Shown: positions 1 to 39,602 of the stretch, piece after piece | Layout: the number at the start of each line of letters is the position of its first letter | Position numbering within the stretch: position 1 is the first letter of the stretch | Source: a virus | Length of the DNA: 39,602 nt | Virus record (IMG/VR): IMGVR_UViG_3300032397_000036 | Location: 1 to 39,602 of that record | Strand: one strand, 5' to 3' | The notes under the pieces: model-generated | Seen by the model: the letters and a program-made list of their open reading frames with translations, nothing else | Told to the model about the DNA's origin: nothing | The model's database searches: none | Made by a program: the position numbers and the translations under genes

Positions 1-1
1 G

Positions 2-655
2 GATCTGACCAAATTCAACTCAGAATCCTCCTACATGACTGTGGATGACATCGAGCGAATGCGCGCGTCGTCTGCCAAGTCGTTCTCAACTGACGGCAAG
101 GAAGGCGCTCGCCTTGGAACGCTAGTACATGAGAGCATCGAAGATCATTTGAATTCCAGCAAGACGCCGCCGAAGGCAGCTCTCGGCTACGTGAATGCGT
201 TCAAGGATTGGTGGGACGAAGAGAAGAAGTCTTACGACATTGTTGCGCTAGAGCACAGGCTTTTCCACCACCAGTATCTCTACGCTGGAACCTGCGACAT
301 GATTCTGCGAAACAAGATTACGAATTCCATCAAGGTTGTTGACTACAAGACCAGCAAGCGCTCCAAGTACGCACCTTGGGGCATCTATCCAGAGTATCTT
401 TTGCAGGCTGCTGCGTATGCAGAAGCGTGGAATGCTTCGACGGATAGCTTGCGAGATTCGTGCGTAGAGACTACAATCCTGAATGTGGCTGCAGATGGAA
501 CGTATCTCACCTGCACGCGCGACACCTTCGATATCTCGCAGGATTGGCAGACTTTCAGGCAGGCGCAAGTGCTGAGAGAGAACCTGAAGGCGCTAGAGCA
601 ATTTGTGAAGCCTGAAAAGAAGAAGAAGAAGAACTACGACTTCCCCCAACGATAA
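2..655 (+). CDS. PD-(D/E)XK exonuclease, RecB/Cas4-like (5' partial)
   Basis: This is probably a DNA exonuclease of the PD-(D/E)XK fold, as phages use in recombination or DNA processing. After the ATG at 35 come a GTLVHE-type histidine motif, then YAGTCDMIL (the metal-binding Asp), then VDYKTSK (the D..K catalytic pair), then QAAAYAEAW, the family's QxxxY motif. The order and spacing fit the family. The ATG at 35 has no Shine-Dalgarno sequence, and the frame stays open to base 2 with protein-like codons, so the real start is probably left of the window and this is the C-terminal part. A lysine run (EKKKKKNYD) sits near the C-terminus. It leads a tight rightward set of genes. Family is confident; exact role is inferred. 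Confidence 0.8.
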   Translation, partial: DLTKFNSESSYMTVDDIERMRASSAKSFSTDGKEGARLGTLVHESIEDHLNSSKTPPKAALGYVNAFKDWWDEEKKSYDIVALEHRLFHHQYLYAGTCDMILRNKITNSIKVVDYKTSKRSKYAPWGIYPEYLLQAAAYAEAWNASTDSLRDSCVETTILNVAADGTYLTCTRDTFDISQDWQTFRQAQVLRENLKALEQFVKPEKKKKKNYDFPQR

Positions 656-664
656 GGAGCTACT

Positions 665-1045
665 ATGAGTGAGTACACAAACGGACTGCGAATGCTCGCA
701 GACTTCCTAGACGACAATCCAGACATCAAAGAGCCAGTAGGCAAGTCAAGCTGGGACAAGATCATCTGGCATATGCCTAGCAAGAGACACGCGGCGGATC
801 TTGTGCGAGCGCTCCCAGTGTCGGTAGACAAGCGATTCGATGAAGCATACTTGAATCTAGAATTCCAGTTTGATGGATTGTATATGAATGCATTCATCGC
901 TCGCGATAGCGTCTGCGAGAAGGTGGTTACTGGAACCGAGACATTGACTAGATTGGTTCCGCCAGAAGGAGTGGAAATGATCGAAGAGGAATATGAGCGA
1001 GACATCATTGAGTGGAAGTGCAGCGAACCGCTGCTTGCGACATGA
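665..1045 (+). CDS. Hypothetical phage protein, 126 aa
   Basis: I do not recognise a named domain. An AAGGAG Shine-Dalgarno sequence five bases before the ATG fixes the start, nine bases after the exonuclease gene. The middle contains VCEKVVTGTETLTR and the end runs into an acidic stretch closing with IIEWKCSEP. A segment of that kind ('VCxKxVxGTE...VEWxC') is, from memory, seen in small actinophage proteins of unknown function. Its stop overlaps the next start by four bases (ATGA), indicating translational coupling with the DUF3310 gene. It is soluble, with no signal peptide or membrane segment. Confidence 0.75.
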   Translation: MSEYTNGLRMLADFLDDNPDIKEPVGKSSWDKIIWHMPSKRHAADLVRALPVSVDKRFDEAYLNLEFQFDGLYMNAFIARDSVCEKVVTGTETLTRLVPPEGVEMIEEEYERDIIEWKCSEPLLAT

Positions 1046-1263
1046 CTGACATTGACGGCCCATCCCATTATGGCGGGGCAGACAATCCATATGAGGCGAT
1101 CAAGGTCATGCGAGCGTGGATGACTAAGGATGAAGTGCGCGGGTTCCTGCTAGGCAACGCGATAAAGTACCTGAGTCGTGCGGGCAAGAAGGATGGAGAG
1201 CCTGCCGAGAAGGATTACTTGAAGGCGCAATGGTATATCAGGGAGCTGATTGAGGTAGCATGA
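1042..1263 (+). CDS. DUF3310-family protein, 73 aa
   Basis: This small protein matches the DUF3310 pattern ('SaV-like') common in phages of Gram-positive bacteria: GPSHYGG near the start, then YEAIKVMRAW, then GFLLGNAIKYLSRAGKKDGEP, then DYLKAQWYIREL. Its biochemical role is not established; some relatives are called nucleotide kinases without strong proof. The frame is open further upstream to 1012, but the ATG at 1042 is preferred because it overlaps the previous stop as ATGA and the conserved part begins there. Its own stop overlaps the next start in the same way. Confidence 0.8.
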   Translation: MTDIDGPSHYGGADNPYEAIKVMRAWMTKDEVRGFLLGNAIKYLSRAGKKDGEPAEKDYLKAQWYIRELIEVA

Positions 1264-1685
1264 AGAAACTAGACTTCAATCCTAATATGAAGCCTACGAT
1301 GAATGTATGGGCAACCTACATTCCCACGCGCTCAACCAAGCCAAAGTTCTCCACGCACCGACTGTTGACTCACGCCAAGTCTGCTATCGGTCAATCGCTA
1401 GGAATCATCTACGAATATGTCGATGGTGAATGGGTAGAGCGATGGCGCAGGGATGAATACGATACAAAGATTTGTGCTGGATGCTCCGTTCCTCACAAGT
1501 ACAGGACGGTTCGCGACCAAGGCGGATATCGAAGATCGCAAGAAGTTCCCGGTGGAAAATATCTACATGGTTCGTGGGCGCGTGACAAGTCGCTTCGCTA
1601 TGAGTATTGGTGCGGAATCAATAATAGATGCGTTATCGAAACCGTAGAATGTCCGTCCCCGAAATGCGACCATTGCGGCACCTGA
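1260..1685 (+). CDS. Hypothetical protein with CxxC pairs, 141 aa
   Basis: The function is unknown. The start overlaps the DUF3310 stop by four bases. The N-terminal half (HRLLTHAKSAIG, then YEYVDGEWVERW) resembles short phage proteins describing a strand-turn-strand 'DGEWxxxW' unit. The C-terminal half has CAGC, then a C..C..C..CDHC cluster at the end that could bind zinc. It ends the rightward block, and its last 53 bases overlap the 3' end of the leftward metallophosphoesterase gene. Another open frame (1453-1647) lies inside it and is thought to be a shadow. Confidence 0.6.
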   Translation: MKKLDFNPNMKPTMNVWATYIPTRSTKPKFSTHRLLTHAKSAIGQSLGIIYEYVDGEWVERWRRDEYDTKICAGCSVPHKYRTVRDQGGYRRSQEVPGGKYLHGSWARDKSLRYEYWCGINNRCVIETVECPSPKCDHCGT

Positions 1686-2796
1686 TACTCAGGTATCCGG
1701 GCCAAGTCAAGTCATGGATCTTGTCCCTGCCGAATGAGTCTGGCCCTTTGGGGGATGGCGCGATGAACGCAGTGACGTGTCGCCACTCACATTGATACAG
1801 GCGATGGAAGTGAGCTAGTAGTGCTAGCCCCAACTTGTTTCCATTCATTTCCCTGAGCGCCCAGTCTGCGTCTTCGCAGAACTTCTTCACTCCAGCCTCT
1901 GGAACGTGCGTAGCTCCACCGCCAGAGAGCATGTGCCCGTGCGCTGCAACGCACCAGACGCCGCCAGCCTCAAAGTAGGTTCGGTAGCTCATTTCATGGT
2001 GGTAGTCGAATACATCCGGGCCATGCGCTTTGACCAGCTCGAACATGAGCATTTCCCACGATAGCCCGAAGTCAGTAGCGCTAGTAGGGCTTTTCAGTGT
2101 GGAGCGGGTATGGTTTCCGCGCGTTCCGATAACCCTGAATGAAACATTTGGATGCCGCTCATTCAGATCCCAGAGCTTCGACGCGAAGAGTCCGGCAGCG
2201 TCACGAATCTGCACTGCGATGCGCTCGGTATCAGTTGACTCGTCTGGATGTAGACCAGTCATACCATTCGCGTTGTCACCATTGAGAACGATTACTACGT
2301 CTTCGATGTCGTGCGTATTGATCTGCTCAGTCACGTGGTCAACGATATGCGCCATTCGCTCTCGCGCAATCTCAGGGCTGTACGAATACAATCCATTGAT
2401 CGAGTCTGCATCTGTGTTAGAACCATAGTGTAGATCGTTCCAAGATGATATGAGAGCGGTCTTTCCAGTAGAAGCGATATGCGGCTCTGGATCGAGTATT
2501 GAGCAGTCTGTAGCTTGCAGGAAGGAAAGCGCTTCCTGCCGCCTGTCAGACACTAGCGCGAGCTTCTTGTTGAGTGCGCGCAGCCGAGAAAGCTCTATGC
2601 GCTGCTTCTCAAGCGTGATATGCGATGGAGCGCACTGCTCGCAGGAAGTGAAGCTGCTGGCCTGTAGCCTAGTCGCGGCATCCTGCACTGTGGAGCGGGG
2701 AACACCTGTTTCCCTAGATACTGCTCTGACGCTACCGTGCTCGGAAAGCAACTGCTCGAACTTGGAGCGGTCATTCAGGAAAGAGCGATCATTCAT
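1633..2796 (-). CDS. Metallophosphoesterase with N-terminal HTH
   Basis: This is a calcineurin-like phosphoesterase. The metal-binding motifs appear in order: DLH (residues 121-123), GDN (173-175), GNH (227-229), HGH (286-288) and HFH (329-331). Such enzymes hydrolyse phosphodiesters or phosphomonoesters with two metal ions. Residues 10-45 (EQLLSEHGSVRAVSRETG, then VPRSTVQ) look like a helix-turn-helix that recognises DNA, followed by a CxxC and a short coiled coil, so a nucleic-acid substrate is likely. The ATG has a strong AGGAGG upstream. It is the last gene of the leftward programme. Substrate and role in the phage cycle are unknown. Confidence 0.85.
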   Translation of the reverse strand: MNDRSFLNDRSKFEQLLSEHGSVRAVSRETGVPRSTVQDAATRLQASSFTSCEQCAPSHITLEKQRIELSRLRALNKKLALVSDRRQEALSFLQATDCSILDPEPHIASTGKTALISSWNDLHYGSNTDADSINGLYSYSPEIARERMAHIVDHVTEQINTHDIEDVVIVLNGDNANGMTGLHPDESTDTERIAVQIRDAAGLFASKLWDLNERHPNVSFRVIGTRGNHTRSTLKSPTSATDFGLSWEMLMFELVKAHGPDVFDYHHEMSYRTYFEAGGVWCVAAHGHMLSGGGATHVPEAGVKKFCEDADWALREMNGNKLGLALLAHFHRLYQCEWRHVTAFIAPSPKGPDSFGRDKIHDLTWPGYLSIRCRNGRISGTDILRFR

Positions 2797-2831
2797 CTAA
2801 CTACCTCCTGAGAGGGGATGCTAGCATAAAT

Positions 2832-3008
2832 CTAGTATCGCTTTACTTTCAGCAACATTTCCCTTGCTTCAAGTAGTCCTTGCGCCCTACCTCGCCAGTA
2901 GGAATCACTTGGTTCCATGCCATTAGCGCGATTCATCTGCGCTTGCTCAGTGTGTAGATTTGCTTCTTCCTCGAACCTGTCAATCAAATAATCAAGGCTT
3001 AGATGCAT
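2832..3008 (-). CDS. Small hypothetical protein, 58 aa
   Basis: This is a short gene. The ATG at 3008 overlaps the end of the upstream membrane-protein gene (stop at 2992) by 17 bases and reads without interruption to TAG at 2832. The protein is highly charged and predicted helical (DYLIDRFEEEANLHTEQAQ, then WRGRAQGLLEAREMLLKVKRY). I do not recognise a family. The coding texture and the absence of any other explanation for this gap support it. Its place directly behind the lysis pair allows, but does not show, a role in lysis control. Confidence 0.6.
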   Translation of the reverse strand: MHLSLDYLIDRFEEEANLHTEQAQMNRANGMEPSDSYWRGRAQGLLEAREMLLKVKRY

Positions 3009-3243
3009 CTACCTTCGCTTCCACTCGCTCAAGTCGTGTATGGATCTTCTCAATCCTGTCCTTGATGCTGTATCCACCATTTGGCGATAATTCATTGTGA
3101 ACTATGGCTGCCATTTCATCCCATTCATGCATCTTCGCTTCAATACGCTTCTTGAATGGACGGGTAAGTATTCCAATGAGCGTTACAGTGCTCAAGGATG
3201 CTACGCTCAATGATGCAATCTGCTCAAGCATTGATGTATCCAT
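2992..3243 (-). CDS. DUF2746-like membrane protein, holin candidate
   Basis: This 83-residue protein has one hydrophobic segment at about residues 10-29 (SLSVASLSTVTLIGILTRPF), a basic stop-transfer sequence, then a soluble helical tail. The stretch HNELSPNGGYSIKDRIEKIH followed by RLERVEAK matches the 'ELxPNGGxSxxDxIxRIxxRLxxVE' tail of DUF2746-type phage proteins found near actinophage lysins. Its start overlaps the endolysin stop (TAATG), so the two are co-translated. By position it could be a holin or a lysis accessory; a single membrane segment does not prove this. Confidence 0.6.
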   Translation of the reverse strand: MDTSMLEQIASLSVASLSTVTLIGILTRPFKKRIEAKMHEWDEMAAIVHNELSPNGGYSIKDRIEKIHTRLERVEAKVDASKP

Positions 3244-3740
3244 TACCGATACACGCGCACGTAACGAGCTACTAGCGACAGGGAGCGAACCTTCTCATAC
3301 ACTCCGTCGCCGCCAGTAGTCGAGTCTGATACAGCTCCAGATGCTCCAGTGTTTCCCTCAATCGTCTTGATATGCGTAGCCTTGCGCCTCACGACAGCGT
3401 GACCGCTTGCGTTGCAGTAGGTTACGACTAGCCCAGTGTGATCGGAAGACTGGCCTCCGGGGAAATCGAATACTACAATGTCTCCGGCGCGTGGGTACTT
3501 GATGACTCCCATGCCGCGCAGATATCCAAGCTGCAGAGTGGATGCCCAGCCGCGCTGCACACACTTACTGCCAGCTTTTTCGTAACAAAAAGCTACAAAA
3601 TCGCCGCACCATGGCTCTGGCCCAGTACCGCCGTTTGCGCGAATAATCTTGGTTACTGTTTCACCGCGATTATTACCGCCGTGCTCCATGACTCCAACTA
3701 GAGACTTTGCTACCAGCAATGCCTTCTGCCTAAGCGCCAT
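3243..3740 (-). CDS. CHAP-domain endolysin
   Basis: This is a peptidoglycan amidase or endopeptidase that would open the host wall at the end of infection. The CHAP signature is clear: PWCGDFVAFCYEKAG with the catalytic Cys45, GDIVVFDF, then SDHTGLVV with the catalytic His101, and IEGNTG (Glu128/Asn130) completing the site. At 165 residues it is a compact single-domain enzyme; I see no separate wall-binding domain. There is no signal peptide, so a holin is needed. The start overlaps the upstream stop (TAATG), and the downstream membrane protein overlaps its own stop, giving a coupled lysis cassette. It is cysteine-rich for a lysin, but that is common in CHAP enzymes. Confidence 0.9.
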   Translation of the reverse strand: MALRQKALLVAKSLVGVMEHGGNNRGETVTKIIRANGGTGPEPWCGDFVAFCYEKAGSKCVQRGWASTLQLGYLRGMGVIKYPRAGDIVVFDFPGGQSSDHTGLVVTYCNASGHAVVRRKATHIKTIEGNTGASGAVSDSTTGGDGVYEKVRSLSLVARYVRVYR

Positions 3741-4153
3741 TAGAATGCTCCCATGAGTAGTGCCCGAAGGTCGTCCGGGTCTAGGTTCAAATCTGCGAGT
3801 ACAACGCGAGCGCGCTCCGCAGCTTCTGATTGCGATTGCGCAAGTGCAATTGCTTCTACTTCTCGATCTGCATTCGCAGCTTCAAGTTCAGCAGCTCTAG
3901 TCGCCTCGCGCTCAGTCTTCCATTCCGCGTAGTCGTCTTCAGTTAGATCAGTAGTCTCGAACATGTCAGTTGGTGGACCTGCAATGAGAACCCATGTATG
4001 CCCGTCAGTAGAGCTTGATTCTCCAACTGAGAGAGCATGTGACTGACCAAACTCTGTCGTGATTGAATCGTCTGCGTACTCAAGCCAGTGCTCCTGCGCA
4101 AGTACTAGATCATCGCCATTTCTGAGTACTACTGGAATGGTAAGTTCACGCAT
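3740..4153 (-). CDS. Hypothetical protein downstream of tail collar, 137 aa
   Basis: The family is not recognised. The N-terminal half looks like beta-strands (RELTIPVVLRNGDDLVLAQE), the C-terminal half like a long acidic alpha-helix (EREATRAAELEAANADREVE and following) ending in a short LDPDDLRALLM helix. The ATG at 4153 has GGAG five bases upstream and is preferred to the TTG just before it at 4156. The gene lies between the collar fibre and the endolysin. Fibre chaperones and small tail-fibre assembly proteins often sit here and have this shape, so that role is possible but unproven. Confidence 0.6.
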   Translation of the reverse strand: MRELTIPVVLRNGDDLVLAQEHWLEYADDSITTEFGQSHALSVGESSSTDGHTWVLIAGPPTDMFETTDLTEDDYAEWKTEREATRAAELEAANADREVEAIALAQSQSEAAERARVVLADLNLDPDDLRALLMGAF

Positions 4154-4161
4154 CAATGCTC

Positions 4162-5142
4162 CTAGTACTTGATGATCTTGTTGACGACGATAACTGGGTG
4201 AATGTTGTTATGCGCTGATACTGCGGAAGCTCCAGCAACTGCATCTACCGTAACAGAGCTATCAGAAGCCCCGCCAGATATTCCAGCAGTGCCACTTTGT
4301 GGGTGCGTATGAGTATGCTCAGATGCCACTTCAGTCGTTCCACTTGCAGCAACTGGCTGGATCGTCCATCCAGTTCCACTATCATTGCCAGTGTTAGCGC
4401 CGGGAGCTGTGTACGCATGATCGTGATTTGCCTGCGATGCCGTATGGAAGTGACTTTTCAGCCCAGACTCGTTATCAGTGAGGGTAACGGTAGCCGCTCC
4501 AAGAAGAGCGCCGAGCGCATTAGATCCAACTCCCATTGAGGATCTATCTGCGTGATTCGGAAGCCTTGGATCGGCTCCAGAAGTTCCATATGGTGATCCA
4601 GCGGTAATCAGGAAGTTGCGTAGCGCAATGTATCCAGATGCAACGGTGATCGCCGTTCCGTCGCAGCCAAGGAATCCAGCAGGAACCTGCGCAAGCTTTC
4701 CGTAGAAGTCGATTCCCATTCCTACAGAGAATCCAGATCCAGAAGCTACTACTGCAGTCTCAACATCTACGAATACCCCGCCATCAGTACCAGCCGCAGC
4801 ATCATTCCCAGCATCAGTTGAAATGAACGGTCGCCATGCAGCGTCTACCGTGCCAGCAGGATTTCCCCTGAGCACGCGATTGGCAGGAGGGTCTACCAGC
4901 GTGTCTACGCCGCATCCTGCGTGCTGCACCAGCAGGTTTCCGCTAGTCACTCCAAGCGTGGTAGGCGTCAGTCCGGGAACGAGAAGACCATCTGCGACGA
5001 TGGAGATTTGATTGCAGGCAGTTGCTGAGATTACCGCATTGTGCTTATATGGATTCCCGCCGCTACCAGTACCAGATACCGAGATACTTGCGGTCGAAGC
5101 CTCTGCGCATTGGCAGCCTGATCCGGGGCAGTTGCATGCCAT
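4162..5142 (-). CDS. Tail collar / short tail fibre protein
   Basis: This 326-residue virion protein is likely to contact the host surface. The C-terminal half fits the phage tail-collar domain: FYGKLAQVPAGFLGCDGTAI, then SPYGTSGADPRLPNHADRSS, and an end of the type HPVIVVNKIIKY. Between them are several His-X-His pairs (SHFHTASQANHDHAY, then EHTHTHPQSG), the kind that bind iron in other fibres. The N-terminus has a cysteine cluster (MACNCPGSGCQC) shared in style with neighbouring virion proteins and possibly used for attachment to the tail. The gene sits at the distal-tail end of the late block, as expected. Confidence 0.8.
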   Translation of the reverse strand: MACNCPGSGCQCAEASTASISVSGTGSGGNPYKHNAVISATACNQISIVADGLLVPGLTPTTLGVTSGNLLVQHAGCGVDTLVDPPANRVLRGNPAGTVDAAWRPFISTDAGNDAAAGTDGGVFVDVETAVVASGSGFSVGMGIDFYGKLAQVPAGFLGCDGTAITVASGYIALRNFLITAGSPYGTSGADPRLPNHADRSSMGVGSNALGALLGAATVTLTDNESGLKSHFHTASQANHDHAYTAPGANTGNDSGTGWTIQPVAASGTTEVASEHTHTHPQSGTAGISGGASDSSVTVDAVAGASAVSAHNNIHPVIVVNKIIKY

Positions 5143-5143
5143 A

Positions 5144-5914
5144 TTAGTTCACTACTCCGAGCTTGTGCAATACAATGCTTCCTGCAGTTTCAACAAATGG
5201 ATTTGCTGCTGGGAAGTGCCTGATATTTAGTGAAGCAGTGTTCCCAATTTGGAACTGATTATGGTAGATGTCAAAAGTGACAGATCCACCTGCTGATACG
5301 ATTGCCGGGAGAACCAATTCATATTGCTGCTGAATATCAGCATTCGCACCAGCACCTGCAGTCGTCCCATAATCATCATGCCTCTGGATTACGGAAGTTG
5401 ATGCAGGAAGTCCAAATGGATTGGCGAATCCAGCGCTTGAAACGCCAACTCCAGATGCTGATATCGCAGATATAGGCCGAAGAAAATATGCCGCACCGGC
5501 TCCAGCCACAGTGTAGTTTAGCTGTAGTGTTACATAGCAAATAGCTAGCATGTCGCATCCAATGAATGGATTGGCGACAACTGGAGAGAGATTATTTACC
5601 TTCAAGAACGGAAGTGCGCCAGCAGAAAATCCTAGAATAGTTGATTCGTCTGGAATTGTTGCTAGTCCAACTCCGGGCTGTTCTACACTGAGCGCTCCAG
5701 TTCCCACATCCTTCTTCAAGATATTGTGGCATCCACCAGATCCAAGTGGAATGTTGACGCCAAGGCCGACTCCGGGCGTTCCCGGCTGGATGATACCATT
5801 GCACGTAATCCCGCCAGCAGGATCTAGGATGGCATTGAGCGCTAGTGCGTTCGGGTTTCCTATTCCATTTCCAGCATTGATGCTGCAAGTATCTTCTACG
5901 CACGCGCGAGCCAT
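5144..5914 (-). CDS. Probable tail fibre/tip structural protein
   Basis: This 256-residue protein is rich in glycine, alanine and small residues, with beta-strand texture typical of virion fibres. It starts MARACVEDTCSIN, a two-cysteine N-terminus like those of several other structural proteins here. The middle contains a GTPGVGLGVNIPLGSGGC segment. The ATG follows directly on the stop of the upstream gene, and the collar protein starts one base after its stop, so the genes are a translational unit. There is no family match I can name; a fibre or receptor-binding role is inferred from position and composition. Confidence 0.6.
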   Translation of the reverse strand: MARACVEDTCSINAGNGIGNPNALALNAILDPAGGITCNGIIQPGTPGVGLGVNIPLGSGGCHNILKKDVGTGALSVEQPGVGLATIPDESTILGFSAGALPFLKVNNLSPVVANPFIGCDMLAICYVTLQLNYTVAGAGAAYFLRPISAISASGVGVSSAGFANPFGLPASTSVIQRHDDYGTTAGAGANADIQQQYELVLPAIVSAGGSVTFDIYHNQFQIGNTASLNIRHFPAANPFVETAGSIVLHKLGVVN

Positions 5915-6271
5915 CTAGGCACCAAGCAATCTGTGTTCGATTGGGGAGTTATTCTTCTGCGCATACTTGCGCGCCTGCTCAATAGTGCGGAAGCATCGCT
6001 CAGTTCCAGAAGTATTCACGCACCAGACCTCAGACGGGGCAAGGTGAGTAGGCTTTGGTCGAACGCCTGACTCTTGGATCAGCTCGTCGTCAATAGCCTT
6101 GGCCACTCCCATTCCAGTTACCCATCGGTATTCACCGACGCGAACATTTGGTAGGAGTCCAGCTTGCTTGATTAGCGCGTAGATTGGCTGCGCTGGCGAG
6201 TCTGCGCCGAGAACGTGCGCCGTAGACGCAGAGAACCCTATCCGTCTTTGCCCGCAGGCTGCGCATCCCAC
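5915..6271 (-). CDS. Hypothetical protein, 118 aa
   Basis: The protein is unrecognised. The GTG start overlaps the previous stop (TAGTG). It begins MGCAACGQRRIGF, a CxxC pair near the N-terminus followed by a basic run, and continues with a mixed alpha/beta sequence ending in a helix (RCFRTIEQARKYAQKNN). Length and position among tail-tip genes suggest a small tail accessory protein. No membrane segment or signal peptide is visible. Confidence 0.55.
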   Translation of the reverse strand: MGCAACGQRRIGFSASTAHVLGADSPAQPIYALIKQAGLLPNVRVGEYRWVTGMGVAKAIDDELIQESGVRPKPTHLAPSEVWCVNTSGTERCFRTIEQARKYAQKNNSPIEHRLLGA

Positions 6272-6465
6272 TACTCTACGACCTCAATGAAGGTTCCATT
6301 GTCGATCAGCGCCTGCGTGAATGGCGAGTCTTCAACGATCAGATCATCGCCACGCTTGTATTGATGAAACTGACTTGTTACGCGAACGCGAATGCGAGCT
6401 GCGCGCTCAATCTCAATCTCGTCAAGAAAGTCTACGTCTTCTGTTTTTTCTTTGTTCCAGAGCAT
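6271..6465 (-). CDS. Small hypothetical protein, leaderless start proposed
   Basis: This acidic protein of 64 residues (MLWNKEKTEDVDFLDEIEIE and so on) ends in a compact beta-like region. The frame is open upstream to an ATG at 6534, which would add 23 residues. I prefer the ATG at 6465 because a good promoter (TTGATA, 18-base spacer, TATAAT) lies just before it with the -10 box six bases from the ATG, so transcription would begin at the start codon. The longer form would have to be translated from a transcript passing through this promoter. The GTG of the next gene overlaps its stop. Function unknown. Confidence 0.55.
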   Translation of the reverse strand: MLWNKEKTEDVDFLDEIEIERAARIRVRVTSQFHQYKRGDDLIVEDSPFTQALIDNGTFIEVVE

Positions 6466-6501
6466 GACTATATTATACCTGCTATTACCGAACGGTATCA
6501 A
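6466..6501 (-). promoter_or_regulatory. Sigma70-type promoter, leaderless
   Basis: Read on the minus strand this is TTGATA (6501-6496), an 18-base spacer, then TATAAT (6477-6472), then six bases and the ATG at 6465. Both hexamers are close to consensus. A start site about seven bases after the -10 box falls on the ATG, so the mRNA would have no 5' leader. It would serve the fibre, collar and lysis genes downstream. Confidence 0.7.
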
Positions 6502-6549
6502 TGCGTTGAATTGACGGCATAAGTTGCGTTTCATTACCGATCCGTAACA

Positions 6550-6741
6550 CTACGGAGCAATCAACGTATCTACGTTAGTATTCGTATTCCTGACGTATAG
6601 ACCAGTCCCCGAGTTATAGAGAACGTATCCGCTCGTCTTCCAAGATGCGTTCACCAGCCCCTTCAGTGTGCGAACCTCTCGCTCTAGCTCAAGCATGCGG
6701 TCGCCGATTGTCTCCATGTTGATTGCCCTGCGGTCAGACAT
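6550..6741 (-). CDS. Small helical tail accessory protein, 63 aa
   Basis: The ATG at 6741 overlaps the Gp37-like gene's stop (ATGTCTGA) and has GGAG nearby, so it is preferred to an upstream start at 6780. The first half is a predicted coiled-coil helix (NMETIGDRMLELEREVRTLKG), the second half short strands (YVLYNSGTGLYVRNTNTN). Small proteins with an N-terminal trimeric coiled coil and a beta tip often act as tail-tip attachment or short fibre units; this one fits that shape. The family is not recognised. Confidence 0.6.
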   Translation of the reverse strand: MSDRRAINMETIGDRMLELEREVRTLKGLVNASWKTSGYVLYNSGTGLYVRNTNTNVDTLIAP

Positions 6742-7801
6742 CTGCAACCTCTCCAATAGGCTGTAGGGAAATAGACACATTCTCGTCGGCAGACATTTCT
6801 ACATTCATTTCGTACATGCGAAGAGGCTGCTCCATCGGCGGGCAGATATCCTGAATCGAGACATTGAATACGGTTCCCGCGACCAGATCATTGATATCTA
6901 CTGGAGCTGATTGGTGCAGCGCTGCTGATCCAGACATATCTAGGAAGAATGGCTTCTGATTAGCAAGCTGGTTGTAGTGCGAGATTGCAGCTTCTGAAAG
7001 GCTTGCTACTCCAACGATATTGTTGTCGGTGAATATCCGCTCCACAAGTCCATAGTATCCAGTTGATGGAGCTGCAGGAGTGCCGGGATATGACGCGAAA
7101 TCGTCAGAGAATCCCTTCATATACACCTGCGATGCGATGCGAGAAGCATCTTGAACTACCGTGATATCGCCAACGAAGTGGTCATCGCGCAGCGCCTGCC
7201 GCTGCAAGCGAAGCTCCTTGCCTCCGTAGACGATGGCTCCCCGATGGATGGTAACGTCTAGTCCAGCATCAAGGATGGTCTTCATGGCATCGGTTGCCAT
7301 TCCAGCCTGCAAGTAGTCCTGCTGTGTATCTAGGAATATCCCAGTAGGTGGGCACAAGTCGGTGATAATCGGGTCGATGCTATTTGCATCTGTCAGGTAC
7401 GCATTCCAGATCGTAGCTAGGTCAGTAGCGGTGAAGTCGTGATTCTGCCTGAGAATCCTCGTCTGGTAGAGGAAGAGCCTATCTACTGCGCTGATAGTCG
7501 CGCTATCGCGCTTGCTTTCAATCCTCTGAATTGGCCCAGTCCAGACCATTGATACGTCGCTACCAGTCAAGCGATACAGGGACATGTAATCCCTGCGCAC
7601 GTCTAGCTGATCCAGCAGCTTGCAACATGAGGTCGAATCAACCGCAGCACCAAGATCGAATGAAACACTCGCGCTAGAGTAGTCGTCAAGCTTGCGATTC
7701 CAGCTCACGCTACTAGCCAGATCGGTTTCCCCGATCAGCTTTCCGTCCTTGGTGGTGAACTGCACCAAGTAACCATCTGCGCATCCAAGGGTGCCGTTCA
7801 T
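6734..7801 (-). CDS. Minor tail protein, ReqiPepy6 Gp37-like
   Basis: This 355-residue baseplate or tail-tip protein has the features of the 'Siphovirus ReqiPepy6 Gp37-like' family: an N-terminal beta-rich part with WNRKLDDYSSASVSFDL, then a GPIQRIESKRDSATISAVDR segment, a LDTQQDYLQAGMATDAMKTI helix region, and a C-terminal part returning to strands (ADENVSISLQPIG). This family occupies the tail-hub position after the tape measure and Dit genes in many actinophages. The start overlaps the upstream stop as ATGA. Two adjacent cysteines occur at about residue 59. Confidence 0.8.
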   Translation of the reverse strand: MNGTLGCADGYLVQFTTKDGKLIGETDLASSVSWNRKLDDYSSASVSFDLGAAVDSTSCCKLLDQLDVRRDYMSLYRLTGSDVSMVWTGPIQRIESKRDSATISAVDRLFLYQTRILRQNHDFTATDLATIWNAYLTDANSIDPIITDLCPPTGIFLDTQQDYLQAGMATDAMKTILDAGLDVTIHRGAIVYGGKELRLQRQALRDDHFVGDITVVQDASRIASQVYMKGFSDDFASYPGTPAAPSTGYYGLVERIFTDNNIVGVASLSEAAISHYNQLANQKPFFLDMSGSAALHQSAPVDINDLVAGTVFNVSIQDICPPMEQPLRMYEMNVEMSADENVSISLQPIGEVADV

Positions 7802-9222
7802 CGGTGTACGTTGTAGAGGTCTATCTTCACGTGCGCCGGAACTCCGCTTACCGTGCCGGTGAGGATATCCGGGAATGGAGTAGTATGCAGCGCCCAGTCA
7901 AGGCAGATCATCTTTGGGCTGCAGGAAGATACCAGCGGGAAGACGCTTCCCCCGCATGCGTTGTAGACAAGGCTTTCAGCGGCAACGCAGACGTTCTTGC
8001 AGATTGCGTTGATAGTGCGCGTGCGCCCGTCGATAATCAGAGTGGTATCCGGTGGAAGCGCCTTGATATGCAGCTCTCCGCAGGGAGTACGCTCTTTCCA
8101 CATGTCGTAGTCTTCCTGCGATAGATCGCGACATGGAAGGTTGAGCGGATTATCGTAGATCAGCAGCCGCAGGTCGCGCAGTCCCCTTGGTAGGATCGAA
8201 GGCGTGGCGCTATCGTATGTGTGCCCAGCGAAGATTTCGATTCGATACGTGGTATCTCGAACGGTTGGCTGGCCTTCTGGGCAGCAGCACTGCACGGCCC
8301 ATTCCAAGGGGTAAGAGAAGCAATCCTTGATGACCTGCGCAGGCTGTGGCGGGGCCACATACACGGTTGCCTCATAGTGACAATCAGGGCATTGCTCACA
8401 AGCATCGCAGTCAACCTGCCCGCAGAGAGCTATTCCAGTGCATGATACGCAGGTATCGCAGATGATTGAATTGCCATCGCAGGGCGCATTCCAATCCCAG
8501 CACTGCACGAATGAATCGTCTGCATCCTCGTCAATACACACGCCTTGATCGCTATAGCTCTCTGGACGCTCTGAGGCTAGGGTAAATGTCACCTTGCGCA
8601 TGGTGCAGCAGCACTTATCGCGACGATCTTGGTCAGTTACCTTCAGTCCGTCGATTGTGCCAACGTTGAGGAATTCGCGAATGCCATCATCTGGATCGCC
8701 GGGATCAGGGCAGAACGCACGAATACGCATCGTTCTAGTGCCGCAGCCTCCGGTCTGGCACTGCGAGGGATCTTGGCAGCCGTTACTGGGAGTCTCCAGA
8801 GTCCTGCGAAGGTACTCCAAGCCGTAATCCATGCCGCGACATGACGTAGCGAATACCATGGCCTCAAAGTGGGCCTCCTTGGCTCCCCAACGAGCGCGGC
8901 CAAGCGTGACTCCACGCCCGACTGTCTCTGTAGCAGTCTCGCTGAATGGGGAATCCCATAACCCAGTCAGCCCAATGATCCAAATTCCCAGAAACTCCGA
9001 GCTTGCGGGGATTGCTGGATCGTACCAGCACACTTCATCGGTGATCGGATCTACGAATCCAGTGTCATCGTCTTCGCATCCACAGTTATTGACGTTCGGG
9101 CAGCATCCATCTGTCTCGAATAGGCCATTTTGCTGCGCCCAGCGAATGTATGTATACGTGCGCTTTGTGTTGACTAGCTCATGGCAGCCATAGCACATAT
9201 AACTTGGAGTGAAATCAGCCAC
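7798..9222 (-). CDS. Cysteine-rich minor tail protein in Dit position
   Basis: This 474-residue protein lies directly after the tape measure and before the Gp37-like hub, where the distal tail protein normally is. An early segment (GVTLGRARWGAKEAHFEAMV) is typical of actinophage minor tail proteins at this position. It is remarkable for 37 cysteines, including CCPNVNNCGC, a CCC near the centre and a dense block around DTCVSCTGIALCGQVDCDAC. They may form disulphides or bind metal. The GTG start has a -10 hexamer (TATACT) seven bases upstream. The identification as a Dit-like protein rests mainly on position. Confidence 0.7.
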   Translation of the reverse strand: MADFTPSYMCYGCHELVNTKRTYTYIRWAQQNGLFETDGCCPNVNNCGCEDDDTGFVDPITDEVCWYDPAIPASSEFLGIWIIGLTGLWDSPFSETATETVGRGVTLGRARWGAKEAHFEAMVFATSCRGMDYGLEYLRRTLETPSNGCQDPSQCQTGGCGTRTMRIRAFCPDPGDPDDGIREFLNVGTIDGLKVTDQDRRDKCCCTMRKVTFTLASERPESYSDQGVCIDEDADDSFVQCWDWNAPCDGNSIICDTCVSCTGIALCGQVDCDACEQCPDCHYEATVYVAPPQPAQVIKDCFSYPLEWAVQCCCPEGQPTVRDTTYRIEIFAGHTYDSATPSILPRGLRDLRLLIYDNPLNLPCRDLSQEDYDMWKERTPCGELHIKALPPDTTLIIDGRTRTINAICKNVCVAAESLVYNACGGSVFPLVSSCSPKMICLDWALHTTPFPDILTGTVSGVPAHVKIDLYNVHR

Positions 9223-9245
9223 TTACAATAGTATACAATGAGAGA
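9223..9245. promoter_or_regulatory. Overlapping divergent -10 boxes, both leaderless
   Basis: Only 23 bases separate the leftward GTG at 9222 from the rightward ATG at 9246. They hold TATACT on the minus strand (9235-9230), seven bases from the GTG, and TACAAT on the plus strand (9234-9239), six bases from the ATG. The two hexamers share two base pairs, so only one could be melted at a time. The -35 elements would lie inside the opposite genes; none is clear. Confidence 0.55.
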
Positions 9246-9635
9246 ATGCACAACATCATTCAGCTACTACTCGTATCACTGGCCACATTCCGCCTAACTC
9301 GCCTAGTTACGCAGGATACAATCACCTATTCCATCAGGGAGTGGATTCTACTGCGATTCCCCGGCGATGACCAGAACTACATCTGGCAAACTAGAGACAA
9401 GGCGCATAGTTGGTGGAAGCGTGACGGATTCATTGGTAGGAGCGCGGGGCAGGAATGGCGGAAGCCTACGTTCATCGGCAAGCTCATTTCATGCGACTAC
9501 TGCATCAGCGTATGGCTAGCTCCAGCGGTCTACTTCCTGAATAGGTGGAATGAAGACGTGGTATTCGTGATTGCCGCTGCAGGTCTGGTATATTTGATTG
9601 CATCGTTCGAGTCGGGGAGGTCGATGTATGAATGA
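9246..9635 (+). CDS. DUF1360-family membrane protein
   Basis: This 129-residue membrane protein matches the DUF1360 pattern: an N-terminal hydrophobic helix with FRLTRLVTQDTI, a central loop, then GKLISCDYCISVWLAPAVYF with the conserved C..C within a second membrane helix, and a third hydrophobic segment (VVFVIAAAGLVYLIASF). Family function is not established; members occur in Bacillus and in many actinophages. It is one of the few rightward genes inside the leftward late block. It has no Shine-Dalgarno sequence, but a -10 box lies six bases upstream, so a leaderless transcript is likely. Confidence 0.75.
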   Translation: MHNIIQLLLVSLATFRLTRLVTQDTITYSIREWILLRFPGDDQNYIWQTRDKAHSWWKRDGFIGRSAGQEWRKPTFIGKLISCDYCISVWLAPAVYFLNRWNEDVVFVIAAAGLVYLIASFESGRSMYE

Positions 9636-9831
9636 GGATGAAGCCACGGAAGAGCTGCAGAACGTGTACCTGCGCGTGCGACTGGAAGAGCTGCAGGATA
9701 ATCTCATGTTCATCGCGGTACACATGCATGGCGTGCTAGGAGCATTCCTAGAAGCTGGATTCAGCGTCGAGCATGCATTCGCAATGGCTCAGAGCACGTA
9801 TTTGAGCGTTTTGGAGAGCATGGATCTGTAA
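9628..9831 (+). CDS. Small helical hypothetical protein, 67 aa
   Basis: The ATG at 9628 overlaps the DUF1360 stop by eight bases and has GGGGAGG upstream; an earlier in-frame start at 9598 is less likely. The protein looks wholly alpha-helical and acidic (EATEELQNVYLRVRLEEL, then FIAVHMHGVLGAFLEAGF). The family is unknown. It forms a two-gene rightward unit ending at the hairpin at 9876. Confidence 0.6.
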   Translation: MNEDEATEELQNVYLRVRLEELQDNLMFIAVHMHGVLGAFLEAGFSVEHAFAMAQSTYLSVLESMDL

Positions 9832-9875
9832 TCTGCTATGCTAGTGTTGCTGGTTCCGCTACGGGGGTTGCGGGG

Positions 9876-9908
9876 AAAGGGCGGGGGCTTCTGGCTCCCG
9901 CCCTTTTC
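9876..9908. terminator. Bidirectional terminator hairpin
   Basis: A GC-rich inverted repeat pairs GGGCGGGGGC (9879-9888) with the complementary CCCGCCC side (9898-9904), a loop of about nine bases between them. On the plus strand it is followed by TTTTCT and would end the DUF1360 pair. On the minus strand it follows the tape-measure stop at once. The convergent position fits a shared terminator; the T-run is better on the plus strand. Confidence 0.75.
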
Positions 9909-12900
9909 TATGCGTGCATCGCGCGACCTTGGATCTGCGCGCCAACCTGAGCTGCAACCACGTGCGGGTTTGTAGCATTGGAATGCACGTGCAGGTTCTC
10001 GATGGTGACTCCCGACTTGCCGCTACCATTCTTTTCCATCTGCTTGAGCATGCGATTCAAGTTGCTATTAGAAATAATCTCGCCCTTGTTGCCGAAGCTG
10101 CGTAGCTCTGGCCCCTTCTCTCCGACCAGATATGTACCGCTCTCATGTGCTCCGCCATACGCGCGCCCGCCCTTCACCTTCCCCTTGAGTATTTCTTGGA
10201 TGAATTGCAGCGTCTTTGGATCGCCGACGTGTACGTGCGAGTAATGCGCAGCCTTCAGTCCAGCATTTCCGATTTCAGTCCATGGACCGCCGCCGAATGA
10301 CTCTCCTAGTGGAGAGTAGATAAGTTGCTTTGGCTTGAACCACTTGCGGGCAAGCTCTGCGAATCCCATCATGTTCTTCTTTGGCCCGGCAACGTCTAGC
10401 GCTATTCCCTTATAGTGATCTGAGATATTTCCGGTTGTCGTGTACTTGTCATGGTGGAACTTTCCGGCAGATACATTCAGTCCAGATTCCTTGGCTGTTG
10501 CGCCAACTGGCCCCATTTGCAGACGATTGGCTCCATCCAGATTCATGGTAGCTGCGAGAAGGGCAGTCTTTCCGAGAGGGAATGGGAATCCAGCCGTATT
10601 GGTATCTGCAGATCCAGTTTCAGCTTGGTATTGCTTCAGGTACTTGAGTACGTTCGTAACATAGTTCTGAGTCTCTTTGTATGGTGGAATTCCGCCATAC
10701 TTGTCAACCGCATTTGGCCCGGCATTGTAAGCGGCTACGGATTCCTTGATATTTCCGCCGAAGTGCGCGAGCAACTGACTCAGGTACTTGGCTGTACCCA
10801 TGACGTTCTGCGCTGGATCGAAGGAATTAGTTACTCCAAGGCTGCGCGCAGTTGCGGGCATGAGCTGGCCAAGACCCTGCGCCCCGGCACCTGATTGCGC
10901 CTTTGGATCGAATCCAGACTCTGCCTTGATGATGCTTCCGAGTAGGAGCGGATCAATCTTGAACTTCTTTGCCTGCGCATTGATTAGCTTTGCAAACTTA
11001 CCCTTGAATGCTCCATCGCCGCCGCCGCCTCCACCGCCGAGAACGCCGCTCAGTGAATCAGTGATAGATCCTGCGATGGAAGCGGTTAGGGAAGTAATCT
11101 GAGAAGCAGTGCTCTTGATGAACGACATGACTACTGACCATCCAGCTCGCAGCCCGTCGAGTAGACCGCCCATGATGGCGTTTCCGTGCGGCCTAAGCAA
11201 CGCAGCATCTGCGGTAATCGGCCCCTTGTTTCGGGCAATCCATGGAGCTACACTGTGGATGAACTTGGTAACGTCACGATTCCATACCGTCTTCATTCCC
11301 TGCTGCAAACCAAGCATGATCGCTTCGCCGTGCGGCGTCATGCGATTCGTGAGAACTAGCGTTCCGCCAAGACCCTCTGGAATCTTCCTTCCAAGAGCTG
11401 CGAGATATGGCTTGGTCGTGCCAGTCCATTGCGCCTGCACTCCATCAGTGAATCCGACTACCAGAGCCTTTCCGTTGGGCATTGCGGCCTGCCCGAGCTG
11501 CGCGCTCAGATTCTTCGACTTCTCAATGAGCTGCGCGTGCAATGCATCGAATCTTGCAACCACGCCATTCTTACGCGGGTCGGTGACTGGATTTCCGTCT
11601 GCGTCTACCGCCTCGAACTTGACTGGAATCTTGACTTGCCCGGCAGCGGCTAGCGAAGCATTCGCCTGATCCTGCAACTGCTTGAGCTGTTCCGCTGATA
11701 TCTGACCAGAAGCGAATGCATCCTGCGCACGCTTCAGGAGGTCGCCCATCTGCGTTGTCAGGAAACCGCCTACGGCTCCTGCACCCTGCGTTGATGCTAC
11801 TCCCTTGGCAGCGTCACCAATCGCGCTGAGAGCGCCTGAGAGAGCGTCTAGGTTCTCGCGTGCGCGTGCAGTATCAGATCCAGCAAGCGTTCCAATGTTC
11901 TGGCGCAGTTTTCCAAATAGCTCGTCAAGACTGCTGGTGATCGCTCCCTGCGCCTTGAGTGGATCAAGATTTCCAATCAGGGACTGCGTGATCTGATCGC
12001 CGAAGTCAGATACGTCCTGCTTCGCCTTTGTTACCGCACGCGATACGGCCTCGAAGTAATCCTTGAGCGCGTTCTTGCGACCAAGTTCATTCTTCTTGAT
12101 TTCGGAAACCGTAGTCTTCAGAGCTGACTTGATCTTGTCTTGAGCTGATTGAGCCGCCCTTGCGGAAGCCTGCATGTTCTTTTCGCGCTCGCGCTGTTGC
12201 TTATCGCGAAGTGACTTAGCCTTCTTCTCTGCCTTCTCGTCAAGCACGCCAAGACCAGATAGCATCTTCTCGCGGTCGCTGATAATGCGATGCGCTCCGG
12301 GATCGCGGCCGTTGATTCCCGGTCCTTGGATCGCTCCCTTACCATTGATTAGTGGACCCTGCAATGGAGCAATCTTCAGGTTATTCAGCGAATTGAATGC
12401 CTTGTCGAATGAACCAGTGAGAAGTTCTGCCTCTCCCCTGATTGCCTGAATTCCATTGATAAATGCAGGAACTACTCCAAGCGTGAAGTCGTTGGCCGCA
12501 TTCTTGATTACATTTCCTGCGCGATGCCAAGCCCTGCGCCATCGTCCATTGAGGATGTCGATGATTATTTTGAGGGTTCCGTCGAGAATCCTGAGCGGAA
12601 TAGTGGCAACCTTGATTCCCTTTGCTACTACCCATCCCATGGCACGGAAGATTCCACCAATAGCGCCGCCCTTGTGACTCAGCTTGGTGAGCGCTGCAAT
12701 GAGATTGAATACATCGCCAACAATGCTTATCAGGGTGCCAGCAGTAGACTTCAGCGCATCGCGAAGTGACTGGCTATTCTTTATCATTTCAAATAGGACT
12801 ACTGCGATTGCCCCAACTGCTCCAGCAGCAGCGAGGCTTCTAACTCCAATCGTTTCCATGATTCCAGCTATTCCGCCGCGCTCTCCAAGAGCTTCTATCA

Positions 12901-15046
12901 GCGGCTTCGCGAATCGCAGAACCTGCTGCAGCGGAAGAATGATTACCCTGATTGCGAAAACTGCGGCCGTAAGCTCAAGCCAAGCCTTGGCAGATGCGAG
13001 AATGATCTTCTCGTTATCATGCATGAACTTTGCGAGCTGACCAAGAGCCTGCCCAACCTTGGGGAATACGCTTGCCGAAGCATCCCCGATGCGCGTCAAG
13101 AGAAGGCCGAATGCCTCTCCGGTAGACATGTTCTTTCCGCCGAATGCTTCGGAGAACGCCTTCCCGAATCCAGCGATACCCTTGAATGTTCCTACAGCAA
13201 GATCCTTGATTCCCTTTCCTAGAGCGATGAATCCCGGTCCATTGACGAATCCAATCAGAACATCGGTGAGCTTGCCAAGCTCGTTTCCGAGTCCCATGAA
13301 CGCAGACTGGGCAATCTTGGCGAGCTTGCTTCCCTGATTGAAGCTAGAGAAGAACTGCGCCAGCTTTGCTCCGGGAACCTTTCCTGCTTCGACCATGAAG
13401 GAGTTGAGCGCATCGCGGAAGTTCTGGAATACTGCGGCAAGACTTGTCTGCTGAAGTCCTGCAATCTGCGCGGTAAGTCCCTTTGACTGCTCAAGTTGCT
13501 TGACAATCCCAGAGAGGTTCGTCTTTCCTTCTGCGAGGATTAGCGCACGCAATCCCTGCGTAGACCTATCGGTAAGATCGAGAGCCTTGAAGAGCTTGAC
13601 CTGATCGCGTGGATTGAGGGAATCAAACTTCCTCTTGAAGTCTGCGATGATGTCGCCGAACTCGCGATAGTTGCCAGCGGCATCGAACACCGCCAGTCCC
13701 ATCCTCTTCCAGTCCTTCTCGTTTGCGCCGCCCTTGGTGAAAATCTCCCGCGCGGTAATACCTGCCTGCTGACCAGCCTTCAGTCCCTTGATTCCAACCG
13801 TGGAAAACTGCTGCAACGTAGCGATAGTAGTTTCAACGCTCTGCCCAAACTGCGTGAATGAAACCGCTGCGCGATTGCCCAATGCTTGCGTAAGATCCTG
13901 TAGCGTGCTCAGAGAACGCACGTTGGCGTTCGTCAGGATATCAGTGAGCTTGGTAATGTTCTTCTGCTTGGTTGCAAAGTCTCCATAGTTCAAACCAAGA
14001 GCATTGAATGATGCAAGCAATCCTTCCGTAGCATCCTGCAGATCGAACTGACCAGCCTGAGCGAACTTGCTGATCTGCGGCAGTAGTGCGAGTGAATCAG
14101 CGGCTGATTCACCGGCAGATGCTAGGTAGTAGTATCCGTCTGCGGCTTCCTTGGCGCTGAAGATGGTCGTCTTCGCGATTGCCTGCGCTCCTTCGATGAA
14201 TTGCAGCTTTGCGTCATCAAACGTCTTCCTAGCCTCAGATAGCGTCCTTCCGCCGATCAGATCGGTTCCACCAATCAGCGAAGCTGCATTCGTTGCAGAT
14301 TGCTCAAGTTCGCCAAATGACTTGACCGCAGATACGCCAATTGCAGTCGTTGCTGCGACGATGGCAACCGTCGTCAATCCCCAAGCTAGGCCGATGTTCT
14401 TGAATGCGCGCTTGCTGACAACTTCCAGCCTAGAGAACGCGCCTACTGCACGCGAGATATCTGCGTCGATGAATGCCTTGATTGGCTTCAGGAAGATTAG
14501 CTGCATGCGCTCGCGAGCTGCGATTGCATCCTTCTCTGCATCTACGACAAGTGGAGCCTTATCAACCTTGACAACCAATCCAACTGGATCTGCGTTGACA
14601 ATTGCGGCAGCTTCCTTGACGGCAAGCTTGATGTTCTTGGCTAGCTTGTTCTTCGACTTCTGGCTGACATTGAAGTTGGTATTGGTTAGCTTGAACTCAC
14701 CTTCCATCTTCGATGCTTCTTTGATGGTATTCCTGATTGAGTTGAAGATTGTCTTCTGAGACTTCTTACTCAGATTGAACAATGCTCCGGTAATCAGGTA
14801 TTCCTTCTTCTCCCTGCCAGCCTCCGCAATGGTATTCGTGATTGACTTATTCAGGCTAGCCTTAGCCTTGGGCGAAAGGGTGATCTTGGGAGATATTTCA
14901 ATCTCCTTGATTTCCTTGCCTAGACCCTTCTTGTCAAGCACTGGCTTGACCTTGACGGAAATGGCTGGAAGCGCCTCAATCTGCTTTATCAGCAGCTCGG
15001 TATCAGCGTTGAGGACTATTCGTGCTTCGCCTACAATTTCACTCAT
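9908..15046 (-). CDS. Tail tape measure protein with SLT and M15-like domains
   Basis: At 1712 residues this is the tape measure, setting tail length and carrying wall-degrading domains. Residues about 50-160 hold three imperfect 30-40 residue repeats. The TP901-type region follows (AATTAIGVSAVKSFGELEQS). Long helical and hydrophobic parts fill the middle. After a GGGGGG linker near residue 1340 comes a soluble lytic transglycosylase domain (IIKAESGFDP, GAQGLGQLMP, AAYNAGP) to about 1465. A second peptidase-like domain has SDHYKGIALDV (near 1545) and HYSHVHVG (near 1604), the zinc-site pattern of M15 peptidases. I see no cysteine in the whole protein. The -10 box six bases before the ATG suggests leaderless expression. 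Confidence 0.93.
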   Translation of the reverse strand: MSEIVGEARIVLNADTELLIKQIEALPAISVKVKPVLDKKGLGKEIKEIEISPKITLSPKAKASLNKSITNTIAEAGREKKEYLITGALFNLSKKSQKTIFNSIRNTIKEASKMEGEFKLTNTNFNVSQKSKNKLAKNIKLAVKEAAAIVNADPVGLVVKVDKAPLVVDAEKDAIAARERMQLIFLKPIKAFIDADISRAVGAFSRLEVVSKRAFKNIGLAWGLTTVAIVAATTAIGVSAVKSFGELEQSATNAASLIGGTDLIGGRTLSEARKTFDDAKLQFIEGAQAIAKTTIFSAKEAADGYYYLASAGESAADSLALLPQISKFAQAGQFDLQDATEGLLASFNALGLNYGDFATKQKNITKLTDILTNANVRSLSTLQDLTQALGNRAAVSFTQFGQSVETTIATLQQFSTVGIKGLKAGQQAGITAREIFTKGGANEKDWKRMGLAVFDAAGNYREFGDIIADFKRKFDSLNPRDQVKLFKALDLTDRSTQGLRALILAEGKTNLSGIVKQLEQSKGLTAQIAGLQQTSLAAVFQNFRDALNSFMVEAGKVPGAKLAQFFSSFNQGSKLAKIAQSAFMGLGNELGKLTDVLIGFVNGPGFIALGKGIKDLAVGTFKGIAGFGKAFSEAFGGKNMSTGEAFGLLLTRIGDASASVFPKVGQALGQLAKFMHDNEKIILASAKAWLELTAAVFAIRVIILPLQQVLRFAKPLIEALGERGGIAGIMETIGVRSLAAAGAVGAIAVVLFEMIKNSQSLRDALKSTAGTLISIVGDVFNLIAALTKLSHKGGAIGGIFRAMGWVVAKGIKVATIPLRILDGTLKIIIDILNGRWRRAWHRAGNVIKNAANDFTLGVVPAFINGIQAIRGEAELLTGSFDKAFNSLNNLKIAPLQGPLINGKGAIQGPGINGRDPGAHRIISDREKMLSGLGVLDEKAEKKAKSLRDKQQREREKNMQASARAAQSAQDKIKSALKTTVSEIKKNELGRKNALKDYFEAVSRAVTKAKQDVSDFGDQITQSLIGNLDPLKAQGAITSSLDELFGKLRQNIGTLAGSDTARARENLDALSGALSAIGDAAKGVASTQGAGAVGGFLTTQMGDLLKRAQDAFASGQISAEQLKQLQDQANASLAAAGQVKIPVKFEAVDADGNPVTDPRKNGVVARFDALHAQLIEKSKNLSAQLGQAAMPNGKALVVGFTDGVQAQWTGTTKPYLAALGRKIPEGLGGTLVLTNRMTPHGEAIMLGLQQGMKTVWNRDVTKFIHSVAPWIARNKGPITADAALLRPHGNAIMGGLLDGLRAGWSVVMSFIKSTASQITSLTASIAGSITDSLSGVLGGGGGGGDGAFKGKFAKLINAQAKKFKIDPLLLGSIIKAESGFDPKAQSGAGAQGLGQLMPATARSLGVTNSFDPAQNVMGTAKYLSQLLAHFGGNIKESVAAYNAGPNAVDKYGGIPPYKETQNYVTNVLKYLKQYQAETGSADTNTAGFPFPLGKTALLAATMNLDGANRLQMGPVGATAKESGLNVSAGKFHHDKYTTTGNISDHYKGIALDVAGPKKNMMGFAELARKWFKPKQLIYSPLGESFGGGPWTEIGNAGLKAAHYSHVHVGDPKTLQFIQEILKGKVKGGRAYGGAHESGTYLVGEKGPELRSFGNKGEIISNSNLNRMLKQMEKNGSGKSGVTIENLHVHSNATNPHVVAAQVGAQIQGRAMHA

Positions 15047-15058
15047 ATGTATAGTATA
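15047..15058 (-). promoter_or_regulatory. -10 box six bases before tape measure ATG
   Basis: On the minus strand TATACT (15058-15053) is followed by ATACAT and the ATG of the tape measure gene. There is no Shine-Dalgarno sequence. No clear -35 element is visible. A second TATACT lies on the plus strand at 15067-15072 and may serve the chaperone gene. Confidence 0.55.
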
Positions 15059-15105
15059 ACTTCATGTATACTCCCTCTCAGGCAAAGCACTAGAAGGGGA
15101 AACGA

Positions 15106-15549
15106 ATGGCTTTCGACAATTCACTGTCAGTCAAGCTGGAAGAGCGAACGAAGAAGGCTTACGCGAGCCGAGAGGCTGCGGGAAAGCCAGAAGGAATCAG
15201 CCTTTTCGGCAAGGATCTGCGACTGATCCCAGTCATGCCAGCCGCATTTCTGAATGACCTTGCAGCACTCCAGACTGGCGACGTGAGCAAGGGCAACCTG
15301 CTTGAGATTGTCGAGCTGTGCGTTGAGGAAGTTGATCGGCACGTGCTGCGCGATATCTTCAAGACGCAGATCGTAGACGTAGATTTCGTCAATGACTTCC
15401 TTGAATACGTGATTGAGTATTACACCGCCCGCCCTACAGACGGGCCATCAACCTCGTCCACCACTGGCGAGCTGATGGCCCCAGACTCGCAGCCCGCTTC
15501 TACCCCAGTCGTATTGGTGAACTCCCAGCCGATTACGCCTGTGAGCTGA
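15106..15549 (+). CDS. Tail assembly chaperone, upstream frame
   Basis: This 147-residue protein has the look and position of the first tail assembly chaperone (lambda G equivalent): a folded N-terminal part (LFGKDLRLIPVMPAAFLNDL, then EIVELCVEEVDRHVLRDI) and an unstructured Pro/Ser/Thr tail (ARPTDGPSTSSTTG and on). The -1 frame under that tail reads as good protein and continues to 15758, as in frameshifted chaperone pairs. A GAAGGGG sequence supports the ATG at 15106. Unusually, it points away from the tape measure it should serve. Confidence 0.7.
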   Translation: MAFDNSLSVKLEERTKKAYASREAAGKPEGISLFGKDLRLIPVMPAAFLNDLAALQTGDVSKGNLLEIVELCVEEVDRHVLRDIFKTQIVDVDFVNDFLEYVIEYYTARPTDGPSTSSTTGELMAPDSQPASTPVVLVNSQPITPVS

Positions 15550-15758
15550 TCGAAGGATACCTCTTGGAACGAATCGACGGCAGCTCTGAGCCGGAAGAGA
15601 ATCTAGCTAACTTGAATGATTCCCTAGATGCAGACTATGGTAAGATCATCGCCATGGACTCATGGGTAGAGGAAAGCTACGATCAGAACGAAGAAATGCG
15701 CTACCTGAAGAGCCATTATCCACACATCTATGAAGACTTCAAATCACGGGAGAACTGA
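15417..15758 (+). CDS. Tail assembly chaperone, -1 frameshift extension
   Basis: This is the second half of a presumed G/GT pair. In the -1 frame the sequence is free of stops from 15417 and reads YRRAINLVHHWRADGPRLAA, RFYPSRIGELPADYACELIE, then GYLLERIDGSSEPEENLANL, ending FKSREN. Stops at 15393, 15402 and 15414 put the shift after 15417. A possible site is the Pro codon CCT at 15433, which could slip back onto CCC and join ...TARP to YRRAINL. I see no classical X-XXY-YYZ heptamer, so the site is uncertain. Independent translation from the TTG at 15564 is the alternative. The extended protein would normally bring the tape measure into the tail. Confidence 0.6.
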   Translation, partial: VLHRPPYRRAINLVHHWRADGPRLAARFYPSRIGELPADYACELIEGYLLERIDGSSEPEENLANLNDSLDADYGKIIAMDSWVEESYDQNEEMRYLKSHYPHIYEDFKSREN

Positions 15759-15761
15759 TCT

Positions 15762-15965
15762 ATGAGCAAGTTTCTTACATATGTATTAGCTCTAGCAATC
15801 GTTAGCGCGCTTGCATATACGCCAGCGTGGATCATATATCAGCACGTTCTGCACGGAGTCTATGCATGGCCAGCGCTTACGTGGGTGAATGGGTTCCTGC
15901 TCTATCTTGCTGGGCAGGTTCTCGCAATCAAGATTACCTTGACTTCTTCACAACCGCCCGCATAG
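15762..15965 (+). CDS. Small two-helix membrane protein, 67 aa
   Basis: This short protein has two clear membrane helices: TYVLALAIVSALAYTPAWII near the start and TWVNGFLLYLAGQVLAIKI near the end, joined by a short loop. GGGAG lies upstream of the ATG, four bases after the chaperone stop, so it belongs to the same rightward unit. Its end overlaps the end of the leftward neck gene by 32 bases. Size and topology resemble holins, but the endolysin is 12 kb away, so I would not call it one without evidence. Confidence 0.6.
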   Translation: MSKFLTYVLALAIVSALAYTPAWIIYQHVLHGVYAWPALTWVNGFLLYLAGQVLAIKITLTSSQPPA

Positions 15966-16332
15966 CCTGATTCAGAATCTGGTATGCCTTCGCTCCCGGA
16001 TGATTGACGCTGCGGTAGATATGGAATGGCGGGAAGTTTGGCGCAACTGGTGGGTTTTCCCAGATGAACCTAAGCGCTCCTGCGGGGTCGCGAGGACTAA
16101 TCTTGTGCGGCTTCTGGCCCTGCTCTAGAATAGTTGCATACTGAGCAGTATTGCTAACCGCTACGCTTGCGGGTCCAACCTCTTCGATATGGAAGCTATC
16201 TAGATACAGTCCAGTGCGCGTCTTCAGGTCGTGCTTGGTAATCTCGATTGCTACTGCCTTGGTAACGAATGCGTGCTCCATCGCAATCTGATTGGCGAGA
16301 AGTTCTATCCCCGGAAGATTTGGAATTCCCAC
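15934..16332 (-). CDS. HK97 gp10-like neck/tail-completion protein
   Basis: This 132-residue protein fits the HK97-gp10 family of head-tail or tail-completion proteins: a long N-terminal helix, then RTGLYLDSFHIEEV, then NTAQYATILEQGQKPHKISP (strand-turn with the conserved 'YA..lE.G'), then VNHPGAKAYQILNQAM at the end. A GTG start has GGGGAG six bases upstream. It acts in the connection between tail tube and head. Its neighbours upstream are the other neck proteins, as expected. Confidence 0.75.
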   Translation of the reverse strand: MGIPNLPGIELLANQIAMEHAFVTKAVAIEITKHDLKTRTGLYLDSFHIEEVGPASVAVSNTAQYATILEQGQKPHKISPRDPAGALRFIWENPPVAPNFPPFHIYRSVNHPGAKAYQILNQAMRAVVKKSR

Positions 16333-16364
16333 GCAAAGCTCCCCGGAACTTGTGGCTATCTATT

Positions 16365-16844
16365 TCAGCAGCAAGTAGTTACTTGCAGGTACACGCGAAT
16401 GCGCCCGCCGTAGCATGTTCCAGACGGAGCAGTGTCGTATTCGATTCCGTCTAGCGTCAATCCGTCGCACGATATCGAGCCAGCTCCAGCGGAGATTGCC
16501 GCATCCTCGCAGATCATGCATTCAAACAAGGAATCAAGATCGTCGTAGATACACCTTGCCGCAGCGTCCACGGCTAGCGGATCTGGGGGATTATCTGCAT
16601 CCCCGACTGGAACGCAGCAACGAACTAGCTGCAGCTCTACGCCAAGCTGGGATACGGTCAGGCATTGCGTCTTGCTCAGGATCTTGCGAGGCAATATACG
16701 CGCGGTGAGCTGATCGCAGTCATATGCTGCGATGCCCGGTGAAACGAAAGACCTTACGCCATCGCATCGTCCCCTTGCTTGCAGGCAGTCCAGCGCGAAC
16801 ATAAGAACGGTAGACGCGGCTTCGTATGAAGAAGTGACCGCCAC
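16365..16844 (-). CDS. Neck protein, probable head closure or tail terminator
   Basis: The GTG at 16844 comes two bases after the connector gene's stop; an earlier TTG at 16916 would overlap that gene by 70 bases and is less likely. The 159-residue protein has DGVRSFVSPGIAAYDCDQLT near the N-terminus and GVELQLVRCCVPVGD in the middle, then a helix, giving the strand-helix layout of phage head-completion proteins. It has 13 cysteines and ends TTCC, in keeping with its neighbours. Assignment as a neck protein rests on position between connector and gp10-like genes. Confidence 0.6.
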   Translation of the reverse strand: MAVTSSYEAASTVLMFALDCLQARGRCDGVRSFVSPGIAAYDCDQLTARILPRKILSKTQCLTVSQLGVELQLVRCCVPVGDADNPPDPLAVDAAARCIYDDLDSLFECMICEDAAISAGAGSISCDGLTLDGIEYDTAPSGTCYGGRIRVYLQVTTCC

Positions 16845-16846
16845 TT

Positions 16847-17599
16847 CTAGGTGCCCGGTACAATGAATCCACGCCTGAGCAATGGATGCGTAGCCATCAT
16901 CGGCTTCTGATTGCAAGGAGTGTATGCCTGTAGGATCTGATCTACTTCTTGAACTCCAGTCAATCCCTGAGCAAAGTACTTGTAAGCTGAATCAACTTCA
17001 ATGCTGACTCCCTGCCTGACGACGTTCCTGACGTGAGCTGGAAGCTCGCATGAAGCCTGCGCATCGCATGCCTTCTTGAGCTGGCAGGCTAGAGTCTCTG
17101 CTGCGTACTGCAGCTCTAGCGGAACACTACGCCCATAGTCGAGCGTGATTTCCCAGACATCTGAATCACCTACCGATCCAGAGAGGTTATTGCAGCGCGG
17201 CCAAGCAGTGTTGTCTACACGTACTATGCGAGAATAATCGTCTATCCGGTAGTTGGTTAGCGGTTGCGCCACGCCGCCCTCTACAACGCTCGTCAGACCC
17301 ACTAGCGGGTATGTGAGGCTAATCGGAAGCGGTTCGTATCTATTTACGCAGTTGCAGGGAGAGCAGGTGCAGACACAATGCACGCACGGCTTGATCGTAG
17401 TCGAGCAGATACCGGGGAATCGGTAGCAGGTAATCCGAAACAGGATATTGCTTGCCATTTCCAGAAACTGTGCATCTGTGTACTTATAGGTTGCTGGAAC
17501 GTCTACCGTGCCGGGATCGCAGTCGGTGAGTGTTGCATCTGGGCAGCAGAGCCTAGAAACGTCACCCCAAGGCTGGCATAGGTAGGTCTTCTCGCCCAC
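16847..17599 (-). CDS. Head-tail connector (adaptor), cysteine-rich
   Basis: This is probably the head-to-tail adaptor that binds below the portal. The C-terminal half has the adaptor pattern: WEITLDYGRSVPLELQYAAE, then CELPAHVRNVVRQGVSIEVD, then GLTGVQEVDQILQAYTP. The N-terminal half carries a dense cluster around KPCVHCVCTCSPCNC; 17 cysteines in 250 residues is extreme for this family. The GTG at 17599 has GGAG six bases upstream. A longer reading from 17665 would run through a strong hairpin and is not favoured. Confidence 0.7.
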   Translation of the reverse strand: MGEKTYLCQPWGDVSRLCCPDATLTDCDPGTVDVPATYKYTDAQFLEMASNILFRITCYRFPGICSTTIKPCVHCVCTCSPCNCVNRYEPLPISLTYPLVGLTSVVEGGVAQPLTNYRIDDYSRIVRVDNTAWPRCNNLSGSVGDSDVWEITLDYGRSVPLELQYAAETLACQLKKACDAQASCELPAHVRNVVRQGVSIEVDSAYKYFAQGLTGVQEVDQILQAYTPCNQKPMMATHPLLRRGFIVPGT

Positions 17600-17616
17600 A
17601 ACATTCTCCAATATCA

Positions 17617-17654
17617 AGAGAGCCGGTCGCACCCCCCCTGCCGACCGACTCTCT
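17617..17654 (-). terminator. Strong hairpin just upstream of connector start
   Basis: On the minus strand a 13-base stem pairs AGAGAGTCGGTCG with CGACCGGCTCTCT around a G-rich 12-base loop. It is complete on the minus strand with one G-U pair; on the plus strand that pair becomes an A-C mismatch. It is followed by TTGATATTGG and then the connector's Shine-Dalgarno sequence. It could be a second terminator behind the major tail gene, or a control hairpin in the connector leader. Confidence 0.65.
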
Positions 17655-17681
17655 CTCGCTAGCAAGGGTATCTATATCTTA

Positions 17682-17711
17682 CAGACAAAGGGCCAGCCTT
17701 TCGGCTGACCC
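17682..17711 (-). terminator. Rho-independent terminator of major tail gene
   Basis: On the minus strand GGGTCAGCC, a GAAA tetraloop, then GGCTGGCCC form a nine-base-pair stem with one G-U pair, followed by TTTGTCTGT. It starts 29 bases after the stop of the major tail protein gene. A GNRA tetraloop and T-rich tail make it a convincing terminator for leftward transcripts. Confidence 0.8.
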
Positions 17712-17739
17712 TCCATCATCGAGCTATGTCAGGTTGGGA

Positions 17740-18414
17740 TTAGACCTGAACGGGAACAGCAATGTAGCCACACTGCGCGGTAGGAGCAGTGTCGTCGTAG
17801 ACTTCGGACATGAAGAAGCGCTGATCGGCCGTCATCAGAGTCCCATAGTCAACAGGAGAGTCCTGAAAAGGACCGTCGCGCCAGCCAAGGCCAAGACCAG
17901 ACTCTGCGGTGCCACCAAGCTTGAGAAGTCGGATCGGACCCTGCCGCTCTGGAGTCATCTGCGTAATACGAATCTTCGGGAAGATGATTCGACGGTAAGA
18001 GACACCTGCAGAGCACTGCGACTCGGGAAGCTTCTCGAAAAGCTCAAGCGAGACAAACGGAGCGCAATTGCTATCGTCAAGCTGGAAGTAGCCAATCGTG
18101 TTGCCGCCAACATCAAGAATGGCAGGCTCCCCAGTAACGAGAGAAACAAGCTCATTGTCGGGGCGACAAAGGGTAATCTCTACGTTGTACCCGACAGTCT
18201 GGTCACACTGCAGGTCGCGCACGCAGATGTTGCCACACATGTCCTTGACCGTGGTAGTCTCCCCGTCCTCAATCTGAGGCTCCCAAGTTACTGCCGTGAT
18301 TCCACCGAAAGCGTAGCCGTTATTGGCTCCTGCGACTGGAACATTCGTGCATTCGTCAACGAGCGCTACGCGACCTACGGAAACGCAACCTGCTGAATAA
18401 CAAGTCTGAGCCAT
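17740..18414 (-). CDS. Major tail (tube) protein, short form
   Basis: This 224-residue protein is very likely the main tail tube subunit. It is nearly identical over its length to the N-terminal part of the next upstream gene, including all ten cysteines (MAQTCYSAGCVS at the start, MCGNICVRDLQC in the middle). Segments such as GGITAVTWEPQIEDGETTTV and RRIIFPKIRITQMTPERQGP have the strand pattern of tube proteins. It uses more C- and G-ending codons than the paralogue (GAG, GAC, AAG against GAA, GAT, AAA in a shared stretch), a sign of high expression. It has its own -10 box upstream and a terminator after it. Confidence 0.8.
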   Translation of the reverse strand: MAQTCYSAGCVSVGRVALVDECTNVPVAGANNGYAFGGITAVTWEPQIEDGETTTVKDMCGNICVRDLQCDQTVGYNVEITLCRPDNELVSLVTGEPAILDVGGNTIGYFQLDDSNCAPFVSLELFEKLPESQCSAGVSYRRIIFPKIRITQMTPERQGPIRLLKLGGTAESGLGLGWRDGPFQDSPVDYGTLMTADQRFFMSEVYDDTAPTAQCGYIAVPVQV

Positions 18415-18452
18415 TACTGACTACCCCTCAAAGTGAGTTTACTACCTCTAAC

Positions 18453-18458
18453 ATTATA
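18453..18458 (-). promoter_or_regulatory. -10 box upstream of major tail gene
   Basis: TATAAT on the minus strand, 38 bases before the ATG at 18414. A GAGGTAGT and a GAGGGGT lie between it and the start, so this transcript has a normal leader. No good -35 hexamer is evident at 17 bases. It lies in the only gap between the two tail tube genes. Confidence 0.55.
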
Positions 18459-18469
18459 CGCTGTAACCA

Positions 18470-20152
18470 TTAGAGGATCAGGAAGTCTGGATAATCCCAG
18501 ATCAATCCGATTGGTTGAGCAGATACATCCTGCATATCAATGATAGCTTGTGAAGTTGATCCAGATGGCATAGAAGTTGCGTCAAGAATCTCAATCAATG
18601 TATCAGTCCACGATAGAATCGTAGCCCCTCCCGGATTCAGCCCATTATTTGGACCGGAAGGATCGTAGAATGTCTGCGTGGCAAAGCTTCCTTGAATAGT
18701 TAGCTTGTCAACTACAGTGAATCCTTCTCCCTGCATCCTCCAAGTACTCGCAGCAGAAGAGTCTACCGATACAGCTTGCACTCCAAAGCATGGATCGGTG
18801 AATACGTCTACCGGACCAGCAATTAGAGTTACGCCTGCATCATTGAATCCGAATATATCAACGATTCCATATGGAGCGAACGATGCGTCATATGGATAGA
18901 TGGAGAAGTCAATCTCGATATTGATAGTAGTTGCATTCCAAGCAAATACTGTTACTCCTGCCGGATTCGGACCAAGATTAGTCTCTGCGAGACTTCCCGG
19001 CTTGAAGAAGCTACGCGATTGATTCTGTGGACCGAATGGATCTGCTGCGGTATTCAATCCTAGCGTTATCTTTCCAAGCGCATCTAGATCAGATCCACCA
19101 ATAAGGAAGTCCCAAGTTCCTCCGCAATTTCCCGCAGTATCGAAGGTTAGCATCTGCGGATCGGGGCACAATAGTACGGAGAAGTCAACCTGATTGAATG
19201 TAGCAATCGGCGCTCCATACGTTACATCCCAAAGGATGGTATCCGTAAATACTGCGGTTGGGGTGAAATCATGGAATGCTGGATCAACAATCGTTATGAG
19301 GGTATTTGTCCACGTAACAGTTGCCGTATTCAATCCACCATTTGGACCTGCTGGATTGTAAATGGTTCCGTAGATTCCGGCAGGTGTAATGAAGTTGATG
19401 TCAACTCCGTCACCAGCAAGAAGTCCAGATCCAGTAATGCTGATCGTGTCGCATGCTGCGCTGAATACATCTGTAATAATTGGAACCGATGCGGAAGCGG
19501 TGTATCCGCATGCAGGATCTGGAGCCGTGTCGTCGTAGACCTCAGACATGTAGAACTTCTGCCCAGCAGTCATCAGCGCTGCGTAATCAACAGGCGAGTC
19601 TCCTGCCGGTCCAGTAGCCCATCCATCGCCAGATCCAGACTCTGCCGTGCCCTGCAGCTTGAGTAGGCGAATCGGGCCTTGCCGTTCTGGCGTGCCTTGA
19701 GTAATACGAATCTTGGGGAAGATTATTCGCCGGTACTGCACTCCAGCGCTACACTGCGATTCTGGAAGCTTCTCGAAAAGCTCAAGAGATACGAATGGAG
19801 CGCAGTTAGAATCGTCAAGCTGGAAGTATCCAATGGTATTGCCAGAGCCATCGAGAATAGCTGGCTCGCCAGTGAGTAGAGACACAAGTTCATTATCTGG
19901 CCTGCAGAGCGTGATTTCAACATTGTAACCAACCGTCTGGTCGCATTGCAGATCACGCACGCAGATATTACCGCACATATCTTTGACGGTAGTAGTTTCC
20001 CCATCTTCAATCTGCGGCTCCCACGTAACTGCCGTGATTCCGCCAAAGACGTACTGCGTGTTAGGATCGGTCGAAAACTCACCAGTGCATGCATCTACCA
20101 ATGCTACGCGACCTGCTGATACGCAACCTGCTGAAAAACACTCTTGAGTCAT
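18470..20152 (-). CDS. Tail tube paralogue with C-terminal Ig/TIG extension
   Basis: This 560-residue protein is made of two parts. Residues 1-220 duplicate the major tail protein (MTQECFSAGCVSAGRVALVD and on, with all ten cysteines kept). Residues about 225-560 are beta-rich, with TIG/IPT-like repeats marked by YNPAGPNGGLN and YDPSGPNNGLN, each followed by a W-T/S-D/N-T-L-I strand. Tails of other phages carry Ig domains on some tube subunits, usually through a frameshift; here a second gene does it. The Ig part would project from the tube and may touch the cell surface. AAGG eight bases before the ATG supports the start. Confidence 0.8.
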   Translation of the reverse strand: MTQECFSAGCVSAGRVALVDACTGEFSTDPNTQYVFGGITAVTWEPQIEDGETTTVKDMCGNICVRDLQCDQTVGYNVEITLCRPDNELVSLLTGEPAILDGSGNTIGYFQLDDSNCAPFVSLELFEKLPESQCSAGVQYRRIIFPKIRITQGTPERQGPIRLLKLQGTAESGSGDGWATGPAGDSPVDYAALMTAGQKFYMSEVYDDTAPDPACGYTASASVPIITDVFSAACDTISITGSGLLAGDGVDINFITPAGIYGTIYNPAGPNGGLNTATVTWTNTLITIVDPAFHDFTPTAVFTDTILWDVTYGAPIATFNQVDFSVLLCPDPQMLTFDTAGNCGGTWDFLIGGSDLDALGKITLGLNTAADPFGPQNQSRSFFKPGSLAETNLGPNPAGVTVFAWNATTINIEIDFSIYPYDASFAPYGIVDIFGFNDAGVTLIAGPVDVFTDPCFGVQAVSVDSSAASTWRMQGEGFTVVDKLTIQGSFATQTFYDPSGPNNGLNPGGATILSWTDTLIEILDATSMPSGSTSQAIIDMQDVSAQPIGLIWDYPDFLIL

Positions 20153-20161
20153 GCTAATGCC

Positions 20162-20764
20162 TTATGCTGGAAGCGCGTTTACCCACGTAGCGCCATTCTG
20201 CACTCCATCCACGTCCTGCGGAGTGATGGAAAAGAGATTGGAAGCCGGGAATGGAGCATTACCATTCGTGATTGCCACGAACGTATCAGACCAGAATGCA
20301 GCGAACAGTGAGACTGGATTCAGAGCGTGGTTCGGGCCTGAAGGGTTGTAGTACGTTACAACTCCTGAATCAATCTCGATATCGAAGCTATCAGCTCCCA
20401 GCAGTCCACTTCCAAGGATGGAAACAGTGTCCCCAGCCTTACCAGCATTGTTGATTACTGGAATCGTTGGAATAGCATACGTGCTGATCTGAGGATTGAT
20501 ATTCGTTGCAGTGAATGCGGGTCCAGAAGCACCCTTCACAATGAAGTGCCGATATGTTGCGTATGCAGGAGTCGAAACGACAATCTTCGTATCAGTCCAA
20601 GACAGGATTGATACAACTCCGGGAGTTTTTGGGGAAACCTGAATGAGATTGACGAACCCAGCTCCCTGAGTTACGCCGAACCCTGTTCCGATAAGTTCTA
20701 CGCGACCTTCGGTTGCATCGACCCTATATCCTGAATAGCTTGTTACAATTGCTCCTGCTGGCAT
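20162..20764 (-). CDS. TIG/Ig-like virion protein, 200 aa
   Basis: This 200-residue protein is beta-rich, containing two TIG-like units: GRVELIGTGFGVTQGAGFVN with VVSILSWTDTKIVV, and DTVSILGSGLLGADSFDIEI with YYNPSGPNHALNP. The PSGPN motif is the same as in the tail tube paralogue directly downstream, so the Ig modules share an origin. An AGGA lies seven bases before the ATG. It is likely to be displayed on the virion; whether it sits on head or tail cannot be told from the sequence. Confidence 0.65.
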   Translation of the reverse strand: MPAGAIVTSYSGYRVDATEGRVELIGTGFGVTQGAGFVNLIQVSPKTPGVVSILSWTDTKIVVSTPAYATYRHFIVKGASGPAFTATNINPQISTYAIPTIPVINNAGKAGDTVSILGSGLLGADSFDIEIDSGVVTYYNPSGPNHALNPVSLFAAFWSDTFVAITNGNAPFPASNLFSITPQDVDGVQNGATWVNALPA

Positions 20765-20778
20765 TTCAAAATCCTGTT

Positions 20779-21168
20779 CTAGTTGAGTAGTTCAAATACT
20801 TGCTTTTCAGATCCGTTCCTACCGAGAACATAGACCTTGATTGACTCAATCTTGCGATCATCTGGATATGCGATACTGCGAACGCCTACAACTTCATGCA
20901 CCTGCACGTCTGAGAAACCGCCGTCGTACTCTACGACAGTTTTGTACTTACGTCCCTTGCGGTTTCCGTTGTAGACAAGACTTGACTTCACAACTGGATC
21001 TGGCAGGACTACAGCCTTGCTAGTAGCCTTTGCATTCTCTGGATTCTGCCCGACGATTGAATCAAGCGTCACAACGCTGCAAAAGGTATTCTGATCGTAA
21101 GCGCTCTTGAAGACAAGCGCCTCTACGCCATCAACCTTACCCTCAGTCCAGAAGGAATACTCAATCAT
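20779..21168 (-). CDS. Hypothetical virion-region protein, 129 aa
   Basis: The ATG at 21168 overlaps the previous stop by eight bases and has AGGA upstream; the open frame extends to 21198 but that start would have AGGA touching it. The sequence is mixed alpha/beta with a basic loop (YNGNRKGRKYKTVVEYDGGF) and ends with strands and a VFELLN tail. I recognise no family. It lies between fibre-like genes and Ig proteins. Confidence 0.6.
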   Translation of the reverse strand: MIEYSFWTEGKVDGVEALVFKSAYDQNTFCSVVTLDSIVGQNPENAKATSKAVVLPDPVVKSSLVYNGNRKGRKYKTVVEYDGGFSDVQVHEVVGVRSIAYPDDRKIESIKVYVLGRNGSEKQVFELLN

Positions 21169-21316
21169 TGGCAGCATTCCTAGCTGCGATTTCAGCATCG
21201 AGAACCGCCATTGCGGCTACGGCATCTTCCCTATTCGTGTAGAGCACTCCATCAACTAGCCATGACTGACTCTGGTAGTCAGTTCCCGGCTCTCTTCCAT
21301 ACTCGTCAAGTGTCAT
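21161..21316 (-). CDS. Small hypothetical protein, 51 aa
   Basis: This short ORF (MTLDEYGREPGTDYQSQSWL, then a TNREDAVAAMAVLDAEIAA helix) fills the gap between two larger genes. Its stop overlaps the next ATG by eight bases, as at many other junctions here. A GGTATTCC stretch precedes the ATG; no strong Shine-Dalgarno sequence is seen. Function unknown. Confidence 0.5.
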   Translation of the reverse strand: MTLDEYGREPGTDYQSQSWLVDGVLYTNREDAVAAMAVLDAEIAARNAAND

Positions 21317-21326
21317 AAGGAATACC

Positions 21327-22448
21327 TCAAGAATAGGTCATATTGAGTACTACATTGTTCACTGCTGGATTCCCGGTATCAGCATCTGCGATTCCGGTTG
21401 TCGCCCTAACGCCAATTCCAGCAGCGAATAGTGCTCCACTCGTCAAGTCGATTGACACTCCCGTCTGCCCGCCTCCGGTAGTGCCATCAAGCGGGATGGT
21501 CATAACAGGAGTATCTGCAGCAGTAGGAGCAGTTGCCTTATTATACAGCTTCAAGAACCTCTCTGCGGTGGCTCTATTGGTTGCAATGATGTCAATAACA
21601 ACTCCACTCGAAGCCTTGATGTTCACGCCAGTAGCGTTCACATCTAGGTTGCGATATGCAGAAGCACCTACAGGCGCTCCAACGCTCAGGGTTCCATCTA
21701 CGGTAATGCTACCGCCAAGATCACTAATCCCAACTCGTCCAGCAGAATCAGTTGAAATCTGGGAGTAGTCGCCATCTGTAGATGTTACTACTGCGGCAGC
21801 ATCATTTCGCACGCCAAGAACGAAACCGCCTCGATCACCGGAAGCCGCAGGAGCATCCTCAAGCTTGGTTGGATCGTTGGTGATTCCAACCGTTCCGCTT
21901 ACAGGAAGAGCAGACTGGTTGGAAGCGAATACGACTGGCATGCTAGCAGCCATCGTAGTCTGACCAAGAGCCGCAGGAATTCCAGCGTCAATACTAGCGA
22001 GAGAAGTGTTGCCTGTTGTCTGCAATGCAGACGTTGCGAATCCCGTGATCGCAGCAGGAGGGGTCAGGGTAATGATCTGAGCCGCTGTAAGGACTACTGG
22101 AACAGATGCAGCGGCAAGCGCCTGCCCAAGCGCAGGAGTCTTCGTATCAATAGATGCGAGGCTAGTGTTGCCAGTCGTCTGGAGAGCTGAAGTGGCAGCA
22201 CCAGTCGGAAGGGGAAGAGTCGCAGCGGTAATCGCAAGCGGAGCAGTCAGCTTTGAGTCGATGCTGGCGAGAGAAGTGTTGCCAGTTGTCTGCAGCGCAG
22301 CAGTCGATACTCCTGCAACTGATACCGGAACAGCGCTCGCGCGAAGCTGGGCATCCGTCAGAAACGGGCCAGTTACCGCCTGAGAAACTGGGAAGTTTGA
22401 GACTGCAATGGAATCATCTGAGCCTTGCCCAAGGCCAATTCCAGACAT
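21327..22448 (-). CDS. Repeat-bearing fibre or appendage protein
   Basis: This 373-residue protein is likely a virion fibre or head appendage. Residues 50-160 contain three copies of ALQTTGNTSLASID separated by proline-rich spacers with SVPVV or LPLP. The sequence MAASMPVVFASNQSALPVSG that follows is typical of a widespread family of phage appendage proteins with the same 'LASID' repeats. It then has a GDYSQISTDSAGR block shared with the next upstream gene, and a beta-rich C-terminus. Its ATG overlaps the upstream stop (TGATG). Confidence 0.7.
   Translation of the reverse strand: MSGIGLGQGSDDSIAVSNFPVSQAVTGPFLTDAQLRASAVPVSVAGVSTAALQTTGNTSLASIDSKLTAPLAITAATLPLPTGAATSALQTTGNTSLASIDTKTPALGQALAAASVPVVLTAAQIITLTPPAAITGFATSALQTTGNTSLASIDAGIPAALGQTTMAASMPVVFASNQSALPVSGTVGITNDPTKLEDAPAASGDRGGFVLGVRNDAAAVVTSTDGDYSQISTDSAGRVGISDLGGSITVDGTLSVGAPVGASAYRNLDVNATGVNIKASSGVVIDIIATNRATAERFLKLYNKATAPTAADTPVMTIPLDGTTGGGQTGVSIDLTSGALFAAGIGVRATTGIADADTGNPAVNNVVLNMTYS
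21987..22298 (-). repeat. Three ALQTTGNTSLASID-coding repeats
   Basis: Near-identical 42-base units occur at 22298-22257, 22187-22146 and 22028-21987 (minus strand). The peptide is fully conserved while several third codon positions differ, so the repeat is held at protein level. The unit probably forms a strand-turn of a trimeric fibre. Confidence 0.85.
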
Positions 22449-23014
22449 CAGATTGCCACCCAAGCTAGTGCCTGATTATCGACAGATGCGATAACCCAGA
22501 CCTTGTTTGCATTATCAATCGGAAGCTCAATCGACTCACTGGCATCGAGCGGCATTCCGTTGGCTGCGGTCACGCCTGAACTATTTCCAATATAGAGTGT
22601 TCCCGTGTTTGCCTTCGCAGCCCTTACCAGAACACTATGCTTTGCGGGCGTTGTTACGACGACAATCTGCTCCGCAGCTCCAGAGTCAACGTCTGCATTT
22701 GCGCCATGCTGGAAGCTTGAAGCTACCTCAGTATCAACATTGACCTTTGCGCGGCCAGTTGAGTCTGTGGAAATCTGCGAGTAGTCACCATCTGCGGAAG
22801 TGGTGACAGCATTGTTATCGTTGCGTACCCCGAGTAGGAAAGATCCAACGTCGCCAGTAGCTGCAGGAGTATCTTCTGCATGCGTTGGATCGCTGGTTGG
22901 AGAGAAGACGACGGGAATAGGATTCCCAACATCATTCGTTACCTCAACCTCACCAAGCGTAACTGTACCACTCAGGGTTATCTCTGGCGGGCAAGGTTCC
23001 GGTACGGCAGCCAT
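22448..23014 (-). CDS. Fibre/appendage protein sharing a module with its neighbour
   Basis: This 188-residue protein begins MAAVPEPCPPEITLSGTVTL; the ATG at 23014 lies just past the upstream stop, and the frame upstream to 23053 is not used. Residues about 45-95 (SDPTHAEDTPAATGD, LLGVRNDNNAVTTSADGDYS, QISTDSTGRAK) closely match a block in the next gene, which suggests duplication of a structural module. The C-terminal half is beta-rich (VLVRAAKANTGTLYIGNSSG), a texture seen in capsid or neck decoration proteins. No cell function is expected. Confidence 0.65.
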   Translation of the reverse strand: MAAVPEPCPPEITLSGTVTLGEVEVTNDVGNPIPVVFSPTSDPTHAEDTPAATGDVGSFLLGVRNDNNAVTTSADGDYSQISTDSTGRAKVNVDTEVASSFQHGANADVDSGAAEQIVVVTTPAKHSVLVRAAKANTGTLYIGNSSGVTAANGMPLDASESIELPIDNANKVWVIASVDNQALAWVAI

Positions 23015-23016
23015 GA

Positions 23017-23844
23017 CTAACACACCTTCGCAAGCGCGGCGAATACGCAGCACGAATCAAATCGCACAATCGCAGGCCGCTCGGCAACTACATAGACGGT
23101 ATTCTGGCGAGCCATATCGCCCTTCATTGACTCAGCTACTCCATACGTTCGCACTTCAGCGAATGCGTACTCAACTGGAGTAGTAGCGTAGATCCATACA
23201 TCTGCATCAGATGCAACTGTATTCAAAGGATCTGCGTCGGTAGGAGCTTGGTTCGTGTATCCAGCGTCGAATACGACAGTATGATGACCAAGCTTATAGA
23301 CTCCGTTTGTCAGAGTCAGCTCGGTATTCGTGAGGAATGAAGGCAGCGCCCAAGCCGGGGCATGGAAGGTGATATCTCCCGAGTATCCACATGCAACCAT
23401 TGCATGGATCAGACCAAGAATAGTCTGCGGAACCTCATTTGGAGTTACGGGTGATACATCAACAGCGGTCGAAAGAAGGTCTGGATTCACTCCGTTGTAG
23501 GAACTATTCAGCTCCAGAGCAAGTGCAGAAGATTCCTGAGCTGCAAGTCCATTGACTGATCGAGCTTCCCATCCAGCGGGACGAATAGCGAGCGTTCCGC
23601 ATCCCTCTGGGTAGTAGATCACGAACGGCTTGAACGTCTGCACTGCGGGAACTACTGGATCAGACTTCTCCGGTAGCAAATTATCGCAATACAGGAATCG
23701 CTCTGCGGTTCCGCAAGCTTCTGGCAAATACTCAAGACCAGACTCATGTGACCAGTCAACATCGCTCGGCAGCCGAAGGGCAGACTTTACGAGGCTTCCG
23801 GCACTAGGAGCCTTGAGAGCGCCGCTAATACCTAGAGTTCTCAA
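23017..23844 (-). CDS. Capsid-associated structural protein, 275 aa
   Basis: This gene follows the major capsid gene. The TTG start has GGAGGG seven bases upstream. The protein has no domain I can name. It is mixed alpha/beta with VQTFKPFVIYYPEGCGTLAI in the first half, a central LGLIHAMVACGYSGDITFHA, and a C-terminus that ends VCFAAL-like with SCC and a final cysteine. Position and length would suit a minor capsid, vertex or second head protein. Seven cysteines fit the virion-wide trend. Confidence 0.6.
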   Translation of the reverse strand: MRTLGISGALKAPSAGSLVKSALRLPSDVDWSHESGLEYLPEACGTAERFLYCDNLLPEKSDPVVPAVQTFKPFVIYYPEGCGTLAIRPAGWEARSVNGLAAQESSALALELNSSYNGVNPDLLSTAVDVSPVTPNEVPQTILGLIHAMVACGYSGDITFHAPAWALPSFLTNTELTLTNGVYKLGHHTVVFDAGYTNQAPTDADPLNTVASDADVWIYATTPVEYAFAEVRTYGVAESMKGDMARQNTVYVVAERPAIVRFDSCCVFAALAKVC

Positions 23845-23893
23845 AAGTCTACCCTCCGACTACATAGCAATACGTCCCTAACACTAGCCGCTA

Positions 23894-25516
23894 TTAGCAG
23901 GATCGGGGAGTTACCAGACCTGCGCGAGCACCGTTGGCGCAGAAGTTGTCAACCTTGATAGCGAATGACGGGTTGCAACCAAGCTTCTCAAGCGACTCAA
24001 TGCCCTCCACGAAGTACTGCGCGCGGTTCTGGCGAACCAGAGTTGCGTCACGCTGCACCCCAACATCCACAAGCGGAGCCTGCCCGAGAGCAAAGTCGCC
24101 GGTCGGAATGAGGTAGACATCGAATTCCTGCCGAAGCGCGGGGAGCGCCGCAGCAGGACCGCCAGCGGCGGGGAGCACTGGCGGAACCAGAGTCGATCCG
24201 GTGCGAACGTCGAGAGCTTCGACAACCGTGATCCCGCCAAGTCGAGCAGACAAGGCGAGAGCTGCATTGTCGGGATTCTTGAATCCACGCAGCTCATTGT
24301 CGATGTTCAGCAGCGCGAGCAGGCCGGGCGGAACGATCAGCGTATAGCTGGCGAGATTCAGGCGACCGCCATAGAGCGCGTCACCAAGGGTCGTCCAGAC
24401 TGCATCAACCAGAGCAGATACAGCACCCTGCGAAGGCAGGACCGCAGCGGCGTCATACGTCCACTGGATTGACTGCTGGTAGATGCGCCGCAGAAGCTCG
24501 GCCTCTGCAACGCGAGCGTAAGCGATGCCACCCTTGCGCAAGAAGTCCTGCACCAGAGCTGGATTGCTGAAGTTCTGGAAGGTGCCGAAGCTACCACAGA
24601 ACACAACTGCGTAGACCTCTGCATTGATGTCCGGCGAGCAAGCCATGTCAACGCAAGGCTTCCACGTTGCCGAATCGCCGGGATCGACAGCAAGATCGTC
24701 TGCCTCTGACCAAGAAGTTGCGCCAGCAAGCACGTCGGTAAGGCTAACTCCACGAATGTAGCGGAATTCGCCCTCAATCGGCATGCGCTGGAAGAGCGCT
24801 TCGACTGGTCGAGCAGCAGTACCGCACTGCACGACATCCTTGATCGTGTCGCCGGGGCCGCAGAATCCGCCAGAAGCAGTCTTTGCCGCCATCTGCAGAT
24901 CCATGAACCGGCGCAGGTTATCCTGCCCGCTTGCACTGGAGCTGAAGCTGTGTGAGAAGTCCTTGGGGAACAGCTCAACCTTGTCGAGAATGCGAGTGGC
25001 ATACGAATCGCCACCAGTCGGCTTGAGCGAAGTCAGGCCAGTGAATTCTCGCGAGTAACGCGCAAGATCCAGCTCTGGAGCCTCTGCCTTGGCCTTAGCC
25101 TTGGGCTGGCGATGCGTTGCAAAGTTGGAAAGATCAACCTTGCGGCTAGCTGCATGAGTTGCTGCATCTGCATCTGCGTCAGCGTCAGCGTCAGCGTCGG
25201 CATCCTCGTCTGCATCATCGGCGTCAGCGTCGGCGTCGGCGTCAGCCTCGTCCTCGTCATCAGTCGCGAAGGCAGCGGCAAGAGTCTCAGTCTCTGCAGC
25301 AAGCGCCTCTGCCTCTGCAGAAAGCTCTGCGATTCGAGCAGTCAGCTCTTCGCGAGAAGCTGCGAGCTTACGCAGCGCCTCAAGCTTCTCTGCGCTATCG
25401 GCAGCCTGCGCAACGCGGCGGCCAGCCTCAACAATCTTGTCAAGCCACTCAGTCGAATCCGCAAGCGAAAGGCTTGCAACATCCTCTGGCAGTTCAAGAA
25501 TCTGATCTTCCGGCAC
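23894..25516 (-). CDS. Major capsid protein with fused scaffold-like N-terminus
   Basis: This 540-residue protein is very likely the HK97-fold capsid subunit: it follows the protease and carries LTSLKPTGGDSYATRILDKV and later LNIDNELRGFKNPDNAALAL, VYLIPTGDFALG and an end with NPSFAIKVDN. Residues 1-120 are scaffold-like: a long acidic coiled coil rich in A, E and L, then a repetitive Asp-Ala tract (about residues 85-122). This part is probably removed by the protease. The GTG at 25516 with GGAGG five bases upstream is chosen over the GTG at 25528. Codon use is biased, as for abundant proteins. Confidence 0.85.
   Translation of the reverse strand: MPEDQILELPEDVASLSLADSTEWLDKIVEAGRRVAQAADSAEKLEALRKLAASREELTARIAELSAEAEALAAETETLAAAFATDDEDEADADADADADDADEDADADADADADADAATHAASRKVDLSNFATHRQPKAKAKAEAPELDLARYSREFTGLTSLKPTGGDSYATRILDKVELFPKDFSHSFSSSASGQDNLRRFMDLQMAAKTASGGFCGPGDTIKDVVQCGTAARPVEALFQRMPIEGEFRYIRGVSLTDVLAGATSWSEADDLAVDPGDSATWKPCVDMACSPDINAEVYAVVFCGSFGTFQNFSNPALVQDFLRKGGIAYARVAEAELLRRIYQQSIQWTYDAAAVLPSQGAVSALVDAVWTTLGDALYGGRLNLASYTLIVPPGLLALLNIDNELRGFKNPDNAALALSARLGGITVVEALDVRTGSTLVPPVLPAAGGPAAALPALRQEFDVYLIPTGDFALGQAPLVDVGVQRDATLVRQNRAQYFVEGIESLEKLGCNPSFAIKVDNFCANGARAGLVTPRSC
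25160..25258 (-). repeat. Asp-Ala repeat tract in capsid gene
   Basis: Roughly thirty-five codons alternate GAC/GAT with GCA/GCC, giving (DA)n with a few Glu. The DNA is a GCGTCA/GCATCT-type microsatellite and may vary in length by slippage. In the protein it gives a very acidic linker between the scaffold-like helix and the capsid domain. Confidence 0.85.
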
Positions 25517-25555
25517 GTCATCCTCCACGATGAACTTGGTTCATAACCTTACTAC

Positions 25556-25561
25556 ATTATA
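25556..25561 (-). promoter_or_regulatory. -10 box upstream of capsid gene
   Basis: TATAAT on the minus strand, about 40 bases before the capsid GTG. The gap between the capsid gene and the small membrane-protein gene holds only this element and the leader. No clear -35 hexamer. It would give the capsid gene its own transcript. Confidence 0.5.
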
Positions 25562-25576
25562 GAGAGAAACTATTAG

Positions 25577-25753
25577 CTAGTTATCTTTTCGCAACTTGGG
25601 ATTGTATGTTGAGTATCCGTGAATCCATGTTGCCGAAGATGCCGCCACTCCAAGAACTAGCGTGGCACCCTCATTCTTGTTGAGAGCGAACAGTACTACT
25701 GCCCCAATTACGGATACTGCTGTAATGACTGCGGCTACCGTATTCTTATTCAA
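25577..25753 (-). CDS. Small membrane protein, 58 aa
   Basis: The TTG at 25753 has GGAG six bases upstream, inside the end of the protease gene, and overlaps it by eight bases. The protein has two hydrophobic helices (NTVAAVITAVSVIGAVVLFA and ATLVLGVAASSATWI) and a short basic tail (YNPKLRKDN). Small membrane proteins near capsid genes occur in some phages; no function is assigned here. Confidence 0.55.
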   Translation of the reverse strand: MNKNTVAAVITAVSVIGAVVLFALNKNEGATLVLGVAASSATWIHGYSTYNPKLRKDN

Positions 25754-26921
25754 AGGAAGCTCCAAGCTCGGCAATCTCGTCGCGCGAGAACAGAACATTG
25801 ATCTTGCTCTGGATATCCGCGAGGATGGACATAATCTCGTCGCCAGCAGATGCAACCTTGATCTTGGCGTCTGGAGCGGCCGGGAAGGGAGTTACCGTAG
25901 CTCCCATAATCTCGATTCGATGGAAGATAAGCATTCCATCGTCTTCAGAGTAGGTCAGATCGTCCTGACTCAGAACAGCGCCGTCGATTGATACTCCGGT
26001 AAGCGTTCCATCCTTGATAAGACGTGCAGCCTCTAGACCATTCGGGCCAGTATCGAGAACGCCTGCCGCCATGATGTTGTCGCCATCGCGCCAGATTCGG
26101 TCGATGCGCCCGGCAATGACAGCTCCGTCATGCCCGCCCTGTGTTTCAGTTTGCAACATTAGAGACAGCGGGGGAGTACGCCAAGTTGCTGCGCCCTGCT
26201 CAATGAGCCTGCCATCGCTAGTAGGAGTGCCCTCAACGAGCAGTACGGCCTGAAAAGCAGTGCCTATACTTTCCGATAGCTCAATCGTAGTAAAGGATAC
26301 GCTTGCAGTCTTCGCGGTTACGATGACTTGCTTGTCGCAATCAGAGCATTCAGACACAACAGTACTCCCCAAGATATTAGGATGATCCCCAGCACTCGCA
26401 GCGCGATACAAGGGCAGCCCCGGAATTGGCACCATGCAAGCTCCAATGAAGTCGTAATTGCCTTCATCGGAAATCCAGCGCCAGTCGCCCGAGATTCCAT
26501 TTGCGCGCAAGTGCGCAATATCCAGATCGGAAACATCCGGCCAGAGCGCGCCAGCGAACCAGATTCCGTTCTCGTCTTCGCCGTAGCGAACGCGCGCTAG
26601 CTGCGTAGATGTATCCTGATACCAGCGCGTTGCAGCAGTCGTTCCGTTGGTTCCGGGCGCATGCCCTGCGTCCCCGCCCAGATTGGCGGTCTTGACTGTG
26701 GAGCCATCCTGCGTTACAGTGTCACCACAATGCGCAAGCGCGTACTTGGAAGGCGATGAAGGCGGCGTCCAGCATTCCTGCGAGCCGTCCAGCAGACATC
26801 GACTCCAATGCGTGACATAGCCGAATACGCGCCCATCGTCAGTGATCTGGATATGCGTATCAGCGGGCATATCGCTCGGCGGCTCAAACCATTCGAGCGG
26901 AGGATTCAAAGGAAATGGCAT
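25746..26921 (-). CDS. Capsid maturation protease
   Basis: This 391-residue protein resembles the actinophage capsid maturation protease. The pattern GAVIAGRIDRIWRDGDNI, then MAAGVLDTGPNGLEAARLIK and DGTLTGVSIDG is typical. Its site between portal and capsid genes is standard for the head protease, which would cleave the scaffold-like N-terminus of the capsid protein. I cannot point with certainty to the catalytic residues. There is a CxxC near residue 195 (SECSDCDK). A -10 hexamer lies six bases before the ATG and there is no Shine-Dalgarno sequence, so the message may be leaderless. Its start overlaps the start of a divergent gene. Confidence 0.75.
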   Translation of the reverse strand: MPFPLNPPLEWFEPPSDMPADTHIQITDDGRVFGYVTHWSRCLLDGSQECWTPPSSPSKYALAHCGDTVTQDGSTVKTANLGGDAGHAPGTNGTTAATRWYQDTSTQLARVRYGEDENGIWFAGALWPDVSDLDIAHLRANGISGDWRWISDEGNYDFIGACMVPIPGLPLYRAASAGDHPNILGSTVVSECSDCDKQVIVTAKTASVSFTTIELSESIGTAFQAVLLVEGTPTSDGRLIEQGAATWRTPPLSLMLQTETQGGHDGAVIAGRIDRIWRDGDNIMAAGVLDTGPNGLEAARLIKDGTLTGVSIDGAVLSQDDLTYSEDDGMLIFHRIEIMGATVTPFPAAPDAKIKVASAGDEIMSILADIQSKINVLFSRDEIAELGASFE

Positions 26922-27307
26922 ATCAAGATTCTATCAAGAAAGAACTAAGCTCTTCAGAAGTGAACGAGATTCAAGATGCTGCGGCTAATCTGGTGCGCAG
27001 ATATTCGCGCGGAGAAATATGGGAGAGCACGCGAAAAGCGATTGAGAAAGATCCCGTAAATGAGGCTCGCAAGCTGCAGAAGGCATTTAGCTGCGGAGAC
27101 ATCATGCATAACCGCGCGAAATGCGGAATCTGCAATGAGGTCATTGAATCAACGAATCGACATGACTTTGTAACCTGTAGGTGCCAGTCCGTATCCGTGG
27201 ATGGCGGCACTTGGTATCTACGCAGGAGCTTCAGCGGCTCACCTGACGGATATGAAGACATGAGTGAGAATTGGCCATGGGTAAAGCATCTGGGGAGAGA
27301 GCAATGA
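26915..27307 (+). CDS. Zinc-ribbon-like hypothetical protein, 130 aa
   Basis: The C-terminal half holds KCGICNEVIESTNRHDFVTC followed by RCQSVSVDGGTWYLRR. This matches a small widespread family ('C.xC..xIeS..rHDFv.C.C....DGG..Y.Rr', DUF7695-like) with a likely zinc site from CxxC and CxC. The N-terminus is helical. The start at 26915 lies seven bases inside the divergent protease gene's 5' end, and the GGAGG upstream is 11 bases from the ATG, so the start is less secure than the domain. First gene of the rightward three-gene cassette. Confidence 0.6.
   Translation: MAYQDSIKKELSSSEVNEIQDAAANLVRRYSRGEIWESTRKAIEKDPVNEARKLQKAFSCGDIMHNRAKCGICNEVIESTNRHDFVTCRCQSVSVDGGTWYLRRSFSGSPDGYEDMSENWPWVKHLGREQ
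26922..26933 (-). promoter_or_regulatory. Extended -10 box six bases before protease ATG
   Basis: On the minus strand TTGA, then TAGAAT (26933-26928), CTTGAT and the ATG. The TGA before the hexamer fits an extended -10. The same TTGATAGAAT arrangement stands before the portal gene. The whole element lies within the coding part of the divergent gene. Confidence 0.6.
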
Positions 27308-27534
27308 GTTTTGAGAGAGCGCAATCACAATATGACGCGCAGGAGCCTAGAGAGGCTTCTAGAGCTGATTTCATCCATGCCGCGATGGAATGCATTTCTA
27401 CAGCGCTAAACAATCTAGAAAACGCAGCTACTCATTTGGAAGACGTGAATGAGCCGATATCCAGAGCGATATGGGATGCATATGAGCTGATAGACAACAT
27501 TTCACTGCCGTGGTGCTGTAAGGCATGTGATTAG
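27304..27534 (+). CDS. Hypothetical helical protein, 76 aa
   Basis: The ATG at 27304 overlaps the upstream stop (ATGA). The open frame extends further up to 27271 but the overlap fits the pattern here. The protein is acidic and helical (DFIHAAMECISTALNNLENA) and ends in a CCKACD cluster. Family unknown. It is the middle gene of the rightward cassette between protease and portal. Confidence 0.55.
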   Translation: MSFERAQSQYDAQEPREASRADFIHAAMECISTALNNLENAATHLEDVNEPISRAIWDAYELIDNISLPWCCKACD

Positions 27535-27535
27535 C

Positions 27536-27901
27536 ATGAAGCTTGCGGTAGTCGGAAGTAGGGATTTTCCATATCTATGGATGGTTGGCGAAATTCTCGC
27601 AAGGATGCGAATTACTGTTGAAATAGTCAGTGGAGGCGCGCGTGGCGTTGATACGATTGCCAGCAATTGGGCTAGGTATCACGAAATGAGTGAAAAGATA
27701 TTCCTTCCAGATTGGGATAGATTTGGAAAATCTGCTGGATATAGACGAAATACGGAGATAGTTGATTACTGCGATGAACTTATTGCATTTCAGTTCAACA
27801 AGAGTCGCGGAACGCAACATTCAATTGATCTAGCTAGGAAAGCTGGAAAGCTGCGAGAAGTGATTGAGGTTACTAGACAGGAATATGAGGCCGTGCAATG
27901 A
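27536..27901 (+). CDS. SLOG (YpsA/DprA-like) nucleotide-binding protein
   Basis: This 121-residue Rossmann-like protein belongs to the SLOG superfamily (DUF2493/YspA type): MKLAVVGSRDFP at the start, then VEIVSGGARGVDTIASNWA, the glycine-rich ligand loop, then IFLPDWDRFGKSAGYRRNTE, IVDYCDELIAFQF and a GTQHSIDLARKAGK end. SLOG proteins bind nucleotide ligands, and some act in phage defence or anti-defence signalling; in phages their role is generally unknown. An alternative start is GTG at 27527. It converges with and overlaps the portal gene's 3' end by 29 bases. Confidence 0.8.
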   Translation: MKLAVVGSRDFPYLWMVGEILARMRITVEIVSGGARGVDTIASNWARYHEMSEKIFLPDWDRFGKSAGYRRNTEIVDYCDELIAFQFNKSRGTQHSIDLARKAGKLREVIEVTRQEYEAVQ

Positions 27902-30005
27902 TGCGGCACTGGCAGCCATGATGGTCGCCGGGGAACCATGGCAGCGTAGGATTCACTTCTCCCTCGCGCCAAGTCTCACCCTGCAGCACGACATGATCTG
28001 GGAATGGATACGTGGGATGACCGCGCTCCCAGATGAATTCAAGTCCTAGCCGCATTCCAGTTGCGCGCGCAACCATTTCCAGCCAGATAAGGTCTGCATT
28101 CCAGTTCTGCACGGGCTGATCCGTCTTCGAGAGGCTTGGATTCCATTCAGCGGCTGCGCCGCCAGCGGCGATTGCCATGACTGCGAGCGAAGCTACTGGC
28201 GGAACGTAATCTGACGGAACCGCAGATCCATCTGGATTGAGCAGTGATTCGCGATGCGCCCTACCAGCGAGCAGGTCTGCGATGTAGGATGTCGAGTAGG
28301 AGGCGGCGTCTGCGATTGCTCCCCCTCGCACGCGCAGGTACTCTAGGATCTGCTCTTCAGTTGATCCGCTAGCATGCATTCGGTCCCTAGCGCCCCGTAG
28401 GAGTAGCGTAAGGATGATTGCGCCGATTCCGGTATCGCGGGCAGCATCGCCCGCATTCTGGTCTTGCGTGGCATCTGCGGTCTTGACGCCATCAAGCGTA
28501 ACGCCAGCAAGCGTTACAGCCTTCGTTGCGGCTCTACGCATTTCTGAAAGCACTTGCTCATACAGAGCGCCTTCGATGCGCGCTACCTCGTTGAACCATT
28601 CTGGAGCTGCGGAAGCAGCCTTGACGGCTGGCGGCGTGTCTCCAGTAGTGCGGGTAGGCGGCTCAGTTGTATCTGCCTTTGGCTGCACGTACTCTGGCCC
28701 ACTACCGGGATCTTGAGCTGGATTGAATTCATCCGTGGCCCAATCGACGGGCATATCCAGACCCTCAAGCGTGGCCTGAGCAGTGATAGCTCCCAGCTCA
28801 TACAGGCGCAGGATAGTAGGCGTGTTATCAGGCTTCGATACTACGTTCCTGCCATTTGGATTGATTGCATAGAGCTGCGCATCTGCAACTTTCGCCTGCA
28901 CAAGCTTGGGAATCAGCCATGCCTCTGAGATTGCGTCTGCAATCTGGAATGCCATCGGCGCAAGGTGGTAAGTCCACGTATTCTGGTCTACCTTCCATGA
29001 GGACCAGTGATTCGAGTCTGCGATTCCCGTAACGACTTCTGCGGGTAGGTCAACGCCAGTCGCATAGCGGAGTCGATATGCCGCCATGCGAGCTGCATAG
29101 GCATCTGCGTTGTCCTCACGATCCAGCAGTAGGTGCTTGAGGCCATTCGCATTAGCTGCGGCCCCATACATCTTGAGCGGAGAGATAGATTCAGTGCCAG
29201 AGTTATTTGACAGCGCGAGGCGCATAGCCTCGTTCATTTCCTCGTCAAAGGCGCGCACTGTTCCGGGAAGCGGCGGGCCAGTGTTATCGAACGGCTCTGG
29301 CAGGAAGTCATCGTTCGGAATGTAGAGGATGCCAGCGTTGGCTACAACCGACAGAGCGAAAATCTTGTCTGCAATCGTGTGCAGTACCATCGCTTCGAGG
29401 ATATCCAGCATCGCAAGGTGGGATGACCATGCGCTTTGACCATACTCTTGATCTGGCGTCCAGATTCGATAGATTTCCTGACCATCAAGGAGCTTCTGCC
29501 CTGCGTTGCGGGTATTCGCGCTCTCATTGATTACATAGTTACCATCAACAACGTCAAGCTCGCAGATGGAAACGCTGCGCCAGTAGTATTCAGATCCAAT
29601 CGGATTCCAGTAGTTGTACGCAGGCTTTCCCTTGATTGCCTCATATGGAGTAACTACTACATATGCTTCGCCTACAGTGAAGAGCATGCGCGCCAGACGC
29701 CCAGCATCGAGCGTGCGCAGGGAATCAACTAGATCGTCTGCGAGGGGATCTTCTACTGCGTAGAAGTCCTGATCGCGCCAGATGACAGGTTCCCACGTCA
29801 CCCTGCCGATAGCGTTCTCCACGAACTTTCCAGCGCTGGAGACTTCCGGGATCATATTAGAGAAGCGCAGCGTGCGCGCCTGCCAGTCCTTGATCCTCAC
29901 CGCGTAGTTGTCTTTGCTCAGATACTGTGAGGTATCCAGCCTGACCGCGCTGGCGGTCATCCCATTAGTTGGCTCGCGGCGTGCATTGCGTGGGAATAGA
30001 GGCAT
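27873..30005 (-). CDS. Portal protein with MuF-like C-terminal extension
   Basis: At 710 residues this is longer than most siphovirus portals (about 450-550). The first part is portal-like: RTLRFSNMIPEVSSAGKFVE, a FTVGEAYVVV strand, then GVDLPAEVVTG and IADSNHWSSWKVDQNTWTYH, and a C-terminal YVQPKADTTEPP linker near residue 450. The remainder is helical and ends TLPWFPGDHHGCQCRI, close to the 'H...CRCxI' end of MuF/SPP1 gp7-like head morphogenesis domains. So it seems to be a portal-MuF fusion. A -10 box six bases before the ATG suggests a leaderless transcript. No terminase gene stands upstream. Confidence 0.8.
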   Translation of the reverse strand: MPLFPRNARREPTNGMTASAVRLDTSQYLSKDNYAVRIKDWQARTLRFSNMIPEVSSAGKFVENAIGRVTWEPVIWRDQDFYAVEDPLADDLVDSLRTLDAGRLARMLFTVGEAYVVVTPYEAIKGKPAYNYWNPIGSEYYWRSVSICELDVVDGNYVINESANTRNAGQKLLDGQEIYRIWTPDQEYGQSAWSSHLAMLDILEAMVLHTIADKIFALSVVANAGILYIPNDDFLPEPFDNTGPPLPGTVRAFDEEMNEAMRLALSNNSGTESISPLKMYGAAANANGLKHLLLDREDNADAYAARMAAYRLRYATGVDLPAEVVTGIADSNHWSSWKVDQNTWTYHLAPMAFQIADAISEAWLIPKLVQAKVADAQLYAINPNGRNVVSKPDNTPTILRLYELGAITAQATLEGLDMPVDWATDEFNPAQDPGSGPEYVQPKADTTEPPTRTTGDTPPAVKAASAAPEWFNEVARIEGALYEQVLSEMRRAATKAVTLAGVTLDGVKTADATQDQNAGDAARDTGIGAIILTLLLRGARDRMHASGSTEEQILEYLRVRGGAIADAASYSTSYIADLLAGRAHRESLLNPDGSAVPSDYVPPVASLAVMAIAAGGAAAEWNPSLSKTDQPVQNWNADLIWLEMVARATGMRLGLEFIWERGHPTYPFPDHVVLQGETWREGEVNPTLPWFPGDHHGCQCRIIARPHIPV

Positions 30006-30017
30006 ACCCCTATTCTA
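30006..30017 (-). promoter_or_regulatory. Extended -10 box six bases before portal ATG
   Basis: On the minus strand CTTGA, TAGAAT (30017-30012), AGGGGT and the ATG. It shares the sequence TTGATAGAAT with the protease promoter. The AGGGG could also be read as a weak Shine-Dalgarno, but it is only one base from the ATG. Confidence 0.6.
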
Positions 30018-30037
30018 TCAAGAGAATATATGAACCA

Positions 30038-30436
30038 TCAGAGTAGAACTTGAGCAGACTCTGCTTCGCGAAGTATCATTCGTAGGCAGCGCTTGAGTGC
30101 GATAACCTCATTGCGGAGATTCTGGTTCTCTTGAGATAGTTGATTGACGACAAGCGTTAGGTCAACATTGATATCACGTGGCCTAGCAACTAGCGCGTGC
30201 TCAGTGCTGAACATCTTATCGTCGCCATCCTCTGGCGTATATCCATGCTCTATTAGCTCTTCGGAAAGCGACTTGCCAATGGACGTGATATATGCATCGC
30301 AGTCTTCTACGTGCTCTGCAAGCGCTCCCCTAGCAATCCATTCCTCGGAATAGCCCATTTCATTGCGTCCACACGCGCAGCGATAGTGAAATGTTCCACT
30401 TGGGGATTCAAATATGCCTGTTGGCTGGTCGATCAT
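30038..30436 (-). CDS. Hypothetical protein, 132 aa
   Basis: The function is unknown. The N-terminal part has a FHYRCACGRN segment and a second Cys-His pair (HVEDCDAY) that together could bind one zinc. The C-terminus is a predicted coiled coil (LVVNQLSQENQNLRNEVIAL) with a short basic tail. A -10 hexamer six bases before the ATG marks the start; no Shine-Dalgarno sequence. It lies where the large terminase often is, but it is neither long enough nor similar to one. Confidence 0.6.
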   Translation of the reverse strand: MIDQPTGIFESPSGTFHYRCACGRNEMGYSEEWIARGALAEHVEDCDAYITSIGKSLSEELIEHGYTPEDGDDKMFSTEHALVARPRDINVDLTLVVNQLSQENQNLRNEVIALKRCLRMILREAESAQVLL

Positions 30437-30448
30437 TCCGACATCATA
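30437..30448 (-). promoter_or_regulatory. Extended -10 box six bases before ATG at 30436
   Basis: On the minus strand TGC, TATGAT (30448-30443), GTCGGA and the ATG. It is the same geometry as in front of the portal, protease and tape measure genes. The TGC gives an extended -10. Confidence 0.55.
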
Positions 30449-30457
30449 GCACTTCCG

Positions 30458-31132
30458 TCAGGAAAATGAAATGCGCGTGCAGGGAAGGCTGCGCTTAGAG
30501 GTATATGTCTTTCCAGTGAACTTGATATCAGCAAGTGGGCGACGACTAGCACCAATGGCGTACATGCAGCCGTGCTGCGCCTTGCAGGCGATAACCTGAT
30601 TGCTAACGTGGTAGTTGCATGGGAATGGAGCTTCGGCGATGCGTCCCTGCTTGGCTAGGAGGATAATGTCTCCAATGCTATTCATTGCATCCCTGCAATC
30701 ATGCGCCCATACCATGCTCTGGCCAGAAAGATCGTAAGTTCCACAGAATCTTCCAGTAGAAGGATTCTTATTCCGAGACTTTCCGCCACCATTCTCAATA
30801 TGCGACCATTTCCACACTGATCCATTCTCAACATGGATAGGACCGAGAAGACTATTTATTTCGACGTACATGCTCAACTTCGATCCATTCTCAAATAAGT
30901 AAGTCCTTACTGTCGGGGAGATTCCATATAGTGTTCCAGCGGGAACATGAGCGCCGTACTCAACATAGAAGTACCTTCCATCTGGGAATTCCCCGCAATG
31001 ATCTTCAGTGCCATCAGAGTAGTGGAAGCATAATCGCTCTCCAGCAACTGGATCTGCTGCGGATATAGCAGGTGTCAAAAGAGACACGCTAACTACCAAT
31101 ACAGCCATCATGGCCACAAGCTTGACACTCAC
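30458..31132 (-). CDS. Secreted protein of unknown function
   Basis: A clear signal peptide starts this protein: a basic K near the start, then VAMMAVLVVSVSLLTPAISA with a likely cut before ADPVAGE. The mature part (about 200 residues) has CFHYSDGTEDHCGEFPDGRY near its front and several more cysteines, probably in disulphides, and no catalytic motif that I recognise. The GTG at 31132 is preferred; an ATG at 31153 adds seven glycine-rich residues. It stands upstream of the portal. A secreted protein of this kind could be an accessory ('moron') gene, e.g. altering the infected cell's surface; that is a guess. Confidence 0.6.
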   Translation of the reverse strand: MSVKLVAMMAVLVVSVSLLTPAISAADPVAGERLCFHYSDGTEDHCGEFPDGRYFYVEYGAHVPAGTLYGISPTVRTYLFENGSKLSMYVEINSLLGPIHVENGSVWKWSHIENGGGKSRNKNPSTGRFCGTYDLSGQSMVWAHDCRDAMNSIGDIILLAKQGRIAEAPFPCNYHVSNQVIACKAQHGCMYAIGASRRPLADIKFTGKTYTSKRSLPCTRISFS

Positions 31133-31280
31133 GATACCTACCCCGATCCCCATTGCTACCCGTTACTGGTAGGTATCGGCACGCGCGCGAGAAACTTGAG
31201 TGGCAATGTCGTAATGAGCAAGATACTGCTCGTTACATCTGTTTAGATGCAATATGTTGCTGATTGTGAGCGATGATGCA

Positions 31281-31312
31281 CAAAATGGCCCTCCCGTCGA
31301 AGGACCATTTTG
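31281..31312 (-). terminator. Twelve-base-pair hairpin downstream of leftward cluster
   Basis: On the minus strand CAAAATGGTCCT and AGGGCCATTTTG pair over twelve bases (one G-U) around an eight-base loop. On the plus strand the G-U becomes A-C. It lies 78 bases after the stop at 31390 and has only the TTTT inside its 3' arm, so it is either a terminator or a transcript end-protecting hairpin. It is the main feature of the 236-base gap 31154-31389; I see no gene there. Confidence 0.65.
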
Positions 31313-31389
31313 CCAACTAAGCGTGAACCTAGTCACGGATCATGCGGCAACCACGTCAGACTCTGGCCGCATTCCACCGGATCACCAGT

Positions 31390-31779
31390 CTAGTTGCTGC
31401 GTATCACCGCGTCAAGCCATATCTGCATATTGTCTGCACCTTCCAGCTTCTTGATGCACAATGAGGCTAGCGCTTCATGCTCTTCGCGTAGCGAATCGCA
31501 TTTTCGCCGCAATTCAGCCCTGATAACCAGCAATATCCCGGCTATTGATAGGACTATGAACGGATGCAGCACAAAGAACAAGAGCAGGGTAACTAGGAAG
31601 AGCGCGGCCATGACCTCGCCGATCCTCGCAAGCCTATGAATACGCAAGGAAAGAGCGTGCATCTGCTTCGCTAGCAGCGATGCATCTTCGCGTAGATCGT
31701 CAATCGTATTAGCGGCTAGGACTTGCCGGGCTGATTGGCCCCTCGCCGTGAAGCTGATATTCTGCGAACTTCCATTCAT
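31390..31779 (-). CDS. Membrane protein with helical flanks, 129 aa
   Basis: The ATG at 31779 has GGGAGGG ahead of it. The protein has a helical N-terminal part (ANTIDDLREDASLLAKQMHA), then two adjoining membrane helices (GEVMAALFLVTLLLFFVL and PFIVLSIAGILLVIRA) and a charged C-terminal helix. Function is not recognised. Its first 70 bases overlap the end of the upstream zinc-ribbon gene, a long overlap, so a later start within the helical part is possible. Confidence 0.6.
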   Translation of the reverse strand: MNGSSQNISFTARGQSARQVLAANTIDDLREDASLLAKQMHALSLRIHRLARIGEVMAALFLVTLLLFFVLHPFIVLSIAGILLVIRAELRRKCDSLREEHEALASLCIKKLEGADNMQIWLDAVIRSN

Positions 31780-31918
31780 GCTGCCCTCCCTCAAGCTTGA
31801 AGCAATGCGTTGGCTCTGGCACGTCGTCCTCATGTAGCTGCAGGTGCGTTTCCCCGCAACCTTCGCAGCGGAAGAGACTTGCATTGCGCATGCGTCTAGA
31901 TCCAGTCACCTTCATCAT
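31709..31918 (-). CDS. Small zinc-binding protein, 69 aa
   Basis: This 69-residue protein has FRCEGCGETHLQLHEDD in its first half and a further Cys-His pair (THCFKLEGGQHEW), a likely CxxC...C/H zinc site. It begins with a basic stretch (TGSRRMRNASL) that might touch nucleic acid. The ATG overlaps the upstream stop (ATGATGA). Family unknown. Confidence 0.6.
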   Translation of the reverse strand: MMKVTGSRRMRNASLFRCEGCGETHLQLHEDDVPEPTHCFKLEGGQHEWKFAEYQLHGEGPISPASPSR

Positions 31919-32265
31919 TTCATCCCCGCGAGCGCTTCATCGTATGCCTGCAGTCCATATTCGGTGATCCCGTAGATGTTGAAGCTATTGAACTTCAGGC
32001 TACCGACGCAGCGGTTCCCAACGTCGCCATTGCTGCGCTCTGTCTTGGGCACCGGCTCCGTCTTGCCGACAATGGCAATGATCCCCGCCTTGCACCAGCG
32101 AGTGAGCATCCTGCGAGAGCTATCCTTCTTCGACTTTGGAAACACCCGCTTATCAATCTCGTCAAGCTCCATCGGGCCATCGTTTGCGAAGATATCGAGC
32201 AGATTGAACTGCTTCGTCGTCAGACTTCCCACCATTTCGTACCTGCTACTCCCGTTGATGTTCAC
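31915..32265 (-). CDS. Winged-helix-like protein, 116 aa
   Basis: The sequence LTTKQFNLLDIFANDGPMEL followed by DEIDKRVFPKSKKDSSRRML and TRWCKAGIIAIVGK, then YGITEYGLQAYDEAL, reads as a winged helix: helix, turn, recognition helix with basic residues, then the wing. It might be a DNA-binding regulator, but its target cannot be deduced. GTG start with GGGG five bases upstream. It heads a three-gene run ending at 31390. Confidence 0.6.
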   Translation of the reverse strand: MNINGSSRYEMVGSLTTKQFNLLDIFANDGPMELDEIDKRVFPKSKKDSSRRMLTRWCKAGIIAIVGKTEPVPKTERSNGDVGNRCVGSLKFNSFNIYGITEYGLQAYDEALAGMK

Positions 32266-32316
32266 TGTATCCCCAGTTTCATCTTATTTTGACTATCACC
32301 ATTAGCACTTCTCTTA

Positions 32317-32922
32317 TCACTTCTCAGTGAATGACCGATACTTCTCAGCGGCTTGTTTCACCCTACCAAGATCATTGTCCATCCCCATGAACTTCTTCCC
32401 CAGCAGATGCGCAGCGATAGCTGTAGAGCCATCCCCCATGAATGGATCGTAGATCGTATCGTAGCTCTTGCTGTCGATGTACTGCAATATCGCCGAGAAT
32501 ATGAATTCTGGCAGCAAGCAATCACGGCAATCTTCGTCGTGGATGCGTAGATCCTTGGCGAGAGTGATAGACGTTGGAATCGCCGTGCGAGTAATGACGT
32601 GCTGCGGCCTGAGACTACCGTATTCGCGCATGGTATGCAGGGTAGCCGGGTTTCCATTGCAGGCGTGTTTGTCCGTTTCATGCAGCACGAAATGGTCACA
32701 TGCCAGCACCTTCTCTGCGATGATGCGAGCGCTTCCAAGTAGTCCTGCGAAGATCAGAAAGTTGTCTGCGCCAAGCATTGCCAGCCAGAACCGCGTGGCC
32801 AGAGCTGCGGGGGGATCTGACACTACTAGCGTTCGGTCACTGAATGGCGCGTAATCTTCACCAAGATCAAGGCTATTTCCATGCCAGAAGGTTGCGTCTG
32901 GGAATTCGGCTATGAGATTCAT
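32317..32922 (-). CDS. DNA methyltransferase-like protein with altered DPPA motif
   Basis: The protein of 201 residues has the layout of a beta-group amino-methyltransferase: the catalytic region first and the SAM-binding loop last. The latter is intact (DPFMGDGSTAIAAHLLGKKF, residues 159-178), with MGMDND after it. The catalytic tetrapeptide, normally DPPY, is SDPPAA here (residues 35-40), so the aromatic base-stacking residue is missing. A CRDC pair stands at about 132-135. It may be a partner subunit, a divergent enzyme or inactive. It starts inside the stop of the other methyltransferase (ATGA), which suggests they work together. Confidence 0.7.
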   Translation of the reverse strand: MNLIAEFPDATFWHGNSLDLGEDYAPFSDRTLVVSDPPAALATRFWLAMLGADNFLIFAGLLGSARIIAEKVLACDHFVLHETDKHACNGNPATLHTMREYGSLRPQHVITRTAIPTSITLAKDLRIHDEDCRDCLLPEFIFSAILQYIDSKSYDTIYDPFMGDGSTAIAAHLLGKKFMGMDNDLGRVKQAAEKYRSFTEK

Positions 32923-34118
32923 GCTTCTCCAAGGGTGATTTGATTGTCATACTTCCATCCAGATATTCTGGATTCTGCTAGTTCTGCGTATTCCTCACTC
33001 AGCTCTATTCCGATGAACTGCATTCCTTCTTCGCGAGCTGCGATTCCAGTTGAGCCGCTTCCAGCGAATGGATCTAGTACCGTACCACCAACTGGAGTTA
33101 CCAGACGAATGAGATAGCGCATAAGGTCTACAGGCTTGACGGTTGGATGCGTGCAATCAGCACCCTTTTCCCGCTTAGATGCCTTGCTGCAGTAGAAGAA
33201 TCGTGAAGCCCCTCCACTATCTCCGTAGATAGTGGAGGGATCAATAAGGTTGTTGGCATACTTGCCGAATACTTCTGCTTCGTGTTCTCCAATGAATCCA
33301 TCAGACTTTCCACTTGTGAGATTTCCAGATTGTTCGTCAAGCTGCTCCCCGGCATATTCGTCAAGCAATACGTTGGCAGGCCATCGCCCAGACTTTGGAA
33401 CGTCATTCGCGCCAGAAAGATCACTACTATTCTTCCAAGATCCATCCCGAACTCCACCCTTGGCCTTTGTCGCGGCAACTGAATCCGCATGCTTCTGAAA
33501 GTCTGAATCGCTTGCATGTGGAATGCGCGTAGCGTCGATATTTAGTGCGCCAGTGCCATGCTCAATCACGTTCCTTGCAACTGTTCCAATCAATGGCTTG
33601 CGAGCGAGAACGATTGGCTCATTTGCTGGCTTGAGTGCAGTCCCCCATCCCTTCCAAGGTAGTGAATCCTCACTTACCGACTCATACGCTGGAACTGGAT
33701 TGGAGGTTAGCTTGTGCTTTTCTTCAATATCAGATGCCTGATACTTGCTGGCAGTCGGGATTGCCCTGCCACGATTTGGCGCTCCATTCAGCTTGTCGAT
33801 GCCAAGCGCTACGTTATGCGACTTGGGGAATCCGCTTCCATATAGCCATTGCAGGCAGTCGCGAATCTCAAAACCGGCATCTTCGACGGCGCAAGTCATG
33901 CGATGGTAAGTGCGCGTCCCGCCAAATGATAGTAGGTGCCCACCGGGCTTGAGCACGCGCAAACATTCCCTCCACATATCTACATCGTTGGCAATTCCGG
34001 TTGAGTCCCACGCCTTTCCCATGAATCCAAGTTCATAAGGAGGATCGGTAACAATGCTGTCGATGCTGTCATCGTCAAGGGTCTTGAGCTGATCCCGGCA
34101 ATCTCCGACAAGTATCAT
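32919..34118 (-). CDS. Site-specific DNA methyltransferase, beta group
   Basis: This 399-residue enzyme transfers methyl from SAM to an exocyclic amino group of adenine (N6) or cytosine (N4). The catalytic TDPPYEL is at residues 24-30, a helix with GGHLLSFGGTRTYHR follows, and the SAM loop VLDPFAGSGSTGIAAREEG comes near the end with FIGIELSEEYAELA. The middle (about 120-300) is a long target-recognition part. No matching endonuclease is seen, so it probably protects phage DNA from host restriction. The ATG at 34118 overlaps the upstream stop (TGATG). Confidence 0.9.
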   Translation of the reverse strand: MILVGDCRDQLKTLDDDSIDSIVTDPPYELGFMGKAWDSTGIANDVDMWRECLRVLKPGGHLLSFGGTRTYHRMTCAVEDAGFEIRDCLQWLYGSGFPKSHNVALGIDKLNGAPNRGRAIPTASKYQASDIEEKHKLTSNPVPAYESVSEDSLPWKGWGTALKPANEPIVLARKPLIGTVARNVIEHGTGALNIDATRIPHASDSDFQKHADSVAATKAKGGVRDGSWKNSSDLSGANDVPKSGRWPANVLLDEYAGEQLDEQSGNLTSGKSDGFIGEHEAEVFGKYANNLIDPSTIYGDSGGASRFFYCSKASKREKGADCTHPTVKPVDLMRYLIRLVTPVGGTVLDPFAGSGSTGIAAREEGMQFIGIELSEEYAELAESRISGWKYDNQITLGEA

Positions 34119-34291
34119 CAATCCTCACAATCTGGTTCGGGGTAATATCGTTCTAGAACTTGTATTCCAGCACAGTTGCTGCAGGTCCAAGATCCAGCCA
34201 TCCTACGATATGCGTAATTGATAGGACATGGATCTTGCAGCATGGCCTTCTTGCCACAATTAGGGCATATCCATTCGCACTTCTCAGACAT
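34118..34291 (-). CDS. Small zinc-ribbon protein, 57 aa
   Basis: This short protein carries two treble-clef-like pairs, CEWICPNCGKK and WTCSNCAG, with a further cysteine between (DPCPINY), a classical zinc-ribbon pattern. Stop and start both overlap the neighbours. Its role is unknown; small zinc ribbons are common in phage accessory regions. Confidence 0.65.
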   Translation of the reverse strand: MSEKCEWICPNCGKKAMLQDPCPINYAYRRMAGSWTCSNCAGIQVLERYYPEPDCED

Positions 34292-34481
34292 GATTCACCG
34301 AAGCATCTGAAAGCTCAAGCGACAGCTCTAGATATCTCCTAATGTTCGCAACTTCTTTATTGTGGGCATGCGCTGGTTCGGTGAATGCAGATACCGCTGT
34401 ATGCACCGCTTCGCGAAGAATCATCATGGCGTGGTATGAAGCCATGAGCTTTTCCGTAAGCTTCCATTCATCTTCAGTCAT
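34284..34481 (-). CDS. Hypothetical helical protein, 65 aa
   Basis: This short helical protein (TEDEWKLTEKLMASYHAMMI, then a second helix ending LELSLELSDA) overlaps its neighbours by eight bases at each end. It has no cysteine cluster or membrane segment. Family unknown. Confidence 0.55.
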   Translation of the reverse strand: MTEDEWKLTEKLMASYHAMMILREAVHTAVSAFTEPAHAHNKEVANIRRYLELSLELSDASVNHV

Positions 34482-34842
34482 GGTCGCCTCCTAGGGCCGG
34501 GAGTAGGTCGGTCAGCGCGTCCATCTTCCCCTGTCGATAGCTGCTGTGCTCGAACTTCTTGTGCGATGCGATCAATGGTTCGATGATAGCCATGATGCGT
34601 GCCCGCTCGGCCTTCGCGCCGTTCTGGTACGCATAGCACCGCGAGTCGTGACCGCATGCTCCGACGCAATCATCGGGCCGCACGGCATGGTCAATGGCAG
34701 GAATGGCGCGGGGATCGTCCCAGTGAGCGGCACAATCATCGAGATTGGGAAATCCACAAGTCATCACCAGACCGCAGTTAGCGCGGCCGTCCTGTTCGAC
34801 ACCTGCTTCCGGCAGGTCGCCAAACCCCATGTAATCAGTCAT
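34474..34842 (-). CDS. Hypothetical protein with Cys/His centre, 122 aa
   Basis: The family is unknown. The middle has NCGLVMTCGFPNLDDCAAHW followed by DDCVGACGHDSRCYAYQNGA, a run of cysteines with histidines that could hold one or two metals. A helical end follows (ERARIMAIIEPLIASHKKFE). The start overlaps the upstream stop (ATGA), with GGAAGG a little further up. Confidence 0.6.
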   Translation of the reverse strand: MTDYMGFGDLPEAGVEQDGRANCGLVMTCGFPNLDDCAAHWDDPRAIPAIDHAVRPDDCVGACGHDSRCYAYQNGAKAERARIMAIIEPLIASHKKFEHSSYRQGKMDALTDLLPALGGDHD

Positions 34843-35027
34843 GTCGATATCACCTTCCGATCAATCAGGTTGCGAACCACGGCACGCATGAGCGACTTGT
34901 TATTGGCTGGAACCGCAGACCAAGGCACATTGCTAGCGCTGCGAGTCAAGTAGCCATGCTCTGGAGCTAGCCGCTCATAGGTTTCGTGGAATTCCTTGGC
35001 GATGCGCTGTTCGTCTATGTTAGTCAT
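34839..35027 (-). CDS. Hypothetical protein, 62 aa
   Basis: The ATG at 35027 overlaps the previous stop as ATGA; the frame is open upstream to 35120 but that part shadows the neighbour. The sequence is helical (DEQRIAKEFHETYERLAPEH) then basic (NKSLMRAVVRNLIDRKVI). No family recognised. Confidence 0.55.
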   Translation of the reverse strand: MTNIDEQRIAKEFHETYERLAPEHGYLTRSASNVPWSAVPANNKSLMRAVVRNLIDRKVIST

Positions 35028-35359
35028 GGCAGTACATCGCAGATCGCTTGGTATGTATCCTTGATGTTTCCATGACCTCCACCGCCAACAAGTTGACCCT
35101 TGTAATCGACAGATCGCCAATGATTCTGCTCAATCATCCACTTGGCTTTTTTCAGGGCGTATATGTAGTCGCATGATGCGTTCGTGTCCTTCAGTGATTC
35201 CGCACCATATAGATCCCACATTTTCTTGGACGAATACGCGCCACACGTGAAATAGATCATTTCTCGCGATGATTTGTGGCGGAAAACTCCTTCGCTTCCG
35301 CAATTAGGGCAACGCAATTTTGCGGCCTCTTCTACTTGCCAATCATCGAAATCATTCAT
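35024..35359 (-). CDS. Zinc-ribbon hypothetical protein, 111 aa
   Basis: The start is the ATG at 35359, overlapping the previous stop as ATGA. The protein has LRCPNCGSEGVFRHK near residue 16 and a later TCGAY, which together suggest a zinc ribbon, followed by a helical C-terminal half (ASCDYIYALKKAKWMIEQNH). Restriction-alleviation type Lar proteins of phages share a 'CPFCGS' start of this kind, but similarity ends there. Confidence 0.6.
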   Translation of the reverse strand: MNDFDDWQVEEAAKLRCPNCGSEGVFRHKSSREMIYFTCGAYSSKKMWDLYGAESLKDTNASCDYIYALKKAKWMIEQNHWRSVDYKGQLVGGGGHGNIKDTYQAICDVLP

Positions 35360-35610
35360 TTCTGCGGCCTCCACCAAATCAAATCTCGCTTCACGGCGGC
35401 GAACTTCAGACTTCCTCCGCGCGCATATCTATGCCATTTGTGATCTGGATTGACGGACGGGCTAGTGGGATCGCTATTCTCGAAGGCTACTCGCACTACA
35501 CCATTCTTGAATAGTGTATGCACGGTTCCTTTGACCCAAACTTCGTCACCTTTTTTGAAGCTTTGAAGGTATTCAGCTACTAGCTTCTTTCCAAGTGAGG
35601 TATCAGTCAT
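35356..35610 (-). CDS. Hypothetical small beta protein, 84 aa
   Basis: The ATG at 35610 overlaps the upstream stop by eight bases. After a short helix the sequence is strand-rich (KGDEVWVKGTVHTLFKNGVV and RVAFENSDP), with a KWHRYARGGSLKFAAVKRDL end. The first part resembles SH3-like or KOW-like barrels. Unknown function. Confidence 0.55.
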   Translation of the reverse strand: MTDTSLGKKLVAEYLQSFKKGDEVWVKGTVHTLFKNGVVRVAFENSDPTSPSVNPDHKWHRYARGGSLKFAAVKRDLIWWRPQK

Positions 35611-35824
35611 TGTCGATACCGTATTCATCTGGGAATGCTTCTCCCATTACGATGCAGGTTCGACAATACTCACGGTCTACACACTGCTTTGTATGCGAGT
35701 CGAATAGCTTGTCGCAGGTGTCGCGCAGGAATTGGATGTTCCTTATAAATACAGCAATCACCTTTTCAAATTGCCGCTCCTGCTCGTTGAGCAGCGCCCC
35801 TGCCATTTCGTAATCACTGGCCAT
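35603..35824 (-). CDS. Hypothetical protein, 73 aa
   Basis: The ATG at 35824 overlaps the upstream stop; the frame upstream to 35911 is a shadow. Helical (EQERQFEKVIAVFIRNIQFL) with a C-terminal group of cysteines (TKQCVDREYCRTCIVMG), probably a zinc site. Function unknown. Confidence 0.55.
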   Translation of the reverse strand: MASDYEMAGALLNEQERQFEKVIAVFIRNIQFLRDTCDKLFDSHTKQCVDREYCRTCIVMGEAFPDEYGIDND

Positions 35825-36170
35825 CCTGATTCGCCTCCCGAGTCTTGACCGCCCTAGCAGCCTTTTTCTGAGCATCCACCTGCTGGCGATGCCACTCTGG
35901 CAGGTAGTCAATCAGATCCTGCACGCTAGCGCGCAAGTCATCATCCGAAATGGCCCCAAGGCTCCAGAGAGCGGCCCGAGAGGCCACCTTCTCGATGCGA
36001 TTGGAGCGATACGTCCCGCCCAGCACTTCCAGCTTGGTAACGCTCTCCCAGACATCCGGGTCAAGCTTCCTGAGCGCATCGGAAAGCTCCCCATTGCGCG
36101 TCCTCTGGTCAGCATTCGCAGACTCTAGACGCGCCGCGTAGAGCTGCATTTCTAGCGAAGCCACAGCCAT
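35814..36170 (-). CDS. Hypothetical helical protein, 118 aa
   Basis: The ATG at 36170 has GGGG upstream; an upstream extension to 36227 is disfavoured. The protein is mostly helical and charged (LEMQLYAARLESANADQRTR, then LRKLDPDVWESVTKLE) and ends in a lysine-rich tail (DAQKKAARAVKTREAN). No family recognised. Confidence 0.55.
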   Translation of the reverse strand: MAVASLEMQLYAARLESANADQRTRNGELSDALRKLDPDVWESVTKLEVLGGTYRSNRIEKVASRAALWSLGAISDDDLRASVQDLIDYLPEWHRQQVDAQKKAARAVKTREANQDGQ

Positions 36171-36364
36171 TTTTCCCCATCCTCCCGTACATCTTGCACC
36201 GCATGCCGTAATTGCCACTCCCTGCAATACAGCTTCGGTTGCACCCCTACCAGCACCTGCCGAATCAGCGACACTGGCGTCCTTGGCACGGAAGCGTACC
36301 GCTCCATGTCGCGCAATGCAAGTACTAGCCGCTCGCGATAGTTATTCGGCTGGAGCTGCGCCAC
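36152..36364 (-). CDS. Hypothetical protein, 70 aa
   Basis: The GTG at 36364 with GGAGGGG six bases upstream is chosen over the ATG at 36397, which has no good ribosome site. The product is basic and helical (NNYRERLVLALRDMERYASV), with VLVGVQPKLYCREWQLRHAV following. It overlaps the genes on both sides by about 20 bases. Unknown. Confidence 0.55.
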   Translation of the reverse strand: MAQLQPNNYRERLVLALRDMERYASVPRTPVSLIRQVLVGVQPKLYCREWQLRHAVQDVREDGEKWLWLR

Positions 36365-36758
36365 TTTCGGCCCCTCCAAACGAGCGAATAGCGGCATGCG
36401 TCACGTCCTGCAGCGTGGTCAGCCGTTCGCGCCATCCATCCCCAGATATCAGGTCGCAGACCATCTGCACCAGCTCCGGGCACTCCCCCTCATACGCGCA
36501 CGCGAGTACAACCGAGAAACCAGACATGCGCCACGCTAGGTTCAGATCGCTTTCAGCTTCTGGGTATGCGTCAGCTATCGCAGCTCCCAGATGCGTGTAC
36601 CCAAAGTGCTCAGATACCTTATCCAGCAGTGAACGGCAGTGCTCCTGCCCCTCGCGGCTCCAGTAGTGCGCCCTGCATGGCCCTAGCCGCTCCCGATCAT
36701 GCGCGTGCATGTACTGATACCAGAAATCTATTTGTGCATTGATATCAAGCCGATTCAA
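36342..36758 (-). CDS. Hypothetical protein, 138 aa
   Basis: TTG start at 36758 with AAGGA seven bases upstream, overlapping the end of the first gene of the block. The sequence is mixed, with aromatic residues near the start (INAQIDFWYQYMHAHDRERL) and a helix with cysteines (SVVLACAYEGECPELVQMVC). I recognise no family. Its place just behind the 217-residue gene suggests joint function. Confidence 0.55.
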   Translation of the reverse strand: MNRLDINAQIDFWYQYMHAHDRERLGPCRAHYWSREGQEHCRSLLDKVSEHFGYTHLGAAIADAYPEAESDLNLAWRMSGFSVVLACAYEGECPELVQMVCDLISGDGWRERLTTLQDVTHAAIRSFGGAESGAAPAE

Positions 36759-37398
36759 AAGTCAATCCTTCCAGCAGATTGCGCTCCAGCTCCGGGCGTA
36801 CCTTCGGTCGAGCTGCATCCTTGCGCCCCTCAAGCACGTTGAAGAATCCGGTGAATCCCGGAATCATTCCCGCAGATACCATCTTCATGGCGAAGTTCGC
36901 AGCTCCAACCTCAGTGAGATTGAACGCAGATCCAGCCATGAAGAAGTCTGGCCTAGTGAGCAGATAGTGATTCATAGTCTCGCGATACGTTGCGTACTTG
37001 TCGCGAGGCCAAGTATTCATAATCGCCAGCATCGCCCCGGCCTGCTCTACCCGCACCGGCACGATATCCTCCTGATCTGCGCGAATCAGGATACTCACGC
37101 AGCGAGAAGGTTGGCCAGTGAGCTGATTGGCGATGCGATTGATTTCAGCTACATAGAGTGACATGAGCGGCGTGCAGTCTATTGGCAAGTCACGCCAAGA
37201 GAAATACTTGTTCCAGCCCCACCAGTCATACAGCTTCTGCCGCATGTTGTACTTATGGTCACGATCCAATCCATAGTACGCAGCCTCGAACTGCATACGC
37301 TTCAATGAATGGTCGTCATCTACCCTGCGCATCGTCTGACGCGGAAGGTGGTTTCGCTTATACGAACCGTTGTCATCACCTACAAAAAAACCTAGCAA
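36745..37398 (-). CDS. Hypothetical protein, first gene of leftward block, 217 aa
   Basis: This is the first leftward gene after the intergenic region. TTG start at 37398 with a GGGGGGAT stretch ahead of it; an ATG at about residue 23 is an alternative. The protein is alpha-rich (DHSLKRMQFEAAYYGLDRDH, LPIDCTPLMSLYVAEINRIA) with a hydrophobic stretch near 165-185 (NFAMKMVSAGMIPGFTGFF) that is probably not a true membrane helix. I recognise no family; it is not similar to a terminase. Confidence 0.6.
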   Translation of the reverse strand: MLGFFVGDDNGSYKRNHLPRQTMRRVDDDHSLKRMQFEAAYYGLDRDHKYNMRQKLYDWWGWNKYFSWRDLPIDCTPLMSLYVAEINRIANQLTGQPSRCVSILIRADQEDIVPVRVEQAGAMLAIMNTWPRDKYATYRETMNHYLLTRPDFFMAGSAFNLTEVGAANFAMKMVSAGMIPGFTGFFNVLEGRKDAARPKVRPELERNLLEGLTFESA

Positions 37399-37439
37399 GA
37401 TAATCCCCCCGGATCAGCTATTTGCAACGCCTGTAGACC

Positions 37440-38110
37440 GCTCTTTGCAATACTATACACACTTCCTGAATGCACTCCAGTAGTTCACGTTTCGCATTGA
37501 TTGTGAACTAGAAGTCATCAGTTGATCGCGCAAGCATAGCAGGTTTCTTGATAAGCTATTAGAACATACGTTGGCTCAGGCGAAAGCTTCCAACGGTCAG
37601 ACCTTGGGGATACGACCAAGGCGAAGTGGACGGGTAGTACTTTTCCACTGGTAGATGCTCTGCGAGCGCCATCCCCGGTAAAAAGGGTGCCTATGGCCGC
37701 GCTACATCCCGCATCAAGGGTGGCGTAGGAGTGACGGGAAGCGCCAGCGTTGACACACGTTTGGTAGCGCGTCTAACACCCGCATCGTATGGGCTAACAC
37801 TCTCAAACATCAAGCAATAACGGATACGTCTGGGGAACAGACATTTAGGCCGATAGATTCACTATCACAGTGATTATTCACTAGATAGTAAATAAGGCGG
37901 ATAGAGTGAAGACCCTGTAGATGCCCGGTCGAGAATACGGCGACAAGTGAACTGTATTCAGCAATCGAACGCTTGAGCCGGTTCCTATGGGAAGGAACTG
38001 AAGATGCTGGCGCACACGGAACTGCGTAGAGTCCCCTCGCGGGTTATCAGCAAGTAGCTTTCTTCCCCTTCGCGCGATACCTCTGTACCAATTCGATCTG
38101 CCTATACACG
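37440..38110 (+). ncRNA. Candidate large structured RNA (orientation provisional)
   Basis: A stretch of about 670 bases without a credible gene is packed with perfect inverted repeats: 37481-37488/37503-37510 (8 bp), 37569-37574/37590-37595 (6 bp, closing an inner helix with a GAAA loop), 37602-37607/37616-37621 (6 bp), 37625-37630/37644-37649 (6 bp), 37698-37705/37764-37771 (8 bp, enclosing 58 bases), 37828-37832/37838-37842 (5 bp), 37861-37866/37884-37889 (6 bp plus an inner 5 bp), 37933-37938/37954-37959 (6 bp) and 37980-37986/37993-37999 (7 bp). That is the look of a large ornate RNA such as GOLLD or ROOL, which occur in phages; I cannot match the consensus from memory. Plus strand is assumed from the GNRA loop and flanking gene direction. 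Confidence 0.45.
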
Positions 38111-38166
38111 TCATGGTGATAGCCCCACATCGTACTGAATACACGTAATGCGTGTATAAGGGGAGG
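38062..38166 (+). promoter_or_regulatory. Leader able to mask a Shine-Dalgarno sequence
   Basis: AAGGGGAGG at 38158-38166, the ribosome site of the small ORF at 38174, is complementary over nine bases to CTTCCCCTT at 38062-38070. A perfect seven-base-pair hairpin (ATACACG, TAATG, CGTGTAT; 38139-38157) directly abuts it. CCTATACACG at 38101-38110 can instead pair with CGTGTATAAGG at 38151-38161, using part of the same bases. The three pairings are partly exclusive, as in a riboswitch expression platform. Confidence 0.5.
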
Positions 38167-38173
38167 CGAAGCT

Positions 38174-38337
38174 ATGTCCACAATCAAGAGAACCTGCTAT
38201 ATGGATACGCTGCACGAATACAAAAAAACTATTTGAGCGGGAAGAAACCAGCTACTACTCAGAGGCATTGGAATTGCCATGAAAGAGCTAGGGCAATCCT
38301 TTCGCAAGTCAAGAAAGAGATTGGTTACTACCGTTGA
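38174..38337 (+). CDS. Small ORF interrupted by an A7 frameshift, about 54 aa
   Basis: After AAGGGGAGG and the ATG at 38174 the reading frame gives MSTIKRTCYMDTLHEYKK and then a stop at 38234. The -1 frame continues from the CAAAAAAAC run (38221-38229) as NYLSGKKPATTQRHWNCHER and ARAILSQVKKEIGYYR to a stop at 38337. Joined, it looks like one normal small protein. Either the A7 run is a programmed -1 slippery site, one A is missing from the sequence, or the gene is decayed. No known family. Confidence 0.5.
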
Positions 38338-38636
38338 ATGGGTTTGCACGTACAGATCACGCAAGCCTCACACGCAATATCAAGAGCGTTCCTGTCTCCG
38401 ACCAACAGTAGTAACTGGTCTTGGCTGCGGCGAGAAAAGGTGTTGATTACCAGCAAAAATGTCTGTGTACCTTGCGCTACTATCCCCTTGCGCGCGCAAC
38501 TACTGGCGGAGATTCCCATTCAAGATTCCCTCTGGTTTTCCTCAAGGCAGTGAGATTTAGACGTGTCTAACTTATGGTTTAGGCTGGATTGAAATGAAAG
38601 TTAGTGCGGGCAGTGTGGGAGCATGCGAGCGCAACT

Positions 38637-38670
38637 ATTGCCGACTCAACGACATGATTGCCGACGCAAC
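38637..38670 (+). repeat. Pair of 14-base direct repeats, 20-base period
   Basis: ATTGCCGAC(T/G)CAAC occurs at 38637-38650 and 38657-38670, differing at one base. Related TGCCGAC and GCCGACGC units follow up to 38700. The 20-base period, about two helical turns, is typical of protein-binding iterons. Confidence 0.6.
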
Positions 38671-38696
38671 TACCTTCCTCAAGCCTGCCGACGCCG

Positions 38697-38710
38697 ACGC
38701 TCGCGAGCGT
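38697..38710. repeat. 14-base perfect palindrome
   Basis: ACGCTCGCGAGCGT reads the same on both strands, directly after the TGCCGAC repeats. It may be an operator or, with the nearby repeats, part of a replication origin. Confidence 0.6.
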
Positions 38711-39020
38711 GCCCCACGATAGAATGCCGATATCCCCTGTAGGGCCACTGTAAGGCCCATAGCGGGCATGCGAGCATTTTCCGGTAGGGTAGCTCCAATT
38801 TCCCGTCGTGTAAGTTCTTACCATATTTGGACGGTATCTGGACAGATTGGTCATAGGTCTGTAAGATTGTTCCAATATGCGTCGGTTTGCAGTCATATAG
38901 GCTTGAAAGATCCCCTAGCTGGGGGATGGTATATCGGCTGTAGCGCGCTACTTGCGTGCGTGCGTCACTCCCCTAGTCTGGAGCGGCATCGAACGTGCGT
39001 TCGGTGAGGCCATATGTATG

Positions 39021-39051
39021 GGCAATCCCTCAAGTATTTTCAGGGATTGCC
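39021..39051 (+). terminator. Ten-base-pair hairpin ahead of rightward genes
   Basis: GGCAATCCCT (39021-39030) and AGGGATTGCC (39042-39051) pair perfectly around an 11-base loop, then GATATTTC follows. It may end transcription entering from the left, or be a leader hairpin for the gene at 39108. The T-run is poor. Confidence 0.5.
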
Positions 39052-39107
39052 GATATTTCAATTGGGTGTTACGTTTGCCCGGTATGTCTAGCTGAAGGAT
39101 ATGTCGC

Positions 39108-39389
39108 ATGACTGATTTACAATATGCAGTGCTGGAGCGTATCCATAGCGGGCAAATCTATTCAATGTGTGACGTGAGTATTCTCGGTTTGACTGCATGG
39201 ACTGACGGAATCTCCATCAATCTGAAGGGCTTGCGAGACATGAAATGGCATGCCATGCGAGCAGGAATAGCCGCTGCAAAAACCGCAGCTAGCAACGTGA
39301 CTAACACTGAGGCGCTGAGAACCACGTATCAGCGGAGTCCAAATTCGGATGGCGCTCGTCGGCGTTCATGCGAGCAGGAGGGTAACTAA
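39108..39389 (+). CDS. Hypothetical protein, 93 aa
   Basis: First gene of the rightward set. AAGGA lies 11 bases ahead of the ATG, a little far. The N-terminus is helical (DLQYAVLERIHSGQIYSMCD) and the C-terminus is basic with low order (PNSDGARRRSCEQEGN). Family unknown. The next gene begins one base after its stop, supporting a real gene pair. Confidence 0.5.
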   Translation: MTDLQYAVLERIHSGQIYSMCDVSILGLTAWTDGISINLKGLRDMKWHAMRAGIAAAKTAASNVTNTEALRTTYQRSPNSDGARRRSCEQEGN

Positions 39390-39390
39390 C

Positions 39391-39602
39391 ATGAACCAGA
39401 TCCATTCACTCAAGGTTGGGCAGAAGGTTATTCGCTCCTGCGATACTCCACGCGGCTATCAGGACGGAATTGTCGTCATGGTCAATGTAGGGGGGACTGG
39501 AGATTTTATTCTGGAATTCAAGTACAGCGACGGAAACATTCAAGCGCGCTATAGCTCAATTTTCGACGCACTGCGCGACGGAATTCGCGATCCATCGTTC
39601 GA
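39391..39602 (+). CDS. Hypothetical small protein (3' partial)
   Basis: This gene runs off the window end. AGGAGGG precedes the ATG at 39391. The visible 70 residues are strand-rich (MNQIHSLKVGQKVIRSCDTP, then GYQDGIVVMVNVGGTGDFIL) and look like a small SH3- or KOW-type barrel. No family can be named from the fragment. Confidence 0.6.
   Translation, partial: MNQIHSLKVGQKVIRSCDTPRGYQDGIVVMVNVGGTGDFILEFKYSDGNIQARYSSIFDALRDGIRDPSF

Follow-up and report, generated by a model that had tools for sequence, protein, structure and literature searches.

The stretch between 37.4 and 38.1 kb of this phage DNA may be a non-coding control region whose structural content lies mainly in one domain of about 270 nt, and we tentatively propose that this domain would act as a structured 5' leader of the late transcript. 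The minus-strand fold of the domain is the stronger and sharper one. The window, i.e., the whole stretch of DNA that was analysed, is an IMG/VR virus record of 39,602 bases, which is linear, has no end repeats and is possibly a fragment. Its late genes lie on the minus strand and run leftwards from 37398, with the tape measure (9908-15046), the capsid protein (23894-25528) and the portal (27873-30005) identified. Plus-strand genes occupy both window ends: the left one (35-1263) encodes a RecB/Cas4-like nuclease and a nucleotide kinase, and the right one has small genes from 39108 onward. The first late-side gene (minus strand, 36745-37398) has a TTG start, encodes 217 aa and carries a coding signal; it matched nothing in PHROGs or Pfam and belongs to no known family. 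Between it and the early genes extends an intergenic stretch with almost no coding signal (37399-39107). A sequence-only reading had placed 37440-38110 at the late/early divergence point, and the region indeed sits between the late (minus) and early (plus) units. No tRNA gene was found in the window, and none of the phage's proteins could be identified as a terminase large subunit. The portal and capsid proteins share at most about 30% identity with any match in the searched collections, and by such comparisons the phage is a lineage without close relatives there.

The absence of a credible gene from 37440-38110, also part of that reading, was confirmed: no frame scored as coding, six-frame scans gave no PHROGs match, and the longest open reading frame (ORF, 87 aa) had no match in Pfam. 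Most of the wider interval of about 37.4-39.1 kb is non-coding as well: codon usage trained on the phage's late genes gave no coding signal in any frame there and six-frame scans against PHROGs no match. Because the codon preferences of early genes may differ, as suggested by the weak score of the likely gene at 39108 with late-gene codon usage, small early genes may be present. A good ribosome-binding site was present in this interval only at a 20-codon ORF at 38174. This short ORF, MSTIKRTCYMDTLHEYKKTI (38174-38295), has a strong GGGGAGG site upstream, and a +1 shift within the A7 run would lengthen it by LFEREETSYYSEALELP; the run may be either a frameshift site or an assembly homopolymer error. 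A 7-bp hairpin, ATACACG-TAATG-CGTGTAT (38139-38157), stands directly before the ribosome-binding site of the ORF. A second TATACACG copy at 38103 could pair (8 bp) with the 3' arm of this hairpin, and the two copies could thereby offer alternative pairings. Further to the right, the non-coding stretch 38489-38673 carries the diverged repeats TGCGCGCGCAACTACTGGCG / TGCGAGCGCAACTATTGCCG and ATTGCCGACTCAACGAC / ATTGCCGACGCAACTAC, possibly origin-like. A perfect 10-bp hairpin, GGCAATCCCT/AGGGATTGCC (39021-39051), precedes the gene at 39108, and the 272-nt window at 38897 reached z -3.9 (plus) and -4.2 (minus).

At least nine helices had been listed for 37440-38110. The hairpins are real, and seven non-overlapping ones with at least six perfect Watson-Crick pairs and a loop of 3-20 nt were counted, against 2.2±1.4 in shuffles (none of 100 had as many). 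The accompanying statement that their density is far above the rest of the window did not hold. Shuffles of the whole window were needed because the region had been picked out of it; a maximum scan of 60 shuffled copies, which takes account of this selection, found stretches with at least eight hairpins per 671 nt in 12 of them. Elsewhere in the window, sliding windows held up to seven hairpins, and one that overlaps the upstream gene held nine; this maximum starts at 36976 and lies half within the gene. When 5-bp or G-U-tolerant hairpins were counted, the region came near the window average and the contrast was gone.

The folding energy of the whole region was likewise ordinary, with z -0.6 on the plus strand and -1.8 on the minus strand (-0.45 and -1.3 in other runs). 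The mean z of 80-nt windows over the region was -0.15 (plus) and -0.6 (minus), and 216 of 390 bins on plus and 59 of 390 on minus had a lower mean local z. Trimming to 37465-38030 gave z -2.1 (plus) and -3.5 (minus), and the domain at 37741-38012 reached -3.65 and -5.2, respectively, none of 200 shuffles being as stable; among 291 windows of 272 nt it ranked fifth on plus and first on minus. These last z values are inflated because the edges of the domain were picked from the fold, and the fairer figure is that of the unselected, overlapping grid frame at 37673, i.e., -2.55 on plus (12th) and -4.2 on minus (4th). By the same test, z was -3.1 for E. coli rnpB, and -2.1 and -1.0 for two pieces of 16S rRNA of 670 nt each; an ssrA control (z -1.2) was not relied on, its coordinates being unconfirmed by the record's annotation. 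The excess in fold stability is real, not extreme, and confined to about 270 nt. Within the coding part of the window, the stretches 21217-21490 and 23121-23392 are also unusually stable whichever strand is folded (z -3.9 to -5.7). Their best values are -5.7 and -4.7, respectively, and z of this size thus arises without an RNA gene. Random sequences also fold plausibly, and single-sequence folding is unable to settle whether an RNA is present (PMC8250186). The predicted structure of 37741-38012 is moderately convincing. Should the domain not be a working RNA, the case would illustrate how readily a gene-free stretch seems ornate to the eye; shuffles, the rest of the window and known RNAs were the yardsticks by which a part of it could be singled out.

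The domain is multi-branched and closed by the helix CGCCAGC/GCTGGCG, which extends to 10-11 bp on the plus strand when G-U pairs count. It folds on either strand and better on minus, as illustrated by z, rank and pair probabilities. On the minus strand, its inner arm (37782-37924) stacks GCATC/GATGC, GGGT/GCCC and CACTCT/AGAGTG with pair probabilities of 0.86-0.98, and opens into a multiloop from which three hairpins branch (of 10+6, 7 and 5 bp). The strongest single hairpin, also on minus, is ATTTACTATC/GATAGTGAAT (37857-37893), made of 10 bp with one G-U and continued by TAGTGA/TCACTG; the 80-nt window at 37841 that covers it reached z -5.2 on minus and -2.7 on plus. Two further hairpins suit the plus strand: CGGTTCCT/AGGAACTG (37979-38000) has 8 bp with one G-U there and 6 bp on minus, and GAATACGG/CTGTATTC (37933-37959) forms on plus only, with a probability of 0.58, other pairs replacing it on minus.

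Outside the domain, three consecutive hairpins of six Watson-Crick pairs each were assigned to the plus strand (37569-37595, 37602-37621 and 37625-37649). They recur in the folds of every context tried, and their local energy is not unusual. The first of them is capped by a GAAA tetraloop and is the GNRA-loop helix already noticed from the letters. The 8-bp helix reported to close 58 bases is present as well, on the plus strand, between CGCGCTAC (37698-37705) and GTAGCGCG (37764-37771); about three such complementary 8-mer pairs per 670 nt are expected by chance on a simple 4^8 estimate. It would make a pseudoknot with the helix that closes the domain, which is the stronger of the two, and is absent from the minimum-free-energy folds. 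Near the left edge, the 8-bp dyad TAGTTCAC-N14-GTGAACTA (37481-37510) could be a hairpin or an operator-like DNA dyad, and the same spaced dyad is carried by six unrelated viral contigs.

Indicators of the transcribed strand disagree. The minus fold of the domain is lower in energy and better in z; its ensemble diversity is 24 vs 42 on plus, and most of its helices have probabilities of 0.8-1.0. The GNRA loop and the G-U extensions of several helices fit the plus strand, on which alone they work. Purines make up 0.55 of the plus strand of the region, compared with 0.52-0.56 in early genes and about 0.50 in the coding strand of late genes. The plus strand implied by the sequence-only reading fits the GNRA hairpin but not the strongest domain, which folds best on minus, and for 37741-38012 we lean toward the minus strand on the basis of the predicted folds. 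A late transcript on this strand would include the domain as a structured 5' leader, separated from the first late gene by about 340 nt. Such a leader would act in cis on the late mRNA, affecting its elongation, stability or translation. From the lack of coding signal, the divergent layout, the above-chance fold and the sharper, stronger minus fold, which were all observed, we infer transcription, its strand and a cis-regulatory role. The divergent layout, the late genes identified on minus and a domain z of -5.2, stronger than those of rnpB and the 16S pieces, count for the late leader. Against it, neither a sigma-70-type promoter nor a terminator was detected nearby, the stability is partly mirrored on plus (z -3.65), six G-U-dependent or GNRA details fit plus, and no homologue was found to provide covariation support.

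The location at the divergence point would also suit a control region at the DNA level, in which a replication origin or operator dyads separate the divergent units and the repeats serve as protein-binding sites. TTCAC/GTGAA occurs six times within 470 nt (37484-37951) vs about 1.2 expected, the next copy lying at 39405, and the copies are possible operator half-sites, arranged in dyads such as the one at 37481-37510. Moreover, stability of the fold on both strands is what palindromic DNA would show, and the adjoining 38.49-38.67 kb contains repeats built on a GCAACTA-type core. However, this motif has just five letters and was spotted after the fact, no iteron array was present, and the nested GCATC/GATGC, GGGT/GCCC and CACTCT/AGAGTG pairings are atypical of operators, which leaves binding sites in DNA a somewhat doubtful explanation. 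A non-coding RNA or early-transcript leader on the plus strand, starting at about 37465, comprising the GAAA-capped and other hairpins and the 270-nt domain and possibly representing a new class, is the idea of the sequence-only reading and would account for the seven 6-bp hairpins vs 2.2 expected, the z of -2.1 for 37465-38030 and -3.65 for the domain, the plus-specific GNRA loop and G-U extensions, and a purine content like that of the early genes. We consider it unlikely, given that z over the whole region is only -0.6 on plus with average local values, that the minus strand folds more strongly and with less ambiguity, and that neither an Rfam match nor a homologue was obtained.

It is also conceivable, though a little less probable still, that no structure has been selected here and that a spacer, noticed for its lack of genes, carries inverted repeats that arose mostly by chance. 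Indeed, 20% of shuffled windows hold an equally hairpin-rich stretch, the energy of the whole region is ordinary, coding parts of the window fold equally or more stably, and plausible folds are common in random sequences (PMC8250186). On the other hand, no shuffle was as stable as 37741-38012 on either strand, and on minus nothing of its size in the window ranks above it. Of low probability, in our view, is a novel type of large structured RNA with several domains and about 270-570 nt, made at the late/early divergence point of an unclassified phage lineage and unrelated to any Rfam family. Should the 270-nt domain prove to function as an RNA, it would be an orphan among structured phage RNAs, with a place in no Rfam family; made from the minus strand, it would be a candidate for switching late gene expression.

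Covariation among homologues is what shows a conserved RNA (PMC8250186, PMC11234323), and relatives were sought in several ways. A blastn search of the region against phages and plasmids yielded no homologue, in collections that may omit records very close to the window. The 217-aa neighbour and the portal, each scanned as a single protein, likewise had no match. An alignment scan with the portal retrieved 38 IMG/VR contigs, all at 30% identity or less; together with Pseudanabaena phage Pam4 and Gordonia and Mycobacterium phages, they carry the nearest portals (about 25-30% identical). Searched with blastn, with nhmmer and with the covariance model R1, which represents the 151-nt inner arm, these portal relatives showed no recognisable copy of the region, a negative outcome of little power. 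Five DNA patterns taken from the region gave no match or chance matches only; the best extension (L108/L135) fell inside a 247-codon open frame and was discarded.

The known families GOLLD and ROOL, which had been put forward as candidates, and likewise HEARO and group I introns were not matched on either strand. No Rfam family reached its gathering score anywhere in the window, and permissive filters with E up to 5 gave no meaningful match in 37300-38300 or 38000-39200; a snoU13 match at E 2.9 was attributed to chance. The group I intron and HEARO models in particular remained silent at both levels. A P3/P7-like pseudoknot and an AAGAU-plus-P7-like string were seen, and a group I intron was nevertheless rejected, as there was no Rfam match, the P7-P3 spacing was wrong and exons were missing. 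To the right of the region, as far as 39.1 kb, no frame of either strand carries an exon-like coding signal; the gene on the left opens with a ribosome-binding-like GGGGGGA ahead of its TTG start. An interrupted gene was dismissed, the far side being without coding signal.

ROOL and GOLLD RNAs occur in phages or prophages, often near a tRNA island. ROOL is a phage-borne RNA of about 570 nt with many helices and pseudoknots (PMC12286853). The region resembles it in being phage-borne, in approximate size and in having several helices and a possible pseudoknot, and differs from it in matching the model (RF03087, gathering score 99.1 bits) on neither strand, even at E up to 5, in the lack of tRNA genes in the window, from a possibly fragmentary contig, and in that the searches gave no homologues from which covariation could be read. 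GOLLD is a large phage-borne RNA of unknown function, often above 800 nt (PMC12286853). As a phage-borne candidate large RNA, the region is comparable to it, but it is without a tRNA island and without a match to the model (RF02032, gathering score 150 bits), the conserved 3' region included. The put sites of HK022 are phage leader RNAs that act in cis on elongation. The domain predicted here is much larger and has no known sequence relation to them; the likeness is that structured RNA ahead of a phage operon would influence the very transcript of which it is part.
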